Origin: an uncultured Paracoccaceae bacterium
Lineage (GTDB): Bacteria > Pseudomonadota > Alphaproteobacteria > Rhodobacterales > Rhodobacteraceae
DNA length: 64,000 bases
NCBI GenBank assembly: GCA_947498645.1
Contig: CANMKS010000001.1
Location: 906,032 to 970,031, forward strand
Direction of reading: 5' to 3'
Shown here: positions 1 through 64,000 of the stretch, in pieces
Numbering within the stretch: the first letter of the stretch is position 1
Layout: each line of letters opens with the position of its first letter
Program-made: the position numbers and the translations under genes
Notes under the pieces: generated by a model
Told to the model about the DNA's origin: nothing
What the model saw: only the letters and a program-made list of their open reading frames with translations
The model's database searches: none

Positions 1-1613
1 TCATTATCATCGACGGCAAGCTCTTCAGGCTCCATCGCCTCAAACAGGGCCAATCGACCCCGGTAACCGGTCTGATTACAGGCGTCACATCCAACAGCTG
101 TCTTCAAATTCCATGTGGCCTGGTCGGTATGTCCACCCGTGCGCTGATCTAGCTGCGTAAAGAGTGTGCGGCTCTGGTCATTGGCAGCCACCGCACAATT
201 CGGACAGACCCGCCGGACAAGGCGCTGCGCCGCGACAAGACGAACCACAGAGGTCATCAAATATTCCGGCACACCAAGATCAATCAACCGGGTGGCCGCG
301 TCGCGGGCGCTGTTGGTGTGAAGCGTGGAAAACACAAGGTGGCCGGTCATGGCAGCACGCACTGCCAGCTCGGCTGTCTCACTATCACGGATTTCGCCCA
401 CCATGATGACATCAGGGTCGTGGCGCAGCACGGTGCGCAAGGCGGCGGCAAAGGTCCAACCCAATTCGGCATTCACTTCGATCTGTTGCAAGCCGGGGGT
501 CTGGATTTCAACGGGGTTTTCAATGGTGACAATCTTGCGCCGGGTGTCGTTCAGCGCATTCATGGCGGCATGCAATGTTGTTGTCTTACCGCTGCCCGTT
601 GGACCCGTCACAAGGATCAGACCATTGGGTTGCGCAATTGCGGCGCCCAGCCGTTCTGACACATGTGCGGGCAAATGCAGGTCTTCCAGTTTGGAAAGAC
701 CTTCATGATTATCCAACAAACGCAGCACAATCGCTTCGCCATGGATCATCGGCGCGCTTGCCACACGCATATCAATCTCGCGCCCGGACAGGCGCTGGCG
801 GATACGGCCATCCTGCGGCAGACGGCGTTCGCTGATATCCATCCCGGCAAGGATCTTGAGGCGGGACACGACACCTTCGTAAATGCCGGGATCAGGGCTT
901 TGCACTTCCATCAACTCACCATCGACCCGCAAGCGTACACGCGCAGAGGTGGCGGCCTGCACGGGTTCAAGATGGATGTCAGTTGCGCGCATCTCAATCG
1001 CGGCATCAAACAGTGTTTCCAAATAACGAACGGTCGGCGCGTTGTTCGCAAGCTCGGTCAGCTTGTCGGTATCAAGGTCAAGCCCATCTGCAGGTGCAAC
1101 AAGATCGCTGGCATCGGGTGCCTCGGCCTGCGCCGCGGCCTTGTCGCGGGCCATCGCCATTTCAATGTCGCGGTCGGTAGCAATACCCACCGACAGCCCA
1201 GCGCCGAAAATCATCTCAAGTGCCGCAATGGCATTGTCATCAAATGGATCGGCGACGGCGAAAAAAGCGCGATCCGGCGCAATTTCAAGTGGGACAATCG
1301 CCGATCGGCGCAGGTAGTCCGCTGACAGGCGCGGGTCTTGGGGCAATCGGGTCGGCATATCATCAAGCGTGACCAGCGGGCTGTTCAGATGTTCCGAACA
1401 GGCCCGCGCCCATTCTTTCTGCGAAATCAGCCCAAGCCGGTCCAGCACCGCACGCACCGGCTGACCCGTCGCCGCTGCTGCATCCTTGACTTTTCGTAAA
1501 TCGTGATCAGACAGCGTTCCATTCTCAAGGAATATTGCCGGAATACGGCCGCGCATTGGAACGTCAACAAGCAAGTCTTTTGCCTTTGATTCGAGGGCAG
1601 ATAGCGCTGCCAC
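1..1613 (-). CDS. gspE: Type II secretion / type IV pilus assembly ATPase GspE (partial, C-terminus beyond the window)
   Basis: Cytoplasmic hexameric ATPase that powers a T2SS pseudopilus. The translation has an N-terminal MshEN-like domain (about residues 1-150), then a catalytic domain with Walker A GPTGSGKTTT near residue 335-345, Asp box/Walker B DPDVIMVGEIRDSETAE, the His-box segment STLHTNSA, and a zinc tetracysteine signature (CPNC and, further on, CDAC). The start is GTG at 1613: an in-frame TAG lies three codons upstream, so no longer start is possible, although Met at about 1556 is an alternative. The frame is still open at base 1, leaving the last few dozen residues outside. It is divergent from the DUF1800 gene, and GspL/M/C-like genes lie across the divergent region, which favours T2SS over a pilus. 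A hairpin sits 6 bases before the start. Confidence 0.93.
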   Translation of the reverse strand, partial: MAALSALESKAKDLLVDVPMRGRIPAIFLENGTLSDHDLRKVKDAAAATGQPVRAVLDRLGLISQKEWARACSEHLNSPLVTLDDMPTRLPQDPRLSADYLRRSAIVPLEIAPDRAFFAVADPFDDNAIAALEMIFGAGLSVGIATDRDIEMAMARDKAAAQAEAPDASDLVAPADGLDLDTDKLTELANNAPTVRYLETLFDAAIEMRATDIHLEPVQAATSARVRLRVDGELMEVQSPDPGIYEGVVSRLKILAGMDISERRLPQDGRIRQRLSGREIDMRVASAPMIHGEAIVLRLLDNHEGLSKLEDLHLPAHVSERLGAAIAQPNGLILVTGPTGSGKTTTLHAAMNALNDTRRKIVTIENPVEIQTPGLQQIEVNAELGWTFAAALRTVLRHDPDVIMVGEIRDSETAELAVRAAMTGHLVFSTLHTNSARDAATRLIDLGVPEYLMTSVVRLVAAQRLVRRVCPNCAVAANDQSRTLFTQLDQRTGGHTDQATWNLKTAVGCDACNQTGYRGRLALFEAMEPEELAVDDN

Positions 1614-1902
1614 GTGATTCTACTGTTTCCATTTGCAACAGTAGTTGGTCCGGACAGGGTAAATCCATGTCTAAGTTTGCGGCAAGCCGGCCCAATTGGC
1701 GCAAAAAGGTGGATATATTGTAAATATTCTGGCAAGTGTCCGCGAATTGGCAACGGTTCTAAGCGTTTTCACGCCTATTCGTGTCAAAACTATGGACGAA
1801 GTTGATTTCATGGGATTTTCCAAAGCATCTTCATTCACATTCAGTTTACCTAGTTGGCCTGCACACGGCTTGCCGACGAAACAAACAGCAGAGAGCGCAA
1901 TT
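1614..1902. promoter_or_regulatory. Divergent intergenic region between gspE and the DUF1800 gene
   Basis: This 289-base gap must hold the promoters for both directions. Visible elements are an 8+9+8 inverted repeat at 1620-1644 and an AT-rich stretch around 1711-1730 that contains ATATT-GTA-AATAT. An open frame runs into the DUF1800 gene from 1696 without a ribosome site or signal peptide, so I read it as untranslated. I could not assign a convincing -35/-10 pair. Confidence 0.5.
1620..1644. promoter_or_regulatory. Perfect inverted repeat directly upstream of gspE
   Basis: CTACTGTT (1620-1627), nine-base spacer, AACAGTAG (1637-1644). On the gspE transcript it would fold into an 8-bp hairpin ending six bases before the GTG start, where a ribosome site should be. 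It could be an operator or a translational control hairpin. It is followed by no T-run, so a terminator is unlikely. Confidence 0.5.
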
Positions 1903-4566
1903 ATGAAACTTGTCAGCACCAGACTGCTTGTCGCCACACCATTTTTTGTCTCCGCCATGGCCACAAGCGCCCTGGCTCAAGAAGCCGCAATCGCAAACAA
2001 GGCTGTCGTTACCGATAGCGCAGTAACCGCAGCTTCACTTGAAACGAGTTCGACTGTCATTCCGCTGCTTGTTTCAGTTCCGGCCGACGGCACATATGTT
2101 TTCACAGCTCCTGCCGACAACAGCCTGACATTGTCCGTTGATGGATCAGTTGTTTTGGTCGTGCCCGCCGGCGGCAACGCCGCAGCACAGCCATTTCGTG
2201 TGATCACCTCCCTGAAAGAAGGCGATCACCTGATCGAGTTCGAAGGTCGGGACCTATCAGTCGAGCAGATCGCATTGGTTTCATTCTATGCGTTGGGTGA
2301 ATCGCCGGTGAGCCTTGCAAATGCGGCACAGGCGCTGACAGACGAACAGGCACAGGCTCTCTCGACTTCTGTATCGTCGCCTTCTGGTTCCTCTTCTTCC
2401 TCTGAAACACCGCCTGCGGCAGAAGTGCAAGTTGCATCGGCTGACACCACAACAACCCGCGAACCGTTTGTGATTGGTGGCACCTCTTCTGAAACAACTG
2501 CTGCGGGCGTAGCCGAGGCTTCGGCGACGCGCAGTGCGACAGCATCCGGTTCCGACGGCGGTGGCGGTGTATTTCGCCGGTCCGTTGAAGGCGCTATCAA
2601 CTCTGTGATGCAGGCAACCGGTGGTGGTGATGGCGGCACACCTACTCCAACACCCACGCCTACGCCTACTCCAACTCCAACTCCGACCCCTACACCCACT
2701 CCGACGCCAACACCCACACCTACTCCGACGCCTACTCCAACCCCAACACCTACCCCGACGCCCACACCTACTCCAACGCCCACACCTACTCCGACGCCTG
2801 TGCCAGATGACATGGCTGTTTCCAGCGCGCTCACACCGCCAACGGATGTGACGTTGACAGAAGCCGTGCAGCTAACCGCCGGCGCAACAGATGCCGGTGT
2901 CGTGGCCTACACAGGTCAGTCGCTCTTTGGCGCGGTGATGGATCCGCTGACATTTGACATCGTTAACGTCGCGATTGCACCATCTGGCCGCACGACAACT
3001 GTCGATGTCGGCAGGGCGTCGGGCCAGTTTGCCGTCCGCCTCTTCCCCGAAGACCTGACCACGGGTGAGGTAACAGTGACACTGACCGGTGCATCCGCAA
3101 GCAACCCGAATGTTGCCAGCGCGCCAATCTCGTACCGGTTCACGACCGGCGTCACAGCCGATGGTGTGGGCCAGGCCTTGTCCCGCATGAGCTTTGGCGC
3201 AACCGAAGACCTGTATACACGGGTCCGGGCAATGGGCTTTGACGCTTATGTAGCGGAACAGCTGAACCCCGATAGCATCAGCGATGCGGCGTTCCGGTCG
3301 ATGAACTTTGACCGGATCTTGCGCCGTGACAACACCAGCAATGGCAACATTACCAACCGTTTGTTCTTCCACAACATTGCGCATTCCGCGTTTTCGGAAA
3401 AGCAGTTGCAGGATGTAATGGGCCAGTTCTGGAGCAACCACTTCCACGCTGCCAATAAGAACAGCGATATTCGCGTCCAGGCGATCGAGGATCGCGAATT
3501 CTTCCGCGAGAATGCGTTTGGTAGCTTTGAAGATCTGTTGCTCTACTCCGCGCGCAGCCCTTTGATGTCGCAATTCCTCGACAACGACCAAAGCCGTGTC
3601 GGCAACATCAACGAGAACTATGGCCGCGAGATCCTTGAGCTTCACACCGTTGGTGTTGATGCCGGCTATGGTGACGACGACGTTGTGGCGGTGTCAGAGG
3701 TCTTTACCGGTTGGAACTATGTGCGCACCAATCCAAACAATGACGATGAAGCGCGGACATACGAATTTGATTTCCGTGAAGACCGTCATGACACCGACGA
3801 CAAGGTGATCCCCTTCCTGAACACAACAATTCCAGGCCGCAGTGGTGCTGCCGGTGTCCAGGAAGGTGAAGAATTGATAGCGATCCTCGCCGATGATCCG
3901 CGTACACACTCTTATGTTTGCGGCAAGATCGTCCAAAAGTTTGTGGCAGATGAACCGCCGGCAAGCTTTGTTGATCTGTGCACAACGGCATGGGTCGCGA
4001 CAGATGGCAATATGGGTGAGGTACTGCGCGCCATCCTGACAGCGCCGGACTTCATCACAAACGTTGAATACCAGCGCAACAAGGGCCGCACGCCTTACGA
4101 ATTCGTTGTTGGCGTGATCCGTGCCCTCGGGATGTCACCAGATGCAGGTGACGATGATGGCACCTTCTTCGAGCGCTTCCGCACCGCGTCTGTCAACGCT
4201 GGTTATGATCCCTTCACATTCCTTGTTCCCACAGGCCTGCCAGAGAATGGTGCAGCGTGGATGAACTCTGCTGCATTGATGGGACAATATCGGTCGATCG
4301 TTGATATCTCCTTCCGTGAAAACACCTACAATTTTGATGTCGGTACAACGGTGGATGATGCCGGGCTTGTGACCGCAGAAGAAGTTGCAGGTTACCTGCT
4401 GACAATCGCGACCGCAGACCGGTTCACACGGGAAGAGTATGAAGCCCTCATTGAACTGCTGAAGGACGAAGACGGAATCTTTGATCCTGTTGGTCAGAAT
4501 GAAAACGAAGCGTACCAACGTGCGGTTGGACTTCTGGTCGTCCTCCCAAGCCTCCAACTGCAATAA
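1903..4566 (+). CDS. Exported DUF1800-family protein with a Thr-Pro repeat linker
   Basis: The 887-residue protein starts with a Sec-type signal peptide (Lys at 2, hydrophobic core, ALA-Q cleavage near residue 26). Then come a beta-rich domain (about 30-130), a Ser/Thr-rich stretch, 27 consecutive Thr-Pro dipeptides (246-299), a beta-sandwich-like segment (about 305-415) and a DUF1800 domain from about 425 to the end, with the family segments [13 protein letters not shown] and [11 protein letters not shown] 1903 is chosen because it begins the signal peptide and has GAGAG about ten bases upstream. DUF1800 proteins have no established activity. The partner downstream is DUF1501, the usual pairing. 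With T2SS genes on both sides, I infer that it may be a T2SS substrate or surface protein. Confidence 0.85.
2638..2799 (+). repeat. Coding (Thr-Pro)27 repeat
   Basis: Six-base degenerate repeat of Thr codon plus Pro codon, 27 units without interruption. The third positions vary (act/aca/acg/acc with cca/cct/ccc/ccg), so the peptide rather than the DNA is conserved. It makes an extended, probably stiff, linker between the N-terminal region and the DUF1800 half. Such tracts can change length by slippage. Confidence 0.95.
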
Positions 4567-4602
4567 GCCTCGGCTCCCATCCGATTAGGAAAGGTATCCA
4601 AA

Positions 4603-5919
4603 TTGAAAAACCGTAGAGAATTCCTGAAGTCCTCAGCAATGGTAGCCGCTGCAAGCATGGCAGGTATCGCCGGCGCGCCAAAGTTTTCTTTCGGCCAAAG
4701 CACCGATGGCAAATCCTTTATCAAGATCTTCATGCGTGGTGGTGCCGATGGTCTGCACCTTGTCCCGCCCGTCGGCGACATGGCCTATTATCAACATCGC
4801 CCCAATCTGGCGATTGACGCACCGCTGTCGAGCGACGCAAACACAGCGATCAGCCTTGGGAGCACTTATCGCGCCCTGAACCCGAACCTTGAGCCGCTGA
4901 TGGAGATCTGGGATGCCGGGCGCCTCATGATCGCGCCCGCCACAGCAATCAGCGACGGTAACCGGTCACACTTTGACAACCAGCGCTGGATTGGTACCGG
5001 GGCGCGCAACAACATCATTGACGGCTACCTGAACCGCTACATGCAGAACGTCACTGGGCCAGATCACCCGTTGCGCGGCGCGGTTCTGGGAAAAAGATCG
5101 CTCAGCACCGAACAGCGTGGCAGCATTGTCGTACCCGCCGTGAATGACCGCGATGGCTTCAATCTGGAACATCCGGTCCTTTGTGGGGGCTCTGGCTGTG
5201 CTGACAACCGCCTGACCGACATGATGCGTGATATCGCAATGCACGAGATCGACCAACCTGGGCTGGAAGGTGATCTGCGTGACAACCAACTGGTGATGCT
5301 TGACTCGATTGCCGAAGTGCAGGCCGCCGGCATGAACTACGTGGTCGAAGCGGGTGGTATGGATTATTCCAACAGCGGCCTTGGCCGCGGTCTGCGTCTT
5401 GCCGCACAATTGTTGAAGGCTGGCGTGCCGCTTGAAGTGGCGGCGATGGACTTCAACATTGGCTGGGATACGCACTCCAACCAGATACCCGGTGCGAACA
5501 ATGCAAACCGCTTTAGCGATCCGAACTTTGGCTATCATAGCCGGATGCGCCAGGGCGCCAACGACCTGCTGACCTTCTACCGAGACATGGGCACAGGGAT
5601 TGATGATGTTGTAGTGCTGGTCTGCACCGAATTTGGCCGGACCGTAAAAGAGAACGGCACGATTGGTACCGATCACGGGCATGCGTCATCCTGGTTTGCC
5701 TTTGGCGGCACCACAGCGGGCGGGCTTGCGCCTGACGTGGCATCGATTGCCGAAGATCAACTGGTCTCCGCGCGCTACCTGCCGCATGCCACTGAATTCC
5801 GTGATGTCGTTGGTGAAATCATGATCCGTCATATGGGCATGTCCGAGAGCCTGATCTCGACGGTCTTCCCGAACCACTCTTTCACGAACCACAACCTGTT
5901 TACCCGCGGCATCGCATAA
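4603..5919 (+). CDS. DUF1501-family exported protein with Tat signal
   Basis: A 438-residue protein of the DUF1501 family, whose fold is related to alkaline phosphatases and sulfatases but whose reaction is not known. Residues 1-33 are a Tat-type signal: NRREFLKSS, an Ala-rich core, then a cleavage region near FGQS. Family motifs are visible: GGADGLHLVPP with the downstream RPNLAI, GWDTHSNQ, EFGRT (about residue 343) and GTDHGHASS (about 355). The TTG start at 4603 is set by AGGAAAGG at 4587-4594 and the RR motif right behind it. It follows the DUF1800 gene by 36 bases. The Tat signal suggests a cofactor or metal is bound before export, unlike its Sec-signalled partner. A hairpin terminator follows at 5950. 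Confidence 0.88.
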   Translation: MKNRREFLKSSAMVAAASMAGIAGAPKFSFGQSTDGKSFIKIFMRGGADGLHLVPPVGDMAYYQHRPNLAIDAPLSSDANTAISLGSTYRALNPNLEPLMEIWDAGRLMIAPATAISDGNRSHFDNQRWIGTGARNNIIDGYLNRYMQNVTGPDHPLRGAVLGKRSLSTEQRGSIVVPAVNDRDGFNLEHPVLCGGSGCADNRLTDMMRDIAMHEIDQPGLEGDLRDNQLVMLDSIAEVQAAGMNYVVEAGGMDYSNSGLGRGLRLAAQLLKAGVPLEVAAMDFNIGWDTHSNQIPGANNANRFSDPNFGYHSRMRQGANDLLTFYRDMGTGIDDVVVLVCTEFGRTVKENGTIGTDHGHASSWFAFGGTTAGGLAPDVASIAEDQLVSARYLPHATEFRDVVGEIMIRHMGMSESLISTVFPNHSFTNHNLFTRGIA

Positions 5920-5949
5920 CACCAAAACTGACGCGGTTGAAAAGTTTGA

Positions 5950-5986
5950 CGCTGAGGGGCAAAGTGCCTCTCAGCGTATTTCGTTC
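5950..5986 (+). terminator. Terminator-like hairpin after the DUF1501 gene
   Basis: A stem of 11-12 bp (ACGCTGAGGGG pairing with CCTCTCAGCGT through one G-U pair, loop of about five bases) spans 5950-5978 and is followed by ATTTCGTT, a weak T-rich tail. It separates the DUF1800/DUF1501 pair from the gspLMC-like genes, though readthrough is possible. Confidence 0.6.
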
Positions 5987-6003
5987 AGGGGCTCTATTTC
6001 GGC

Positions 6004-7068
6004 ATGACAACATCACCAGACATGCCATCCAACCCATCGGCGGCACAAAAATCCGTTAATACCTTCACAAAACTGGCGAATCTGGCGTCGACCAGCATCT
6101 CGATGCTGCACGAACCACCGCGAATCCCCAAGAAATCACCCCCGCCCGAGCTTTTTCTTGGCGACACATCCTATGCCCTTCGGCTGGATGAAGATGTGAT
6201 GAACTTCTCGAATCTGGGTGAATTGACGATTTGCCTGGAAGATCTGCCTGAAAAAGAGATTGATATCGTCTTTGCCGGACGCACCGCTTTTGATCTGACA
6301 TTCCAGGTCCCGAACGGCCCCTTCAATGACCTCGAAGCGATCATCGAGACAGAGCTGGAATTCCGCTCTCCCATACAAAGTGATCAATGCGTCTGGTTCT
6401 GGTCGGCAAAGGAAACGCCCAACGGTGACTGGATCGTTGAGGCAGCCATCGTGTTGAAAGGGGCCGTAGACTGGATCCTTGATGCAATGGAGCATACTGG
6501 CAAGTCCATCAACCTTGCGCGACGGCATCGGCCGGATGGTTCACTTCGTGTCGCGGTTGCGCCGAATTGGCTCGACAAGCCCTCGCGACTGGCGACGGCT
6601 GGAGGCGTCTTGGCGCACGTCAGGAAAATTCCACCCACACTGCGGTTCCCGATCGGTGCCTTTACCCTGTTCCTTGTGTCGGCCATCGCACTTTTCTTTG
6701 TCCAATCCATGCGCAGCAACAGCGTGACGGAACAAGCCGCCGAAGCAACGGCCAAACTACGCGAACTGGCAGCAGAACAGGCCGTTACCCGCGGCTTGCA
6801 AGAACGGCGCGACATGGGAAATGCCCGCCTGACGATCATTGGCACAATGGCTGACGCACTGCCGGACGGCGTCTGGCTGGAGCAGATGCTGGTTGATGGC
6901 GAGGACGTGACAATCATCGGATTCGCGCCCTCTGCCGCGGAGGTGACACGCTTGCTCGCCGCGCTACCCGCCCTGAAGGACATCGAATTCGGCTCTCCGG
7001 TGACCCGCGACAACACTCAAAATCTCGAACGGTTCCGCATCAACGCCGTTCTGACCGGTGAAATCTGA
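6004..7068 (+). CDS. T2SS inner-membrane protein GspL-like (PilN-type C-terminus)
   Basis: A 354-residue bitopic protein: about 212 cytoplasmic residues, one membrane segment at about 213-237, a short coiled stretch rich in Ala/Glu, and a small periplasmic domain of the PilN/GspL ferredoxin-like type (the segment ALPDGVWLEQMLVDGEDVTI is typical). In a T2SS this protein bridges the GspE ATPase to the inner-membrane platform. The cytoplasmic half is much less conserved than usual, so the name rests on topology, the C-terminal domain, and the gspM- and gspC-like genes that follow with overlaps. The ATG at 6004 has no good ribosome site nearby; AGGGG lies rather far upstream. Confidence 0.7.
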   Translation: MTTSPDMPSNPSAAQKSVNTFTKLANLASTSISMLHEPPRIPKKSPPPELFLGDTSYALRLDEDVMNFSNLGELTICLEDLPEKEIDIVFAGRTAFDLTFQVPNGPFNDLEAIIETELEFRSPIQSDQCVWFWSAKETPNGDWIVEAAIVLKGAVDWILDAMEHTGKSINLARRHRPDGSLRVAVAPNWLDKPSRLATAGGVLAHVRKIPPTLRFPIGAFTLFLVSAIALFFVQSMRSNSVTEQAAEATAKLRELAAEQAVTRGLQERRDMGNARLTIIGTMADALPDGVWLEQMLVDGEDVTIIGFAPSAAEVTRLLAALPALKDIEFGSPVTRDNTQNLERFRINAVLTGEI

Positions 7069-7601
7069 TGAGTGAGTTTACCTTTCATAACCCAACGCTT
7101 GTCCGGCGCTTCGGAACGCTGTTGGTTGTTGGCACATCGATCCTGCTGATTGTCCTCACACTGGTCCTGACGAATATCGCCCGCAGCAAATACGCAGGCA
7201 TCAGTGATCAATTGGATGCCATCGCAATGGCGGAACGTGCTGCTCAGCCACAGGCTGGCGCGCTGGCGCAGAATACATTCTATGTCAGTGACACACCGCA
7301 ACTGGCGCAGGCGCAGATGCAAAGTGATATGCAGGCACTGGCAGACGAATATCAAGTCAGGCTAGAGGTCATCCGCGCCGATCAGGTCGAGCCATTGAAC
7401 GGGTCTCTGCGGCTGGCCCTGACACTTAACGGCGTCGTGCAGGAAAACGAGCTTGGCAGCTTCCTGGAAAGCCTGGCAAGCCACGACCCGATGATCGTGG
7501 TTGACAGCATCTCGCTCCGCCGTGCGCGCAGTAACAATCGCAACGCGGATGAGCGGCCTTTGGCGATCCAGCTCAAGTTGAGCGGGTTTGCGTCGCAATG
7601 A
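7068..7601 (+). CDS. T2SS inner-membrane protein GspM-like
   Basis: 177 residues with one N-terminal membrane helix (about 13-38) and a periplasmic domain, including a mixed alpha/beta region from about residue 85 (VRLEVIRADQV, LRLALTLNGVV) like GspM type II proteins. GspM partners GspL in the inner-membrane platform. The start overlaps the stop of the GspL-like gene (TGATG), and its own stop overlaps the next start, so the three are probably translationally coupled. Identity is inferred from size, topology and position rather than strong sequence motifs. Confidence 0.65.
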   Translation: MSEFTFHNPTLVRRFGTLLVVGTSILLIVLTLVLTNIARSKYAGISDQLDAIAMAERAAQPQAGALAQNTFYVSDTPQLAQAQMQSDMQALADEYQVRLEVIRADQVEPLNGSLRLALTLNGVVQENELGSFLESLASHDPMIVVDSISLRRARSNNRNADERPLAIQLKLSGFASQ

Positions 7602-8071
7602 TGAAATTGTCCCCACATATCCAAACCACTGTCCCGCTCACGGCGGGGCTGATTTGCGTTGTCTTGGCGGGCGTGATCTGGATGCCACTGGGACGCGATA
7701 GTCAGGCGACACCGCCGCCAGCAACACAATCCACCCCATCCGACGCACCGGATGCAATGGAGGTGCTTGCCCAAGGGGCCCAGCACCTTGTTGAACGTCC
7801 GCTGTTCCATATCACGCGCCGGCCCCCCGTAATCGCCACTGTAGAAGAACCGGCGCCTGTCGCCATCACGTTAAGCCTGACAGGCATTGTGAATAACGAA
7901 AACGACCGCATTGCCTTGGTGCAGTTGTCCAATCGTCCCGATCTTCTCAGACGGAGGGTCGGAGAGAAGATCGGGAACTGGGAGATCGAAGAGATCACGG
8001 ACACCTCGGTCGTTGTCATCTCTTCGGATGGTGAGCGTCAGGTGATTTCGCTGTCTTCGGGAAATCCCTGA
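7598..8071 (+). CDS. T2SS GspC/PulC-like inner-membrane protein
   Basis: 157 residues: a single membrane helix at about 12-30, a Pro/Thr-rich linker, and a C-terminal small beta domain (ALVQLSNRPDLLRRRVGEKIGNWEIEEI split by short turns) resembling the GspC homology region, which contacts the secretin in the periplasm. There is no PDZ domain, so it is a short form of the family. It overlaps the gspM-like gene by 4 bases. A second in-frame ATG lies at 7601. It ends 7 bases short of the convergent 54-aa gene. Confidence 0.65.
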   Translation: MMKLSPHIQTTVPLTAGLICVVLAGVIWMPLGRDSQATPPPATQSTPSDAPDAMEVLAQGAQHLVERPLFHITRRPPVIATVEEPAPVAITLSLTGIVNNENDRIALVQLSNRPDLLRRRVGEKIGNWEIEEITDTSVVVISSDGERQVISLSSGNP

Positions 8072-8077
8072 TACGGC

Positions 8078-8242
8078 CTACCACATACCGACATTGCGCA
8101 TGGCCCTGTGGCGGCGCTCTGCCTCTTCGCGCTCCCGCTCGGCGGTGTTGCGGGGGTAGTGTGGTGCCTTGAAATGCTGCGGTGCATCCCAAAGGGATGG
8201 GCGGCCGCGGTTAAGAACTCCGTCGATAAGAAGTGAAAGCAT
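8078..8242 (-). CDS. Small conserved-looking protein, 54 aa, function unknown
   Basis: A short gene that begins MLSLLIDGVLN and ends with RNVGMW. The N-terminus is hydrophobic with Leu/Ile/Val. The middle is Pro/His-rich (LWDAPQHFKAPHYP) and the C-terminal half is strongly charged (AEREREEAERRHRAMR) and probably helical. AGGAAA lies eight bases before the ATG at 8242, a good ribosome site. It is divergent from the LysR gene across 96 bases and convergent with the gspC-like gene. I do not recognise a family. The good ribosome site and clean frame make it a better gene candidate than chance. Confidence 0.6.
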   Translation of the reverse strand: MLSLLIDGVLNRGRPSLWDAPQHFKAPHYPRNTAEREREEAERRHRAMRNVGMW

Positions 8243-8286
8243 CGCTTTTCCTTTCGGGGTTGTGATGTCCCTTTGATATTGACTTC

Positions 8287-8334
8287 TAGCCCATCCTGCG
8301 ACTCATTATGGTTTCTGTAATGAAAGCTGGGCTA
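8287..8334. promoter_or_regulatory. Nested inverted repeats in the LysR / small-gene divergent promoter
   Basis: TAGCCCA (8287-8293) pairs with TGGGCTA (8328-8334). Inside it TCATTA (8303-8308) pairs with TAATGA (8318-8323) across nine bases, a spacing like the T-N11-A sites bound by LysR-type regulators. The position just before the LysR gene fits autoregulation and control of the divergent 54-aa gene. Confidence 0.45.
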
Positions 8335-8338
8335 TCAT

Positions 8339-9208
8339 ATGAACTGGCGTAATGTGCCCTCGCTCGCGGCCCTCCGCGCGTTTGAGGCTGCCGCGCGGCA
8401 TGGATCATTCACTGCCGCCGCGACTGAACTGAATGTCACCCATGCGGCCATTGCCCAACACGTCCGCACGGTTGAGGCAGAACTGAACACGTCATTGCTG
8501 GTCCGCGAGGGCCGCGGCATGGCGCTGACAGACGTCGGCGCGGTCTTGAGTGCTGCGCTTTCCGATGGGTTTGGGCAGATCATCGACGGTGTTCATGCGG
8601 TGACGGCAGACGCCGAAGCGCGCCCCATCGCCCTTTCGGTCACGCCAAGCTTTGCCGAAAACTGGCTGATGCCGCGATTTGCGGACTTCTGGACAAAGCA
8701 CCCTGACTTTGGTCTATCAATCAACCCCAATGTCACCGTGATTGACCTGCGCAGAGACGGTATTGATCTGGCGGTGCGCTACGGGAAAGGGGATTGGCCC
8801 GGACTTGAGGCAACATATCTGCTGCCTGCTGATTTCACCGTAATTGCGGCGCCTTCGCTATTGGAAGGGCGCGAGATCGAAACATTCCGTGATCTTGATG
8901 GCCTGCCTTGGGTCTTTGAGTCCATGCATAAAGAGGCCCGGCGCTGGGTTCTCGACTCTGGCATCGACGTGTCAAAAAGCCCGGTCAACGACGTGCCCAC
9001 ATTCGGTATGGTGATGGCGGCTGTGCGGGCCGGCAAGGCGCTGAGCGTAGCATCAAGCGCATTGGTCGCAACCGACATCAACGATGGTAACCTGCTAGGG
9101 CTCATGCAAAGACAGCCCAAAGGGTTGGGCTACTACATAGTTCATCCAAAGGGCGTACTGTCCACCAAGGCGCGCATTCTCAAATCGTGGTTGCTTGCCG
9201 CAGTCTAA
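8339..9208 (+). CDS. LysR-family transcriptional regulator (GcvA-like)
   Basis: 289 residues. The N-terminal winged helix-turn-helix (residues 1-60: SLAALRAFEAAARHGSFTAA, then HAAIAQHVRTVEAEL) is typical of the GcvA/AmpR branch, and residues about 90-289 form the effector-binding domain (RPIALSVTPSFAENWLMPR, GIDLAVRYGKGDWPG). It probably regulates itself and the divergent 54-aa gene, judging from the inverted repeats between them. The effector cannot be told. It ends two bases before the stop of regA, which runs towards it. Confidence 0.9.
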   Translation: MNWRNVPSLAALRAFEAAARHGSFTAAATELNVTHAAIAQHVRTVEAELNTSLLVREGRGMALTDVGAVLSAALSDGFGQIIDGVHAVTADAEARPIALSVTPSFAENWLMPRFADFWTKHPDFGLSINPNVTVIDLRRDGIDLAVRYGKGDWPGLEATYLLPADFTVIAAPSLLEGREIETFRDLDGLPWVFESMHKEARRWVLDSGIDVSKSPVNDVPTFGMVMAAVRAGKALSVASSALVATDINDGNLLGLMQRQPKGLGYYIVHPKGVLSTKARILKSWLLAAV

Positions 9209-9210
9209 CC

Positions 9211-9762
9211 CTAACGCGGGCTACGTTTGGCTAGAATCCGCTGCAACGTCCGGCGATGCATCGACAGGCGGCGTGCAGTTTCGGAAACATTGCGGTCGCA
9301 CAATTCGTACACGCGCTGAATATGCTCCCAGCGGACGCGATCTGCGCTCATGGGGTTTTCAGGTGGCGGCGGGAGCTCATCCTGACGCGCCAGCAACGCA
9401 TTTGTGACGTCATTGGCATCGGCAGGCTTTGAAAGGTAATCCGTCGCACCGATTTTCACCGCGGCAACGGCCGTTGCGATCGCCCCATATCCCGTCAGCA
9501 CGACAATCCGGCTTTCGGGGCGGCGGGCGCGCAGCGATTCCACAACGTCCAACCCATTGCCATCCTCAAGGCGCAGATCGACAACCGCATAGGCGGGCGG
9601 GCGGGCAACGGAAATCGCCTTACCTGCGGCAACGGACCCGGCCATCTCAACATCGAAACCACGCTTTTCCATCGCCTTTGCCAGGCGACGCAGGAACGCT
9701 TCATCATCGTCTACAAGCAGAAGGCTCTTGTCTTCGCCCAACTCCAACGGTTCCATATTCAT
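9211..9762 (-). CDS. regA: Redox response regulator RegA/PrrA/ActR
   Basis: A 183-residue two-domain response regulator. The receiver domain has the acidic pair in LLLVDDDEAF, phospho-acceptor Asp in AYAVVDLRLEDGNG, the switch Thr in VVLTGYG and Lys in LSKPAD. A Pro linker (ELPPPPENP) leads to a Fis-type DNA-binding helix-turn-helix at the C-terminus (NVSETARRLSMHRRTLQRIL). It is the global redox regulator of roseobacters and relatives (respiration, and where present photosynthesis, nitrogen and carbon fixation). GAGGG about ten bases upstream selects ATG 9762. Its sensor regB is divergent, 149 bases away; the senC gene often placed beside them is absent. Confidence 0.93.
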   Translation of the reverse strand: MNMEPLELGEDKSLLLVDDDEAFLRRLAKAMEKRGFDVEMAGSVAAGKAISVARPPAYAVVDLRLEDGNGLDVVESLRARRPESRIVVLTGYGAIATAVAAVKIGATDYLSKPADANDVTNALLARQDELPPPPENPMSADRVRWEHIQRVYELCDRNVSETARRLSMHRRTLQRILAKRSPR

Positions 9763-9857
9763 CTTGGTTCCACCCTCGTTTCTGGGCCTGAGGTAGCGCT
9801 GCAAAGCAGCCGGTCAAATGCATTGCTCTGTTCCAATACGCATACATCATCACGTCA

Positions 9858-9885
9858 TTGAACAAGGGTGCAATCGCTCTATGCT
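9858..9885 (+). promoter_or_regulatory. Candidate promoter of regB
   Basis: TTGAAC at 9858-9863 and TATGCT at 9880-9885 with a 16-base spacer, about 26 bases before the regB ATG. If real, the upstream TTG at 9858 cannot be the start codon of regB. Confidence 0.4.
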
Positions 9886-9911
9886 TTAAGTTTAGCAACT
9901 TTGGATTGCCA

Positions 9912-11309
9912 ATGCCAACCAGCAATACACAGCTCTTTGAGGCGCAAAACCGTAGCAACTGGGTGCGGTTGCGGACACTTGTTACCTTGCGCTGGTTTGC
10001 TGCGATTGGTCAGGCAATCGCGATATTCGTCGCCGTGCGATTCTATGATCTGCAAATTGATGTGCTTCCGACGGCTCTTGTCATTGCGACCTCCGTTTTA
10101 GCCAACCTGTTTGCTGTATCGCTTTACCCTGAAAACAGGCGTCTGAAAGAACACGAAGCAACAGTCTGGCTGGCCTTTGACATTCTACAACTCAGCATCC
10201 TGCTTTATCTCACCGGCGGGCTGAACAACCCCTTTGCAATGATGGTTTTGGCTCCGGTCACGATCGCCGCAACTGTCTTGCCCTTGCGCGGCACTGTTTT
10301 TCTGGGGCTGGTTGCCATGGGGCTAATCACTGTGATCAGCCGCACGCATATTCCCTTGGTTCTGGCCGATGGCACCGAACTTGTCCTGCCAATGCTTTTT
10401 CAGTTTGGTTTCTGGCTCGCTCTGCTCATTGGGTCGGCCTTTCTGGCGCTTTACGCCCGCCAGGTCACAAACGAAATGCATGTGATGAGCGAGGCGCTCT
10501 TGGCAACGCAGCTTGCGCTATCACGCGAACAGAAACTAACCGATCTGGGTGGTGTGGTGGCCGCTGCGGCCCACGAGCTTGGCACGCCTCTTGCCACAAT
10601 CAAATTGGTCAGCAGTGAGCTGAAGGAAGAACTGGAAAACAGCCCCGAACTTCTCGAAGATGCAGAGTTGATCCGCCAACAGGCCGACCGCTGCCGCGAT
10701 ATTCTGCAATCCATGGGGCGGGCAGGCAAAGACGATCTTCATCTGCGACACGCACCGCTAGAGGCTGTCGTGCGCGAGGCCGCAGAACCACATCTGTCGC
10801 GCGGCAAGACCGTGACATTCCACATTGCGCCGGACGAGGGCTCCAGCCAAAGCCAGCCAACCATCCCAAGACAACCCGAGATCATTCACGGATTGCGCAA
10901 TCTGGTTCAGAACGCAGTCGATTTTTCAGATGAGCAAGTCACCGTTGATCTGACATGGTCCAACGATGGGGTCAGTGTGCGAATTTCTGACGATGGGCAA
11001 GGTTTCCCGCCTTCTGTGTTGGGCCGGATCGGTGACCCTTATGTCCGACGCCGGCGCATCATGGAGGACGGCGCAAGGCGACCGGGATACGAAGGCATGG
11101 GGCTGGGACTTTTCATCGCAAAAACGCTGCTGGAACGCTCCGGTGCCACCCTGACCTTTTCAAACAGCCGCCGCCATGGGCAAGCGAACTGGAAAGGTCA
11201 GGCGACCGGCGGGGCCATTGTTGATGTCGTCTGGCCGGGCAACACGCTCCAGCAGGACGAAGCCTGGGCCAGCCAACCGCTGGGCGAAAATAAACCAATC
11301 AAAGCATAA
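9912..11309 (+). CDS. regB: Redox sensor histidine kinase RegB/PrrB/ActS
   Basis: A 465-residue sensor kinase with six predicted membrane segments in the first ~190 residues, the RegB quinone-site heptapeptide GGLNNPF (102-108), H-box AAAHELGTPLA with phospho-acceptor His221, and N, G1 and G2 boxes (NLVQNAVDFS, ISDDGQGFP, GMGLGLFIAKTLL). Cys261 lies exactly 40 residues after the His, the same spacing as the redox-active cysteine and histidine (265 and 225) of Rhodobacter RegB as I recall them. Both known redox-sensing inputs are therefore kept. Start ATG 9912 gives the family length. A TTG 54 bases earlier lies in the likely -35 element. It is divergent from regA. Confidence 0.93.
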   Translation: MPTSNTQLFEAQNRSNWVRLRTLVTLRWFAAIGQAIAIFVAVRFYDLQIDVLPTALVIATSVLANLFAVSLYPENRRLKEHEATVWLAFDILQLSILLYLTGGLNNPFAMMVLAPVTIAATVLPLRGTVFLGLVAMGLITVISRTHIPLVLADGTELVLPMLFQFGFWLALLIGSAFLALYARQVTNEMHVMSEALLATQLALSREQKLTDLGGVVAAAAHELGTPLATIKLVSSELKEELENSPELLEDAELIRQQADRCRDILQSMGRAGKDDLHLRHAPLEAVVREAAEPHLSRGKTVTFHIAPDEGSSQSQPTIPRQPEIIHGLRNLVQNAVDFSDEQVTVDLTWSNDGVSVRISDDGQGFPPSVLGRIGDPYVRRRRIMEDGARRPGYEGMGLGLFIAKTLLERSGATLTFSNSRRHGQANWKGQATGGAIVDVVWPGNTLQQDEAWASQPLGENKPIKA

Positions 11310-11329
11310 ATCGATTCAGGCCTTTTCGA

Positions 11330-11345
11330 TTAAGGCCGCATTAAC
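11330..11345 (+). promoter_or_regulatory. CtrA-type binding site upstream of the DivL-like gene
   Basis: TTAA (11330-11333), seven bases, TTAAC (11341-11345): an exact match to the full CtrA consensus TTAA-N7-TTAAC. It lies 47 bases before the ATG of the PAS protein and 20 bases after the regB stop, so it is intergenic. Confidence 0.65.
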
Positions 11346-11392
11346 CTTCGTGACCGATTGTACATCAACATGTGGGCGAGGACGGATTCCCG

Positions 11393-12982
11393 ATGTCGAT
11401 GACTTTGTTTGATCTGACAGTAATTGGCTTTGCAGCGATGCTGGGCGCATCCATGATCTTGGTGATGTGGGGCAAAGGTAAATGGCCCGCGACAGAGCAG
11501 CCAGAGAAAACCCAAACCAGAACGGTACAGGCACCCGTCTTCCTGTTTCGTGGCGATGTCCTGATTGACGCGACAGCCGATGCGCTTGCACTGATCGGAC
11601 ATCGAACATCGCAGCAATCCGACTATGACGCCGTATTAGAGGCGTTTCGCAAGCCGTTTCCGGAACTGGGCAGCGTCTTGGAAAACGAAACCAACGGCCT
11701 GACCCGGTTGATCAGTCAGGATAACCCCAAGCTGCTGCTAGAGGTCGAACGAAACGCCTATTCGGTGCGCATCACTGCGGTCAGCCGGAACGCAATACCC
11801 GATGACGACCCGTTTTCAGCCTTGTCGCGCGATCTATACTTTGCGCAGAACGACTTGCTGCGCGACGTCGCGCATCACGCACCGCAACTGATCTGGCAGA
11901 CCGATCTTGCAGGAAACGTGACCTGGTCCAATCAGACATTCATGTCGTTTTCCGAACGGTTGAGCCGCCGCGAAACAGACAGTGGGCCGGTCTCGCTGCA
12001 ACTGCTTGCTACAGCCCTGCAACAAGCGGCCGAAGATGGGCAGAACTACCGCAAATCCGTCAAGCTGACCAACGAGGACGGGCCCCATTGGCTGGATATC
12101 ACCGTGGTCAATCGCGATGGCGGGGCGTTGCATTTCGCATCGGACGCCAATGCTATCATGCGGGCAGATCGGGCCCGTCGCAACTTTGTGCAGACTCTGG
12201 GCAAGACATTCGCCCAGCTTTCCACCGGTCTTGCCATTTTTGATCGCAACCGGCAGTTGGCCATGTTCAATCCCGCCTTCCTTGATATGACAAATCTGCC
12301 TGTCGAGTTTCTAAGTACAAAACCCTGTATCGAAACGGTGCTGGACCGATTGCGCGAGTTGCGCATGATGCCCGAACCGCGCGACTACGTTTCCTGGCGC
12401 GATCAGTTTGCCGCCGTTGAAGATGCCGCAAAAAAGGGGACGTATAGTGCCAACTGGTCGCTGCCTGACGGGCAAACGCTGCGGGTGATCGGCAAACCGC
12501 ACCCCGACGGCGCCTTTGCCTTCTTGTTCGAGGATATCACCGCAGAGGTATCGCTGACTCGGCGCTTTCGCACCGACATTGAAACCGGGCAGGCCGTTCT
12601 CGACGCGCTTCCCGATGGGATTGCAGTCTTTTCACAGGCTGGCACGCTGATGATGTCCAACCACGCTTACGCCCGCCTGTGGAACACACGGTCAGAGCTG
12701 ATGCTGGAGCACCGGGAACTGGCCAGCGAAATGACCGTCTGGCAATCGCGCGCCGTGCCCAGCGCGATGTGGGACGAACTGACAGACTTCATTCATCGGC
12801 TGGATGCGCGCAAGGTGTGGTCAGATGACATAATGCTAGAGGACGGACGCCGCCTGCGGTGCCACGCCCACCCCATTTCAGGCGGCATGACAATGGTCCG
12901 CTTTACCATTGCCCCGTCGGTGCGCCCCGCGATGCGGAAACTTGTCGCGGCAAGCCCCGTGATCCAGGTTGGCAAAGGGTGA
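11393..12982 (+). CDS. Membrane-anchored multi-PAS protein, DivL-like without kinase domain
   Basis: 529 residues with one N-terminal membrane helix (about 4-24) and at least three PAS-like segments, starting near residues 161 (HAPQLIWQTDLAGNVTWSN), 270 (LGKTFAQLSTGLAIFDRN) and 402 (VLDALPDGIAVFSQAGTLM). The usual dimerisation and ATPase domains are missing: the protein stops after the last PAS segment. In alphaproteobacteria DivL, a PAS pseudo-kinase of the CckA-ChpT-CtrA pathway, is encoded beside tsaE, and short forms occur in Rhodobacterales. The position, PAS content and CtrA box support that reading, which remains inference. GAGGA ten bases upstream selects ATG 11393 over the GTG at 11372. 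Confidence 0.72.
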   Translation: MSMTLFDLTVIGFAAMLGASMILVMWGKGKWPATEQPEKTQTRTVQAPVFLFRGDVLIDATADALALIGHRTSQQSDYDAVLEAFRKPFPELGSVLENETNGLTRLISQDNPKLLLEVERNAYSVRITAVSRNAIPDDDPFSALSRDLYFAQNDLLRDVAHHAPQLIWQTDLAGNVTWSNQTFMSFSERLSRRETDSGPVSLQLLATALQQAAEDGQNYRKSVKLTNEDGPHWLDITVVNRDGGALHFASDANAIMRADRARRNFVQTLGKTFAQLSTGLAIFDRNRQLAMFNPAFLDMTNLPVEFLSTKPCIETVLDRLRELRMMPEPRDYVSWRDQFAAVEDAAKKGTYSANWSLPDGQTLRVIGKPHPDGAFAFLFEDITAEVSLTRRFRTDIETGQAVLDALPDGIAVFSQAGTLMMSNHAYARLWNTRSELMLEHRELASEMTVWQSRAVPSAMWDELTDFIHRLDARKVWSDDIMLEDGRRLRCHAHPISGGMTMVRFTIAPSVRPAMRKLVAASPVIQVGKG

Positions 12983-13023
12983 TTTCCGCTTGCAGCAGGT
13001 GCTCAAGACCATAGTCTTGGGCC

Positions 13024-13488
13024 ATGACCCAACCAATCCTTCAAACATCGCTGGCAGATGAGGCAGCAACAGCCGCGCTTGCCGCAACGATTGCGCCTGT
13101 TTTGCAACCCGGCGACACGCTTTTGCTCGAAGGCGAAATCGGTGCCGGCAAGTCCGCTTTTGCACGCGCACTGATCCGGGCGCGGCTGGGCCGCATGGAA
13201 GAGGTGCCGTCACCAACATTCACATTGGTTCAGACCTATGAAGATGACGCCGCAGACCTCTGGCATTGCGATCTTTATCGACTAACCCACCCTGATGAAG
13301 CCCTGGAACTTGGCCTCGACGTCGCGTTTGAGACGGCGATTTGCCTTGTAGAATGGCCGGATCGGCTGGGCGCCGCGACACCGCCAAATGCACTCCGTTT
13401 GGCCTTTAGCGCCGGGCATGACCACCACGAATTGACAATTTCCGGCCCTGCGGAATGGGCCGCGCGTTTGAGTGTCCTGCATGGCTGA
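13024..13488 (+). CDS. tsaE: tRNA t6A37 synthesis ATPase TsaE
   Basis: 154 residues, the usual size. Walker A GEIGAGKSAFARAL, the SPTFTLVQTYE segment, DLYRL, and the C-terminal VEWPDRLG motif identify TsaE, the P-loop ATPase that works with TsaB and TsaD to place threonylcarbamoyl on adenosine 37 of ANN-decoding tRNAs. A small hairpin (CAAGAC, loop CATA, GTCTTG at 13004-13019) lies just before the ATG and may affect initiation. The end overlaps the amgK start by eight bases. Confidence 0.93.
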   Translation: MTQPILQTSLADEAATAALAATIAPVLQPGDTLLLEGEIGAGKSAFARALIRARLGRMEEVPSPTFTLVQTYEDDAADLWHCDLYRLTHPDEALELGLDVAFETAICLVEWPDRLGAATPPNALRLAFSAGHDHHELTISGPAEWAARLSVLHG

Positions 13489-14452
13489 TCGTGCAGCACT
13501 CATTGCAGAATTTCTGCAAAATTCTCCCTGGGCCAGTTGGGAACAAACGCCAATCACTGGCGATGCATCATCCCGGCGGTACCTGCGGCTGCGCCAGGGT
13601 AGCGAAACCGCGATCCTCATGGATGCCCCGCCTGAGAATGGCGAAGATACCGCGAAATTCGCAAGGCTGGCGGAGTTCCTGAATGGCAATGGTCTTTCCG
13701 CCCCCCGGATCCTCGCCCACGCGCCGGACACAGGACTGATGACGATCGAGGACCTTGGCGCCAACGATTTCGTGGCCTGTCTCAGGGCAAACCCCGGCGA
13801 TCAGGCAATGCTTTATGGTGCCGCAACAGATGTGCTGATCACGCTCAGGGCAGTAAGAGCGCCCAACGACTTGCCCGTCATGACGCCACAGGTCGGCGCG
13901 CAAATGATCGAAATCCTCGGCACCTATTATACGCAGTCTTCGGTTGCGGATCTGCAAGCGGAGGTCGAAATCGCACTAGCCGCGAATGCGCCCAACCCCG
14001 ATACGCTCGCCCTGCGCGATTTTCATGCGGAAAACCTGATTTGGCGATCAGAACGCGAAAGCAATGACCGTGTTGGGCTGCTCGATTTTCAGGACGCATT
14101 CATTGCACCCGAAGGCTATGATCTCGCCTCGCTTCTGCGCGACGTGCGGCGCGAAATCCCCCAGGACATCGTCAACCAAACCATCGATGACTATTGCGCC
14201 CGCACCAATGCACCAGCCACATTCCGCGCGCAGCTGGCCTGCCTTGGGGTCCAACGAAACCTGCGCATCCTTGGGGTCTTTGCCCGACTGGCGACAGAAC
14301 ATCAAAGACCAAAATATCTCGCCTTCATGCCGCGCGTTTGGGCCAACATCCTGCGCGATCTTGAAAACCCCGCATTGGGCCGCTTGAAACGCGCGGTCTT
14401 TGCCGCCGTCCGGCCACCCACGCCAGACATCCTGAACGGATTGACCGCATGA
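13481..14452 (+). CDS. amgK: N-acetylmuramate/N-acetylglucosamine anomeric kinase AmgK (APH-fold)
   Basis: 323 residues of the aminoglycoside-phosphotransferase fold. The catalytic loop LRDFHAENLIW and metal-binding DFQDAF are present (about residues 178-207), and the N-terminal lobe contains SSRRYLRL and AILMDAPPE. AmgK phosphorylates the anomeric carbon of MurNAc/GlcNAc recovered from peptidoglycan turnover, and MurU, encoded next with a 4-base overlap, converts the product to a UDP-sugar, bypassing MurA-based synthesis (the fosfomycin target). ATG 13481 is preferred over the GTG nine bases earlier because the family begins close to this point. Confidence 0.87.
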   Translation: MADRAALIAEFLQNSPWASWEQTPITGDASSRRYLRLRQGSETAILMDAPPENGEDTAKFARLAEFLNGNGLSAPRILAHAPDTGLMTIEDLGANDFVACLRANPGDQAMLYGAATDVLITLRAVRAPNDLPVMTPQVGAQMIEILGTYYTQSSVADLQAEVEIALAANAPNPDTLALRDFHAENLIWRSERESNDRVGLLDFQDAFIAPEGYDLASLLRDVRREIPQDIVNQTIDDYCARTNAPATFRAQLACLGVQRNLRILGVFARLATEHQRPKYLAFMPRVWANILRDLENPALGRLKRAVFAAVRPPTPDILNGLTA

Positions 14453-15120
14453 CGTTGCCAATCCTTCTTTTTGCGGCCGGGATGGGCACCCGGATGGGCG
14501 CGCTGACTGCCAATCGGCCCAAGCCCCTGATCTCGGTGGCTGGTAAGCCACTTATTGATCACGCGCTTGACCTCGCAACAGAGGCCCGGACCGGCACGAA
14601 AGTGGTAAACCTGCACTACAAGGGACAAATGATCCGCGATCACCTTACCGGGCAAAACATCCTCTTTTCCGATGAAGCGGACGGCCTGCTCGAAACCGGT
14701 GGTGGCCTGCGACACGCGCTGCCGCTGCTTGGCGCAAGCCCCGTGCTGACGATGAACACCGATGCGGTCTGGAACGGCCCAAATCCGGTGGCACATATCC
14801 TGAATGCGTGGGATGGCAGGATGGAAGCGCTTTTGTTGATGGTCGCCCCCAAAAACGTCCACGGGCATCTGGGCAAAGGGGATTTCGACATTGATCACGA
14901 TGGACGACTGCAAAGGGCACCGGGTGCGATCTACACCGGCGTCCAGATTATCCGGACCGAAGCCTTGCAAGGCATCTCAGAGCAGGCGTTTTCCATGAAT
15001 ATGGTCTGGGATCAGATCGCGGTACGCGGCGGGCTTTATGGCGCGCTTTACGGCGGGCAATGGTGCGATGTTGGTCAGCCGGAAAGTATCCCAATTGCCG
15101 AGGCCATGCTGCATGTTTGA
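14449..15120 (+). CDS. murU: N-acetylmuramate-1-phosphate uridylyltransferase MurU
   Basis: 223-residue nucleotidyltransferase. The N-terminal signature is LLFAAGMGTRMGALTANRPK, followed by PLISVAGKPLIDH, with acidic metal ligands in VLTMNTDAVWNGPN and a conserved C-terminal GGQWCDVGQPES. It makes UDP-MurNAc from MurNAc-1-phosphate in the recycling route with AmgK. The start overlaps the amgK stop (ATGA) and the end overlaps addB by eight bases. A broader sugar-1-phosphate nucleotidyltransferase role cannot be excluded from sequence, but the pairing with amgK is specific. Confidence 0.87.
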   Translation: MTLPILLFAAGMGTRMGALTANRPKPLISVAGKPLIDHALDLATEARTGTKVVNLHYKGQMIRDHLTGQNILFSDEADGLLETGGGLRHALPLLGASPVLTMNTDAVWNGPNPVAHILNAWDGRMEALLLMVAPKNVHGHLGKGDFDIDHDGRLQRAPGAIYTGVQIIRTEALQGISEQAFSMNMVWDQIAVRGGLYGALYGGQWCDVGQPESIPIAEAMLHV

Positions 15121-18052
15121 CCCAACCGACAGACCGCGCATCTTTGGCAGCCCGCCCGGCGTGGATTTCGCCCAGGGCCTTGTTGAGGGGCTGGAAGAAC
15201 GCTTTGCGGATCTGGCTCCGCATGACTGGGCCAAGGTCGAGATTTACGTCAACACCACGCGGATGCGGCGGCGTATTCGCAGCGTTTTTGATGACGGTCC
15301 CGCCCGGCTTTTGCCACGCATCCGGCTGGTGACGGAATTGGCCAACGACCCGATCACGCTGGCCCTGCGTCCGGCTGTTCCACCGCTGGAGCGGCGCCTG
15401 CAATTGGCGCAATTCGTCAGCAAACTGCTTGATCAGGAACCTGATCTGGCACCGCGCGCCGCACTTTATGATCTATCCGACAGTCTTGCGCTGTTGATGG
15501 ATGAAATGCAGGGCGAAGGCGTGGGCCCCGATGCCATCGCCGCACTGGATGTATCCGACCAATCCGGCCATTGGGAACGCGCGCTGCGGTTCCTAAAGAT
15601 CATCACACCCTTCTTTGGCACCGGGGAAGAACCCCCGGACAAAGAAGCACGGCAACGCATGATGGTCGAGGCATTGGCCGAAAGCTGGCAAACCACACCA
15701 CCTGCACATCCGATCATCGTGGCAGGCTCAACCGGATCACGCGGCGCGACAGCCCATTTCATGCAGGCAGTCGCAAAGCTACCGCAAGGGGCGATCATTC
15801 TGCCAGGCTATGATTTTGATCTGCCGGGACAGGTCTGGCAGGGGATGCAACAGACAACACCAGAAGAGATCCCTCCAGAGGATCACCCACAGTACCGGTT
15901 TCGGCATTTGATGGACCTGATCGGTTTTGCGCACGACGAGGTCAGAAAATGGTCCACCCGCGCGCCGGCCGATGCGCAGCGCAACAAGCTGATCTCACTT
16001 TCCCTGCGGCCCGCACCTGTGACGGATCAATGGCGCACTGACGGCCCTGAACTGGGCGATATGTTGGCCCCAACCGCAGGGCTGACGCTGGTCGAGGCCA
16101 GCAGCCCACGCGCTGAAGCCGAGGCGATCGCACTGCGATTGCGCCAAGCTGTAGATGAAAACAAGACGGCTGCCCTCATCTCACCTGACCGTATGCTGAC
16201 CCGACAGGTGACAGCGGCGCTTGATCGGTGGGATATCACGCCCGATGACAGCGCGGGCGTGCCCCTCGCGCTGTCTGCTCCGGGGCGGTTCCTGCGCCAT
16301 GTGGCCGACCTCTTTGACAAACCGCTGACCGGTGAGGCGTTGCTGATCCTGCTCAAACATCCATTGTGCCATTCTGATCGCCCGGAGCGGGGCGAGCATC
16401 TGCGGCATACACATGATCTGGAACTTCACCTGCGCCGCCACGGACCGCCCTTCCCGACAGCCGGTGATCTGAACCACTGGGCCAGCAAAGACGAACGCCG
16501 CGCCCATTGGGCGGCATGGCTGGCCCCTTTGGTTTGCGGTTTGCAACACAGCGGGACGCAGGATTTGGGCACCTACTATGCGCAACACATCGCGCTGGCC
16601 GAAGCTCTCTCTGCAGGTCCGGATGGCGCAAAGACAGGGGGGCTGTGGGACAAAGCCGCCGGGCGCGAAGCGCGGCGCGTTTGCGAAACGCTCAGACTGG
16701 CCGCAGGCGCAGGTGGCCCAATGACAGCCCGCGATTATGCGGCACTCTTTGGTGGTGTCATCGCAGACGGCGTGGTGCGCGACCGCGACGCGGGCCACCC
16801 TGATATCCTGATCTGGGGCACATTAGAGGCCCGCGTGCATGGCGTTGATCTGACCATTTTGGGCGGCATGAATGATGGCGTCTGGCCCGAAGCACCCAAG
16901 CCCGATCCATGGCTCAACCGCATGATGCGGGCGCAGGCAGGGCTTTTGTTGCCCGAACGGCGCATCGGGCTGTCTGCGCATGATTATCAACAGGCCATAG
17001 CCGGGCCAGAGGTGTGGATCACCCGCGCAAAGCGCTCGGCGGATGCCGAAACGGTGCCGTCACGCTGGGTGAACCGGCTGACCAACCTGCTGAAAGGTCT
17101 GCCCGATCAGCACGGACCAGAGGCATTGAAGGCCATGCAGGCGCGCGGCGATCATTGGTTGGCTATGGCACATGCGCTCTCGACGCCCATGGAACGAACA
17201 GCGCCCGCGCCGCGCCCCTCGCCTTGCCCTCCTGTTGCGGCACGTCCGGATCGGCTTTCGGTCACGCAGATCAAGACGCTGATCCGCGACCCATTTGCAA
17301 TTTATGCGCGCAAGACGCTGCGGCTGGACCCATTGGACCCGCTTGTGCCCAGCGCCGATGCACCACTGCGCGGGATCATCGTCCATCGTATTCTTGAGCG
17401 GTTTATCAAGGCAAAGGGCGGACCGGATGACCGTGATCTGCTGATGCAGATCGCACAGGAAGAGTTCACCAAAGACTGCCCATGGCCGACGATCCGCGCC
17501 CAATGGATGGCGCGCATGGAACGCTCGGTTGATATCTTTCTGGCGGGTGAGGCGATCCGGCAGGCGCTGGCCAAACCCTTCGCGCTAGAGGTGGAGGGCA
17601 AAATCGTTGTTGCACCGTCAGGCGTCTTGCTGACCTGCAACGCAGATCGCATCGACCTGACTGAAGCTGGCGAAGCACTGATCTACGACTATAAAACCGG
17701 CGTCATGCCAACCGGACCGCAGCAGGAAAAATTCGACAAGCAGCTGCTGCTTGAGGCGGCAATGCTCGAACGTGGTGCGTTTGAAAAAATCGGCGAACGC
17801 CACGTTACAGGTGCCAGCTTCATCGGCGTCAACGCCGGGATGAACGTCGTGCCCGCACCGCTTTCCAAGCAGCCACCCGATCAGGTTTGGGCAGAGTTAG
17901 AGACGCTTTTTGGCAATTGGGATGACCCAACACGCGGGTATACCGCGCGGCTCGCGCTTTTCCTGAAATCCGACCACGGATCATATGATCACCTGTCGCG
18001 CTATGGCGAATGGGACACCAGCGATGAACCCGCGCCAGAGGTGCTGACATGA
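15113..18052 (+). CDS. addB: Double-strand-break repair protein AddB (alphaproteobacterial type)
   Basis: 979 residues. An inactivated helicase-like N-terminal part (from IFGSPPGVDFAQGLVEG) is followed by a C-terminal PD-(D/E)xK nuclease from about residue 745, with GIIVHRILERF, CNADRIDL and YDYKTG. With AddA it forms the helicase-nuclease that resects broken ends for RecA. I see no cysteine cluster for an iron-sulfur centre like that of Bacillus AddB. ATG 15113 overlaps the murU stop and begins the conserved sequence; a longer frame upstream only shadows murU. It overlaps addA by four bases. Confidence 0.92.
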   Translation: MFDPTDRPRIFGSPPGVDFAQGLVEGLEERFADLAPHDWAKVEIYVNTTRMRRRIRSVFDDGPARLLPRIRLVTELANDPITLALRPAVPPLERRLQLAQFVSKLLDQEPDLAPRAALYDLSDSLALLMDEMQGEGVGPDAIAALDVSDQSGHWERALRFLKIITPFFGTGEEPPDKEARQRMMVEALAESWQTTPPAHPIIVAGSTGSRGATAHFMQAVAKLPQGAIILPGYDFDLPGQVWQGMQQTTPEEIPPEDHPQYRFRHLMDLIGFAHDEVRKWSTRAPADAQRNKLISLSLRPAPVTDQWRTDGPELGDMLAPTAGLTLVEASSPRAEAEAIALRLRQAVDENKTAALISPDRMLTRQVTAALDRWDITPDDSAGVPLALSAPGRFLRHVADLFDKPLTGEALLILLKHPLCHSDRPERGEHLRHTHDLELHLRRHGPPFPTAGDLNHWASKDERRAHWAAWLAPLVCGLQHSGTQDLGTYYAQHIALAEALSAGPDGAKTGGLWDKAAGREARRVCETLRLAAGAGGPMTARDYAALFGGVIADGVVRDRDAGHPDILIWGTLEARVHGVDLTILGGMNDGVWPEAPKPDPWLNRMMRAQAGLLLPERRIGLSAHDYQQAIAGPEVWITRAKRSADAETVPSRWVNRLTNLLKGLPDQHGPEALKAMQARGDHWLAMAHALSTPMERTAPAPRPSPCPPVAARPDRLSVTQIKTLIRDPFAIYARKTLRLDPLDPLVPSADAPLRGIIVHRILERFIKAKGGPDDRDLLMQIAQEEFTKDCPWPTIRAQWMARMERSVDIFLAGEAIRQALAKPFALEVEGKIVVAPSGVLLTCNADRIDLTEAGEALIYDYKTGVMPTGPQQEKFDKQLLLEAAMLERGAFEKIGERHVTGASFIGVNAGMNVVPAPLSKQPPDQVWAELETLFGNWDDPTRGYTARLALFLKSDHGSYDHLSRYGEWDTSDEPAPEVLT

Positions 18053-21000
18053 TACGTGACGATGCAACCCAGCGGCAGGTCGAAGCGGCAGATCCAGGAT
18101 ATTCCACCTGGCTATCGGCCAATGCCGGATCAGGCAAAACGCGCGTGCTGACGGACCGCGTTGCCCGTTTGCTGCTGGAAGAGGTCTCGCCCCAGAACAT
18201 CCTTTGCCTGACCTACACCAAAGCCGCCGCAGCCGAGATGCAGAACCGCCTGTTCAAGCGGCTGGGCGCATGGGCAATGATGCCCGATGCGGATTTGCGG
18301 GCAGAGCTGACCACATTGGGCGTCGATCGTCAGATAGAAGACGCGCAGCTTGCGCAGGCGCGCACCCTCTTTGCCCGCGCCATTGAAACGCCGGGTGGGC
18401 TGAAAATCCAGACGATCCATTCGTTCTGCGCTGGCGTTCTGCGGCGGTTCCCGCTTGAGGCGCAGGTCAGCCCACAATTCCGAGAGATGGAAGAGCGCGA
18501 CGCAGAATTGCTACGCGCGGATGTGGTGGATGGCCTTATCTTGGGGTCCAAGGCAGATGTGGTACATCAGCTTTTGCAGCATTTCACCGGCGACGACCTT
18601 GGTAAATTCACAGCCGAGGTTGCCAAGAACAGCGACTACTTCCAGAAACCCCTGGACGAAGCGGCACTTCTGCAAAAGCTTGATCTGCCCGCTGGGCTAA
18701 ATGCGCAAAGGCTTTGCGATGATGTCTTTGACAGCGATTTGCTGGAACAGCTCGCCGCAGCCTGTGCCACCGGATCCGCAAATGATGTCAAAGCGGCGAA
18801 TGCCCTGAATAGGCTGTTACAGGCTGATGCTGGTCCAAACGATATTCTCAAAGGACTTGAGGATGTCTTTCTTACCAAATCAGGCAAGGCACCCTTTACC
18901 GCCAAAATCGGCACGTTCCCCACCAAGGCAACCCGCAACGCCCACCCGGACCTTGTCGCGGATGTTGAGGTGTTGATGGGACGGGTCGAGGATATTCGCC
19001 CGCTTCGACTTGGGCTGATCGCGTTTGAAAAGACAACCGCGCTCTACCATTTTGCACAGGCTTTCCTGCCCGCCTATGCCGATCGCAAGCTGACCATGGG
19101 GGCCTTGGATTTTGACGATCTGATCCGCAAGGCCAAGGCGCTTTTGACCGATCCAACCGTCGCGCAATGGGTGCTGTTCCGGCTTGACGGTGGCATTGAT
19201 CATATCCTGGTGGACGAAGCCCAGGACACCAGCCCGACCCAATGGGCCGTGATCGAACAGCTCACGCAGGAATTTGCGACCGGTGAAGGCGCGCGGGCTG
19301 ACCGCGAACGTACGGTGTTTGTCGTGGGTGACAAGAAGCAATCAATCTACTCCTTCCAAGGGGCCGATCCCGCCGCATTTGACCAGATGAAAGGCCACTT
19401 TCAGGCAGCACATGAGGGGATTGGCAAACCCTTCAACATCACCTCACTGGATCATTCTTTCCGGTCTTCGCAGGCGATCTTGTCCGTTGTTGATGCAACC
19501 TTCCAGGGGGACCGTGCCGCCGGGATGGATGAAGGTCTGAACCACATCGCTTTTAAGGATGCGATGCCGGGGCGCGTTGATCTCTGGCCCGTGGTAGAAA
19601 AATCCAAAGAGGAAGAAGACCGGCTTTGGTACGAACCTGTCGATCTGCCTAGCGCCACAGATCACACGGTGATCATGGCCCAGCGCGTGGCATCCCAGAT
19701 CAAGCATATGATCGACAACGACACGATCCCAGTTGAGGTCGAAAACACTGGCACTTACCAGCGCCGCCCAATCACAGAAGGCGATTTCCTGATCCTTGTG
19801 CAACGCCGTTCAGAACTTTTTTCAGAGATCATTCGCGCCTGCAAAGCCGCCGACCTCAAAATCGCGGGCGCGGACCGCCTGCGCGTCGGGGCCGAACTGG
19901 CGGTCAAAGACCTTGCTGCATTGCTCAGCTTTCTGGCTTTGCCAGAGGACGATCTGTCGCTTGCCGCTGCCTTGCGGTCACCCCTGTTTGATTGGTCAGA
20001 GCAGGCGCTCTTTACGCTGGCGCATCACCGGGCCAAGGATGCGTATCTTTGGACGGCGTTGCGCGGTTCCACGCATGGCGAAACGCTTGCCGTCATTGAT
20101 GATCTGCGCAGGCAGGCCGATTTCCTGCGCCCCTATGATCTGATCGAACGTATCCTCACCCGCCATGACGGGCGGCGCAAACTGCTGGCTCGATTGGGGC
20201 CAGAAGCCGAAGACGGGATCGATGCGTTGCTATCTCAGGCGCTCGCCTACGAAAGCACGGGCGTGCCCAGCCTGACAGGTTTCTTGACCTGGATGGAAAC
20301 CGATGACCTTGAAATCAAGCGCCAGATGGACAGTCAGGGCGACCGCATTCGCGTGATGACCGTGCATGGGGCAAAGGGGCTTGAGGCGCCGATTGTCATC
20401 CTGCCGGACACCGCCAAACGCGACAATCAGGCCAAGCAGGAAATGCTGCCTGCCGGGGATCATGTCCTCTGGAAAACACCAACCAATGCATCCGCCCCCG
20501 CGGTGACCGCCTTGCGCGATGATGTTGTGGCCAAACAAGCCCGCGAGCGGATGCGCCTGCTTTACGTGGCCATGACCCGCGCCGAAAAATGGCTGATTGT
20601 GGGCGCAGCAGGTGATGTCGGTGACGGCGATGCAAGCTGGTACAATATCGTGGCCGACGGGATGGCGCAGCGCGGCGATTTTGATGCGATGCACGGTGAC
20701 CTGACGGTGCGCCGCGTTGCCGAAGGTGATTGGGACAAACCTGAACTGGCGATCCCGGATCAGAAACCAACGCCCGAGGTCACGCCGCCCAGCTTTGACA
20801 GGCTGGAGCTTCCTGCAAGAACAAAGACCATTGCGCCCTCCGAATTGGGTGGTGCCAAGGTGTTGCCCGGCGATCCGGCCGAGCTTGATGAAGAGGACGC
20901 CAAGGCGCGCGGCACCCTGATTCACCGCCTCTTGGAACACCTGCCAATGGCCCCGCCAAAGGAACGGCATAGCCTTGGCCTGCAACTCATCCAATCTGAT

Positions 21001-21384
21001 GAAAGCGCATTGGTGGATGAGGTCCGCGGATTGATCGACCAGCCGGACTTGCAATGGCTCTGGACCGATGACGCGCTGAGCGAAGTTGATATCACCGCCG
21101 ATCTGCCAGGTATCGGGCGCATCCACGGCGCGATTGATCGGCTGATTATCGGACCTGATAAAATCACTGCGATTGACTATAAATCTAACCGCATTGTGCC
21201 CAAGAAGCCCGAACAGACCCCAATTGGCCTGATACGACAGCTTGGGGCATATGCGATGGCTCTCCACAAGATATACCCCGATCACAGCATTGAGGCGGCA
21301 ATCCTGTGGACGCACACGGGCGAATTGATGGTTTTTCCGGATGATCTACTTCACGAAGCCATGATCGATGTTGCGACACCTTGA
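18049..21384 (+). CDS. addA: Double-strand-break repair helicase/nuclease AddA
   Basis: 1111-residue UvrD/RecB-type superfamily 1 helicase with C-terminal nuclease. Motif I is SANAGSGKTRVLTDR (about residues 23-37), motif II ILVDEAQDTSPTQW, motif III VVGDKKQSIYSFQGAD, motif V/VI VMTVHGAKGLEAP and RLLYVAMTRAEKW. The nuclease motifs are RGTLIHRLLEHLP and AIDYKSN near the end. It forms the AddAB complex with the upstream gene, to which it is joined by an ATGA overlap. A likely trxA promoter overlaps its stop codon. Confidence 0.95.
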   Translation: MIRDDATQRQVEAADPGYSTWLSANAGSGKTRVLTDRVARLLLEEVSPQNILCLTYTKAAAAEMQNRLFKRLGAWAMMPDADLRAELTTLGVDRQIEDAQLAQARTLFARAIETPGGLKIQTIHSFCAGVLRRFPLEAQVSPQFREMEERDAELLRADVVDGLILGSKADVVHQLLQHFTGDDLGKFTAEVAKNSDYFQKPLDEAALLQKLDLPAGLNAQRLCDDVFDSDLLEQLAAACATGSANDVKAANALNRLLQADAGPNDILKGLEDVFLTKSGKAPFTAKIGTFPTKATRNAHPDLVADVEVLMGRVEDIRPLRLGLIAFEKTTALYHFAQAFLPAYADRKLTMGALDFDDLIRKAKALLTDPTVAQWVLFRLDGGIDHILVDEAQDTSPTQWAVIEQLTQEFATGEGARADRERTVFVVGDKKQSIYSFQGADPAAFDQMKGHFQAAHEGIGKPFNITSLDHSFRSSQAILSVVDATFQGDRAAGMDEGLNHIAFKDAMPGRVDLWPVVEKSKEEEDRLWYEPVDLPSATDHTVIMAQRVASQIKHMIDNDTIPVEVENTGTYQRRPITEGDFLILVQRRSELFSEIIRACKAADLKIAGADRLRVGAELAVKDLAALLSFLALPEDDLSLAAALRSPLFDWSEQALFTLAHHRAKDAYLWTALRGSTHGETLAVIDDLRRQADFLRPYDLIERILTRHDGRRKLLARLGPEAEDGIDALLSQALAYESTGVPSLTGFLTWMETDDLEIKRQMDSQGDRIRVMTVHGAKGLEAPIVILPDTAKRDNQAKQEMLPAGDHVLWKTPTNASAPAVTALRDDVVAKQARERMRLLYVAMTRAEKWLIVGAAGDVGDGDASWYNIVADGMAQRGDFDAMHGDLTVRRVAEGDWDKPELAIPDQKPTPEVTPPSFDRLELPARTKTIAPSELGGAKVLPGDPAELDEEDAKARGTLIHRLLEHLPMAPPKERHSLGLQLIQSDESALVDEVRGLIDQPDLQWLWTDDALSEVDITADLPGIGRIHGAIDRLIIGPDKITAIDYKSNRIVPKKPEQTPIGLIRQLGAYAMALHKIYPDHSIEAAILWTHTGELMVFPDDLLHEAMIDVATP

Positions 21385-21409
21385 CCAATGCCGCCCCGGT
21401 TCATAGGTT
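21381..21409 (+). promoter_or_regulatory. Candidate promoter of trxA
   Basis: TTGACC (21381-21386), 17-base spacer, TAGGTT (21404-21409), overlapping the addA stop and about 35 bases before the trxA ATG. The -35 is good and the -10 is weak. Confidence 0.4.
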
Positions 21410-21443
21410 CCGGCTCTAATGTTTTTCGCCAAGGAGTAACCTG

Positions 21444-21764
21444 ATGGCAACCGTAGCAGTAACAGACGCGACCTTTGATGCCGAAGTGCGCCAGTCCGAC
21501 ATCCCCGTCGTGGTGGATTTCTGGGCAGAATGGTGTGGCCCATGCAAACAGATCGGCCCCGCATTGGAAGAACTTTCCGCCGAGATGGACGGCAAGGTCA
21601 AGATCGTCAAAGTGAACGTTGACGAAAACCCAAACTCGCCCGCTCAGATGGGTGTGCGCGGCATTCCGGCGCTTTTCGTCTTCAAGAACGGTGAAGTTGT
21701 ATCGAATAAAGCAGGCGCCGCCCCCAAGGCCGCCATTCAAGGCTGGATTGAAGAGTCGATCTAA
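21444..21764 (+). CDS. trxA: Thioredoxin 1
   Basis: 106 residues with the catalytic motif WCGPC (Cys31 and Cys34) inside [15 protein letters not shown], cis-Pro in [13 protein letters not shown], and the usual C-terminal GWIEESI. It is the general cytoplasmic disulfide reductant, also used by MsrA and ribonucleotide reductase. AAGGAG seven bases upstream is a strong ribosome site. It is the last gene of the long rightward run and ends at a strong terminator. Confidence 0.97.
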
Positions 21765-21784
21765 GCTGAAGCTTCCGATTTCGC

Positions 21785-21814
21785 AAAAAGGGCGCCCATT
21801 GCGGCGCCCTTTTT
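21785..21814. terminator. Strong bidirectional intrinsic terminator
   Basis: AAAAAGGGCGCC (21785-21796), loop CATTGC, GGCGCCCTTTTT (21803-21814): a perfect 12-bp stem flanked by A and T runs. It serves trxA in one direction and the convergent gene ending at 21814 in the other. Confidence 0.92.
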
Positions 21815-22722
21815 CATACGGGCCACCCGTGCCCGCGCAATACGGTGCGGATCGTGTCTTTGGCCTCTGGCCTTCCCGCATTGATCGCTCGCAATTGCAG
21901 GAACCAATACAAATACGCCGCATAGTTCGGCCGGTGCTGCGCTGTCAGATCAAAGGCAGTTGGGTCTTCACCGCGCAAGGCGATGTGATGAAAGTCCGAC
22001 TTTCCAAACAGGATCAGCGGTTTTTCAAAAAAGTACCCCATGAACCCAACGCTTGAATTCTGGGTGACGATGTAGTCGCAGTTCTGCAAATTCTGGACGT
22101 CGCCATTCATCGAAACGGAAAGCCGGGCATTCTCGGCCAAGATCTGTTCCAGCGCGCGCTGCTCTGCATCGCTGTAGGTCTCGGATGGATGCAAAGTGGC
22201 GATCACCTTGCGGGTCGGATCACGGGCAAGCACGGTCTTGATCATGTCAATCGGGCTACAGGATTGAAACGACCGCTGGCGCAGCAACTGCCCTTGCAAA
22301 GGCACATAGACAAAACCGGTGTCACGGATGTGCTGCGGCGCATCACCAAACAGGCGCTTGCGCCAGTAGCGATAGAAATTTGCGGCCTCATGTGCAGTGA
22401 TATTTGCCGGATCAAAACTGTCCTGCGCGACGGGCCAATCCCACCGGACGGCGCCCTGTTCTATATGCCAGAACGGATAAAGATAGGTCTTGCGAAATGT
22501 TAGACCGCGACCATTCACCGGCTTATCCATTAACCACAAACTCCGCCCCGGCCGGGCCAGCGCACGAATACGGGCCAGATCATCGTCACCATCAAAGGCG
22601 ACTTGCAGCCCTGCTTCTTGCAGCACCTCGGACAGCTTTGAGATAAAGTTGTGGTTGCCTCGTTCCGCCTGCCTGCGCAGCTTGGGATGCAGATAGAATG
22701 TGACAGTGTCCTGCGCGCTCAT
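21814..22722 (-). CDS. Capsule-polysaccharide (Kps/GT99-like) type protein, uncertain
   Basis: 302 residues from ATG 22722. A region [17 protein letters not shown], then [13 protein letters not shown], a central [18 protein letters not shown] and the following [15 protein letters not shown] look like the C-terminal half of Kps-type capsular polysaccharide transferases, where a HP pair and an NS[ST]VG motif bind the nucleotide-sugar. The N-terminus shows [20 protein letters not shown]. No other polysaccharide gene is near, so the role is unknown. A longer start at 22806 would run into the hslV promoter and lacks a ribosome site; the chosen start has only a weak one. It shares the terminator with trxA. 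Confidence 0.55.
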
Positions 22723-22825
22723 GCCGGTTACGCTACTGATGTGCCCAAGCGGGAACAAGCCGTCCGGGGTTGTTTGGCGGCAAACCCCCCGCCATATAGT
22801 ACGCAACAGTTTTCAGGAGCAGACG

Positions 22826-23383
22826 ATGGCAAGCGAAGAATTCCCCGGCTGGCACGGCACCACGATTATTGGGGTCCGCAAAGACGGACAGGTTGTGATC
22901 GCTGGCGACGGGCAGGTCAGCCTTGGCCAAACCGTGATCAAAGGGACCGCGCGCAAGGTACGGCGTCTGTCACCGGGCGGGCAGGATGTGATCTGCGGCT
23001 TTGCCGGATCCACGGCAGATGCGTTTACGCTGCTTGAACGGTTAGAAAAGAAACTGGAGGCAACACCGGGCCAGTTGGCGCGTGCCTCGGTCGAATTAGC
23101 CAAGGACTGGCGCACAGACAAATACCTGCAAAAGCTCGAAGCGATGCTCATCGTCAGCGACGGGACCGACCTGTTGGTGATTACAGGTGCGGGTGATGTG
23201 CTTGAACCGGAACATGATATCGCTGCCATCGGATCCGGTGGGAACTTTGCCCTCGCGGCCGGGCGCGCCATGATGGACAGCGACAAAACCGCCGAAACGA
23301 TTGCCCGCGATGCGATGGCGATTGCCGCCGATATCTGCGTCTACACCAATGGCAATCTGACGGTTGAGGCAATCAAACCATGA
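22826..23383 (+). CDS. hslV: ATP-dependent protease subunit HslV
   Basis: 185 residues, the family length. After a propeptide of 11 residues the catalytic threonine follows in [40 protein letters not shown] and the C-terminal [10 protein letters not shown] are also typical. It is the proteolytic double ring of the HslUV protease. AGGAG six bases upstream selects ATG 22826. Its stop overlaps the start of an unrelated membrane-protein gene, which separates it from hslU. Confidence 0.97.
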
Positions 23384-24438
23384 TAGAACGCGATGACATT
23401 CGGGCGGCTGTTGCATCTGGCCTGATCAACGAAAAACAGGCCGCCGGGCTGATCAGCCTGTCAGACAGCCGCCGGAGTGCGCGCGAAAACCTAAACCCCG
23501 GCGATGAACCCTTTGAACTGTTCAAAGGTTTCAACGAGATTTTCATCGTCATCGGCCTGTTGATCTTGTCCACCGGGTGGTGGGGCGTTGTGGCACTGGC
23601 CTTGGGTGATGAGATCGTGAACCTGCAAGACTATGCCATGGTCGTCTCGCTGATCGGTGCGGGTATCCTGTGGCTTTTGTCCGAATATTTTGTGCGCAAA
23701 CGGCGCATGGTGGCCCCTGCCATCGCCCTGTCAATCATGTTCGCGGCCAACGCGGCATTCGGCATTACCGCAGTGATGTCCGAGCCCTTCATGATCGCGC
23801 AGAATGACTTTTCCAGCGTGCCATTGCCGCTGTTCCTGTCAACGCTCGCAATCCTCGTCTACTGGTGGCGTTTCCGCGTGCCATTCGCCATGGCCATGAT
23901 TGCGGTCGGGCTGTTCATCACCGCAATTGTCTATGCGGCAAGCCGCGAAGGGCGGGTGGCGGATATGAGTGAGTTTTTCCTTCTCTCTGCTGGCGGCCCG
24001 TTTGCTTGGATCACACTGGTGCTGGGCATTCTCGTCTTCGCCGTCGCGATGATGTTCGATATGAGCGACCCGCACCGCGTCACCCGCCGCTCGGCCAACG
24101 GGTTCTGGCTGCATGTGGTCGCCGCACCCGCATTGGTAAACACCATGGCGCTTTCGCTGTTGGATCAAGACAGCAACCTGATCCTGCTCGCAGTGTTGAT
24201 GCTCTTTGCTGTTGTTGCCATTGTGATTGACCGCCGCTCATTCCTGATTGCGGCCATTGGCTATATCGTGGCCCTCGCCGCGACTGTTTTTGATGGCGAC
24301 GGGGCGGCACTCACCGTGCTGATCCTCGGTGTTGTCCTCCTTCTGCTCGGCGCATTCTGGGAACGGATCAGAGCGCGTATCTTGCGCCTGATGCCCGGCT
24401 TCATCCCACTGCACCGCCTACCTCCATCGCAAGTTTGA
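23380..24438 (+). CDS. Multi-spanning membrane protein with DUF2157-like N-terminus, between hslV and hslU
   Basis: 352 residues. A short N-terminal helical segment ([19 protein letters not shown]) resembles the start of DUF2157 proteins and is followed by about ten hydrophobic helices with short loops (for example [20 protein letters not shown] and [19 protein letters not shown]). No enzymatic motif is seen. It begins inside the hslV stop codon (ATGA) and ends eight bases before hslU, so it is almost surely co-transcribed and coupled with the protease genes. Its function is unknown; a link with HslUV is suggested only by position. Confidence 0.8.
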
Positions 24439-24446
24439 AAGTAAAT

Positions 24447-25754
24447 ATGACTGACCTTACTCCCCGCGAAATCGTCTCGGAACTTGACCGTTTCATCATC
24501 GGCCAGAAAGACGCCAAACGTGCCGTCGCTGTCGCCTTGCGCAACCGCTGGCGGCGCAAGCAGCTGGGCGATGATCTGCGTGACGAGGTCTATCCAAAGA
24601 ACATCCTGATGATCGGGCCCACTGGTGTGGGTAAAACCGAAATCTCGCGCCGTTTGGCGAAACTGGCGCGCGCGCCCTTCCTCAAGGTCGAAGCGACGAA
24701 GTTTACCGAGGTCGGCTATGTGGGGCGTGACGTCGAGCAGATCATCCGCGATCTGGTTGATACCGCGATCATCGACACCCGCGAACATATGCGCGAGGAC
24801 GTGAAGGCCAAGGCCCGCAGCGCCGCAGAAGAACGTGTGATCACCGCCGTGGCTGGCGCCGATGCTCGTGACGGCACGCGCGATATGTTCCGCAAAAAGC
24901 TCAAATCAGGCGAACTTGACGACACAGTGATCGAGCTGGAGCTTGCCGATACATCCAACCCAATGGGCGGTTTCGAAATCCCCGGACAGCCCGGCGGGAT
25001 GGGCGGCATGATGAACCTTGGCGATTTGTTCGGCAAAGCCATGGGCGGACGCACAGTTAAGAAGAAGATGACCGTGGCGGACAGCTATGAAGCACTGATC
25101 GCCGATGAAGCGGACAAGCTGCTGGACGACGAAAGTGTGACCAAGGCCGCGTTGGAAGCTGTTGAACAGAATGGCATCGTATTTCTGGATGAAATCGACA
25201 AGGTTTGCGCCCGCGCTGATGCCCGCGGTGCAGATGTGTCGCGTGAAGGTGTGCAGCGCGACCTGCTGCCGCTGATCGAAGGCACAACCGTGTCCACCAA
25301 ACACGGGCCGATCAAGACCGACCACATCCTTTTCATCGCATCCGGCGCTTTCCACGTGGCAAAGCCGTCGGACCTGCTGCCCGAACTGCAAGGCCGCCTG
25401 CCGATCCGGGTTGAACTCCGCGCGCTGACCGAAGACGATTTTGTGCGCATCCTGACCGAGACGGACAATGCGCTGACCCTGCAATACTCCGCACTGATGA
25501 AAACCGAAGAGGTGACGGTGACCTTCACCGAAAACGGGATCAAGGCACTGGCCAAGATCGCGGCAGAGGTGAACGAAGCCGTCGAAAACATCGGGGCGCG
25601 CAGGCTCTATACGGTGATCGAACGGGTGTTCGAGGATCTGTCGTTCAACGCACCGGATCGCGCCGGGGATGAGATCGCCATTGATAGCGCATTCGTAGAA
25701 CAGCACTTGGGTGAACTATCGCGGTCAATGGACGTCAGCCGCTACGTATTGTGA
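24447..25754 (+). CDS. hslU: HslU ATPase subunit of the HslUV protease
   Basis: 435-residue AAA+ unfoldase. The start [17 protein letters not shown] is characteristic, followed by Walker [17 protein letters not shown] (about residues 58-73), an intermediate domain (about 110-230), Walker [11 protein letters not shown], and the [12 protein letters not shown] and IGARRLYTV segments. The C-terminus SRYVL is the peptide that docks into HslV. ATG 24447 is preferred over TTG 24435 by homology. Its stop overlaps the start of a small membrane protein gene. Confidence 0.97.
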
Positions 25755-26026
25755 TGCGCTTGAACCGATATCCCGCCGTGATCGTGCTGCTATTCGCCGG
25801 CATTCTGACGGTGATCTTTGCCTATGCGACGCTGAACCTGTTTCAAATGTCGATGGCGAACATCCGGTTTCTGCGGGAATTTGGGGCAATGGCCGTGATG
25901 GAGGGGGCGCTTTTGCAGCTCTTCCAGATTCTCTTGTCCGCCACCGTTGCGATGGTCAGCTATATCGGCTTCAAAATCTGCGAGAGCGAGTTGGTCCATC
26001 GCTATCACGCATGGCAAAATCGGTAG
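25754..26026 (+). CDS. Small membrane protein, 90 aa, unknown
   Basis: Two hydrophobic segments (about residues 8-28 and 50-74: VIVLLFAGILTVIFAYATL and LQILLSATVAMVSYIGF-like) joined by a short Met-rich loop, with a charged C-terminus. The ATG shares its A with the hslU stop (TGATG), so it belongs to the hslV operon. I recognise no family. Good coupling and a clean frame support a real gene. Confidence 0.7.
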   Translation: MRLNRYPAVIVLLFAGILTVIFAYATLNLFQMSMANIRFLREFGAMAVMEGALLQLFQILLSATVAMVSYIGFKICESELVHRYHAWQNR

Positions 26027-26079
26027 CACGTTTGGTTTTAGGGCTTTCACCTCCGCGCTGACCGGATCATCAAAGACGG

Positions 26080-27315
26080 ATGAGCACCGAAACAGGATAT
26101 CTTCGCTTTATCCGTGAAAACCTGCCCTTCCTTGGGGCTGGGTTCTTGCTGTCGTTTCTATCCAGCTTTGGGCAAACCTTCTTTATCTCGATCTTTGGCG
26201 GCGAAATCCGCGAGGCCTATGGCTTGTCCAATGGTGACTGGGGGCTGATCTATATGGTCGGCACCGGGGCGTCGGCCGCACTGATGGTCTTTGCGGGGGG
26301 ATTGGCCGATCGGTTCCGGGTGCGAAGCCTGGGAATCGTCGTTGTCCTGATGCTCGCGTCGGCCTGCTTGTTCATGGCGTTCAATGCTGCCGCGGCCCTG
26401 CTGCCTTTCGTGATTTTTGCGTTGCGGTTTACCGGCCAAGGCATGACCAGCCATGTGGCAGTAGTCGCGATGGCGCGTTGGTTCGTGGCAACGCGCGGCC
26501 GCGCATTGGCGGTTGCATCGTTCGGCTTTATGTTCGGAGAGGCCACACTACCTCTAACCATGGTTTGGCTGAAAACCATGATTGAGTGGCGCACGCTATG
26601 GATCGGCTTTGCCGGGTTCTGCGTGCTGGCCTGTTTGGTTCTGTATCGGCTGCTAAGGTTGGAACGCACCCCACAGGCGATGGCGGAAACCACGCAATCG
26701 ACAGGTATGTATGGCAAACACTGGACCCGCGCCGAAGCGCTGCGCCATCCGCTTTTCTGGGCCATGGTGCCTGCGGTCATGTCATTTTCCGGCTTCGGCA
26801 CGGCGTTCTGGTTTCATCAGGTCCATTTCGCCGAGGTCAAAGGCTGGTCGCATCTGGCGCTGGTTTCGGTCTTTCCACTTGGCACCCTGGCCTTGTCACT
26901 GTCTACGGTCGGCTATGGCTGGGCGATTGACAGGTTGGGGGCAGTACGGCTTTTGCCGATCTATCTGATCCCCTATGTGGTCGCCTTCATCCTGCATTGG
27001 TATGCACCGTCGCTGGGTTGGACAGCTTTGGCCGTCGTTTTGATGGGGATCGCCGGCGGCGGACAGGCGACACTGCTGAACGCATGCTGGGCAGAGTTCT
27101 ATGGCACCAAAAACATCGGATCGATCAAATCCGCGGCAGCAGCATTGATGGTGCTTGGATCGGCGATTGGGCCGGGGTTGAGCGGGTGGTTGATCGACAT
27201 TGGTGTGGGGTTTGAGGTGCAGCAACTGGGATATGCCGCCATGTTCGCCTTTGCCGCACTGATCCTCATTGTGCCTACCCGCCGGGCACAAGCGGCATTA
27301 GCGGCTTCGCCGTAG
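26080..27315 (+). CDS. Major facilitator superfamily transporter
   Basis: 411 residues with about 12 hydrophobic helices. The MFS motif A loop is present between helices 2 and 3 (GGLADRFRVRSLG), and a second-half counterpart is WAIDRLGAVRLLP. RFTGQGMTSHVAVVAMARWF in helix 4 is like members of the oxalate/monocarboxylate branch, but the substrate cannot be predicted. The ATG at 26080 follows the small membrane gene by 53 bases. The end overlaps the convergent smr gene by 18 bases. Confidence 0.88.
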   Translation: MSTETGYLRFIRENLPFLGAGFLLSFLSSFGQTFFISIFGGEIREAYGLSNGDWGLIYMVGTGASAALMVFAGGLADRFRVRSLGIVVVLMLASACLFMAFNAAAALLPFVIFALRFTGQGMTSHVAVVAMARWFVATRGRALAVASFGFMFGEATLPLTMVWLKTMIEWRTLWIGFAGFCVLACLVLYRLLRLERTPQAMAETTQSTGMYGKHWTRAEALRHPLFWAMVPAVMSFSGFGTAFWFHQVHFAEVKGWSHLALVSVFPLGTLALSLSTVGYGWAIDRLGAVRLLPIYLIPYVVAFILHWYAPSLGWTALAVVLMGIAGGGQATLLNACWAEFYGTKNIGSIKSAAAALMVLGSAIGPGLSGWLIDIGVGFEVQQLGYAAMFAFAALILIVPTRRAQAALAASP

Positions 27316-27888
27316 ATAAACGTAGTATGCACCATGCCCGCCATGGCGCATATGGGCCGGGGTTACTTGCAAAATGGCCTGCGACAAAGGCGGCAAGGAC
27401 AGCCATTGCGGCACCTGATGCCGCAACACGCCGAAACGTGTGGGGATCGGGCCGCCGTCGTCACGATCCTTGCCTTTGCCGGTAATCACCAGAACCAACC
27501 GTCGCCCGACCGCCTGCGACCCAAGGACAAAGGCCACAAGTTCGGGATGCGCCTCTGCCAATGTCATGCCATGCAGATCAATCCGCGCCTCGGGCTTGAG
27601 TTTGCCGCGCTTCATCTTGCCAAAGGATTTGTTGTCCATATTCACCGGCGCAGCCGCCAGACGGTCAACCAAAGGGCGCATCACATTGTGCTTGCGTTCT
27701 GGGTCGGCCTTTTGTCCCACACGAAACTGCGGCAGCGGGTCAGCTGCGCGTTTCGTCGGCTTTGGTTTGGGTATTTGGGATGGATCGGGGACAGAGGGCT
27801 CTTGGTTGGGGTGCAGCGGCGTTGTGCGATCGGCAACACGATCCCAAAGTGCGCGTTCCTCTTGTGACAGATGACGGGGCTTTCGCAT
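27298..27888 (-). CDS. Smr-domain protein
   Basis: 196 residues. The disordered Pro/Lys-rich N-terminal half precedes a C-terminal Smr domain (about 100-195), with ARIDLHGMTLAEAHPELV, LVLVITGKG and a terminal RHGGHGAYYVYLRR. Smr domains are nuclease-like modules related to the MutS2 C-terminus; this stand-alone alphaproteobacterial type has no fixed role. It starts on the overlapped stop of mltA (TGATG) and is thus the last gene of a tim44-mltA-smr operon, the arrangement found near the origin of many alphaproteobacteria. Confidence 0.9.
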   Translation of the reverse strand: MRKPRHLSQEERALWDRVADRTTPLHPNQEPSVPDPSQIPKPKPTKRAADPLPQFRVGQKADPERKHNVMRPLVDRLAAAPVNMDNKSFGKMKRGKLKPEARIDLHGMTLAEAHPELVAFVLGSQAVGRRLVLVITGKGKDRDDGGPIPTRFGVLRHQVPQWLSLPPLSQAILQVTPAHMRHGGHGAYYVYLRRSR

Positions 27889-28919
27889 CAGCGTTGGGCC
27901 ACCATCAAGCGATGCGCAATCGTGGCAGGCAGCAGAACAACCATGCGACCTCCATCCTTGATCTGTCCGGCCTCCAGCCCGGCCTGATCGCCAGTGCCAA
28001 AGAAGATGTCAGCGCGCTGCGCCCCTTTGATGGCAGAGCCAGTGTCCTGTGCAACCATCAAACGGTTCATTGGCTCGGCCCCTTCTTTTTCAATCCAGAC
28101 AGGCGCGCCCAAGGGGACAAACTCTGGATCAACGGCGATGGAGCGATACGGTGTAATTGACCGGTTCATCGCACCAAGCGGGCCAAGGTCAGCAGGCACT
28201 TCGCTGACTTCGCGAAAGAAGACATAGCTTTCATTTTCCCACAAAAGCGCGCGGCCCTCGTCACGGTTCTGGGCCACCCAGTTGCGGATGACCGCCGCAG
28301 ATACCTCATGTTCGGCAAAGACTCCGCGTTCAACCAGCTTCATCCCGATAGAGGAATAATCGCGCCCGTTTTTGCCACCATAGCCGACGCGCATCACCGT
28401 GCCATCGGGCAGTCGAATACGGCCTGATCCCTGCACTTGCAGGAAAAACAGATCAACCGGATCCGTCAGCCATGCCAGTTCCAACCCCTGATCCCTTAGC
28501 GGTCGGTCCTCTTCGATTTGGCGGCGGGTATAATACGGCTCACCCGGCACCAGATCATCCGGCACTGCATAAATCGGGTACTGATAGGCATCGCCCCAGA
28601 TCCGCGATCCGGGCAGTTCTGGTTCAAAATAACCAGTGAACAGCATCGGCTCTCCATCCTCGATCAGGATCGGGCGGAAGAACTTTTCGAAAAAGCCGCG
28701 CGGGTCCGGGCCGGTCCGGGCAAAATCACATAAGATCGCCCATTCGCGATCCTGCGTATCGCCACAAGTGTTCAAAAAGACGTCCAAGGCCGCCTGATGA
28801 TCATCAGACGGCCAATCGTTGAGGTCTTGATAAGAAAGCTGGGTGTAAATCGGTTCAGCCATGACACTGCCTGCAATTGTCAGTGATAATCCAATCGCTA
28901 CGGCCCGGCTTGCGATCAT
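27888..28919 (-). CDS. mltA: Membrane-bound lytic murein transglycosylase A
   Basis: 343 residues with a Sec signal peptide (about 1-21, ending SVMAEP). The MltA domain is complete: TGYFEPELPGSR, PIYAVPDDL, FFLQVQGSGRIRLPDGT, VGYGGKNGRDYSSIG, and the 3D domain at the end with AQDTGSAIKGAQRADIFFG containing the catalytic Asp. It cleaves glycan strands to 1,6-anhydro-MurNAc products, the kind of turnover product that feeds the recycling enzymes in this window. No lipobox Cys is visible. The start overlaps the tim44 stop by four bases. Confidence 0.95.
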   Translation of the reverse strand: MIASRAVAIGLSLTIAGSVMAEPIYTQLSYQDLNDWPSDDHQAALDVFLNTCGDTQDREWAILCDFARTGPDPRGFFEKFFRPILIEDGEPMLFTGYFEPELPGSRIWGDAYQYPIYAVPDDLVPGEPYYTRRQIEEDRPLRDQGLELAWLTDPVDLFFLQVQGSGRIRLPDGTVMRVGYGGKNGRDYSSIGMKLVERGVFAEHEVSAAVIRNWVAQNRDEGRALLWENESYVFFREVSEVPADLGPLGAMNRSITPYRSIAVDPEFVPLGAPVWIEKEGAEPMNRLMVAQDTGSAIKGAQRADIFFGTGDQAGLEAGQIKDGGRMVVLLPATIAHRLMVAQR

Positions 28920-29578
28920 TCGCCCGTGGCAACAAGCCGCCAGTTCGGATCACCAGAATCCATTTTGCGGGCGAAGGTCCAGGTATCTTTCTGGCGTTTG
29001 ATCTCGGAAGCGCTGCCTTCGATCACGTCACCGGCGTTGTCACGGACAACAGATGTCATCTCGCTTTTGAAACGCACGCTGATTTCGCCTTCGTTGGTGA
29101 CTTCTTCAAATTCAGCATCCGTCAGGGTCATATCGCTGATGCCGATGAACTTGGCCTCAATCGTCAATCCTTGGCGTTGGCGTTCATCGACGACACCGGC
29201 AAAGGCTTCGTATACGTCTTCCGAGATGAAGGGCACGATGCTGTCCAGATCACCGTTTTCAAAGGCCATCAGGATCATTTCATAGGCGCCGCGGGCGCCG
29301 CTCAGAAATTCGCTGACGTTAAACGTAGGATCGACACGTTTCATCGTCGCAAGTGCTTTGGCCGCGTCAGAATCTTCTTCCACATGGTCGGTGATATCCA
29401 GATCGGGACCGCCTTCGATCACGTCGAAATCGGGCTTGCCTGTCCGGCTGTTTGGGTCCGGGCGGGTTACCGCTGGTTTCTCAAAACCCTCACGGGTGCC
29501 CAGCACGCCGCGCAGGCGCAAAATCAGGAACACAGCAATGCCAGCAAGCACCAAAAGCTGAATAAGCGGAGAATTCAT
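28916..29578 (-). CDS. Tim44-like domain protein (TimA)
   Basis: 220 residues: an N-terminal membrane helix (LIQLLVLAGIAVFLILRLRG), a low-complexity acidic linker and a Tim44-like domain from about residue 80 to the end. Mitochondrial Tim44 anchors the import motor; the bacterial relatives sit on the inner membrane and have no settled role. GAGG seven bases upstream selects ATG 29578 rather than the frame beginning 33 bases earlier. It is the first gene of the tim44-mltA-smr operon and is divergent from fxsA. Confidence 0.92.
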   Translation of the reverse strand: MNSPLIQLLVLAGIAVFLILRLRGVLGTREGFEKPAVTRPDPNSRTGKPDFDVIEGGPDLDITDHVEEDSDAAKALATMKRVDPTFNVSEFLSGARGAYEMILMAFENGDLDSIVPFISEDVYEAFAGVVDERQRQGLTIEAKFIGISDMTLTDAEFEEVTNEGEISVRFKSEMTSVVRDNAGDVIEGSASEIKRQKDTWTFARKMDSGDPNWRLVATGE

Positions 29579-29689
29579 TGTGACCTCGTATCGGGGAAGG
29601 CATGGAAACACGCCCTTTCGTTCCTTATGTAGGGCGGAGGGAAGGCCAAGTCCACCTTGCCCCCGAACATGTTATGAAAGGCTGTCCCC

Positions 29690-30172
29690 ATGTGGCTGTT
29701 ACTGGCGTTTATTGCGGTTCCGATGATCGAAATCGCCCTGTTCATACAGGTTGGCGGGTTCATCGGTGTCTGGTGGACATTGCTGATCGTTCTGTTGACG
29801 GCAATCACCGGGTCTTACCTTGTGCGCAGCCAGGGTCTGCAAGAGCTCAGCAAGCTGCAAAATTCGTTCAAAGACCTGCAAGACCCGACAGAGCCTTTGG
29901 CGAATGGTGCGATGATCCTTTTTGCAGGGGCGCTTTTGCTGACGCCCGGCTTCTTTACGGATGCCGTTGGTCTGTCGCTTCTTGTGCCCGGCGTGCGACG
30001 TGCGGCGTTCCAGTGGATGAAAAGCAAGGTTAAAGTGCAGCAATTTGAAATGGGCCAAGGCCAGGCCCCACGCCCACAGCGAACCGGTGACGGGGTAATT
30101 GACGGTGAATTCGAAGACGTGACACCGCAGAAAAACCGCCGCGATGGACCGTCAGAGTGGACGCGGGATTGA
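29690..30172 (+). CDS. fxsA: FxsA-family membrane protein
   Basis: 160 residues with FxsA features: N-terminal helices (LAFIAVPMIEIALFIQVGGF, then WWTLLIVLLTAITGSYLVR), the GxMxL/F segment NGAMILFAGALLLTPGFFTD, and a hydrophilic tail ending EWTRD. In E. coli, overexpressed FxsA relieves phage T7 exclusion by the F plasmid; its normal role is not known. It is divergent from tim44 and followed by secB 58 bases on, a pairing common near alphaproteobacterial origins. Confidence 0.9.
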   Translation: MWLLLAFIAVPMIEIALFIQVGGFIGVWWTLLIVLLTAITGSYLVRSQGLQELSKLQNSFKDLQDPTEPLANGAMILFAGALLLTPGFFTDAVGLSLLVPGVRRAAFQWMKSKVKVQQFEMGQGQAPRPQRTGDGVIDGEFEDVTPQKNRRDGPSEWTRD

Positions 30173-30230
30173 GGCTTTAGAAATAGGCTGATAGGAACGC
30201 GCGAACCTTTTTGAACTGGAGCCCCTTCCA

Positions 30231-30737
30231 ATGTCCGATACACCCGAAAACGGTGCCGCCACCCCGCCACAGCAACCTCAGATCACCAGCCGCATCCTTG
30301 CGCAGTATATTCGCGACATGTCGTTCGAGAATATCCTTGCGCAAAAAGGTGTGACCGGCGACGCACAGCCCGAAATTCAGGTGCAGGTGAATCTTGATGC
30401 GCGCAAGCGCAAGCAGAAAGACCAGTATGAGGTTATTACCAAGCTGAACATCACCAGCAAGACCAAGGAAAAGGCAGAGCCGCTTTTTGTACTGGAGCTG
30501 GAATATGCAGGCGTTTTCCAGGTCGAAGGTGTGCCGGAAGAACAGATGCACCCCTATCTGCTGATCGAATGCCCACGGATGACATTCCCATTTGTGCGCC
30601 GGATCGTCAGTGACGTGACCCGCGACGGTGGCTTCCCGCCACTGAACCTGGATACGATCGATTTCCTCGCACTTTATCGCACAGAATTGGCCCGCCGCGC
30701 GGAAGCGGAAAAAGCTGCGAAAGAAAAGGCCAACTAA
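30231..30737 (+). CDS. secB: Protein-export chaperone SecB
   Basis: 168 residues. The SecB core is clear: ISRILAQYIRDMSFEN-like N-terminus, IQVQVNLDARKR, LELEYAGVFQVEGVPEE, LLIECPRMTFPFVRRI and DGGFPPLNLDTIDFLALY. SecB keeps exported proteins unfolded and hands them to SecA. The C-terminus carries a charged Ala/Glu/Lys tail. It ends ten bases before the convergent dnaQ, with a terminator hairpin between and partly inside that gene. Confidence 0.96.
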   Translation: MSDTPENGAATPPQQPQITSRILAQYIRDMSFENILAQKGVTGDAQPEIQVQVNLDARKRKQKDQYEVITKLNITSKTKEKAEPLFVLELEYAGVFQVEGVPEEQMHPYLLIECPRMTFPFVRRIVSDVTRDGGFPPLNLDTIDFLALYRTELARRAEAEKAAKEKAN

Positions 30738-30739
30738 GA

Positions 30740-30764
30740 CAGGTCGCTTAGCCCTGTTTTTTCC
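30740..30764 (+). terminator. Probable secB terminator
   Basis: ACAGG (30740-30744) pairs with CCTGT (30754-30758) across nine bases and is followed by a run of six Ts. The stem is short but the T tract is good. It overlaps the end of the convergent dnaQ. Confidence 0.5.
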
Positions 30765-31479
30765 ACAATGCGCCGTCGCCCAACTGCTCAATAAAGGCAG
30801 CATGGGCGGCGGCTTCTTCATTGGAGAGCTTGCTTGGCAAGGGCGCGGGGCGTGGCGAGGGTCGCCAATCGTCCGATCCGCCATCCGCCGAGGTGCTGCG
30901 CGTATCGGTGGCGAGCGCAAAATCCGGCTGCCGTCCACCGATCAACTCAAGATAGACTTCGGCCAGAATTTCACTGTCGAGTAAGGCACCATGCAGCGTG
31001 CGCGAACTGTTATCAATGGCAAAGCGCCGACACAGCGCATCAAGGGACGCAGGTGAGCCGGGGAACTTCCGACGCGCAATTGCCAGCGTATCAATGGCCT
31101 GATCCATGGGAAGCAAAGGTCGATCAACCCAGCCGAGCTCTGCATTGAGGAATTTCATGTCAAAGGCAGCGTTGTGAATGACAAGCTTTGCATCACCAAC
31201 GAAGTCCACAAAATCCTGCGCGATGTCCTTGAACACAGGTTTGTCACGCAGTGTTTCCTGACCGGGTTCCGGTTTCTGCGGCGGCTCCAGCAGATCGGGT
31301 CCAATGCCATGCACGCCAAAGGCCTCGGCAGGCATGGACCGCTGCGGGTTGATGTATTGGTGATAGGTGCGCCCGGTGGGGACGTGCCCCATCAGCTCAA
31401 CAGCACCAATCTCGACAATCCGGTCGCCCTCGCCCGGTTCAAATCCTGTTGTTTCAGTATCGAGGACGATTTCACGCAT
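30748..31479 (-). CDS. dnaQ: DNA polymerase III epsilon subunit (proofreading exonuclease)
   Basis: 243 residues. The DEDDh exonuclease motifs are present: [20 protein letters not shown] (Exo I), [16 protein letters not shown] (Exo II) and the [17 protein letters not shown] region (Exo III). The C-terminal stretch, which would bind the alpha subunit, ends GALWKKQG. It removes misincorporated bases in the replicase core. Start ATG 31479 overlaps the coaE stop by eight bases; a TTG lies one codon upstream. Confidence 0.96.
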
Positions 31480-32062
31480 CAATTGGTCCTATCAATTCAG
31501 TAATCAGATTTTGCACGGCCTTGCGGGTCGCGTCCATATCCAAGGTTTCAATTACATGGTCGGCGCGTTCACGTTTTTCTGCGTCAGAAACCTGCAGATC
31601 CAAAATGCGTTCAAACTGATCTTCGGTCATGCCGGGCCGCGCCATGACGCGGGCCCTTTGAACCTCTGCCGGCACAGAAACAACCAGCACCGATGACAAC
31701 CAGTCCTGCGCGCTGGTTTCAAACAAGAGCGGGATATCAAGGACAACAAGTGGTGCCGTTGTTTCCTTGAGGAAATCTATCCGGTGCCGGGCAACAAGCG
31801 GATGTACGATTTCCTCAATCTTGCCGATGACGCCCAGATCTTCGGCGATCATGCTCCGCAGGACGTCGCGGCTGATGGCGCCGTCGATAACGGCATCAGG
31901 CATGGCCCCTTCAAACGCCGGCACAGCGGCCCCACCTTTGGCATATAATTCATGCACGGCCGCGTCTGCATCCCAGACCGGGATTCCTTCGTCACGGAAC
32001 ATTTGGGCCGTTGTCGATTTTCCCATTCCTATGGAACCGGTTAATCCCAACAGATGTGTCAT
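31472..32062 (-). CDS. coaE: Dephospho-CoA kinase
   Basis: 196 residues. P-loop [17 protein letters not shown] at the start, [23 protein letters not shown] and an Arg-rich lid ([19 protein letters not shown]) identify the enzyme that phosphorylates the ribose 3'-hydroxyl in the last step of CoA synthesis. It overlaps aroE by four bases and dnaQ by eight, forming the compact maf-aroE-coaE-dnaQ operon transcribed away from the origin. Confidence 0.96.
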
Positions 32063-32886
32063 GCGAGAACGGCCTGGCGTGTGGCATCGTCAACCTCGGG
32101 GCGCTGCCCAAACCAGCGTTCAAAACCCGGCACACCCTGATGCAACAGCATGCCAAGACCGTCGACTGTCGTGCATCCCTTCTTTTCTGCGGTGTCCAGG
32201 AAGGATGTGCGCAGCGGGGTATAGACAATATCGGTGACCACCGCCTCGGGGCGCAGGTTATCGAGTGAAACCTTGAATTCCTGGCCGCCAACCATGCCGA
32301 GCGAGGTGGTATTGATGACGGTATTCGCATCCTCCAGCATCATATCAGCCTGGACCCAATCCAACACCGTCACCCGTGCGCCGAAATCGGCGCGCAATGC
32401 TTCGGCCTTGGGACGTGTGCGGTTGGAAATGATGATCTCAGGCACACCCGCATCGGCAAGTGCGACAATAATCGCGCGGGCGGCACCGCCTGCCCCGAAA
32501 ATAGCGGCAGGCCCTGCCTTGGGATCCCAATTGGGCGCGCCCTGCCGAAGATTGGCCATGAAACCGTAACCGTCTGTATTATCTGCGAAAATTCGTCCGT
32601 CTTCTTTAAAGATCAGCGTATTGGCGGCACCAATTAACGTCGCCCGATCCGTGATCTGATCGGCGAATTGCATCACGCTGACCTTATGCGGGATCGTGAC
32701 ATTGGCCCCGATAAAGCCTTGCTTGGGTAGGGCGCGCAGTGTTGTTTCTAACGCATCCTCGGTCACTTTGATTGCCGTGTATTCCCCGTCCAGCCCATAG
32801 CGGTTCAGCCAATAGCTGTGCAGTTTCGGCGAGAGGGAATGGCTGATCGGATTTCCGATCACCGCGGCGCGTGGCAGACTGGTCAT
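32059..32886 (-). CDS. aroE: Shikimate dehydrogenase
   Basis: 275 residues. The shikimate site is shown by VIGNPISHSLSPKLHSYWLN and NVTIPHKV (catalytic Lys), with NTDGYGFMANL, and the NADP site by IFGAGGAARAIIVAL and NRTRPKAEAL. It reduces 3-dehydroshikimate in aromatic amino-acid synthesis. Both ends overlap neighbours by four bases (maf upstream, coaE downstream), so translation is probably coupled. Confidence 0.96.
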   Translation of the reverse strand: MTSLPRAAVIGNPISHSLSPKLHSYWLNRYGLDGEYTAIKVTEDALETTLRALPKQGFIGANVTIPHKVSVMQFADQITDRATLIGAANTLIFKEDGRIFADNTDGYGFMANLRQGAPNWDPKAGPAAIFGAGGAARAIIVALADAGVPEIIISNRTRPKAEALRADFGARVTVLDWVQADMMLEDANTVINTTSLGMVGGQEFKVSLDNLRPEAVVTDIVYTPLRTSFLDTAEKKGCTTVDGLGMLLHQGVPGFERWFGQRPEVDDATRQAVLA

Positions 32887-33482
32887 GTCGGCAATGTTCC
32901 GCGAAGTGTGAGGTATGACAAGAGTTCAAGAAGCGGCAGGCCCAGAACATTGAAATAATCTCCGTCGATGCGTGTAAAAAGTCGCACTCCTTCCTCTTCC
33001 AGCTTATAGGCGCCCACAGCGTGACGAATGCTGTCCCAGTTCCGGGCAATGTAATCCTCTATATAGGTATCTGAGGCATCACGCATATGCAGGCGCACCG
33101 TGCCCACATGCCGCCAAAGTGGCTTGCCTTCGCCATAGATGACGGCAGCCGAGAGGAGCTGATGCTTTTCGCCGCGCAGGGATTGAAGTTGCGCGAGGGC
33201 CTCGGCAGGGTTTTTGGGTTTGGACAAGATCGTTTGCCCATGCGCGAGAATCTGATCGCAACCGATCACAAGCCCCTCTGGGTGTTTGGCTGCGACGCGC
33301 TGCGCTTTCATTTCCGCCAGGGTGTCAGCAATATCGCGGGGTGTGGCATTCTCTGCCTGAAGCGATGCGCGGATGGCGTCTTCGTCGATCCGCGCGACAA
33401 TGACGTCAAAGGTAAGACCCGCGTTTTGAAGCAGTTTGGCGCGGATTTCGGAACCAGATGCCAGGATGAGCCGTTCGTTCAT
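32883..33482 (-). CDS. maf: Maf-family nucleotide pyrophosphatase
   Basis: 199 residues from ATG 33482. The family N-terminus LILASGSEIRAKLLQNAGL, VIGCDQILAHG and the ARNWDSIRHAVGAYKLEEEG segment are conserved. Maf enzymes hydrolyse nucleoside triphosphates, including modified pyrimidines and dTTP/UTP. The first codon overlaps a perfect DnaA box (33482-33490), which places the gene at the very edge of the presumed origin. It heads the maf-aroE-coaE-dnaQ operon. A longer frame upstream to 33623 would run into the origin and lacks a ribosome site. Confidence 0.93.
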   Translation of the reverse strand: MNERLILASGSEIRAKLLQNAGLTFDVIVARIDEDAIRASLQAENATPRDIADTLAEMKAQRVAAKHPEGLVIGCDQILAHGQTILSKPKNPAEALAQLQSLRGEKHQLLSAAVIYGEGKPLWRHVGTVRLHMRDASDTYIEDYIARNWDSIRHAVGAYKLEEEGVRLFTRIDGDYFNVLGLPLLELLSYLTLRGTLPT

Positions 33483-33490
33483 GTGGATAA
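33482..33490 (-). promoter_or_regulatory. Perfect DnaA box
   Basis: TGTGGATAA, the exact reverse complement of the consensus TTATCCACA, at the boundary of maf and the origin gap. It is the strongest of a cluster; related 7/9 matches occur at 33610, 33627, 33770, 33782 and 33796. Confidence 0.85.
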
Positions 33491-33891
33491 CCTTTGGGAC
33501 AATCTCTGTGTCGTTGCGCGGGTAGATTTGGGTACATCTAGCACCATCGGTTGGATCGTGGAGAAGCTTTGTGTTTCGGGCGTTGCCACCTGGTTTTTTC
33601 CACTGTGGACGGGGATAAGTCACGCATGTGGAAGAATCTGATCAGACGTGCCTGTCAAGTGGTGTAGAACGGCTTTTGTGATCTGATCGTAATTATGTAA
33701 CTATCTGATAATGTTGTATTTATATTGTGTTTCTCTTTCGTTCCTGATGAAGCAATCTGCCGAACAGCCTTGGGATAACTCTGCGGATGAATAGATAACC
33801 CACAGGATTTCTTTGTACTAACAACAACATCATCTTTTCTTTCTTTCTATATTTATTAGAGAAGAGAAGAGCGTAGAAAACAGGAAGACCG
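33483..33891. other. oriC: Probable chromosomal replication origin (oriC)
   Basis: A 409-base gene-free gap between divergent maf and hemJ, the position of the Caulobacter origin relative to the maf-aroE-coaE-dnaQ block. It has one perfect DnaA box at its left edge and 7/9 matches at 33610-33618, 33627-33635, 33770-33778, 33782-33790 and 33796-33804. There is a facing TCCAC/GTGGA pair at 33599-33609 and two AT-rich tracts (about 33690-33735 and 33825-33862) suited to unwinding. Three ATCTGAT heptamers start at 33636, 33681 and 33703. The right end has pyrimidine-rich then purine-rich arms just before hemJ. No open frame with a ribosome site is present. The replication function is inferred. 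Confidence 0.75.
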
Positions 33892-34341
33892 ATGATCGCA
33901 TTTCTGGACGGTATTTATCCCTGGATCAAAGCACTGCATATCATGGCTGTGATCGCTTGGATGGCTGGGTTGTTCTATTTGCCAAGATTATTTGTCTATC
34001 ATGCGGAACGGGCCAGTGTCGGGTCAGAGCTTGATCATACATTTCAGGTTATGGAAGAAAAGCTGCTGCGGGTGATCATGAACCCGGCGATGATTGTCGC
34101 TTGGGTCGCCGGTTTGATCATGATTGGTCTTGGGGCGTTTGATTGGGGTGCTGTCTGGTCATGGGTGAAGATTGTATCGGTGATCTTGATGACGGGTGCC
34201 CATGGGTGGATGGCCGCGCGACGCAAGGAATTTGTGGCTGGAACAAACACGCGGACGGGCCGAACCTATCGAATGGTCAATGAGGTTCCGACGGTCTTGA
34301 TGCTATTGATTGTTGTTGCGGTCGTGGTCCGGCCATTTTGA
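33892..34341 (+). CDS. hemJ: Protoporphyrinogen IX oxidase HemJ
   Basis: 149-residue membrane protein with about four helices. The conserved N-terminal histidine lies in WIKALHIMAVIAWMAGLFYL, followed by PRLFVYH and, after the second helix, the Arg/Lys-rich loop ARRKEFVAGTNTRTGRTYR and NEVPTVLMLLIVV. HemJ carries out the penultimate oxidation of haem synthesis in many alphaproteobacteria that lack HemG and HemY. AGGAAG lies eight bases before ATG 33892. It is the first gene to the right of the origin gap. Confidence 0.92.
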   Translation: MIAFLDGIYPWIKALHIMAVIAWMAGLFYLPRLFVYHAERASVGSELDHTFQVMEEKLLRVIMNPAMIVAWVAGLIMIGLGAFDWGAVWSWVKIVSVILMTGAHGWMAARRKEFVAGTNTRTGRTYRMVNEVPTVLMLLIVVAVVVRPF

Positions 34342-34383
34342 ACCACTGATTGACTCTGGCAGGCACAGTGCCTATGTCTGGCC

Positions 34384-34410
34384 GCGCTACCCGTCCGGGA
34401 TAGCGCTTTT
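34384..34410 (+). terminator. Hairpin with T tail between hemJ and rho
   Basis: GCGCTACCC (34384-34392), loop GTCC, GGG-A-TAGCGC with one bulged base, then TTTT. It could end the hemJ message or act in the leader of rho, whose synthesis is autoregulated in bacteria studied. Confidence 0.55.
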
Positions 34411-34461
34411 CCATTCCAATCATAGAAATGCAGGCCACATGTGCTTGCACTGGATTTATGT

Positions 34462-35733
34462 ATGTCACAGCACCGTCTGAACCTTGCTGATCTGAAGGCG
34501 CAAAGCCCGAAGGATTTGTTGTCCTTGGCTGAAGAGCTTGAGATCGAAAACGCCTCGACCATGCGGAAGGGCGACATGATGTTCGCTATCCTCAAAGAGC
34601 GGGCGGATGAAGAGTGGGTCATCGGCGGTGATGGTGTGCTGGAGGTTTTGCAGGATGGGTTCGGTTTCTTGCGGTCGCCCGAGGCAAACTATCTGCCCGG
34701 ACCTGATGATATCTATGTCTCACCAGATATGATCCGCCAGCATTCGCTGCGCACGGGTGATACGGTCGAAGGCGTGATGAAGGAGCCAAACGACAGCGAA
34801 CGCTATTTTGCGCTGACGTCTGTTGAGACGATCAACTTTGAAGAACCCGAAAAGGCCAAGCACAAGGTTGCCTTTGACAACCTGACCCCGCTTTATCCTG
34901 ATGAGCGGCTGAATATGGAAGTCGATGACCCCACGGTGAAGGATCGGTCTGCCCGGATTATTGATTTGGTGTCGCCGATTGGTAAAGGACAGCGATCACT
35001 GATTGTTGCCCCACCACGCACGGGTAAGACGGTTTTGTTGCAGAATATCGCGAACTCAATCGAGAAGAACCACCCGGAGTGTTATCTGATTGTGCTGCTG
35101 ATTGATGAGCGCCCTGAAGAGGTGACGGATATGCAGCGGTCCGTGAAAGGTGAGGTTGTGTCATCCACCTTTGACGAACCGGCAACGCGACACGTTGCAG
35201 TGTCCGAGATGGTGATCGAGAAAGCCAAACGCCTGGTCGAGCACAAGCGGGACGTGGTAATTCTGTTGGATTCCATCACGCGCCTGGGTCGTGCGTTCAA
35301 CACCACGGTGCCATCCTCTGGCAAGGTGTTGACTGGTGGCGTGGATGCCAATGCGTTGCAACGTCCCAAGCGGTTCTTTGGTGCGGCACGGAATATCGAG
35401 GAAGGCGGGTCGCTGACCATCATCGCGACAGCCCTGATTGATACTGGTAGCCGGATGGATGAGGTGATCTTTGAAGAGTTCAAAGGCACCGGTAACAGCG
35501 AGATTGTTCTGGATCGCAAGGTAGCAGACAAGCGTGTCTTCCCGGCGATGGATATCCTGAAATCCGGCACCCGGAAGGAAGAGCTGTTGGTGGACAAGGG
35601 CGATCTGGCGAAGACCTATGTTCTGCGTCGGATCTTGAACCCCATGGGCACAACGGATGCGATTGAATTCCTGATTGGGAAGCTGAAACAGACCAAAACG
35701 AATTCGGACTTCTTTGATTCAATGAACACGTAA
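34462..35733 (+). CDS. rho: Transcription termination factor Rho
   Basis: 423 residues. The N-terminal helical domain ([20 protein letters not shown]) and RNA-binding cold-shock-like domain ([20 protein letters not shown]) are followed by Walker [16 protein letters not shown], Walker [17 protein letters not shown] and the Q- and R-loops ([19 protein letters not shown]). Rho is the hexameric RNA helicase that ends transcription at unstructured C-rich RNA. ATG 34462 matches the family N-terminus; a GTG at 34441 would add seven unrelated residues. The ribosome site is weak. Confidence 0.97.
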
Positions 35734-35762
35734 CTTATTGTTATAAAACAATGGGTTAAGAT

Positions 35763-37043
35763 ATGGATACGATTTTTGCCTTAGCAACGGCGCAAGGCCG
35801 GGCGGGTATTGCCGTCGTGCGGTTATCCGGGCCATTTGCGGTGTCTGCGGCTGAAAGACTGTGCGGGTTGGTACCGGCCAAGCGCGGCTTGCGTGCGGTG
35901 AAGGATGGTACCGGAGCACTGCTAGACGAGGCGCTGATCTTGCGCTTTGACGCCGGGCATAGCTTTACCGGCGAAGAGGTGGTTGAGCTGCATCTGCATG
36001 GCAGTCCGGCGATCGTGAAGGCAGTGCTTCAAGCGATTTCAGAGATGCCAGGGATCCGACAAGCCGATGCAGGAGAATTCACGCGGCAAGCGTTGGAGAA
36101 TGGGCGACTGAACCTGGCCGAGGTTGAAGGGCTTGCGGATTTGATTGACGCCGAGACGGAGCGCCAGCGCAAGCAGGCAATTCGTGTGTTCTCGGGCGCG
36201 TTGGGCGCTTTGGCGGAAGGCTGGCGGGCGTCGTTAATCCGCGCTGCTGCCTTGCTGGAGGCGACAATCGATTTTGCTGATGAAGAGGTTCCTGTGGATG
36301 TCAGCCCAGAGGTCAGCGGATTGCTTGAGGATGTCATGGCAGAGATGCGGCGCGAGGCCGATGGGGTGCGCATTGCCGAACGTGTGCGAGATGGGTTTGA
36401 GGTGGCGATTATCGGGGCACCGAATGTTGGCAAATCCACATTGCTGAACCGTCTGGCCGGGCGCGATGTGGCGATTACATCCGAGATAGCAGGAACAACG
36501 CGTGACGTGATCGAGGTACAGATGGACCTTGATGGGCTGCCAGTGACGATGCTGGATACCGCAGGGCTGCGTGATACAGATGATGCGATAGAGGAATTGG
36601 GCGTCGCCAGAGCGCGGGAACGGGCGGCGCAGGCGGATCTGCGTGTTCATCTGGTGATGGATGATGCTGATGCGCCGGATGACCTCGGGCCGGATGACGT
36701 GCTTGTACTCGCGAAGGCCGACCTGAAGGGGATGGATGCATTGGGCGTTTCCGGGGTTACGGGTGCCGGTGTTGATGCATTGATTGCCGAGGTGTCCGAA
36801 CGACTGCAAAAAAAGGTCGCAAGTGTCGGTGTGGCGATGCGGGAAAGGCACAGGATCGCAATGCTGCGCGCGATCGACTACTTATCTGCGGCTGAGGATG
36901 CGCTGGAGTCCGGGACAGGAATGACGGATCTGATCGCAGAAGACTTGCGGTCGGCGATCCGCGCGGTGGATAGTATCGTGGGCCGGGTTGATGTAGAGCA
37001 TGTGTTGGATGAGATTTTTTCCAGTTTTTGCATTGGAAAATAA
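35763..37043 (+). CDS. mnmE: tRNA uridine-5-carboxymethylaminomethyl modification GTPase MnmE
   Basis: 426 residues. Formyl-folate-binding N-terminal domain ([30 protein letters not shown]), helical domain, and an inserted G domain with [14 protein letters not shown] (about residues 218-231), [17 protein letters not shown] and AKAD. The C-terminus is CIGK, the invariant end of the family. It works with MnmG on wobble uridine 34 of several tRNAs. It follows rho by 29 bases, and mnmG begins just after it. Confidence 0.97.
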
Positions 37044-37047
37044 GGAG
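37042..37047 (+). promoter_or_regulatory. Ribosome-binding site that fixes the mnmG start
   Basis: AAGGAG at 37042-37047 lies eight bases before GTG 37056 but touches the alternative GTG at 37047. Only the 37056 start has workable spacing, so translation starts inside the parS palindrome. Confidence 0.7.
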
Positions 37048-37063
37048 TGTTTCACGTGAAACA
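37048..37063. other. parS: parS centromere site 1
   Basis: Exact 16-base palindrome TGTTTCACGTGAAACA, the consensus bound by ParB. It overlaps the translation start of mnmG. It lies 3.2 kb from the origin gap and 3.3 kb from parB. Confidence 0.95.
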
Positions 37064-38918
37064 TCACGACTACGACGTGATTGTCATAGGTGGCGGCCAT
37101 GCCGGGGCAGAGGCCGCGCATGCCGCTGCACGCATGGATGTTCGTGTGGCGCTGGTCACGCTGACCCGGCGGTCCATTGGCGTGATGTCCTGCAACCCAG
37201 CGATTGGCGGCCTGGGCAAGGGCCACCTTGTCCGGGAAATTGATGCGCTTGATGGTGTCATGGGGCGCGTGGCCGACCGGGCCGGTATCCAGTTCCGCCT
37301 TCTGAACCGCAAGAAGGGCCCTGCGGTGCAAGGGCCACGGGCGCAGGCAGACCGTGAAATTTACCGCACAAGCATGCAGGAAGAGCTCTCAGCCCTGAAA
37401 AACCTGACAATTGTTGAGGGCGAGGCCGTCGATTTAGTGATGGAGGGCGCCCGCGCCACCGGGGTTGTTCTGCGTGATGGCAGCACATTGCGTGCTGATA
37501 GCGTCATTCTGACGACCGGCACCTTCCTGCGTGGAATCATCCATATTGGCGATGTGTCGCGGCCAGGCGGACGTATGGGTGATGATCCGTCGGTGAAGAT
37601 GGCAGAGCGTTTGGACAGTTTCGGGTTGCCGCTTGGGCGGCTCAAAACCGGTACACCGCCCCGTCTGGACGGGCGTACCATCGCCTGGGACAAACTGGAA
37701 GTGCAGCCCAGTGATGATGATCCGGTGCTGTTTTCCTTCCTTTCAAAGGGTGTGTCAGCCACGCAGATCGATTGCGGGATCACACATACAAACGCACGTA
37801 CACACGAAATCATCCGCGCAAATCTGGGCCGATCTGCCATGTATGGTGGGCAGATTGACGGTGTTGGGCCGCGCTATTGCCCGTCTATCGAGGACAAGAT
37901 TGTGCGTTTTGCGGACAAGGAATCGCACCAAATCTTTCTTGAGCCCGAGGGCGTGACTGACCACACGGTTTACCCCAATGGGATCTCCACATCGCTGCCC
38001 GAGGATGTGCAAGAGGATTACGTACATTCTATCTATGGACTTGAAAATGCTAAGATTTTGCAACCTGGCTATGCAATTGAATATGACTATGTTGATCCGC
38101 GTGCCTTGCGCGCCACCCTCGAACTTCGCGATGTATCGGGCCTCTACCTTGCTGGGCAGATCAACGGAACAACCGGGTATGAAGAGGCAGCGGCGCAAGG
38201 CCTAGTCGCGGGTTTGAATGCCGCGGCGAAAGTGAAACAGGCTGAGCCAATCATTTTCAGCCGCCGCGAATCCTATATTGGGGTGATGATTGATGATCTG
38301 ATCACGCGCGGCGTGTCAGAGCCCTACCGCATGTTTACCTCTCGTGCAGAGTTTCGGCTGTCATTGCGGGCGGATAACGCCGATCAGCGGCTGACAGAGC
38401 GCGGGCGCATACTGGGCTGTGTTGGTGAGGCGCGCTGGGCGCAATTCTCTGCCAAGATGGATCAGATCACGGCAGCCAAGAAAAAACTGTCAGAGATCAG
38501 CCTTTCAGCGCGCGAAATGGCGGGGCTTGGCATCAAACTCAACGCTGACGGGCCGCGCCGCTCTGCGCTGGATGCATTGGCGCTCACCGATTTCGACTTC
38601 AAGCATCTGAGAGAATTGGATCAAGATGTTGATGATATTCAAGATGATATACAAGATCAGGTAAAGCGCGATGCGCTATACGCGCATTACATCGCCCGAC
38701 AAGAACGTGACATCGCAGCGATGGAACGCGATGAAAAGCATATCATTCCAGATGATCTGGATTTCTCATCAATCAAGGGCATCTCGAATGAGCTGTTGGC
38801 AAAGCTCAACACAACACGCCCAGTGACGATTGCGCACGCCAGTCGGATCGAGGGAATGACCCCTGCCGCACTCATGCTGCTGATCGGGGCGACCAAGAAG
38901 CAGTCAAAGGCGGTCTGA
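37056..38918 (+). CDS. mnmG: tRNA uridine-5-carboxymethylaminomethyl modification enzyme MnmG (GidA)
   Basis: 620 residues. FAD-binding motif [19 protein letters not shown] at the start, [24 protein letters not shown]-region equivalent [24 protein letters not shown], and C-terminal segments [16 protein letters not shown] and [20 protein letters not shown]. With MnmE it installs the carboxymethylaminomethyl group at wobble uridine. The start is placed at GTG 37056 because of ribosome-site spacing; starting at 37047 would add MFH, encoded by the parS palindrome. Confidence 0.96.
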
Positions 38919-38921
38919 CTG

Positions 38922-39542
38922 ATGGTAAATCAGATTGCCGGTGTCGATGTTTCACGTGAAACAATGGCAGATCTTGAGGGTTTCGCCGCGTTAACCACTA
39001 AATGGACGCAAAAGATCAATCTTATCTCTCGAAACACCTCGGATGATATCTGGAACAGGCACATTGTCGATTCGGTTCAGCTTTACCAATACGCGCCCGA
39101 TCGCTTTCAGAATTGGGTCGATCTGGGCAGTGGCGGCGGCTTCCCCGGTATCGTCATGGCGATTCTCGGCAAGGCAAAACAGCCAAAGGCGCAATTTATC
39201 CTGATTGAAAGCGATCAGCGCAAGGCGGCATTCCTGCGAACCGCAGCAAGAGAGCTGTCATTGCAGGTTGATGTGATTGCAAAACGCATCGAAGATGTGA
39301 CCCCACAAGGGGCAGATATTGTATCCGCTCGCGCGCTCGCACCACTATCTGCCCTTCTCGACATGACCTCCCGGCATCTTTCACCAGAGGGCATTGCCCT
39401 TCTCCCCAAAGGGAAACAGGTCAGACAAGAAATCGCCGAAGCGCAAAAATCATGGCGCTTTCAGCTTGAAGATCATGCCAGTTTCACTGATCCTCAGGCC
39501 TGCATACTCGCCATTCAAAGGATAGAATCCCGTGGTCAATGA
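38922..39542 (+). CDS. rsmG: 16S rRNA (guanine527-N7)-methyltransferase RsmG (GidB)
   Basis: 206 residues. SAM-binding motif WVDLGSGGGFPGIVMAI (about residues 65-81), IESDQRKAAFLRTAARE, and SARALAPLSALLDM. It methylates G527 of 16S rRNA; its loss gives low-level streptomycin resistance in other bacteria. The second parS palindrome is read here as residues V-S-R-E-T near position 10, a sequence common in alphaproteobacterial RsmG. It starts three bases after mnmG and overlaps parA by 11 bases. Confidence 0.95.
   Translation: MVNQIAGVDVSRETMADLEGFAALTTKWTQKINLISRNTSDDIWNRHIVDSVQLYQYAPDRFQNWVDLGSGGGFPGIVMAILGKAKQPKAQFILIESDQRKAAFLRTAARELSLQVDVIAKRIEDVTPQGADIVSARALAPLSALLDMTSRHLSPEGIALLPKGKQVRQEIAEAQKSWRFQLEDHASFTDPQACILAIQRIESRGQ
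38948..38963. other. parS: parS centromere site 2
   Basis: A second exact TGTTTCACGTGAAACA, inside the 5' end of rsmG, 1.9 kb from site 1. Both copies are identical over all 16 bases although they are read in different reading frames. Confidence 0.95.
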
Positions 39543-40341
39543 CACCCGCACCGGGCCGCTCATCATTGCGATTGCCAATCAAAAGGGCGGCGTTGGCAAG
39601 ACGACGACGACGATTAACCTCGGCGCGGCCTTGGCCGAACAAGGCAAACAGGTTCTGCTGATCGATCTTGACCCCCAAGGCAATGCCTCAACCGGGCTTG
39701 GCATCGGCCATGACCAGCGCGAGGCGACAACCTACGATTTGCTCTCGGGCGAGGTGTCTCTGGCCGATGCAATCCAGAAAACGGATGTTGATCGTCTTGC
39801 AATCGTCCCCGCCACAACAGACCTCAGTTCGGCCGATCTGGAGCTTATGGACAACGCCAAGCGCAGCTTTCTGATGCGGGATGTACTGCGGGCGACTCCA
39901 TCAGACACCAGCGCTTATGACTACATATTGATTGATTGCCCGCCATCCCTCAACATATTGACGGTCAACGCCATGGTGGCGGCGGATTCTCTGATTGTTC
40001 CTTTGCAAAGCGAATTCTTCGCGCTCGAAGGTCTTTCGCAACTTATCCTTACCGTTCGCGACGTCCGCCAAACTGCTAACCCTGATCTGCGGATCGAAGG
40101 CATCGCCCTGACCATGTACGACCAGCGCAACAATCTGTCTCTCCAGGTCGAAGATGATGCGCGCGAAAACATGGGCGATATGGTGTTCAACACGGTCATC
40201 CCACGCAACGTTCGCCTTAGTGAGGCCCCCTCCTTTGCAATGCCGGTGCTTTCCTACGACAGCAACTCAAAGGGCAGCATGGCGTATCGGGCGCTCGCGA
40301 ACGAACTGATTGCACGCACAACTGACAAAAAGGTCGCATAA
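39532..40341 (+). CDS. parA: Chromosome partitioning ATPase ParA
   Basis: 269 residues. Deviant Walker A IANQKGGVGKTTTTINLGAA with the signature Lys, IDLDPQGNASTGLG, and ILIDCPPSLNILTVNAMVAA. It lacks the N-terminal DNA-binding domain of plasmid type Ia proteins, as expected for a chromosomal ParA. It forms the nucleoid-bound gradient that moves ParB-parS complexes. GTG 39532 has AAGGA nine bases upstream and overlaps rsmG by 11 bases. Confidence 0.96.
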   Translation: MVNDTRTGPLIIAIANQKGGVGKTTTTINLGAALAEQGKQVLLIDLDPQGNASTGLGIGHDQREATTYDLLSGEVSLADAIQKTDVDRLAIVPATTDLSSADLELMDNAKRSFLMRDVLRATPSDTSAYDYILIDCPPSLNILTVNAMVAADSLIVPLQSEFFALEGLSQLILTVRDVRQTANPDLRIEGIALTMYDQRNNLSLQVEDDARENMGDMVFNTVIPRNVRLSEAPSFAMPVLSYDSNSKGSMAYRALANELIARTTDKKVA

Positions 40342-41229
40342 ATGGCACGCACACCCGCAAAATCCCGTGGTTTGGGCCGTGGCCTGTCGGCCCTGATGTC
40401 TGATGTCACGGCAGATGAATCCCCAAAAGAGACATCCAAGCGCCCTGATCTCATCGTTCCTATCGAACAGGTGCAGCCGAACCCGGACCAGCCACGCCGC
40501 ACCTTCGCCGAAGATGCCCTGCAAGAACTCGCCGCATCCATTGCAGAGAAAGGTATCATTCAGCCCCTCATTGTGCGTGCGGCTCCCGGCAAATCCAATA
40601 CATATGAGATCGTGGCAGGTGAACGCCGCTGGCGCGCTGCCCAGATTGCAAAACTGCACGATGTGCCTGTCGTCGTGCGCGACTACAACGATACCGAAGT
40701 CCTCGAAATCGCGATTATCGAGAATATCCAGCGGGCAGATCTGAACCCGGTGGATGAGGCCGCGGGTTACAAACAGTTGATGGACCGCTTCGGCCATACG
40801 CAGGATCAGATGGCAACGGCGTTGGGCAAAAGCCGCAGCCATATCGCCAACCTGCTCCGCCTTCTCAACCTGCCAGAAGAAGTCCAAAACTACCTGATCA
40901 GTGGTCAACTTTCCGCTGGCCACGCCCGTGCCCTGGTTGGTCATGATCAGGCCGTGCAGTTGGCGCGCGAAGTACTGCAACGCAAGCTCTCCGTCCGCGA
41001 AACCGAAAAGCTGGCCAAAAAGGGACCTACACTCAAGAAACGCTCAGTCCCCGGCGCACCCGTTCCCAAAGACGCTGACACCATACAGATCGAAAATGAG
41101 TTGAGCGCAACGCTTGGCATGAAGGTCACCATAGACCACCCTGCCGGATCCGAAGGCGGCAAACTTGCTGTCAGCTACAAATCACTTGAACAACTTGACG
41201 ACCTTCTGCGCGCACTCTCAGGCGGTTAA
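40342..41229 (+). CDS. parB: Chromosome partitioning CTPase/DNA-binding protein ParB
   Basis: 295 residues. An N-terminal ParA-interacting segment (KSRGLGRGLSALM), the CTP-binding domain with QPNPDQPRRTF and GERRWRAAQIAKL, a helix-turn-helix (TQDQMATALGKSRSHIANLL, about residues 155-174), and a C-terminal dimerisation domain. It loads at parS and slides as a CTP-dependent clamp. It begins right at the parA stop and overlaps the convergent hemW by four bases. Confidence 0.96.
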   Translation: MARTPAKSRGLGRGLSALMSDVTADESPKETSKRPDLIVPIEQVQPNPDQPRRTFAEDALQELAASIAEKGIIQPLIVRAAPGKSNTYEIVAGERRWRAAQIAKLHDVPVVVRDYNDTEVLEIAIIENIQRADLNPVDEAAGYKQLMDRFGHTQDQMATALGKSRSHIANLLRLLNLPEEVQNYLISGQLSAGHARALVGHDQAVQLAREVLQRKLSVRETEKLAKKGPTLKKRSVPGAPVPKDADTIQIENELSATLGMKVTIDHPAGSEGGKLAVSYKSLEQLDDLLRALSGG

Positions 41230-42395
41230 GCACCCAACAGCGTTCGCAAGACTGCGTTCAATACCGGGCGGCCCTTTGCGGTCAGCCGCAGTATTTCACC
41301 GTCGGTCTCTATAACCCCAATATCGCTTAACTCATTGATTTTATTGGTATAAAATTCATCCGTTAACTGCGCAAATCGGCTCATGTTCACACCTTGTGTC
41401 ACCCGCAAGCCCATCAATAAGAACTCCGAAACCTGCGCGTCCATATCCAGCACCTCGCGGGGCAATTCACCCTGCCCGGTTTGGCGGACCTGCGCCAGCC
41501 AGGCACCGGGCGCCCTGGGCGCCTCAGTCGCATGGCGCACGCCGTTCAGTGTCAATCGTCCATGTGCGCCCGGTCCAATACCGGCATAATCACCGTAAGA
41601 CCAATAGATCTTGTTATGGATGCTTTCACAGCCGGGTTGCGCGTGGTTCGACACCTCGTAGCCGGCAAAACCGGTCGCCCAGCAGATATCCTGCGTTACC
41701 GCATACATATCCGCCGCCGCATCATCATCCGGCAAGCCTCGCAGCTTGCCCGCCGCATAACGATCCCCAAACGCTGTCCCATCCTCAATCGTCAGTTGGT
41801 AGAGTGAAAGATGATCCACAGCCAGCGACAGCGCATGTTGCAACTCCGCCTCCCAATCGGTCACGGACTGGCCTTGCCGCGCATAAATCAGGTCAAAACT
41901 CACGCGGTCAAACACATCCCGCGCCACATCAAACGCCGCCATTGCATCCGCGGCCGAATGCAACCGCCCAAGCGCCTTCAGATCAGGATCATTCAGCGCC
42001 TGAATCCCCATCGATACACGGTTCACACCGGCATCGCGATATCCTGCAAACCGACCAGCCTCGACAGAGGTTGGGTTGGCCTCCAGCGTCACCTCTATAT
42101 CATTTGCGATAGGCCATGTTGCGCGCACCTTTGTTAAGATTGCGTCTACAACATCGGGGTCCATCAGGCTTGGCGTACCACCGCCAAAAAACACGGATCG
42201 CAGCACCCGGCCCTGCGTTTCGGCACCGATCCGGTCAATTTCACTCACATAGGCTTCGGCCCATGCCTTTTGATCAATCTGTGCCACCACATGCGAATTG
42301 AAATCGCAGTAGGGGCATTTCGCCTGACAGAATGGCCAATGGATATAAAGGCCAAAGCCCCCATTTTCCCAGTCTTCAGGCAAAGCAACCTGCAA
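41226..42395 (-). CDS. hemW: HemW-type radical SAM protein (haem chaperone)
   Basis: 389 residues. The radical SAM cluster motif is in LYIHWPFCQAKCPYCDFNSH (three Cys in CxxxCxxC) with FFGGGTPSLMDP, and the HNKIYW motif that separates HemW from the coproporphyrinogen dehydrogenase HemN. HemN's extra N-terminal Cys and length are missing. HemW inserts haem into respiratory proteins in studied bacteria. It overlaps rdgB upstream by 20 bases and lies in the rph-rdgB-hemW operon. Confidence 0.92.
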   Translation of the reverse strand: MQVALPEDWENGGFGLYIHWPFCQAKCPYCDFNSHVVAQIDQKAWAEAYVSEIDRIGAETQGRVLRSVFFGGGTPSLMDPDVVDAILTKVRATWPIANDIEVTLEANPTSVEAGRFAGYRDAGVNRVSMGIQALNDPDLKALGRLHSAADAMAAFDVARDVFDRVSFDLIYARQGQSVTDWEAELQHALSLAVDHLSLYQLTIEDGTAFGDRYAAGKLRGLPDDDAAADMYAVTQDICWATGFAGYEVSNHAQPGCESIHNKIYWSYGDYAGIGPGAHGRLTLNGVRHATEAPRAPGAWLAQVRQTGQGELPREVLDMDAQVSEFLLMGLRVTQGVNMSRFAQLTDEFYTNKINELSDIGVIETDGEILRLTAKGRPVLNAVLRTLLGA

Positions 42396-42984
42396 TCAGC
42401 TTGGTAAAGGCATCCGCCCGGTGACTGATCTTGTTCTTTTCCCAGCGGTCCATTTCACCAAAGGTGATGTCATATCCATCAGGCTGAAAAATCGGGTCAT
42501 AGCCATGGCCCTGATCACCCCGCATAGGCCAAACGATCTGGCCTCGCATGACGCCGGGAAACACTTCATCATGGCCATCAGGCCAGGCCAATACCAACGT
42601 ACAGCAAAACTGGGCCGTGCGCGGAAAAGGTGCCGAAACAGTCTCTAACGCGGCCCAACTGCGTTCCATCGCCATCTTGAAATCACGTCCATCAGGCGTT
42701 TCGGCCCAGTCGGCGGTATAGACGCCGGGTGCCCCATCCAAGCCGTCAATCTCGATCCCGCTGTCGTCGGACAGTGCGGGCAAACCGGTTGCCTTCGCCG
42801 CAGCATGTGCCTTGATCCGGGCATTGCCGGCAAAGGTGGTTTCGGTTTCATCCGGCTCCGGCAGCCCATGATCCGCATTTGACGTCAAAGACACGCCATA
42901 AGGCGACAGCAGATCAGCAATCTCCTCAAGCTTCCCTTGGTTGTGGGTCGCAATGACCAGATCTTTGCCGTCAAAGCGCCGCAT
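42376..42984 (-). CDS. rdgB: XTP/dITP pyrophosphatase RdgB
   Basis: 202 residues. LVIATHNQGKLEEIADLL at the N-terminus, ALSDDSGIEIDGLDGAPGVY and GYDPIFQPDGYDITFGEM are the family motifs. It removes inosine and xanthosine triphosphates from the nucleotide pool. The start shares a base with the rph stop (TGATG), and its end overlaps hemW. Confidence 0.95.
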   Translation of the reverse strand: MRRFDGKDLVIATHNQGKLEEIADLLSPYGVSLTSNADHGLPEPDETETTFAGNARIKAHAAAKATGLPALSDDSGIEIDGLDGAPGVYTADWAETPDGRDFKMAMERSWAALETVSAPFPRTAQFCCTLVLAWPDGHDEVFPGVMRGQIVWPMRGDQGHGYDPIFQPDGYDITFGEMDRWEKNKISHRADAFTKLIAGCFA

Positions 42985-43691
42985 CAACCAACAGCCGCCA
43001 GTTGCGCGGCTGTCAGCTCAGACACACCTTTCTCGGCCAGGTCCAGCAGCTTATCCATCTGATCGCGGGTAAAGGTCGACCCTTCCGCAGACATCTGCAC
43101 CTCAATCAGCTTTCCACCGGTCATGACAAAGTTCCCGTCAACGCCCGCTTCGCTATCTTCGGGATAGTCCAGATCCAGCACCTCTTGCCCGGCATAAATC
43201 CCGCAGGAAATCGCGGCAACCGGATCAACCAGCGGATCAGAAATCACATCACCCGCCTTCATTAGCTTCTGCACGGCCAGTTTCAGCGCAACCCAGCCCC
43301 CAGTGATCGACGCACAGCGCGTCCCGCCATCCGCCTGGATCACATCGCAGTCCACAACGATCTGCCGCTCGCCCAGCGCAACCCGATCCACACCAGCACG
43401 CAGTGACCGCCCGATCAGACGCTGAATCTCCTGCGTCCGGCCAGATTGCCCGTTCTTCGCCTCACGCCGCATCCGCGTGTTGGTCGCTCGTGGCAACATC
43501 CCGTATTCTGCCGTGACCCAACCCAGCCCCGAGTTCTTCAAGAACGGTGGCACGCGTTCGTCAATCGTCGCCGTACACAGCACATGGGTGTTCCCGCATT
43601 TGATCAGGCAAGACCCTTCGGCATGCATTGTCACGCCCGTCTCGATCGAGATTTCGCGCATTTCATTTGTCTGGCGGCCGGATGGGCGCAT
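42984..43691 (-). CDS. rph: Ribonuclease PH
   Basis: 235 residues from ATG 43691 with AGGAG eight bases upstream. [49 protein letters not shown], and [20 protein letters not shown] are the conserved phosphorolytic-site segments. It trims tRNA 3' ends. The open frame extends a further 150 codons upstream into hrcA DNA, but that part has no homology or ribosome site. It is divergent from hrcA, sharing the classical rph/hrcA arrangement of alphaproteobacteria. Confidence 0.96.
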
Positions 43692-43753
43692 GGGATCACT
43701 CCTGTTGGTTGCAAACAGTCGATACGCTGCCCACATATGAAATCCAACCCCGA

Positions 43754-43781
43754 TTGACGCCCCGGCAAGTTTCGTTTTAAT
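43754..43781 (+). promoter_or_regulatory. Candidate hrcA-grpE promoter
   Basis: TTGACG (43754-43759), 16-base spacer, TTTAAT (43776-43781), 25 bases before the hrcA ATG. It fits a housekeeping sigma-factor promoter. There is no CIRCE repeat here. Confidence 0.5.
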
Positions 43782-43806
43782 TGCCCAGCCTTCAGCCGAG
43801 GATACA

Positions 43807-44871
43807 ATGACCGCACAGCCGCCAAACATAGACGCAATGACCGATCGCTCGCGTGAGGTTTTTCGGCGCGTGGTTGAAGGATACCTGGAAAGCGGTACGC
43901 CCGTTGGGTCACGCACCCTGACGCGCGACTTTTCAGAGAAGATCAGTGCCGCGACAATCCGCAATGTCATGCAAGACCTTGAGTATCTGGGCCTGGTGGG
44001 CAGCCCCCACGTCAGCGCCGGGCGCATCCCCACACAGCTGGGCCTGCGTATGTTCGTTGATGGCCTGCTTGAGGTTGGCGATCTCGATGGCAAGGACCGT
44101 GAAACAATCGACCGCACGCTGACGTCAAACGACCAGGATGTCACATCGTTGCTTGATCAGGTTGGCACCGCTCTGTCAGGCGTCACGCATGGGGCCAGCC
44201 TTGTGCTGACGCCCAAACACGAAGCGCCGATCAAGCATATCGAATTTGTCTCGCTCTCGCATGACCGCGCGCTTGTTGTTCTGGTCTTTGGCGACGGCCA
44301 TGTGGAAAACCGTGTTTTCACCCCGCCACCCGGACAAACGCCATCATCCATGCGCGAGGCTGCGAATTTCCTCAATGCCATTGCCACCGGGCATACCCTG
44401 GCTGAACTTGGCGCCGTCATCGCCCGCGAAATCACGGCGCGGCGGCAAGAGATTGATGCGCTCGCGGCAGAGCTGATCGCAGACGGCACCGCATTGTGGG
44501 AAAACGAAGGCGAAGCAACTGAACGCCTGATCGTGCGCGGGCGCGGCAACCTGTTGGGCGAAGGCGAAAACGAAGACGACCTTGCGCGCATCCGCACCCT
44601 GTTTGACGACCTCGAACGCAAGCGCGACATCGCCCAATTCCTTGATCTGGCCGAGGATGGCGATGGCGTCCGCATTTTTATCGGCTCAGAGAACAAATTG
44701 TTCTCACTTTCGGGTTCATCTTTGGTCGTTTCCCCTTATATGAACGCCGACCGCAAAATTATCGGCGCAGTGGGTGTCATCGGGCCGACCCGGCTTAACT
44801 ATGGACGCATCGTGCCGATCGTGAATTACACCGCACAGCTGGTAGGCAAAATGATTGCCGACCGCTCTTAA
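43807..44871 (+). CDS. hrcA: Heat-inducible transcription repressor HrcA
   Basis: 354 residues. Winged helix DNA-binding part with [40 protein letters not shown] and [20 protein letters not shown], followed by a GAF-like regulatory domain ending [20 protein letters not shown]. It represses groESL-type heat-shock genes through the CIRCE element; none lies in front of this gene. GAGGA precedes the ATG. grpE follows 11 bases on. Confidence 0.95.
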
Positions 44872-44882
44872 AGGAAGACGAA

Positions 44883-45440
44883 ATGTCTGAGAAAGACGAA
44901 CCATTGCAAAGCCTTGATGAACTCGCAGCCGAAGGCGACGACGCGGAATTTGATGCCGCCGCCGCCAGTTTTGACGAGATCGAAGCACTGCGTGCCGAAC
45001 GCGATGAATTCCGTGACAAATTCATGCGCGCATTGGCCGATGCTGAAAACACCCGCAAACGTGCAGATCGCGACCGGCGCGAGGCTGAAAACTATGGCGG
45101 ATCCAAACTTGCCCGCGATCTGTTGCCTGTCTACGACAACATGCATCGCGCCCTGACTGCCGCCAAGGAAGGCGACGAAAAGGTACCAGAATCCCTGCTT
45201 GAAGGGGTCGAACTGACGATGCGCGAACTGATCAACGTCTTCAAAAAACACGGGATTGAGCCGATCACACCCGAAGTCGGCGAGAAATTCGACCCCAAGA
45301 TGCACGAGGCGATGTTCGAGGCACCCTTGCCCGGCACCAAATCAGGCGAGATCATTCAGGTTTCGACCAACGGCTTTATGCTGCACGACCGTCTGCTGCG
45401 CCCGGCGCAGGTTGGCGTGTCGTCAATGCAGGCGTCGTAA
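44883..45440 (+). CDS. grpE: Nucleotide exchange factor GrpE
   Basis: 185 residues: a long acidic coiled-coil N-terminal half with DEIEALRAERDEFRDKFMRA and the conserved ENTRKRADRDRREAENYG, and the C-terminal head with GIEPITPEVGEKFDPKMHEA, FEAPLP and RLLRPAQVGVS. It releases ADP from DnaK. AAGGAAGACGAA before the ATG is a good ribosome site. It is followed by a GC-rich intergenic repeat element. Confidence 0.96.
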   Translation: MSEKDEPLQSLDELAAEGDDAEFDAAAASFDEIEALRAERDEFRDKFMRALADAENTRKRADRDRREAENYGGSKLARDLLPVYDNMHRALTAAKEGDEKVPESLLEGVELTMRELINVFKKHGIEPITPEVGEKFDPKMHEAMFEAPLPGTKSGEIIQVSTNGFMLHDRLLRPAQVGVSSMQAS

Positions 45441-45454
45441 TAGAGGATCGTCCA

Positions 45455-45512
45455 GAGGGGGCGCTGCCCCCGCTTCGCTCCCCCGAGATATTTTAGGACA
45501 AAAGAAGATGGG
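45455..45512 (+). repeat. GC-rich intergenic element of the Rhodobacterales type
   Basis: GGGGGC-GCT-GCCCCC (45457-45471) is a perfect 6-bp stem with a triloop. It is followed by a C-rich stretch, CCCCCGAGATATTTT, and AGGACAAAAGAAGATGG. From memory, near copies of this arrangement are scattered through intergenic DNA of many Rhodobacteraceae. Here it lies between the convergent grpE and mutS and could also help end transcription. I found only this copy in the window. Confidence 0.6.
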
Positions 45513-45525
45513 CACAGACTGAAAC

Positions 45526-48168
45526 CTACTCCGGTTTTTCAGTCAACAACTCGCGCAATTCATAGATCAAAGCGAGCGCATCTTTTGGCGTCAGATCATC
45601 GGGTAGCACTTTTTTCAGGCGTTCCTCGACCTCGGACACCGTGGTGACCGCAGGTTGCGGCGCAGGCGTTGCCGCAAACAGCGGCAGATCGTCGATGACG
45701 GCCTTGCGCGATGTGCCACCTTCCCTTTCACCTTTTTCCAAAGCCTCCAGCACCACCTTTGCCCGCTCGACGACGACGGGCGGCAGCCCGGCCAGTCGCG
45801 CAACCTGCACGCCATAGCTGCGATCAGCTGTTCCGCGTTTGACTTCGTGCAGGAAAATCACGTCGCCGTCCCACTCTTTGACGGTGACGGTTGCATTTTC
45901 CACCCCCGTCAACTTGTTCGAAAGCGCTGACATCTCGTGATAATGCGTGGCGAACAGGGCGCGGCAGCGGTTCACATCGTGCAGATGTTCCAATGTGGCC
46001 CATGCAATAGACAGGCCATCATAGGTTGCCGTCCCGCGTCCGATTTCGTCCAGGATCACCAGGGCGCGGTCGTCTGCCTGATTCAGGATTGCGGCTGTTT
46101 CGACCATTTCCACCATAAATGTCGACCGGCCACGCGCCAGGTCATCGGATGCGCCAACGCGGCTGAAAATCTGGCTCACGATACCGATATGGGCCTTTGC
46201 GGCGGGAACAAACCCACCCATCTGTGCCAGGATCGCCAGCAGCGCGTTTTGCCGCAGGAACGTCGATTTACCGGCCATGTTCGGGCCGGTCAGCAGCCAG
46301 ATCGGCGCCTCGGTCAAGGCGCAATCATTCGCGACGAAGGGTGCGCCATCTTTTTGCAGCGCGGCCTCGACAACCGGGTGCCGCCCGCCCGTAATTTCAA
46401 ACCTGCGGCTGTCATCGACCTTGGGGCGCACCCAGTTTTCGCCCGTTGCCAGATGGGCCAATCCCGCGGTCAGATCAATTTCCGACAATGCCCGCGCAAG
46501 CGCGCCAAGCGGCCCGGCCTGTGCGATAATTGCTTGAGTTAGGCTGGAATAGAGCCGCTTTTCGATCTCAAGCGCCCGTCCGCCTGCGTTGAGAATGCGT
46601 GTCTCGATCTCGGACAGGTCCACTGTGGTAAACCGCACCTGATTGGCGGTCGTCTGACGATGAATGAAGGTCTCGTTCAGCGGTGGCGCCATCATTTTCG
46701 TGGCGTGGGTTGCCGTCGTTTCGATAAAATAACCCAGCACGTTGTTATGCTTGATTTTCAGCGACGCCACACCGGAGGTCTCGATATATGCCGCCTGCAT
46801 TTTGGCAATCACGGATCGCCCTTCATCACGCAGTTTGCGCACCTCATCCAGTTCGGTGTCATAGCCCGGCGCTATGAACCCGCCATCACGCGATAAAAGC
46901 GGTGGCTCGGCGATCAACGCCTGATCTAACAGCTCCAGCAATGCATCATGCCCGGTCAGATCCTTGGCTGCACCGGCCAGAACTGTGGGCAGATCAGCAG
47001 ACAAGCACTCTGACAGCGCCACCGCTTGCGCAATCGTGTTGCGAATGGCCGCCATATCGCGTGGTCCGCCCCGATCCAGCGCCAATCGCGACAAGGCCCG
47101 GTCCAGATCATGCACACCGCGCAGGGTGTCGCGGATATCCTCGGACAAGCGCGTATTATCAACAAGTGCCGCAACCGCGTCTTGCCGCGCTGCAATGACA
47201 TCTACACTGCAAGAAGGCGAAGCCAGCCGCCGCTCCAACAGGCGCGCACCTCCTGCTGTCGTGGTGCGGTCGATGCAGTGCAGCAGTGATCCTTGCCGTC
47301 CGCCGCCCATCGCGTGGGTCAGCTCTAGTGACTTGCGGGTCGCGGCATCAATCTGCATTGCGCTGGACTGGCCCTCTTGCACCGGTGGGCGCAGCAACGG
47401 CAGGTTCCCGCGTTGGGTGATCTCCAGATACTCTGCCACCGCAGACATTGCTGCAATTTCGGCCCGGCCAAAGCTGCCAAACGCATCAAGCGATCCGACG
47501 TTGTAGAGACGACACAGGCGTTTTTCGCCTGCTGTGCTGTCAAACGCCGCAGCGCCCAATGTCGTCAGCGTCGCGCCGGAATCAGACACTATTCCAGCCC
47601 AATCGCCCTCTGATCCATCCACGACAATGACCTCGCGCGGGGTCAGCCGTGCCAGTTCCGGCCCCAGCGCCGCCCCCGCGCAGGGCATCACATGAAATGC
47701 CCCTGTCGAGATATCGACCCAAGCCAGCGCCCCTTCATCCCGCACCACATGAAACGCCGCCAGAAAGTTGTGCCGCCTTGCGTCCAGCAGTGAATCCTCG
47801 GTCAGCGTGCCGGGGGTGACCAGCCGCACGACCTCGCGTTTGACGACGGCCTTGTATCCGCGCTTTTTCGCTTCGGCGGGGCTTTCCATCTGTTCGCAGA
47901 CGGCCACACGAAACCCTTTGCGGATCAACGTCAGAAAATATCCTTCTGCGGCGTGATGCGGCACGCCGCACATTGGAATATCGGCGCCGTCGTGTTTGCC
48001 GCGTTTGGTCAGGGCGATATCCAGCGCCGCGGCCGCGGCGACCGCATCATCAAAGAACATCTCGTAGAAATCGCCCATGCGATAGAACAGCAGCGCATCA
48101 GGATGATCGGATTTGATCTCCAGATACTGCGCCATCATGGGCGTAACCGTGTTTTTTTCGCTGCTCAT
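45526..48168 (-). CDS. mutS: DNA mismatch repair protein MutS
   Basis: 880 residues. Mismatch-binding N-terminus (MAQYLEIKSDHPDALLFYRM, with GDFYEMFFDDA following and containing the Phe-x-Glu mismatch motif), connector and lever domains, and the C-terminal ATPase with TGPNMAGKSTFLRQNALLA, ALVILDEIGRGTATYDG and FATHYHEM. It recognises mispairs and recruits MutL. The C-terminal tetramerisation tail ends ELLTEKPE. It runs convergent to grpE and divergent to the malic enzyme gene. Confidence 0.97.
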   Translation of the reverse strand: MSSEKNTVTPMMAQYLEIKSDHPDALLFYRMGDFYEMFFDDAVAAAAALDIALTKRGKHDGADIPMCGVPHHAAEGYFLTLIRKGFRVAVCEQMESPAEAKKRGYKAVVKREVVRLVTPGTLTEDSLLDARRHNFLAAFHVVRDEGALAWVDISTGAFHVMPCAGAALGPELARLTPREVIVVDGSEGDWAGIVSDSGATLTTLGAAAFDSTAGEKRLCRLYNVGSLDAFGSFGRAEIAAMSAVAEYLEITQRGNLPLLRPPVQEGQSSAMQIDAATRKSLELTHAMGGGRQGSLLHCIDRTTTAGGARLLERRLASPSCSVDVIAARQDAVAALVDNTRLSEDIRDTLRGVHDLDRALSRLALDRGGPRDMAAIRNTIAQAVALSECLSADLPTVLAGAAKDLTGHDALLELLDQALIAEPPLLSRDGGFIAPGYDTELDEVRKLRDEGRSVIAKMQAAYIETSGVASLKIKHNNVLGYFIETTATHATKMMAPPLNETFIHRQTTANQVRFTTVDLSEIETRILNAGGRALEIEKRLYSSLTQAIIAQAGPLGALARALSEIDLTAGLAHLATGENWVRPKVDDSRRFEITGGRHPVVEAALQKDGAPFVANDCALTEAPIWLLTGPNMAGKSTFLRQNALLAILAQMGGFVPAAKAHIGIVSQIFSRVGASDDLARGRSTFMVEMVETAAILNQADDRALVILDEIGRGTATYDGLSIAWATLEHLHDVNRCRALFATHYHEMSALSNKLTGVENATVTVKEWDGDVIFLHEVKRGTADRSYGVQVARLAGLPPVVVERAKVVLEALEKGEREGGTSRKAVIDDLPLFAATPAPQPAVTTVSEVEERLKKVLPDDLTPKDALALIYELRELLTEKPE

Positions 48169-48292
48169 GCATCCCCCGGGATCATCTCGCGCACATTAAC
48201 AGCCCGGTTTCCCTGCGAAACCCCGAAATCAACCCGTTGCGGCTGGCCGTGCGAACCCGCTATGTCTTGTGGACGACAAGAGAGGGAAAATG

Positions 48293-50548
48293 ATGGCCAA
48301 CAATAAACTCACGCGCGAGGATGCGCTGCAATTCCACATGCAGCCCAGCCCCGGCAAATGGGAAATTCAGGCCACCGTGCCGATGACGACGCAGCGCGAC
48401 TTGTCGCTGGCCTATTCCCCCGGCGTGGCGATCCCCTGCGAAGAGATCGCAGCCGACCCTGCCACCGCTTACGATTATACCAACAAGGGCAATCTGGTTG
48501 CTGTTATTTCCAACGGCACCGCCGTCCTTGGCCTGGGCAATCTGGGTGCGCTGGGCAGCAAACCGGTGATGGAAGGGAAATCGGTGCTGTTCAAACGCTT
48601 TGCCGACGTGAATTCCATCGACCTGGAGCTGGACACTGAAGACCCCGAGGAATTCATCAAGGCCGTGCGCCTCATGGGGCCGACATTTGGCGGCATCAAC
48701 CTTGAAGATATCAAAGCGCCTGAGTGCTTCATCATTGAACAGACGCTCAAGGAACAGATGGATATCCCCGTGTTCCACGATGATCAGCATGGAACGGCTG
48801 TTATCTGCGCTGCTGGCCTGCTGAATGCGCTGCATCTGTCTGGCAAGAAAATCGAAGATGTGAAGATCGTTCTGAATGGCGCCGGTGCTGCGGGTATCGC
48901 CTGTCTGGAATTGCTCAAGGCGATGGGCGCCAAGCACGACAATTGCATCATGTGCGACACCAAAGGTGTCATCTACCAAGGTCGCACCGAGGGGATGAAC
49001 CAATGGAAATCCGCCCATGCTGCCAACACCAAAGCGCGCAGCCTTGATGACGCGATGAAGGGTTGTGACGTGTTTCTGGGGGTCAGCGCCAAAGGTGCCG
49101 TGACGCAGGAAATGGTGTCTAACATGGCGGAAAACCCGGTTATCTTTGCCATGGCCAACCCCGATCCAGAGATCACGCCAGAGGATGCACATGCTGTCCG
49201 CGAAGACGCGATTGTTGCCACCGGACGTAGTGATTACCCCAATCAGGTGAACAACGTGCTTGGGTTTCCCTACCTCTTCCGCGGCGCGCTCGACATCCAC
49301 GCCCGTGCCATCAACGATGAGATGAAGATCGCCTGCGCCGAAGCCCTCGCTGCCCTTGCCCGCGAGGATGTGCCGGATGAGGTTGCGATGGCTTACGGCA
49401 AGAAACTGTCCTTCGGTCGCGATTACATCATCCCCACACCGTTTGACCCGCGCCTGATCCACCGCATCCCGACGGCGGTTGCGCGGGCCGGTATGAAAAC
49501 CGGCGTCGCCCGCAGGCCGATCATTGATATGGATGCCTACGAACTATCGCTGAAATCCCGGATGGACCCGACACAATCAATCCTGCGCAGCCTGAATGCC
49601 CGCGCGCGGGCCAACCAGTCTACCGTGATCTTTGCCGAAGGCGACGATCCGCGCGTCTTGCGTGCTGCGGTGCTGTATCAGCGGTCAGGGATGGGTAAGG
49701 CGCTGGTCGTCGGGCGCGATGATGATGTGAAACAAAAGCTAGTCGCCGAAGGTCTACCCGAGGCATTTGACGAGTTGGAAATCGTCAACGCCGCCACGAC
49801 CCCGCATTTGGAGACCTATAAATCGTTCCTGTATGAACGGCTGCAACGCAAGGGCTTTGACGCGCAAGATGTGCATCGGCTCGCTGCGCGCGACCGGCAT
49901 GTGTTTGCGTCGCTGATGCTGGCACATGGTCACGCCGACGGGATGGTGACCGGCGCGACGCGCAAGTCGGCACATATACTTGAGCTGATAAACCATGTTT
50001 TTGACGCCGAGCCGCACGACGGCGCGGTTGGTGTTACGGCTGTGCTGAACAAGGGCCGCATCGTATTGATCACCGACACGCTGGTGCATGAATGGCCTGA
50101 TGAAAATGATCTGGCCGATATCGCTGAACGCGGGGCATTCGTGGCGCGCGAACTGGGGTTAGAGCCGCGCGTGGCCTTCCTGTCCTTCTCGACCTTCGGT
50201 TATCCGGTGTCAGAGCGGGCCGAAAAGATGCACCAGGCGCCCAAAGTGTTGGATGCGCGTAATGTTGATTTCGAATATGAGGGCGAGATGACGGTTGATG
50301 TGGCCCTCAACACGCAAGCGCAGGACAATTATCCCTTCCAGCGCCTGACCGGCCCGGCCAATGTTCTGGTTGTGCCCGCCAGACACTCTGCCTCGATCTC
50401 GGTCAAGTTGATGCAGGAAATGGGCGGGGCGACGGTGATCGGGCCAATCCTGTCCGGTATCGGCAAGCCGGTGCAGATTTGCTCCACCGGGTCTACGGTG
50501 AACGACATCTTGAATATGGCCGTCATCGCGGCGTGCAAGGTGGACTAA
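48293..50548 (+). CDS. maeB: NADP-dependent malic enzyme with phosphotransacetylase-like domain
   Basis: 751 residues. The malic enzyme half (about 1-430) shows TQRDLSLAYSPGVAIPCEEI, the catalytic Lys region GNLVAVISNGTAVLGLGNLG, the metal-binding DDQHGTA and the dinucleotide site LNGAGAAGIACLELL. The second half (about 440-751) is a phosphate acetyltransferase-like domain (VIFAEGDDPRVLRAAVLYQ, DGMVTGATRKSAHIL), usually catalytically silent and regulatory in MaeB proteins. It decarboxylates malate to pyruvate with NADPH. ATG 48293 has GAGGG six bases upstream; ATG 48290 and GTG 48269 are possible but worse placed. Confidence 0.95.
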   Translation: MANNKLTREDALQFHMQPSPGKWEIQATVPMTTQRDLSLAYSPGVAIPCEEIAADPATAYDYTNKGNLVAVISNGTAVLGLGNLGALGSKPVMEGKSVLFKRFADVNSIDLELDTEDPEEFIKAVRLMGPTFGGINLEDIKAPECFIIEQTLKEQMDIPVFHDDQHGTAVICAAGLLNALHLSGKKIEDVKIVLNGAGAAGIACLELLKAMGAKHDNCIMCDTKGVIYQGRTEGMNQWKSAHAANTKARSLDDAMKGCDVFLGVSAKGAVTQEMVSNMAENPVIFAMANPDPEITPEDAHAVREDAIVATGRSDYPNQVNNVLGFPYLFRGALDIHARAINDEMKIACAEALAALAREDVPDEVAMAYGKKLSFGRDYIIPTPFDPRLIHRIPTAVARAGMKTGVARRPIIDMDAYELSLKSRMDPTQSILRSLNARARANQSTVIFAEGDDPRVLRAAVLYQRSGMGKALVVGRDDDVKQKLVAEGLPEAFDELEIVNAATTPHLETYKSFLYERLQRKGFDAQDVHRLAARDRHVFASLMLAHGHADGMVTGATRKSAHILELINHVFDAEPHDGAVGVTAVLNKGRIVLITDTLVHEWPDENDLADIAERGAFVARELGLEPRVAFLSFSTFGYPVSERAEKMHQAPKVLDARNVDFEYEGEMTVDVALNTQAQDNYPFQRLTGPANVLVVPARHSASISVKLMQEMGGATVIGPILSGIGKPVQICSTGSTVNDILNMAVIAACKVD

Positions 50549-51415
50549 ATGGCGATCTGGAATCTCGGCTCAATCAATGTGGATATGGTTTATGCGGTGC
50601 CGCATATTCCCGCACCGGGTGAGACGCTGTCATCAACAGGGCGCGAGGTTTTTCTGGGTGGCAAAGGGGCAAATATGTCGGTCGCTGCCGCGCGCGCTGC
50701 CGCACGGGTTTACCATATCGGGGCCGTTGGCAAGGATGGGCGCTGGGCTGCACAACGCTTGCTCGAATACGGGGTAGATACACGCAATATCGCTGAAATA
50801 GACACTGAAACTGCACAAGCGATCATCATGGTTGACCCTCATGGTGAAAATGCAATCGTGCTACACCCCGGTGCCAATGACGAGATCCCCCAGGTCACTT
50901 TGCAGGCCGCAATGGCCGAGGCGGAAACCGGCGATTGGCTGGTCATTCAGAACGAAACCAACCTGCAACGCACCGCAGCAAAGATGGGCAAGAAAATGGG
51001 GCTGCAAGTGGCCTATGCCGCGGCCCCGTTTGATGCAGAGCGGGTGCAGGCAGTTCTGCCACATCTTGATTTCCTGATCCTCAACGCTGTCGAATCCAAG
51101 CAGCTGCAAGACGCCACCGGGCAGGCGCCGGATGACTTGCCCGTGCGCGATGTCATCGTAACGCTTGGGGGCGATGGGGCCGATTGGTACGGTGCTGATG
51201 GCAAGAAACACTTCCCTGCCATCAAGGTTGACCCAGTGGATACGACGGGCGCAGGCGACACCTTCACCGGTTATGTGTTGGCCTGCCTGGACCGGGGTAT
51301 GCCCATGGCGCAGGCCATCGCGCTGGCGACCAAAGCAGGCGCATTGATGGTCACCCGCCACGGCACAGCAGATGTCATCCCTGACCTATCCGAGGTGCAG
51401 GCCCTTGGTCAGTGA
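50549..51415 (+). CDS. PfkB-family sugar kinase, ribokinase-like
   Basis: 288 residues. The two PfkB signatures are present: [16 protein letters not shown] near residue 35 and [20 protein letters not shown] near residue 230 with the catalytic Asp. The N-terminal [20 protein letters not shown] is close to ribokinases. The exact substrate is uncertain; no ribose transporter or nucleosidase gene is near. The ATG directly abuts the malic enzyme stop, so the two are probably co-transcribed. The end overlaps the convergent msrA by seven bases. Confidence 0.88.
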
Positions 51416-52038
51416 TCGGCAAACGGTGCCGCATCACCCCAAAGCTGCGTCACGCGCTGATCTCGCCCGCAAGCGTTGCGATAAAACGCATAGGCCTCTG
51501 ATTGCACCTTGACCCCGCGCCGGGTGATCACCCGGTTTTCACCGCGATAGTAATCCTGATGATAGTCTTCCGCGTCATAAAAGGTGGCGGCATCCAGGAT
51601 CGGGGTCACAATCTGCTGGCCCAGATCACGGCGGGCCTGCGCCTTTGCGGCCTCAGCAGCAGCGCGTTCCGCGGGGTTAGAGACGAAAACAGCTGTGCGA
51701 TAGCTGTCGCCGCGATCACAAAACTGGCCGCCTGCATCAGTCGGATCAACCGACCGGAAGAACGCATAGAGCAACTGACCGTAACTGACGACGTCGGCAT
51801 CATAGGTGATCTCGACCGCCTCATAGTGGCCGGAACCCTTGATCGTGTCATAGGTCGGATTGGCCGTGGTGCCGCCGGTGTAACCGGAAACAACCTCGCG
51901 GACGCCCTGCACTTTTTCAAAGTCACTCTCAACACACCAGAAACACCCACCCGCAATGATCGCGGTCTGGATATCTTCGGCAACTGCGGCTTGAGCGGCG
52001 GGCAACATGGCAAGCGCTAGAACAATGGATCTGAACAT
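51409..52038 (-). CDS. msrA: Exported peptide-methionine (S)-S-oxide reductase MsrA
   Basis: 209 residues with a Sec signal peptide (about 1-21, ending AVAED), so it acts in the periplasm. The catalytic Cys is in [38 protein letters not shown] and [10 protein letters not shown] follow, and a possible resolving Cys is in NACGRD near the C-terminus. It repairs oxidised methionine. AAGGAGATTACC lies before the ATG, an unusually strong ribosome site. The electron donor is not encoded nearby; cytoplasmic thioredoxin could not reach it directly. Confidence 0.93.
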
Positions 52039-52143
52039 CGGTAATCTCCTTTGTCCGCACCATTTCAGGCAATCATGCCCGTGCGCAACGGCCTCGCGCT
52101 TGTATCACGCGGTCTTGACCTCTTGGAACATTTGGAAAGCTGT

Positions 52144-52159
52144 CTCAATGCGCATTGAG
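52144..52159. promoter_or_regulatory. Perfect 16-bp palindrome between msrA and the aminotransferase gene
   Basis: CTCAATGCGCATTGAG is fully self-complementary. It lies roughly in the middle of the 222-base divergent gap. Further right, ACCAATC (52171-52177) and GATTGGT (52204-52210) form a second, wide inverted repeat. Both look like operator sites; the regulator is unknown. Confidence 0.5.
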
Positions 52160-52260
52160 TTTCCCTTACAACCAATCTCGCTTGAGCGCAGACGAAACAC
52201 CGCGATTGGTGATTCAAGATCAATTCGAAATGCTTTAGCGTCCGCAGAAAGGAGAATAGC

Positions 52261-53160
52261 ATGACCAAAGTCACCACCCACCAAGCAGAAGATGACGCCC
52301 GTAACGAAGACATCTTGATCTACGTAGACGGCAAACTGGTGCCCAAGGCCGACGCCACCGTGAGCGTTTATGACAGCGGGTTTATGCTAGGTGATGGCGT
52401 GTGGGAGGGCCTGCGCCTTTATGACGGCAAATGGGCTTTTATGGACGAGCATATCGACCGGCTGTGCGAGGCAGCAAAGGCCATTGATCTGGATATCGGT
52501 ATGGATCGAAAAGGTGTGATTTCCGCCTTGTTAGAAACGCAAAAGGCCAATCAGATGACCACCAATGCCCACGCCCGGCTGATGGTGACACGGGGCATCA
52601 AGGTTCGCCCTTTCCAGCACCCCAGCCTGTCGCAATCCGGCCCCACGTTTGTGATCATCATGGAGCATTCGCAACCAAAGATCCCGCGCCCGATCTCGCT
52701 GGCCACCGTCCCGCACCAACGTGGTCTGCCCATGACGCAAGATCCTAAATTGAACAGCCATTCAAAACTGAACTGCATCCTTGCCTGTATCGCCGCCCAA
52801 AAGGCAGGTGCGGACGAGGCGCTCATGCTGGATGTGCATGGGTTTGTGAATACGACCAACGCCTGCAACTTCTTCATCGTCAAGAATGGTGCGGTTTGGA
52901 CCAGTACGGGCGACTACTGCATGAACGGCATCACCCGCCAGAAGGTGATAGACCTTTGCCGCGCCAATGACATTCCGGTGTTTGAGCGGAACTACTCGCT
53001 GGTTGATACCTATTCTGCGGACGAAGCCTTCCTGACCGGCACCTTCGGCGCACAAACCCCCGTCAGCACAATCGACGGGCGGGTCATCGGAAGCGGTGAG
53101 CTGGGGCCGGTGACCACGCGCCTGCGGGGCCTCTATAAAGATCTGGTAGCGGTGTCATGA
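52261..53160 (+). CDS. Class IV aminotransferase-like PLP enzyme with an atypical active site
   Basis: 299 residues of the branched-chain/D-amino-acid aminotransferase fold. The N-terminal domain has VSVYDSGFMLGDGVWEGLRL, and the PLP Lys is Lys169 in HSKLNCILACIAAQKAG. The usual G-x-V-x-E loop reads GFVNTTNACNFF: Thr198 stands where Glu contacts the ring nitrogen of PLP in characterised members. YCMNGITRQKVIDLC and AFLTGTFGAQTPVSTIDG close the phosphate cup. AAAGGAG precedes the ATG. The next gene is a sulfotransferase-like protein. It is often labelled branched-chain aminotransferase, but I would not trust that substrate. Confidence 0.8.
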   Translation: MTKVTTHQAEDDARNEDILIYVDGKLVPKADATVSVYDSGFMLGDGVWEGLRLYDGKWAFMDEHIDRLCEAAKAIDLDIGMDRKGVISALLETQKANQMTTNAHARLMVTRGIKVRPFQHPSLSQSGPTFVIIMEHSQPKIPRPISLATVPHQRGLPMTQDPKLNSHSKLNCILACIAAQKAGADEALMLDVHGFVNTTNACNFFIVKNGAVWTSTGDYCMNGITRQKVIDLCRANDIPVFERNYSLVDTYSADEAFLTGTFGAQTPVSTIDGRVIGSGELGPVTTRLRGLYKDLVAVS

Positions 53161-53212
53161 CATACACTTTGTATGTACGCTGTATGTACAGCATCTGTAC
53201 GGGGTATTGCGC
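53161..53212 (+). promoter_or_regulatory. Spacer with TGTAC-type repeats and a small hairpin
   Basis: The 52 bases between the aminotransferase and the sulfotransferase-like gene hold GTATGTAC twice, CTGTAC once, and GCTGT-ATGT-ACAGC, a 5-bp stem. It could be a processing or control site in a two-gene message. Confidence 0.3.
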
Positions 53213-53911
53213 ATGAGAATTGCAATGTGGTCAGGGCCACGGAACCTGTCGACCGCCATGATGTACGCTTTCGGAAATCGTACGGATTTCGCGGTTTGGG
53301 ATGAGCCCTTCTACGCGCCTTATCTCGCGGCGACGGGTTTGGAACATCCAATGCGCAAGGAAATTCTGGCGACACATGAGACTGATCCGCAAGTCGTGGC
53401 CGGGCGTTGTTTAGACACTATTCCAGCCCAAAAGCCACATTTCTACATGAAGCATATGCCGCATCACATGATTGATGGGTTCCCGCTGGATTGGGCCAAA
53501 GACTGTGTCAACATCCACCTGATCCGCCACCCCGCCCGCGTGATCGCAAGCTACGGGGCCAAGCGGGACGAGATCACGCTGGATGACATCGGCTATGTCC
53601 AGCAGGCCGCGCTTTATGAAACAAACGGCGGGCTGGTGATCGACAGCGCGGACATTCGCAAAGACCCCGAAGGGATGCTTAGAAAACTTTGCGATGCAAT
53701 TAACTTGCCGTTCGATCCGGCGATGCTGGCGTGGCCTGCCGGACCACGCGAAGCCGACGGGGTTTGGGCTGCGCATTGGTACAATGCCGTACACAAAAGC
53801 ACAGGGTTTGCGGGTGCAGAGGGGCCGTTGCCAACACTGGACGCGGTCCACCAACACATACTGGGCGCAGCGTTACCGCTCTATGAAAAGCTGTACGCCA
53901 GGAAACTCTAG
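53213..53911 (+). CDS. Sulfotransferase-like P-loop protein
   Basis: 232 residues. The N-terminal RIAMWSGPRNLSTAMMYAFG resembles the 5'-phosphosulfate loop of sulfotransferases, and the central NIHLIRHPARVIASYGAKRD matches the 3'-phosphate-binding segment (RxPxxxxxSY). Substrate is unknown. ATG 53213 starts directly at the fold; a TTG two codons earlier is less likely. It lies 52 bases downstream of the aminotransferase gene. From memory, plants have proteins joining such a domain to a class IV aminotransferase domain, which supports a functional pair. Confidence 0.75.
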   Translation: MRIAMWSGPRNLSTAMMYAFGNRTDFAVWDEPFYAPYLAATGLEHPMRKEILATHETDPQVVAGRCLDTIPAQKPHFYMKHMPHHMIDGFPLDWAKDCVNIHLIRHPARVIASYGAKRDEITLDDIGYVQQAALYETNGGLVIDSADIRKDPEGMLRKLCDAINLPFDPAMLAWPAGPREADGVWAAHWYNAVHKSTGFAGAEGPLPTLDAVHQHILGAALPLYEKLYARKL

Positions 53912-53915
53912 GGCC

Positions 53916-53930
53916 AGGGGCAAGCCCCCT
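53916..53930. terminator. GC-rich hairpin between convergent genes
   Basis: AGGGG (53916-53920) pairs with CCCCT (53926-53930) over a five-base loop, in the 18-base gap and last base of argG. No T-run follows, so termination would be weak or Rho-assisted. Confidence 0.35.
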
Positions 53931-55144
53931 CAGCCCTTCCGGTTCCGCGCCGCCAGCAGCTTTAACCGCAACGCATTTAACTGGATGAAGCCTTGCGCAT
54001 CAGTCTGGTCATATGCGCCCATGTCATCCTCGAACGTCACGTGCTCTTCGGAATAAAGCGTCTGATCTGACCAGCGCGCCACGGTCGTTGCTGACCCTTT
54101 GTAGAGTTTCACGCGCACCGTGCCGGACACATGTTCCTGGCTTTTGTCGATCAACGCTTGCAGCATTTCGCGTTCGGGCGAGAACCAGAACCCGTTATAG
54201 ATCAGTTCTGCATAGCGCGGCATGATGCTGTCTTTGAGGTGGCCAGCACCTGAATCCAGCGTGATCTGCTCAATGCCACGGTGCGCCTCTAGCAGGACAG
54301 TCCCGCCGGGTGTTTCGTAAACACCACGCGATTTCATACCGATGAACCGGTTTTCCACCAGATCAAGACGGCCCACCCCGTGCTTGCCGCCCAATTCATT
54401 CAGTTTGGTCAGGATCGTCGCGGGTGACATCATCTCACCATTGATCGCAACGGCATCGCCACGCTCGAATGTAATCTCGACCATTTCAGGCGTGTCAGGC
54501 GCATCTTCGGGTGCCACGGATCGCTGATAGACATATTCCGGCGCTTCCTCGGCGGGGTCTTCCAACACTTTGCCTTCGGATGAGGTGTGCAGCAGGTTGG
54601 CGTCAACACTGAAGGGCGCTTCGCCGCGTTTGTCCTTGGCGATTGGGATCTGATGCTTTTCTGCGAAATCGATCAGCTTTGTCCGGCTGCCAAGGTTCCA
54701 CTCACGCCATGGGGCAACCACCCTGATTTCGGGGTTCAGCGCATAGGCGGCCAGTTCAAAACGGATCTGATCGTTGCCTTTGCCCGTGGCGCCGTGGGAA
54801 ATTGCGTCAGCGCCTTCGGCCTCGGCAATTTCGACCAGCCGCTTGGAAATCAAGGGGCGTGCGATGGAGGTGCCCAGCAGGTACAGCCCTTCATAAAGCG
54901 CATTTGCACGGAACATCGGGAAGACAAAATCGCGCACAAATTCTTCGCGCAGGTCCTCGATGTAGATGTTTGTTGCACCCATCATCTCGGCCTTTTTGCG
55001 CGCAGGTTCCAATTCCTCGCCCTGACCAAGGTCAGCGGTAAAGGTCACAACTTCGCAGTTGTATTCCGTCTGCAACCATTTGAGGATGATCGAGGTATCA
55101 AGGCCGCCGGAATAGGCCAGAACAACTTTTTTCGGAGCGGTCAT
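53930..55144 (-). CDS. argG: Argininosuccinate synthase
   Basis: 404 residues from ATG 55144. The ATP-pyrophosphatase motif is [19 protein letters not shown] at the N-terminus, with the citrulline/aspartate site in [14 protein letters not shown] and [15 protein letters not shown]. It condenses citrulline and aspartate in arginine synthesis. The open frame extends 26 codons upstream without homology. The gene runs alone, divergent from a membrane-protein gene across 166 bases containing an inverted repeat. Confidence 0.97.
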
Positions 55145-55231
55145 GCGATGTGCGCCTTTGTGCGTGTGGGATTTGCCACGCGCGATAGCGGTTTTCGCAA
55201 TCAGGGGCAAGGATCGGTACACGTGGCAGCG

Positions 55232-55246
55232 CTTTGACAGTCAAAG
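55232..55246. promoter_or_regulatory. Inverted repeat in the argG / membrane-protein divergent region
   Basis: CTTTGAC-A-GTCAAAG, seven-base arms around one central base, about 88 bases before argG and 65 bases before the membrane-protein gene. Compact symmetry suggests a dimeric repressor site. A TTGACC hexamer lies just to its right (55252). Confidence 0.45.
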
Positions 55247-55310
55247 AGCAGTTGACCATTCGCGTTCTGCGTGCAGGATTGCGCCAAGATATCAGACAGG
55301 ATTTTCTTCA

Positions 55311-56105
55311 ATGGCATTTCAAATCATTCGTCACGCATTCCGCATGATCTTTGGCAATTTTGGGCAGGCTTTGCGTGTGTCCATCGGACCTTATGTGGTG
55401 CTGATCGTTGGCTACCTCATCGTTTTTGCGATGGTCGGCCAGACCGGTGCGTTTGCGCAGTTGACCAGTGGATCGCCCACGCTTCCGCAGAATGTTGGCG
55501 GGATCGCAATTCTGGCGATGCTGGCATTGATACCATTTACGCTTTTTGTGCTTGCCTGGATTGCCGTGTCCTGGCACCGCTTTATCCTGCTTGAGGAATA
55601 CAGCGGTGTTTTGCCTGCCGTGTCTGGCCGCCCGATCTGGCCCTATGTGGGGCGGTCAATCCTTTACGGCCTGCTCATCATGCTATTGGCAATCCCGCTT
55701 TTCTTTGTTGTCGGAATTGTCGCCGCGCCGTTTGTGTCTTCCGGGCCAGAGGCGATCCTGTCTTTGCCAGCTTTGATGGTATTTATCGCGATCACTGCGG
55801 TACTCTCGTTTGTCTGGTTTCGCATTGGCCTTGCATTGCCATCCGTTGCTGTTGGCGAGCCGGTTTCGACGGGCGCTGCCTGGGCTGCGTCACGCCCTAT
55901 GGCGGGTACAATTTTTGGGGTGGCTGTGCTGTTGATGGTGATCAACGGGATCGCCACCGTGGCTGTTAATCAGATCAGCGCGATTGTTCCGCTTTTTGGG
56001 ATCGTCGTTGATATTGCGGTGCAATGGACAGTCCTGATGCTGGGTGTCAGCATCCTGACCACACTTTATGGCCACCTGATCGAGAAGCGCCCGCTAATTG
56101 ATTAA
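55311..56105 (+). CDS. Multi-spanning membrane protein, function unknown
   Basis: 264 residues with about six hydrophobic helices: YVVLIVGYLIVFAMVG, IAILAMLALIPFTLFVLAWI, LLIMLLAIPLFFVVGIVAAP, LMVFIAITAVLSFVWF, two more near the C-terminus. An amphipathic N-terminal segment (FQIIRHAFRMIFGNFGQAL) precedes them. No catalytic motif is seen. I do not recognise a named family. ATG 55311 begins directly before this segment; upstream in-frame sequence is argG promoter DNA. The end overlaps the convergent Nudix gene by 12 bases. Confidence 0.8.
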   Translation: MAFQIIRHAFRMIFGNFGQALRVSIGPYVVLIVGYLIVFAMVGQTGAFAQLTSGSPTLPQNVGGIAILAMLALIPFTLFVLAWIAVSWHRFILLEEYSGVLPAVSGRPIWPYVGRSILYGLLIMLLAIPLFFVVGIVAAPFVSSGPEAILSLPALMVFIAITAVLSFVWFRIGLALPSVAVGEPVSTGAAWAASRPMAGTIFGVAVLLMVINGIATVAVNQISAIVPLFGIVVDIAVQWTVLMLGVSILTTLYGHLIEKRPLID

Positions 56106-56531
56106 ATCCGCCACAAAAGCGGCGTCGCCATCATTATTAAGTGCTGCGACGGCGTCGGCTGGGTTCATCCATACCGGGATGTGCCCCGCCTCGCGCGGCG
56201 GTCCATGTGGCCGGACGGGCCGCGCCAGATAGATATGGCAGAGCTTTTCCGCCCATTTGTCGTATTCCGGCATATAGGCAAACCGCCGGAACGCGCCCAG
56301 TTTGCGGGGCGATGCGATACGCCAACCAGTTTCCTCGAACACTTCGCGGTGCAGCGCAGTCAGAGGGTGTTCGCCAGGGTCGATCCCGCCGCCTGGCAGC
56401 TGAAACTCAAAATGCGGATCGCCCTGATAGGTCAGCAGCAGCTTTCCATTGAGCGGCAAAATGGCATAGACACCGGGGCGATGCTGGTAGCGTTGCCCGT
56501 TTACTGGCGTGTCGCCATACCGTCTGATCAT
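56094..56531 (-). CDS. Nudix hydrolase
   Basis: 145 residues. The Nudix box is exact: GGIDPGEHPLTALHREVFEE, followed by TGW. The flanks (PGVYAILPLNGKLLLTYQGD) fit a small MutT-like beta sheet. Substrate cannot be told. ATG 56531 gives the normal domain length; a longer frame to 56621 would overlap the hslO leader. It is divergent from hslO over 76 bases. Confidence 0.88.
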   Translation of the reverse strand: MIRRYGDTPVNGQRYQHRPGVYAILPLNGKLLLTYQGDPHFEFQLPGGGIDPGEHPLTALHREVFEETGWRIASPRKLGAFRRFAYMPEYDKWAEKLCHIYLARPVRPHGPPREAGHIPVWMNPADAVAALNNDGDAAFVADLIN

Positions 56532-56607
56532 AGCTTGCCCCTTGGACGCGTGGTTGCCCCACCTATATAGGCGCGGTATGCCACCCCTAGACTTGTTAGG
56601 AAAGACC

Positions 56608-57600
56608 ATGACCACAGGCACCCAAATCGCCTGGGACGATACCGTCCTGCCGTTTCAACTTGACGCTTCCGACATCCGTGGCCGGGTGGCGCGTCTTGAT
56701 GGTGTGTTGGAGCAGGTGCTCAAACAGCACAACTATCCGCCCATGATCGAAGGTCTGGTGGCCGAGATGGCGTTGCTGACGGCATTGATCGGGCAGACGA
56801 TGAAATTGCGTTGGAAGCTGTCGCTGCAAGTGCGCGGCTCTGGTCCTGCGCGTTTGATCGCCACAGATTACTATGGTCCCACAGACGATGGGCAGCCTGC
56901 CCGCATCCGTGCCTATGCGTCATATGACGCCGAGACGCTGGATGAAGGCGCTGATCCGTTCAGCCAGATCGGCAACGGGTATTTTGCTATTCTGATCGAC
57001 CAAGGCGAGGGCATGACGCCCTATCAGGGTATCACACCTATCGCGGGCGGATCGCTTTCTGCCTGTGCAGAGACCTATTTTGCCCAGTCCGAGCAGATAC
57101 CGACCCGGTTCCAGCTCACCTATGGCCAGTCGCAACTGCCCGGCGAAGGCACCCATTGGCGTGCAGGTGGTGTGATTTTGCAGCATATGCCCAAGGCGTC
57201 GCCCCATGTCACCGGCGAAGGTGGATCAGGTGAAGATGGCCTACTGGATGCGGCTGACATCCTTGACCCGGATGAAAGTGAGAACTGGACCCGTGCCAAT
57301 ACGCTGCTTGATACTGTCGATGAGATTGAGCTGATCGGCCCAACCGTGTCGCCAACCGATCTGTTGGTGCGCCTGTTCCACGAAGAAGGGCCGCGGGTCT
57401 ATGATGCCCAACCGATCAAGTTCGGCTGTAGCTGTTCAGATGACAAAGTCCGGCAAAGCCTGTCGATCTATTCGGCCAAGGACATCGAGACGATGACAAC
57501 CGCAGAAGGCACTGTCACCGCGGACTGCCAGTTCTGCGGATCGCACTACGTCTTTGACCCTGCAACGCTGGGGTTTGAGGCCAAGGACGCCAGTGCCTGA
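56608..57600 (+). CDS. hslO: Redox-regulated chaperone Hsp33 (HslO)
   Basis: 330 residues. Substrate-binding N-terminal domain with MIEGLVAEMALLTALIGQTM, and the C-terminal zinc redox switch KFGCSCSDDKV and DCQFCGSHYVF, giving the four Cys of CxC and CxxC. Oxidation releases zinc and activates holdase function. AGGAAAG six bases upstream selects ATG 56608 over 56578. It overlaps the next gene by eight bases. Confidence 0.95.
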   Translation: MTTGTQIAWDDTVLPFQLDASDIRGRVARLDGVLEQVLKQHNYPPMIEGLVAEMALLTALIGQTMKLRWKLSLQVRGSGPARLIATDYYGPTDDGQPARIRAYASYDAETLDEGADPFSQIGNGYFAILIDQGEGMTPYQGITPIAGGSLSACAETYFAQSEQIPTRFQLTYGQSQLPGEGTHWRAGGVILQHMPKASPHVTGEGGSGEDGLLDAADILDPDESENWTRANTLLDTVDEIELIGPTVSPTDLLVRLFHEEGPRVYDAQPIKFGCSCSDDKVRQSLSIYSAKDIETMTTAEGTVTADCQFCGSHYVFDPATLGFEAKDASA

Positions 57601-58177
57601 CCTGCGCCAAAACCTGATCGACGCGCTGTCCCATGTGGGCAGCGCGTCGTCTGATTTTGACCTTAATCCTGATGTGAAAGCCCCTGAAGGTATACTGACC
57701 CCGGCCGCGGTGCTGATCGGTGTGCGTGCTGATCGTGAAACGGTTGTGCTGACCAAACGGTCTGCCCGGTTGAAACATCATCCGGGCCAGATTGCCCTGC
57801 CCGGCGGCAAGCAAGACCCCGGTGATGCCACGCCCGCAGATGCAGCGCTGCGTGAGGCCAAAGAGGAAATCGGCCTGCCCAGCGACGTGGTTGATGTGCT
57901 TGGCACGCTACCGCCGCATCAGACCGTGACAGGATATCAGGTGACGCCGGTGCTTGCTGTTATCACCGATGATTTCCACTCTGTGCCAGAGGCAGGCGAG
58001 GTCAGTGAGGTATTTGACGTGCCTTTGGCCCATCTGCTTGATCCCGCGCAATACCGGGTTGAAGGCCGCCATTGGCAGGGACGGCGCAGGCATTATTACA
58101 CAGTGCCCTTCGGCCCTTATTACATCTGGGGTGCGACCGCCCGGATCATGCACGCGCTGGCAGAGCGGGTTTCATGA
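57593..58177 (+). CDS. CoA pyrophosphatase (Nudix, NudL/NUDT7-like)
   Basis: 194 residues from GTG 57593, which has AAGGA five bases upstream. The segment KRSARLKHHPGQIALPGGKQ is the CoA-specific NuCoA motif in front of the Nudix box (GDATPADAALREAKEEIGL). It cleaves CoA or its derivatives to 4'-phosphopantetheine and 3',5'-ADP in related enzymes. It starts eight bases inside hslO and overlaps cca by four bases. Confidence 0.9.
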   Translation: MPDLRQNLIDALSHVGSASSDFDLNPDVKAPEGILTPAAVLIGVRADRETVVLTKRSARLKHHPGQIALPGGKQDPGDATPADAALREAKEEIGLPSDVVDVLGTLPPHQTVTGYQVTPVLAVITDDFHSVPEAGEVSEVFDVPLAHLLDPAQYRVEGRHWQGRRRHYYTVPFGPYYIWGATARIMHALAERVS

Positions 58178-59310
58178 CCCGGATCACGGCCGATTGGCTT
58201 GACGATGCAGCATCGCAAACCGTTTGCCGCCTGCTGACGGACGCAGGGTATCAGGCGTGGTTTGTGGGTGGTTGCGTGCGAAATGCGCTTTTGGGCGCGC
58301 CTGTCGCTGATCTGGATATCTCGACCGATGCGCATCCCCAGACAGTGCTGGATTTGGCGGCGGCGGTGGGGATCAAAGGCGTTCCAACCGGGATTGATCA
58401 CGGCACGGTGACGTTGGTGCTGGATGATATGCCCTTTGAAGTGACGACCTTTCGCCGTGATGTCGCGACCGACGGTCGCCGCGCGACGGTCGCCTTCGCC
58501 GACAACATGGAAGATGACGCGCGTCGCCGCGACTTTACGATGAACGCGCTTTATGCCGATGCAGAAGGGCAGATTGCCGATCCACTAGGTGGTCTGGCTG
58601 ACCTACAGGCGCGACGCGTGCGGTTCATCGAAGACCCCGATCAGCGGATCAAGGAGGATTACCTGCGTATCCTGCGGTTTTTCCGCTTTTATGCCTGGTA
58701 TGGTGATCCGGCAGAAGGGCCGGACCGCGATGGGTTGGCGGCTTGTGCTGCGCATATCGACGGGCTGCATTCGTTGTCTAAAGAGCGCGTGACCACAGAG
58801 ATGATCAAGCTGCTTAGCGCACCTGATCCCGCACCGGCGGTCGCGGCGATGTCCTCTACCGGTGCTTTGGCGCAAGTTTTGCCGTGTGCAGATGCCGCGC
58901 CGCTGGCGGTTCTGGTGCATCAGGAACAGGAAAATGACATTGCGCCGGATGCACTGCGACGCCTTGCCATCATTGGCGGGCAACCCCAAGACCTATTGCG
59001 TTTGTCAAAGGATCAGGTGCGCAGGCTTGAGCAGGTCAAGAGTGCGGCAAGCCCCAATGAGATCGCCTATCGTTATGGTGCGAATGTGGGGCGCGATGCT
59101 GCTTTGGTGGCTGCTGCAACAATGGGTCAACCAGTGACACCTGCGGTTCTGGGCGCAGTTGCCCATGCCGCCGCGCAGAGCTTTCCCTTGAAGGCGGCTG
59201 ACCTTATGCCCAACCTATCCGGCCCCGCGCTGGGCGAAGCACTGAAGCAGGCAGAGGCCCTGTGGATCGCGTCCGGCTTTACCCTTACCAAGGCCGAATT
59301 GCTTGAGTGA
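58174..59310 (+). CDS. cca: CCA tRNA nucleotidyltransferase / poly(A) polymerase family
   Basis: 378 residues from ATG 58174. The nucleotidyltransferase signature is WFVGGCVRNALLGAPVADLD, with its two metal Asp residues; VTTFRRDVATDGRRATV, RRRDFTMNALY and the neck motif EDYLRILRFFRFYAWYG follow. It adds the CCA end to tRNAs; a PcnB-like role cannot be ruled out, but the short basic-poor C-terminus favours Cca. Its start overlaps the Nudix stop (ATGA), and its end overlaps the LysE-type gene by eight bases. Confidence 0.93.
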   Translation: MTRITADWLDDAASQTVCRLLTDAGYQAWFVGGCVRNALLGAPVADLDISTDAHPQTVLDLAAAVGIKGVPTGIDHGTVTLVLDDMPFEVTTFRRDVATDGRRATVAFADNMEDDARRRDFTMNALYADAEGQIADPLGGLADLQARRVRFIEDPDQRIKEDYLRILRFFRFYAWYGDPAEGPDRDGLAACAAHIDGLHSLSKERVTTEMIKLLSAPDPAPAVAAMSSTGALAQVLPCADAAPLAVLVHQEQENDIAPDALRRLAIIGGQPQDLLRLSKDQVRRLEQVKSAASPNEIAYRYGANVGRDAALVAAATMGQPVTPAVLGAVAHAAAQSFPLKAADLMPNLSGPALGEALKQAEALWIASGFTLTKAELLE

Positions 59311-59884
59311 TCTTTTCCCTTTGTTCGGCTTTGTGTTCTTTGGCCTTTTCTCGCCCGGTCCCAATGTCATCCTGATCACGGCGTCTGGTGCGCGGTTCGG
59401 GCTTCAACGCACTGTGCCACATGTGCTGGGGGTTGCGTTGGGCGTGGGTATTACGGCCTTTGTCACTGGCGCTGGCATCGGGGCGTTGATCGCCGCGCAA
59501 CCGGTGCTGGAAACTGTTCTAAAGGTTATCGCCAGTCTTTGGATTCTCTGGATGGCCTACAACCTATGGCGGGCCGACCCGGCGCAGAAAACCCAAACAA
59601 ACCGCCCCTTTACGTTTGTCGAGGCGATCCTGTTCCAATGGGTCAACCCCAAGGTCTGGGCTGTCGCTTTTAGTGCGACCGCCTATGTTGCCATGATGCC
59701 GCCCTTGCAGCAGGCGGGAATATTGGCGGCGACGTTTTCAACGCTGAACCTTGGTGTCTGCATGTTCTGGGCCACAGCCGGCAGCCTGTTGTCCTACCTT
59801 TTGACCAACCCGGCCGCATGGCGCATTTTCATGCGCGTTATGGCGCTGGCGCTTGCCGCATTTTCGGTGCTGGTTTTCCTCTGA
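59303..59884 (+). CDS. LysE/RhtB-family amino-acid exporter
   Basis: 193 residues with about six helices. The N-terminal GLFSPGPNVILITASGARFG is the family signature (SPGPN), and FQWVNPKVWAVAFSATAYVA is the second conserved block (NPK). Members export amino acids or homoserine lactones; the substrate is unknown. The start is a TTG that overlaps the cca stop by eight bases, as no ATG occurs before the signature. Confidence 0.88.
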   Translation: MSDLFPLFGFVFFGLFSPGPNVILITASGARFGLQRTVPHVLGVALGVGITAFVTGAGIGALIAAQPVLETVLKVIASLWILWMAYNLWRADPAQKTQTNRPFTFVEAILFQWVNPKVWAVAFSATAYVAMMPPLQQAGILAATFSTLNLGVCMFWATAGSLLSYLLTNPAAWRIFMRVMALALAAFSVLVFL

Positions 59885-59931
59885 CCAAACCTTTGCTATA
59901 GCGGTCGTCTAGCATTCTATCAGGCAAGCAA

Positions 59932-61779
59932 ATGTTTCGGTTTTTCGAAGGTCTTGTCGATCCCTATGTGACATACAAGGAGACCGACACGCCGCCACAG
60001 CGGCTCTATCCGTTTCTGCGGGCCTACGCAGAGCCGTTTATGCGCGTGTTCTGGTTTACGGGTATTGCATCGGTCATCATCGCCATCGTCGAAATCTGGC
60101 TGCTGGCCTATCTGGGGCGTCTGGTTGATATCCTGACCCAGGGCACCCCGGCGCAGGTCTGGGCCGATAGTGGGGCCGAGTTTATTCTGGTCGCCGTCCT
60201 GATCCTGACGCTGCGCCCGGCGATCCACATGTTTCAGATCATGTTGCTGAACAACACCATTTTGCCGAACTTTGGTACGCTGGTGCGGTGGCGGGCGCAC
60301 CGTCATGTGCTGCGTCAATCTGTTGGCTGGTTCGAGGATGATTTTGCCGGTCGTATTGCCAACCGGATCATGCAGACCCCGCCCGCAGCGGGTGAGGTTG
60401 TGTTTCAGCTTTTTGATGCCATCACGTTCGCGCTGGCCTATCTGGTGGCCGCCGCCGTTTTGATGGGGCAAGCGGACGCGCGGTTGCTGATCCCGCTGCT
60501 TCTGTGGATCGTGCCCTATATGTTCCTGTTGCGTTGGGTCGTGCGCCGGATTGGCCCGGCATCCGAGGCCGCATCAAATGCGCGCAGTGCGGTCACAGGT
60601 CGCGTGGTCGACAGCTACACCAACATCCATTCGGTCAAGATGTTCGCCCATCATGACCGCGAGGTTGACTATGCCAAAGAAGCGATCGAACAGGCGCGGC
60701 GCACCTTTCAGATCGAAATGCGTCTTTATACGGTCATGGACGCGGGCCTGATGTTGCTGAACGGTTTTCTGGTGGTGGCTGTTGTCGGCTGGTCGATCTG
60801 GCTGTGGATGCAGGGTGCGGCCTCGGTTGGGTTGGTGGCAGTGGCCACGTCACTGGCGTTGCGGCTGAACGCGATGTCGGGCTGGATCATGTGGGCGGTC
60901 ACGAATTTTTTCCGCGAATTGGGTGTCGTGTCGGAAGGCATGCAGACAATTGCGCAGCCGGTAAAGTTGCTGGATCAACACAATGCCGAACCGCTGAAAC
61001 TTGGCGCAGGCGCTGTCGAAATCCGTGACCTGTCGCACCATTATGGCAAGCAGACCGGTGGTCTGGATCATATCAGCCTGACGATCGCGCCGGGTGAAAA
61101 GGTGGGCTTGGTCGGGCAGTCGGGTGCCGGGAAATCCACGCTGGTGAAACTGCTATTGCGGTTCTACGACGCCGAACGCGGGAAGATCCTGATTGATGGT
61201 CAGGATATCGCGCGCGCGACCCAGGACAGCCTGCGCAGCGCCATCGGCATGGTCCAGCAGGACAGCGCCCTGCTGCACCGGTCGGTCCGCGAGAATATTC
61301 TATATGGCAATCCCACTGCGACCGAGGATGAGATGATCGCCGCCGCCTGCAAGGCAGAGGCGCACACGTTCATTCAGACATTGGAAGACAGTGAAGGTCG
61401 CAAAGGGTACGAGGCGCGGGTTGGCGAACGTGGCGTGAAACTTTCTGGTGGGCAACGGCAAAGGATCGCCCTAGCCCGCGTCATTTTGAAAGATGCACCG
61501 GTCTTGCTCTTGGACGAAGCGACAAGCGCTCTAGATAGTGAGGTCGAAGCCGCCATTCAGCAGACATTATACGGGATGATGCAAGGTAAGACCGTCATCG
61601 CGATTGCCCACCGCTTGTCGACGATTGCCCAGATGGACCGGATCATCGTGATGGATCAGGGGCGCATCGTGGAAGACGGGACACACGACAGCCTGTTGGC
61701 GGCGAACGGACAATATGCACGGTTCTGGGCGCGCCAATCTGGTGGCTTTCTGGGCCAGACCGCGGAAGGACAGAAATGA
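59932..61779 (+). CDS. ABC exporter half-transporter A
   Basis: 615 residues: six-helix membrane domain (about 40-340) and a nucleotide-binding domain with Walker A GLVGQSGAGKSTLVKLLLRF, signature LSGGQRQRIALARVILKDAP, Walker B VLLLDEATSALDSEVE and the switch His in IAIAHRLSTI. All catalytic residues are present. Such pairs export drugs or lipids; the substrate is unknown. It has its own short upstream spacer (47 bases) and overlaps the second half-transporter by four bases, suggesting a heterodimer. Confidence 0.92.
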   Translation: MFRFFEGLVDPYVTYKETDTPPQRLYPFLRAYAEPFMRVFWFTGIASVIIAIVEIWLLAYLGRLVDILTQGTPAQVWADSGAEFILVAVLILTLRPAIHMFQIMLLNNTILPNFGTLVRWRAHRHVLRQSVGWFEDDFAGRIANRIMQTPPAAGEVVFQLFDAITFALAYLVAAAVLMGQADARLLIPLLLWIVPYMFLLRWVVRRIGPASEAASNARSAVTGRVVDSYTNIHSVKMFAHHDREVDYAKEAIEQARRTFQIEMRLYTVMDAGLMLLNGFLVVAVVGWSIWLWMQGAASVGLVAVATSLALRLNAMSGWIMWAVTNFFRELGVVSEGMQTIAQPVKLLDQHNAEPLKLGAGAVEIRDLSHHYGKQTGGLDHISLTIAPGEKVGLVGQSGAGKSTLVKLLLRFYDAERGKILIDGQDIARATQDSLRSAIGMVQQDSALLHRSVRENILYGNPTATEDEMIAAACKAEAHTFIQTLEDSEGRKGYEARVGERGVKLSGGQRQRIALARVILKDAPVLLLDEATSALDSEVEAAIQQTLYGMMQGKTVIAIAHRLSTIAQMDRIIVMDQGRIVEDGTHDSLLAANGQYARFWARQSGGFLGQTAEGQK

Positions 61780-63608
61780 CGCCAGAGCGCTGGATAGATC
61801 CATTTGAGCCCGCTGCGGGATCGCCGCCGCGCACGCTTTTGGCGTTCCTGAACTGGTGTCTGAAGGGCAGCACAAAAGTCACGGTTTTGGCGGGTTTAGT
61901 GTCTGCTATTGCCGGGACGCTTGAGGTGGCAACAGCCCTAATGCTGGGTTGGGTCATTGATGCGACACTGTCCTCAACCGGTGACACTTACTTTACAGAC
62001 AATGTGCTGTTGTTGGTGGGTGTAACGGCGTTCTTTCTGATTTTGCGCCCGATTATCCTTGGCGTTTCCGGCGTGATGCAGGCCGTTGTTGTTGGCCCGT
62101 CGCTCAGCAACCTGATCCTCTCGCGCCTGCACCGGCATTCGCTGGGGCAATCGGTCACGTTCTTTGATGATGATTTTGCAGGGCGCATCGCGCAAAAGCA
62201 GATGCAGGCCGCGCGGGCAGCAACTGATCTGGTTGTGGATATGATCCACACTGTGGCCTTTGCGCTGGCGTCGCTGATCGGATCAGTGATCTTGCTGTTC
62301 ACCATCGACGCGCGGTCGGCCCTGCTTTTGGCGCTGTGGGCTGCGTCGTATATCCTGCTGATCCGGTTCTTCATGCCGCGCATTCGCAAACGGTCCAAAG
62401 CGCGGGCGGCGACCCGTGCAATGGTGACGGGTCAAGTTGTGGATACGATCACCAACATCAAGACGGTCAAGCTGTTTGCCCATGACGACCACGAAGATCG
62501 CGCCGCGATTGATGCCATGGAAAACTATTGGGGAACGGCCGTGCGCTATGGCTGGCTCTCTGCGTCTTTCCGGTTCTGGCTGATGACGCTGGGTGGGCTA
62601 TTGCCCATCATTCTGGTGGGTATGACCCTCTATTTCTGGGCAACCGGCTCTGCGACAGCGGGTGATATCGCGGCTGCAGGTGCGATTTCCCTGCGCTTGT
62701 CGCAAATGACTGGCTGGGTCAGTTTCACACTGATGGGCATGTACGCCAATGTGGGCGAGATCGAGGATGCGATGAACACCCTCAGCCCGGAACATACATT
62801 GGTCGATGCGCCTGATGCGTTTGAGCTGGTGGCAAAAAACGGGGGCATTGCCCTGGACAACGTGTCCTTCAGCTATGGCGGTGGTCCGGGTGGTTTGGAC
62901 GGGGTCAGTCTGAACGTGCAACCGGGCGAAAAACTGGGCCTTGTTGGCGCATCCGGTGCCGGTAAATCAACCTTGGTCGCCTTGCTCTTGCGACTTTATG
63001 ATGCCGAGGACGGGCACGTCACGATTGACGGCACAGATTTGCGCGACGTGACACAGGAAAGCCTGCGCCGCCAGATTGCGATGGTCACGCAGGAAACGGC
63101 GATGTTCAATCGCTCTGCTCGTGACAACATCAAATACGGCAAGCCGGACGCCACCCAGGATGAGATCGAGGATGCGGCGCGGCAGGCCGAAGCGCATGCT
63201 TTCATACAGGACCTGCGCGACCACAAGGATCGGCGCGGTTATGATGCCCACCTGGGTGAGCGTGGGGTAAAACTCTCCGGTGGACAGCGGCAGCGGATCG
63301 CCATAGCGCGTGCCATCCTAAAAGATGCACCGATACTAGTGCTGGACGAAGCGACCAGCGCGCTTGATTCCGAGGTCGAAGCATCAATTCAAGGCGCGTT
63401 AGAGTCTATCATGGGAGACAAGACCGTCATCGCCATTGCCCACCGCCTGTCCACATTGGCGCAAATGGATCGTATCGTTGTGCTTGACGAAGGCCGCATT
63501 GTCGAGGAAGGCACACATGACGATTTGCTGGCCAAGGGTGGGCTTTATGCCCGGTATTGGAACCGGCAATCCGGTGGCTTTATCAATGTGAAAGATGCGG
63601 CGGAATAA
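61776..63608 (+). CDS. ABC exporter half-transporter B
   Basis: 610 residues of the same build as its neighbour and clearly a paralogue: Walker A GLVGASGAGKSTLVALLLRL, signature LSGGQRQRIAIARAILKDAP, Walker B ILVLDEATSALDSEVE, switch His in IAIAHRLSTL. Both members keep the catalytic Glu and signature, unlike the asymmetric heterodimers with one degenerate site. The ATGA overlap with the upstream gene indicates coupled synthesis. The following gene begins directly after its stop. Confidence 0.92.
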   Translation: MTPERWIDPFEPAAGSPPRTLLAFLNWCLKGSTKVTVLAGLVSAIAGTLEVATALMLGWVIDATLSSTGDTYFTDNVLLLVGVTAFFLILRPIILGVSGVMQAVVVGPSLSNLILSRLHRHSLGQSVTFFDDDFAGRIAQKQMQAARAATDLVVDMIHTVAFALASLIGSVILLFTIDARSALLLALWAASYILLIRFFMPRIRKRSKARAATRAMVTGQVVDTITNIKTVKLFAHDDHEDRAAIDAMENYWGTAVRYGWLSASFRFWLMTLGGLLPIILVGMTLYFWATGSATAGDIAAAGAISLRLSQMTGWVSFTLMGMYANVGEIEDAMNTLSPEHTLVDAPDAFELVAKNGGIALDNVSFSYGGGPGGLDGVSLNVQPGEKLGLVGASGAGKSTLVALLLRLYDAEDGHVTIDGTDLRDVTQESLRRQIAMVTQETAMFNRSARDNIKYGKPDATQDEIEDAARQAEAHAFIQDLRDHKDRRGYDAHLGERGVKLSGGQRQRIAIARAILKDAPILVLDEATSALDSEVEASIQGALESIMGDKTVIAIAHRLSTLAQMDRIVVLDEGRIVEEGTHDDLLAKGGLYARYWNRQSGGFINVKDAAE

Positions 63609-64000
63609 ATGCTGACAATCGAAAGTTTAACCCATCTTGGGATGGGGCGCGCCTCTGATGGGCAATCACTTTTGCCGCGTGTTTTGCCGGGTGAAGAGGT
63701 GGACGTCGCCCAGGATGGGACTGTGCGGATTGTGACCCCGTCAACAGATCGGGTGGCCGCACCCTGCCGGCATTTCAAATCCTGCGGTGGCTGCGCGATG
63801 CAACATGCGACGGATAGTTTTGTCGCGGCATGGAAGCAGGACATTGTGGTCAAAGCCTTGGCCGCGCGCGGGTTATCGCCAGAATTTCGCCCAATCCAGA
63901 CCTCGCCCGCGCAATCGCGCAGGCGGGCTAAACTGTCGGGCCGTCGCACCAAGAAGGGCGCGATGATTGGGTTTCATGCGCGGGCTTCTGACACGTTGGT
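63609..64000 (+). CDS. 23S rRNA (uracil-5-)-methyltransferase RlmD/RumA-like (partial, 5' end)
   Basis: Only the first 130 residues are in the window. They show a short TRAM-like beta region (LTIESLTHLGMGRASDGQS, LPRVLPGEEVDVAQDGTVRI) and an iron-sulfur cluster signature CRHFKSCGGCAMQHA (C-x5-C-x2-C) that is typical of RlmD/RlmC. The SAM-binding domain and catalytic Cys lie beyond the right edge. The ATG directly abuts the ABC gene stop, so it may share that transcript. Confidence 0.88.
   Translation, partial: MLTIESLTHLGMGRASDGQSLLPRVLPGEEVDVAQDGTVRIVTPSTDRVAAPCRHFKSCGGCAMQHATDSFVAAWKQDIVVKALAARGLSPEFRPIQTSPAQSRRRAKLSGRRTKKGAMIGFHARASDTL

Follow-up and report, generated by a model that had tools for sequence, protein, structure and literature searches.

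A predicted replication origin between maf and hemJ on a Rhodobacteraceae chromosome, with a candidate trinucleotide opening element

The 409-bp interval between the divergent genes maf and hemJ is very probably (about 95%) the replication origin, oriC, of the main chromosome of this uncultured marine Paracoccaceae bacterium. The window, by which we mean the whole 64,000-nucleotide stretch analysed, covers positions 906032-970031 of contig C1; this contig, of 3,239,443 bases, is one of four that make up the 3.38 Mb genome, and it carries dnaA. Computation gives the gap a conserved position, a change of GC skew around it, parS sites nearby, conserved DnaA boxes, a conserved IHF consensus match, a conserved trinucleotide element and low DNA stability (Table 1). 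An earlier note, made from the sequence alone, had read the gap as the chromosomal origin, and that reading is supported by the agreement of sampled skew, parS, synteny and the footprints of aligned gaps. An origin beside maf has already been predicted for the family, and the gap is not new in kind. The less expected feature appears to be the putative opening repeat, which reads mostly as 3'-GWW-5' and often as 3'-GTW-5'.

Table 1 Features of the predicted origin and its surroundings. Coordinates are those of the window; fractions over 49 give the number of aligned gaps that keep a base.
Feature	Coordinates	Strand	Basis
Predicted oriC, entire maf-hemJ intergenic gap	33483..33891	.	GC, boxes, stability, skew change, conserved position and length
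maf, left neighbour	32883..33482	-	PF02545; start at 33482
hemJ, right neighbour	33892..34341	+	PF03653; start at 33892
DnaA box 1, perfect TTATCCACA, shares one base with the maf start codon	33482..33490	-	G33483, G33485, G33486, A33487, A33489 49/49
DnaA-box-like site 2, TTCTCCACG	33557..33565	-	2 mismatches; partly conserved, G33560 47/49
DnaA-box-like site 3, TTTTCCACT	33596..33604	+	2 mismatches; T33599 49/49, C33603 48/49
DnaA-box-like site 4, TTATCCCCG	33610..33618	-	2 mismatches; G33613, A33615, A33617, A33618 49/49
DnaA-box-like site 5, TCTTCCACA	33627..33635	-	2 mismatches; T33627 and G33628 49/49
GANTC, overlapping site 5	33634..33638	.	fixed columns keep the motif letter in 38, 47, 45 and 40 of 49
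Least stable 30-bp window of the 64 kb, overlapping the IHF site	33694..33723	.	nearest-neighbour scan
IHF consensus site TATCAGATAGTTA (perfect WATCARNNNNTTR)	33698..33710	-	consensus match in 35/49 aligned gaps at up to 1 mismatch
DnaA-box-like site 6, TTATCCCAA	33770..33778	-	2 mismatches; A33775, A33777, A33778 49/49
DnaA-box-like site 7, TCATCCGCA	33782..33790	-	2 mismatches; A33790 49/49
DnaA-box-like site 8, TAACCCACA, closest to the opening element	33796..33804	+	2 mismatches; conserved as AxCCxCAG, 33798-33805
DnaA-trio-like element CAACAACATCATCTT, five CWW triplets on plus, 3'-GWW-5' on minus	33822..33836	-	period-3 conserved columns
Pyrimidine/AT-rich tract, predicted unwinding region	33835..33860	.	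30-bp window second lowest in stability begins at 33829; T columns and TATTTATTA kept
parS, perfect TGTTTCACGTGAAACA	37048..37063	.	one of the genome's two perfect copies
parS, perfect TGTTTCACGTGAAACA	38948..38963	.	the genome's other perfect copy
parA and parB	39532..41229	+	PF13614, PF02195, PF17762

A conserved gap with DnaA boxes and an IHF consensus site

The gap is free of genes, as the earlier note had described, with maf on the minus and hemJ on the plus strand. A hidden gene of any length was rejected, the longest stop-free stretch being 63 codons, and so was a known structured RNA, as 33300-34000 gave no Rfam match at the gathering threshold. Pfam assignments place maf, aroE, coaE and dnaQ to the left, with secB further out (30231-30737), and hemJ, rho, mnmE, mnmG, rsmG, parA and parB, in that order, to the right. 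Both flanking gene orders had been recognised before; secB lies on the plus strand, convergent with dnaQ. Also nearby are mutS (45526-48168) and grpE (44883-45440).

HemJ matches were obtained in 60 of 61 family genomes, with 12 weak ones (E above 1e-20) that may be paralogues, and loci for comparison were chosen by best HemJ match: the best 30 of the 60 matched family genomes, and the best 80 of 180 in a named collection, where Yoonia and Loktanella are the closest named relatives by HemJ. All of the best 30 family loci, the window's own included, have divergent maf and hemJ, separated by 364-453 bp in 27 and by about 1.2 kb in three. The same arrangement is present in 79 of the best 80 named-collection loci, with gaps of 370-436 bp in 72, one of 337 bp and six of 1.2-2.2 kb; a locus on a 3.8 kb contig with no maf match (L125) was dropped from the gap count. 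Combined, 109 of 110 loci are divergent, 99 have a gap of 364-453 bp, and 107 gap sequences are distinct. The 453-bp gap of L017, from genome G024, is T-rich by appearance and matches the common pattern poorly; in that genome the origin may have been relocated.

At 43% GC the gap stands out from its surroundings. When 410-bp windows were taken every 50 bases across the 64 kb, the eight with the lowest GC all overlapped it, and 0.36% of all such windows were as GC-poor. A nearest-neighbour scan of the 64 kb at 30, 60 and 100 bp put the two windows of lowest stability inside the gap each time, in line with the two easily melted tracts in an AT-rich gap that had been pointed out previously. By computed stability, the gap contains the AT-rich, easily opened element of a DnaA-dependent oriC.

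Compared with the DnaA box TTATCCACA, the gap has one perfect site and seven with two mismatches; the perfect box had been noted before, along with five 7/9 matches, a count that should be seven. These eight sites in 410 bp stand against four in the runner-up within the 64 kb and a mean of 0.9. Shuffles of the gap itself are less favourable, 9 of 300 reaching its nine sites at up to two mismatches from TTATNCACA; at up to one mismatch the gap has a single site, a number reached by 103 of 300 shuffles, and a stretch near 62.1 kb has three. A perfect box was rejected as evidence by itself, since the genome holds 17 against 14 for the reversed control. Because perfect boxes are not rare and the shuffles are less favourable, it is conservation that speaks most strongly for the boxes. 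By density and conservation the cluster exceeds chance, less clearly so against the gap's own shuffles.

Conservation was read from 49 aligned gaps, those of the window and 48 closer relatives (the 337-bp gap, L115, and L117-L147 were left out), since an alignment of all 30 family gaps was poor in the middle. Islands of near-identity stand in otherwise variable sequence: the DnaA-box cores in both arms, a TAA-N5-TG block at 33698-33707, period-3 C/A columns at 33825-33834, and a T-rich stretch followed by TATTTATTA. Matches to WATCARNNNNTTR, which we take to be the IHF consensus, occupy one block in 35 of 49 gaps at up to one mismatch, 10 of them perfectly; the best other block has 4, and in 2000 column permutations the value of 35 was never attained. 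Among 99 family gaps (those longer than 460 bp were left out of this and the following motif counts), 20 have a perfect site anywhere (shuffle mean 3.7, maximum 9), and 14 of these perfect sites lie 181-200 bases before hemJ on the same strand. Perfect sites are present in 7 of the 50 gaps outside the 49-sequence alignment.

The motif GANTC, presumably the CcrM-type methylation motif, occurs 253 times in the 99 gaps against 146 expected (1.7-fold) and in 84 gaps against 77 expected, and GATC is not enriched (154 observed, 144 expected). Overlap of GANTC with a conserved DnaA-box-like site could tie methylation to initiation. A GTCAA block at 33654-33658 is also strongly kept, in 43-47 of 49 gaps per column; on the minus strand it reads TTGAC, a possible maf -35 element directed out of the origin. 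The gap has no full CtrA site (TTAA-N7-TTAA), as had been observed before, the only copy in the 64-kb window being at 11330. In having none, the gap differs from a Caulobacter-type, CtrA-controlled origin. Full sites occur in 5 of 99 family gaps against 1.8 expected. CtrA is not essential in the Rhodobacterales studied (PMC8116508).

A trinucleotide element and the DnaA residue at the Asn187 position

Between box 8 and hemJ the alignment shows a strict period of three. C33828, C33831 and C33834 are kept in all 49 gaps, A33826, A33829 and A33832 in 48 and C33825 in 44, and C33822 in only 28. A fixed 14-base consensus search misplaced the element in some gaps, and run statistics were used instead. 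On the hemJ-sense strand, 62 of the 107 distinct gaps of the family have a run of at least four CWW triplets, where shuffles average 0.7 and the opposite strand gives 1. With the threshold lowered to three the number is 85 (9.5 on average in shuffles, 12 on the opposite strand), which leaves 22 gaps with no run of three. The run lies at most 95 bases from hemJ in 81 of the 85. Runs of three 3'-GTW-5' occur in 64 of 107 gaps (shuffle 1.1) and runs of three 3'-GAW-5' in one (shuffle mean 1.1).

Beyond the family, we compared 20 loci from 16 other families of the class, hand-picked from 95 genomes with a match; no gap was obtained for four of them (L193, L194, L201 and L204). The signal is weaker in the resulting 16 class gaps, with at least three triplets in 5 (shuffle mean 1.4, maximum 4) and at least four in 2 (shuffle mean 0.03), and by eye several mix CTA with CAA.

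The box and trio strands of Bacillus subtilis are oriented as in the window. The B. subtilis order is DnaA boxes, a short spacer and trios of consensus 3'-GAT-5' (PMC8287927, PMC6669920), and its basal unwinding system, or BUS, composed of DnaA-box 6/7 and the DnaA-trios, resembles the window in the succession of box, short spacer and repeat and in the adjoining AT-rich tract (PMC6669920, PMC8287927, PMC10721633). It differs in its trio, 3'-GAT-5' with a middle A, where the window's repeat reads for the most part as 3'-GWW-5' or 3'-GTW-5', and in DnaA Asn187, which is Tyr in the genome analysed here. The window does have a CTA (3'-GAT-5') at 33818-33820, one base out of the repeat frame; in several relatives, for example CCTACATCATCATC, the CTA is in frame. 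From the end of box 8 (33804) the spacer measures 13 bases to the out-of-frame CTA and 17 to the in-frame repeat, compared with a published limit of 0-16 (PMC8287927). The published trio rule (at least three.A. trios lying no more than 16 bases from a box; PMC8287927) is loose and was not used as evidence; applied by hand, it also fits the variable bases between box 8 and the repeat.

In the captured B. subtilis pair, 3'-GA-5', the guanine contacts Arg202 and Glu228 and the adenine contacts Asn187; a thymine in place of the adenine slows opening and a cytosine does not (PMC10721633). Aligned with the 8BTG chain, the DnaA encoded on C1 carries Tyr, Arg, Lys and Glu at positions 187, 196, 202 and 228, respectively. 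Position 187 is Tyr in 26, Phe in two and Trp in one of 29 other family genomes, and Tyr in 17, Phe in two and Asn in one of 20 class genomes. A phylum-wide search matched 60 of 60 genomes, with loci taken from 30, and yielded 27 additional DnaA proteins. One came from the window's own genome (Tyr), four from other members of the class (Tyr 3, His 1) and 22 from other classes (Thr 11, Asn 5, Ala 3, Gln 2, Leu 1), with no aromatic residue among the latter. Judging by these alignments, an aromatic residue at 187 is compatible with a changed reading of the repeat's middle base. The repeat was scored within the class only, and as residue 187 varies outside the class, the link between residue and repeat remains a suggestion. 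The broader proposal, that alphaproteobacteria use a different single-strand code at oriC (an aromatic residue at the Asn187 position and 3'-GWW-5' trios, mostly 3'-GTW-5' in the Yoonia/Loktanella clade and so with the middle thymine that slows opening in B. subtilis), seems to us rather doubtful, and is made less probable by the out-of-frame CTA and the 17-base in-frame spacer of the window.

How the gap would be opened is finely balanced. In E. coli, oriC has an IHF site between box arms and an AT-rich unwinding region at one end, with the dnaA gene elsewhere on the chromosome; opening there begins when box-bound DnaA, helped by the IHF bend, captures the T-rich strand of this region. The predicted origin shares the IHF site between box arms, the AT-rich end and the distant dnaA gene, and differs from E. 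coli oriC in its neighbouring genes, in the trinucleotide element and in the enrichment of GANTC rather than GATC in family gaps. Opening in the E. coli manner, with some other role for the trinucleotide element, is a serious possibility to which we give a little less than even odds. It would agree with the conserved central IHF site, with the conserved hemJ-side tract, whose plus strand is rich in T, and with the 17-base spacer between box 8 and the in-frame repeat, one above the 16 of the published program (PMC8287927). Against it, few columns of the gap are conserved as strictly as the period-3 C/A columns by the right-hand box, and the order of box, spacer and repeat is of the B. subtilis type (PMC8287927). 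Opening through the trinucleotide element is, in our estimate, an even chance, and the two modes are not mutually exclusive.

Chromosomal skew, parS and the identity of the replicon

GC skew along the 3.24 Mb contig was sampled in 36 stretches of 20 kb plus the window in four pieces, a resolution of tens of kb. Skew was negative in all 13 pieces between 1 and 923 kb, positive in all 15 between 1.2 and 2.6 Mb and negative in all six from 2.7 Mb; of six pieces between 923 kb and 1.12 Mb, four were positive and two slightly negative. Pieces of the wrong sign lie at 939.7 kb (-0.012) and 1.10 Mb (-0.008). The best two-arm splits fall at 960, 920 and 940 kb, with the gap at 939.5 kb, and the second change lies between 2.62 and 2.70 Mb, the antipode of the gap being at 2.56 Mb. 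The skew minimum by which the earlier note had proposed to judge its origin thus appears as a sampled change of sign around the gap, with best splits at 920-960 kb. Third-codon-position skew splits best at 960 and 1000 kb and gene-strand bias at 900 kb. Counts of GGGNAGGG, which we take to be the FtsK-orienting motif known from E. coli and which is a weak guide in this genome, split best at 1.02-1.08 Mb (3.9, versus 2.6 at 940 kb). Because these splits differ, they fix the region and not the exact base; within the window, cumulative skew forms no clean V.

Skew in two further genomes of the family was read from 20 points, each 10 kb long. In one (G012) the range of best skew splits includes hemJ, in agreement with the sign change at the site. 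The other (G027) disagrees by GC skew, which has no peak at hemJ (0.027, versus a best of 0.078 at 0.34-0.44 Mb), and its GGGNAGGG count flips between the samples flanking hemJ. The two measures conflict on the origin of that contig (G027 C1), perhaps a rearranged chromosome.

The 16-mer TGTTTCACGTGAAACA, presumably the parS motif, is matched perfectly at just two places in the genome, 3.2 and 5.1 kb beyond the right end of the gap, and with two mismatches at a third, at 2.77 Mb. The dnaA gene lies at C1:747.9-749.2 kb, where skew is negative on both sides, and an origin at dnaA was rejected on this ground.

We consider it very improbable that the true origin lies elsewhere in the region, for example near parAB, or at dnaA, and that the gap is a conserved divergent maf/hemJ promoter region that binds DnaA. 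In favour of this are the resolution of skew by itself, tens of kb only, the chance that the minus-strand TTGAC block is the maf -35, and the position of the conserved right end, 30-75 bp from the hemJ start. On the other side stand the negative skew flanking dnaA, the 64 kb with no other place of comparable box density or instability, and the loci that keep hemE beside the origin: there, by eye, a comparable box, repeat and AT-rich end precede hemE and not hemJ, so the element is not tied to hemJ. Many Rhodobacteraceae have multipartite genomes, and the earlier note had named a secondary replicon, with a repABC origin of its own, among the findings that would overturn its reading. For C1 this is hardly conceivable and was rejected, as the contig makes up 3.24 of 3.38 Mb and carries dnaA, and the RepC family PF03428 has no match in the genome (among 14 control genomes the profile gave one match below the cut-off, a thin demonstration of its sensitivity). 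In a plasmid search, rho, mnmE, mnmG and hemJ had distant matches only, and the result was left unused.

With the gap as oriC of the main chromosome, we infer the following course of initiation from the arrangement of its features. One strong and about seven weak boxes would hold DnaA in two arms (33482-33635 and 33770-33804), which an IHF-induced bend at 33698-33710 would bring together. The right arm would then lead DnaA onto the minus strand of the trinucleotide element (33822-33836), and the AT-rich tract at 33835-33860 would open beside it and receive the helicase. Two forks would depart in opposite directions, and ParB, bound to parS 3-5 kb rightward of the gap, may help to separate the new origins.

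Absence of hemE and ppsR from the interval, and comparison with known origins

In Caulobacter crescentus, Cori lies between hemE and COG1806 (PMC1914354), and the Sphingopyxis origin was placed at hemE (PMC4741004). The earlier note had set the Caulobacter origin beside a maf block; the syntenic place does correspond, but the direct neighbours of Cori are hemE and COG1806, not maf (PMC1914354). Cori and the window further share DnaA boxes, one IHF site and an AT-rich stretch; they differ in CtrA sites, five full ones in Cori and none in the gap, and in the boundary genes, which are absent from the window's interval (PMC1914354). The window thus keeps the block dnaQ-coaE-aroE-maf ... hemJ-rho-mnmE-mnmG of a hemE/COG1806-type alphaproteobacterial origin and, by its conserved consensus match, the IHF site, with neither hemE nor COG1806 as a direct boundary. 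The genome's hemE is at C1:1648425-1649444, 0.7 Mb from the gap, with skew of equal sign on either side (samples at 1.60 and 1.70 Mb), and PF03618 (COG1806/ppsR) has no match in the genome. Since ppsR is without a match and hemE is elsewhere, maf and hemJ are the direct neighbours of the gap.

Intermediate arrangements exist among the Rhodobacteraceae sampled. The long gaps contain PF03618 (ppsR) in L006, L010, L134, L138 and L013, the last identical in sequence to L138, PF01208 (hemE) in L120, L121 and L126, and both genes in L129; all four states (both genes, hemE only, ppsR only, neither) thus occur within this one sample. These nine loci could serve to map the successive losses in a phylogeny. 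In the 20 hand-picked class loci, searched with the proteins of L120 and L006, hemE was found within the stretch in 19 and ppsR in 15. The order is directly ppsR-gap-hemE in 15 and maf-gap-hemE in one, with the same maf ... hemJ block where it is kept; maf, hemJ and rho have the window's arrangement in 14 of the 20. Based on these gene orders, the simplest reading would be that the origin stayed in place while both of its neighbours left.

Within the family, an oriC beside maf has been reported as conserved, from DoriC, in work on Ketogulonicigenium vulgare Hbe602 (PMC4793288). Origins of 101 Rhodobacteraceae were assigned with Ori-Finder, the GC-disparity minimum and closeness to parAB (PMC6699656), and for Rhodobacter sphaeroides cumulative GC skew served to locate OriC1 (PMC6315104). 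Marker-frequency data are available for Cereibacter sphaeroides and three Paracoccus strains (PMC13342612). The window agrees with the DoriC and Ori-Finder predictions in its position beside maf and in the criteria applied (parAB, GC-disparity minimum, local GC minimum, DnaA boxes); the IHF site, the trinucleotide element and the loss of ppsR and hemE are absent from the located passages of the two reports (PMC4793288, PMC6699656). The passages found by full-text search hold no description of DnaA-trios in alphaproteobacteria. A survey of trios marks Proteobacteria classes in its tree figure, and its predictions may cover them (PMC8287927).

In this genome, the use of hemE and COG1806 as the landmark of alphaproteobacterial origins would mislead, as the maf-hemJ gap keeps the origin features. 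The aligned gaps provide a map of box arms, IHF site and opening element for mini-origins of the roseobacter group. As the putative opening repeat departs from the B. subtilis trio in a group whose DnaA also departs at a residue that contacts the trio in B. subtilis, the existence of more than one single-strand code becomes a testable question.
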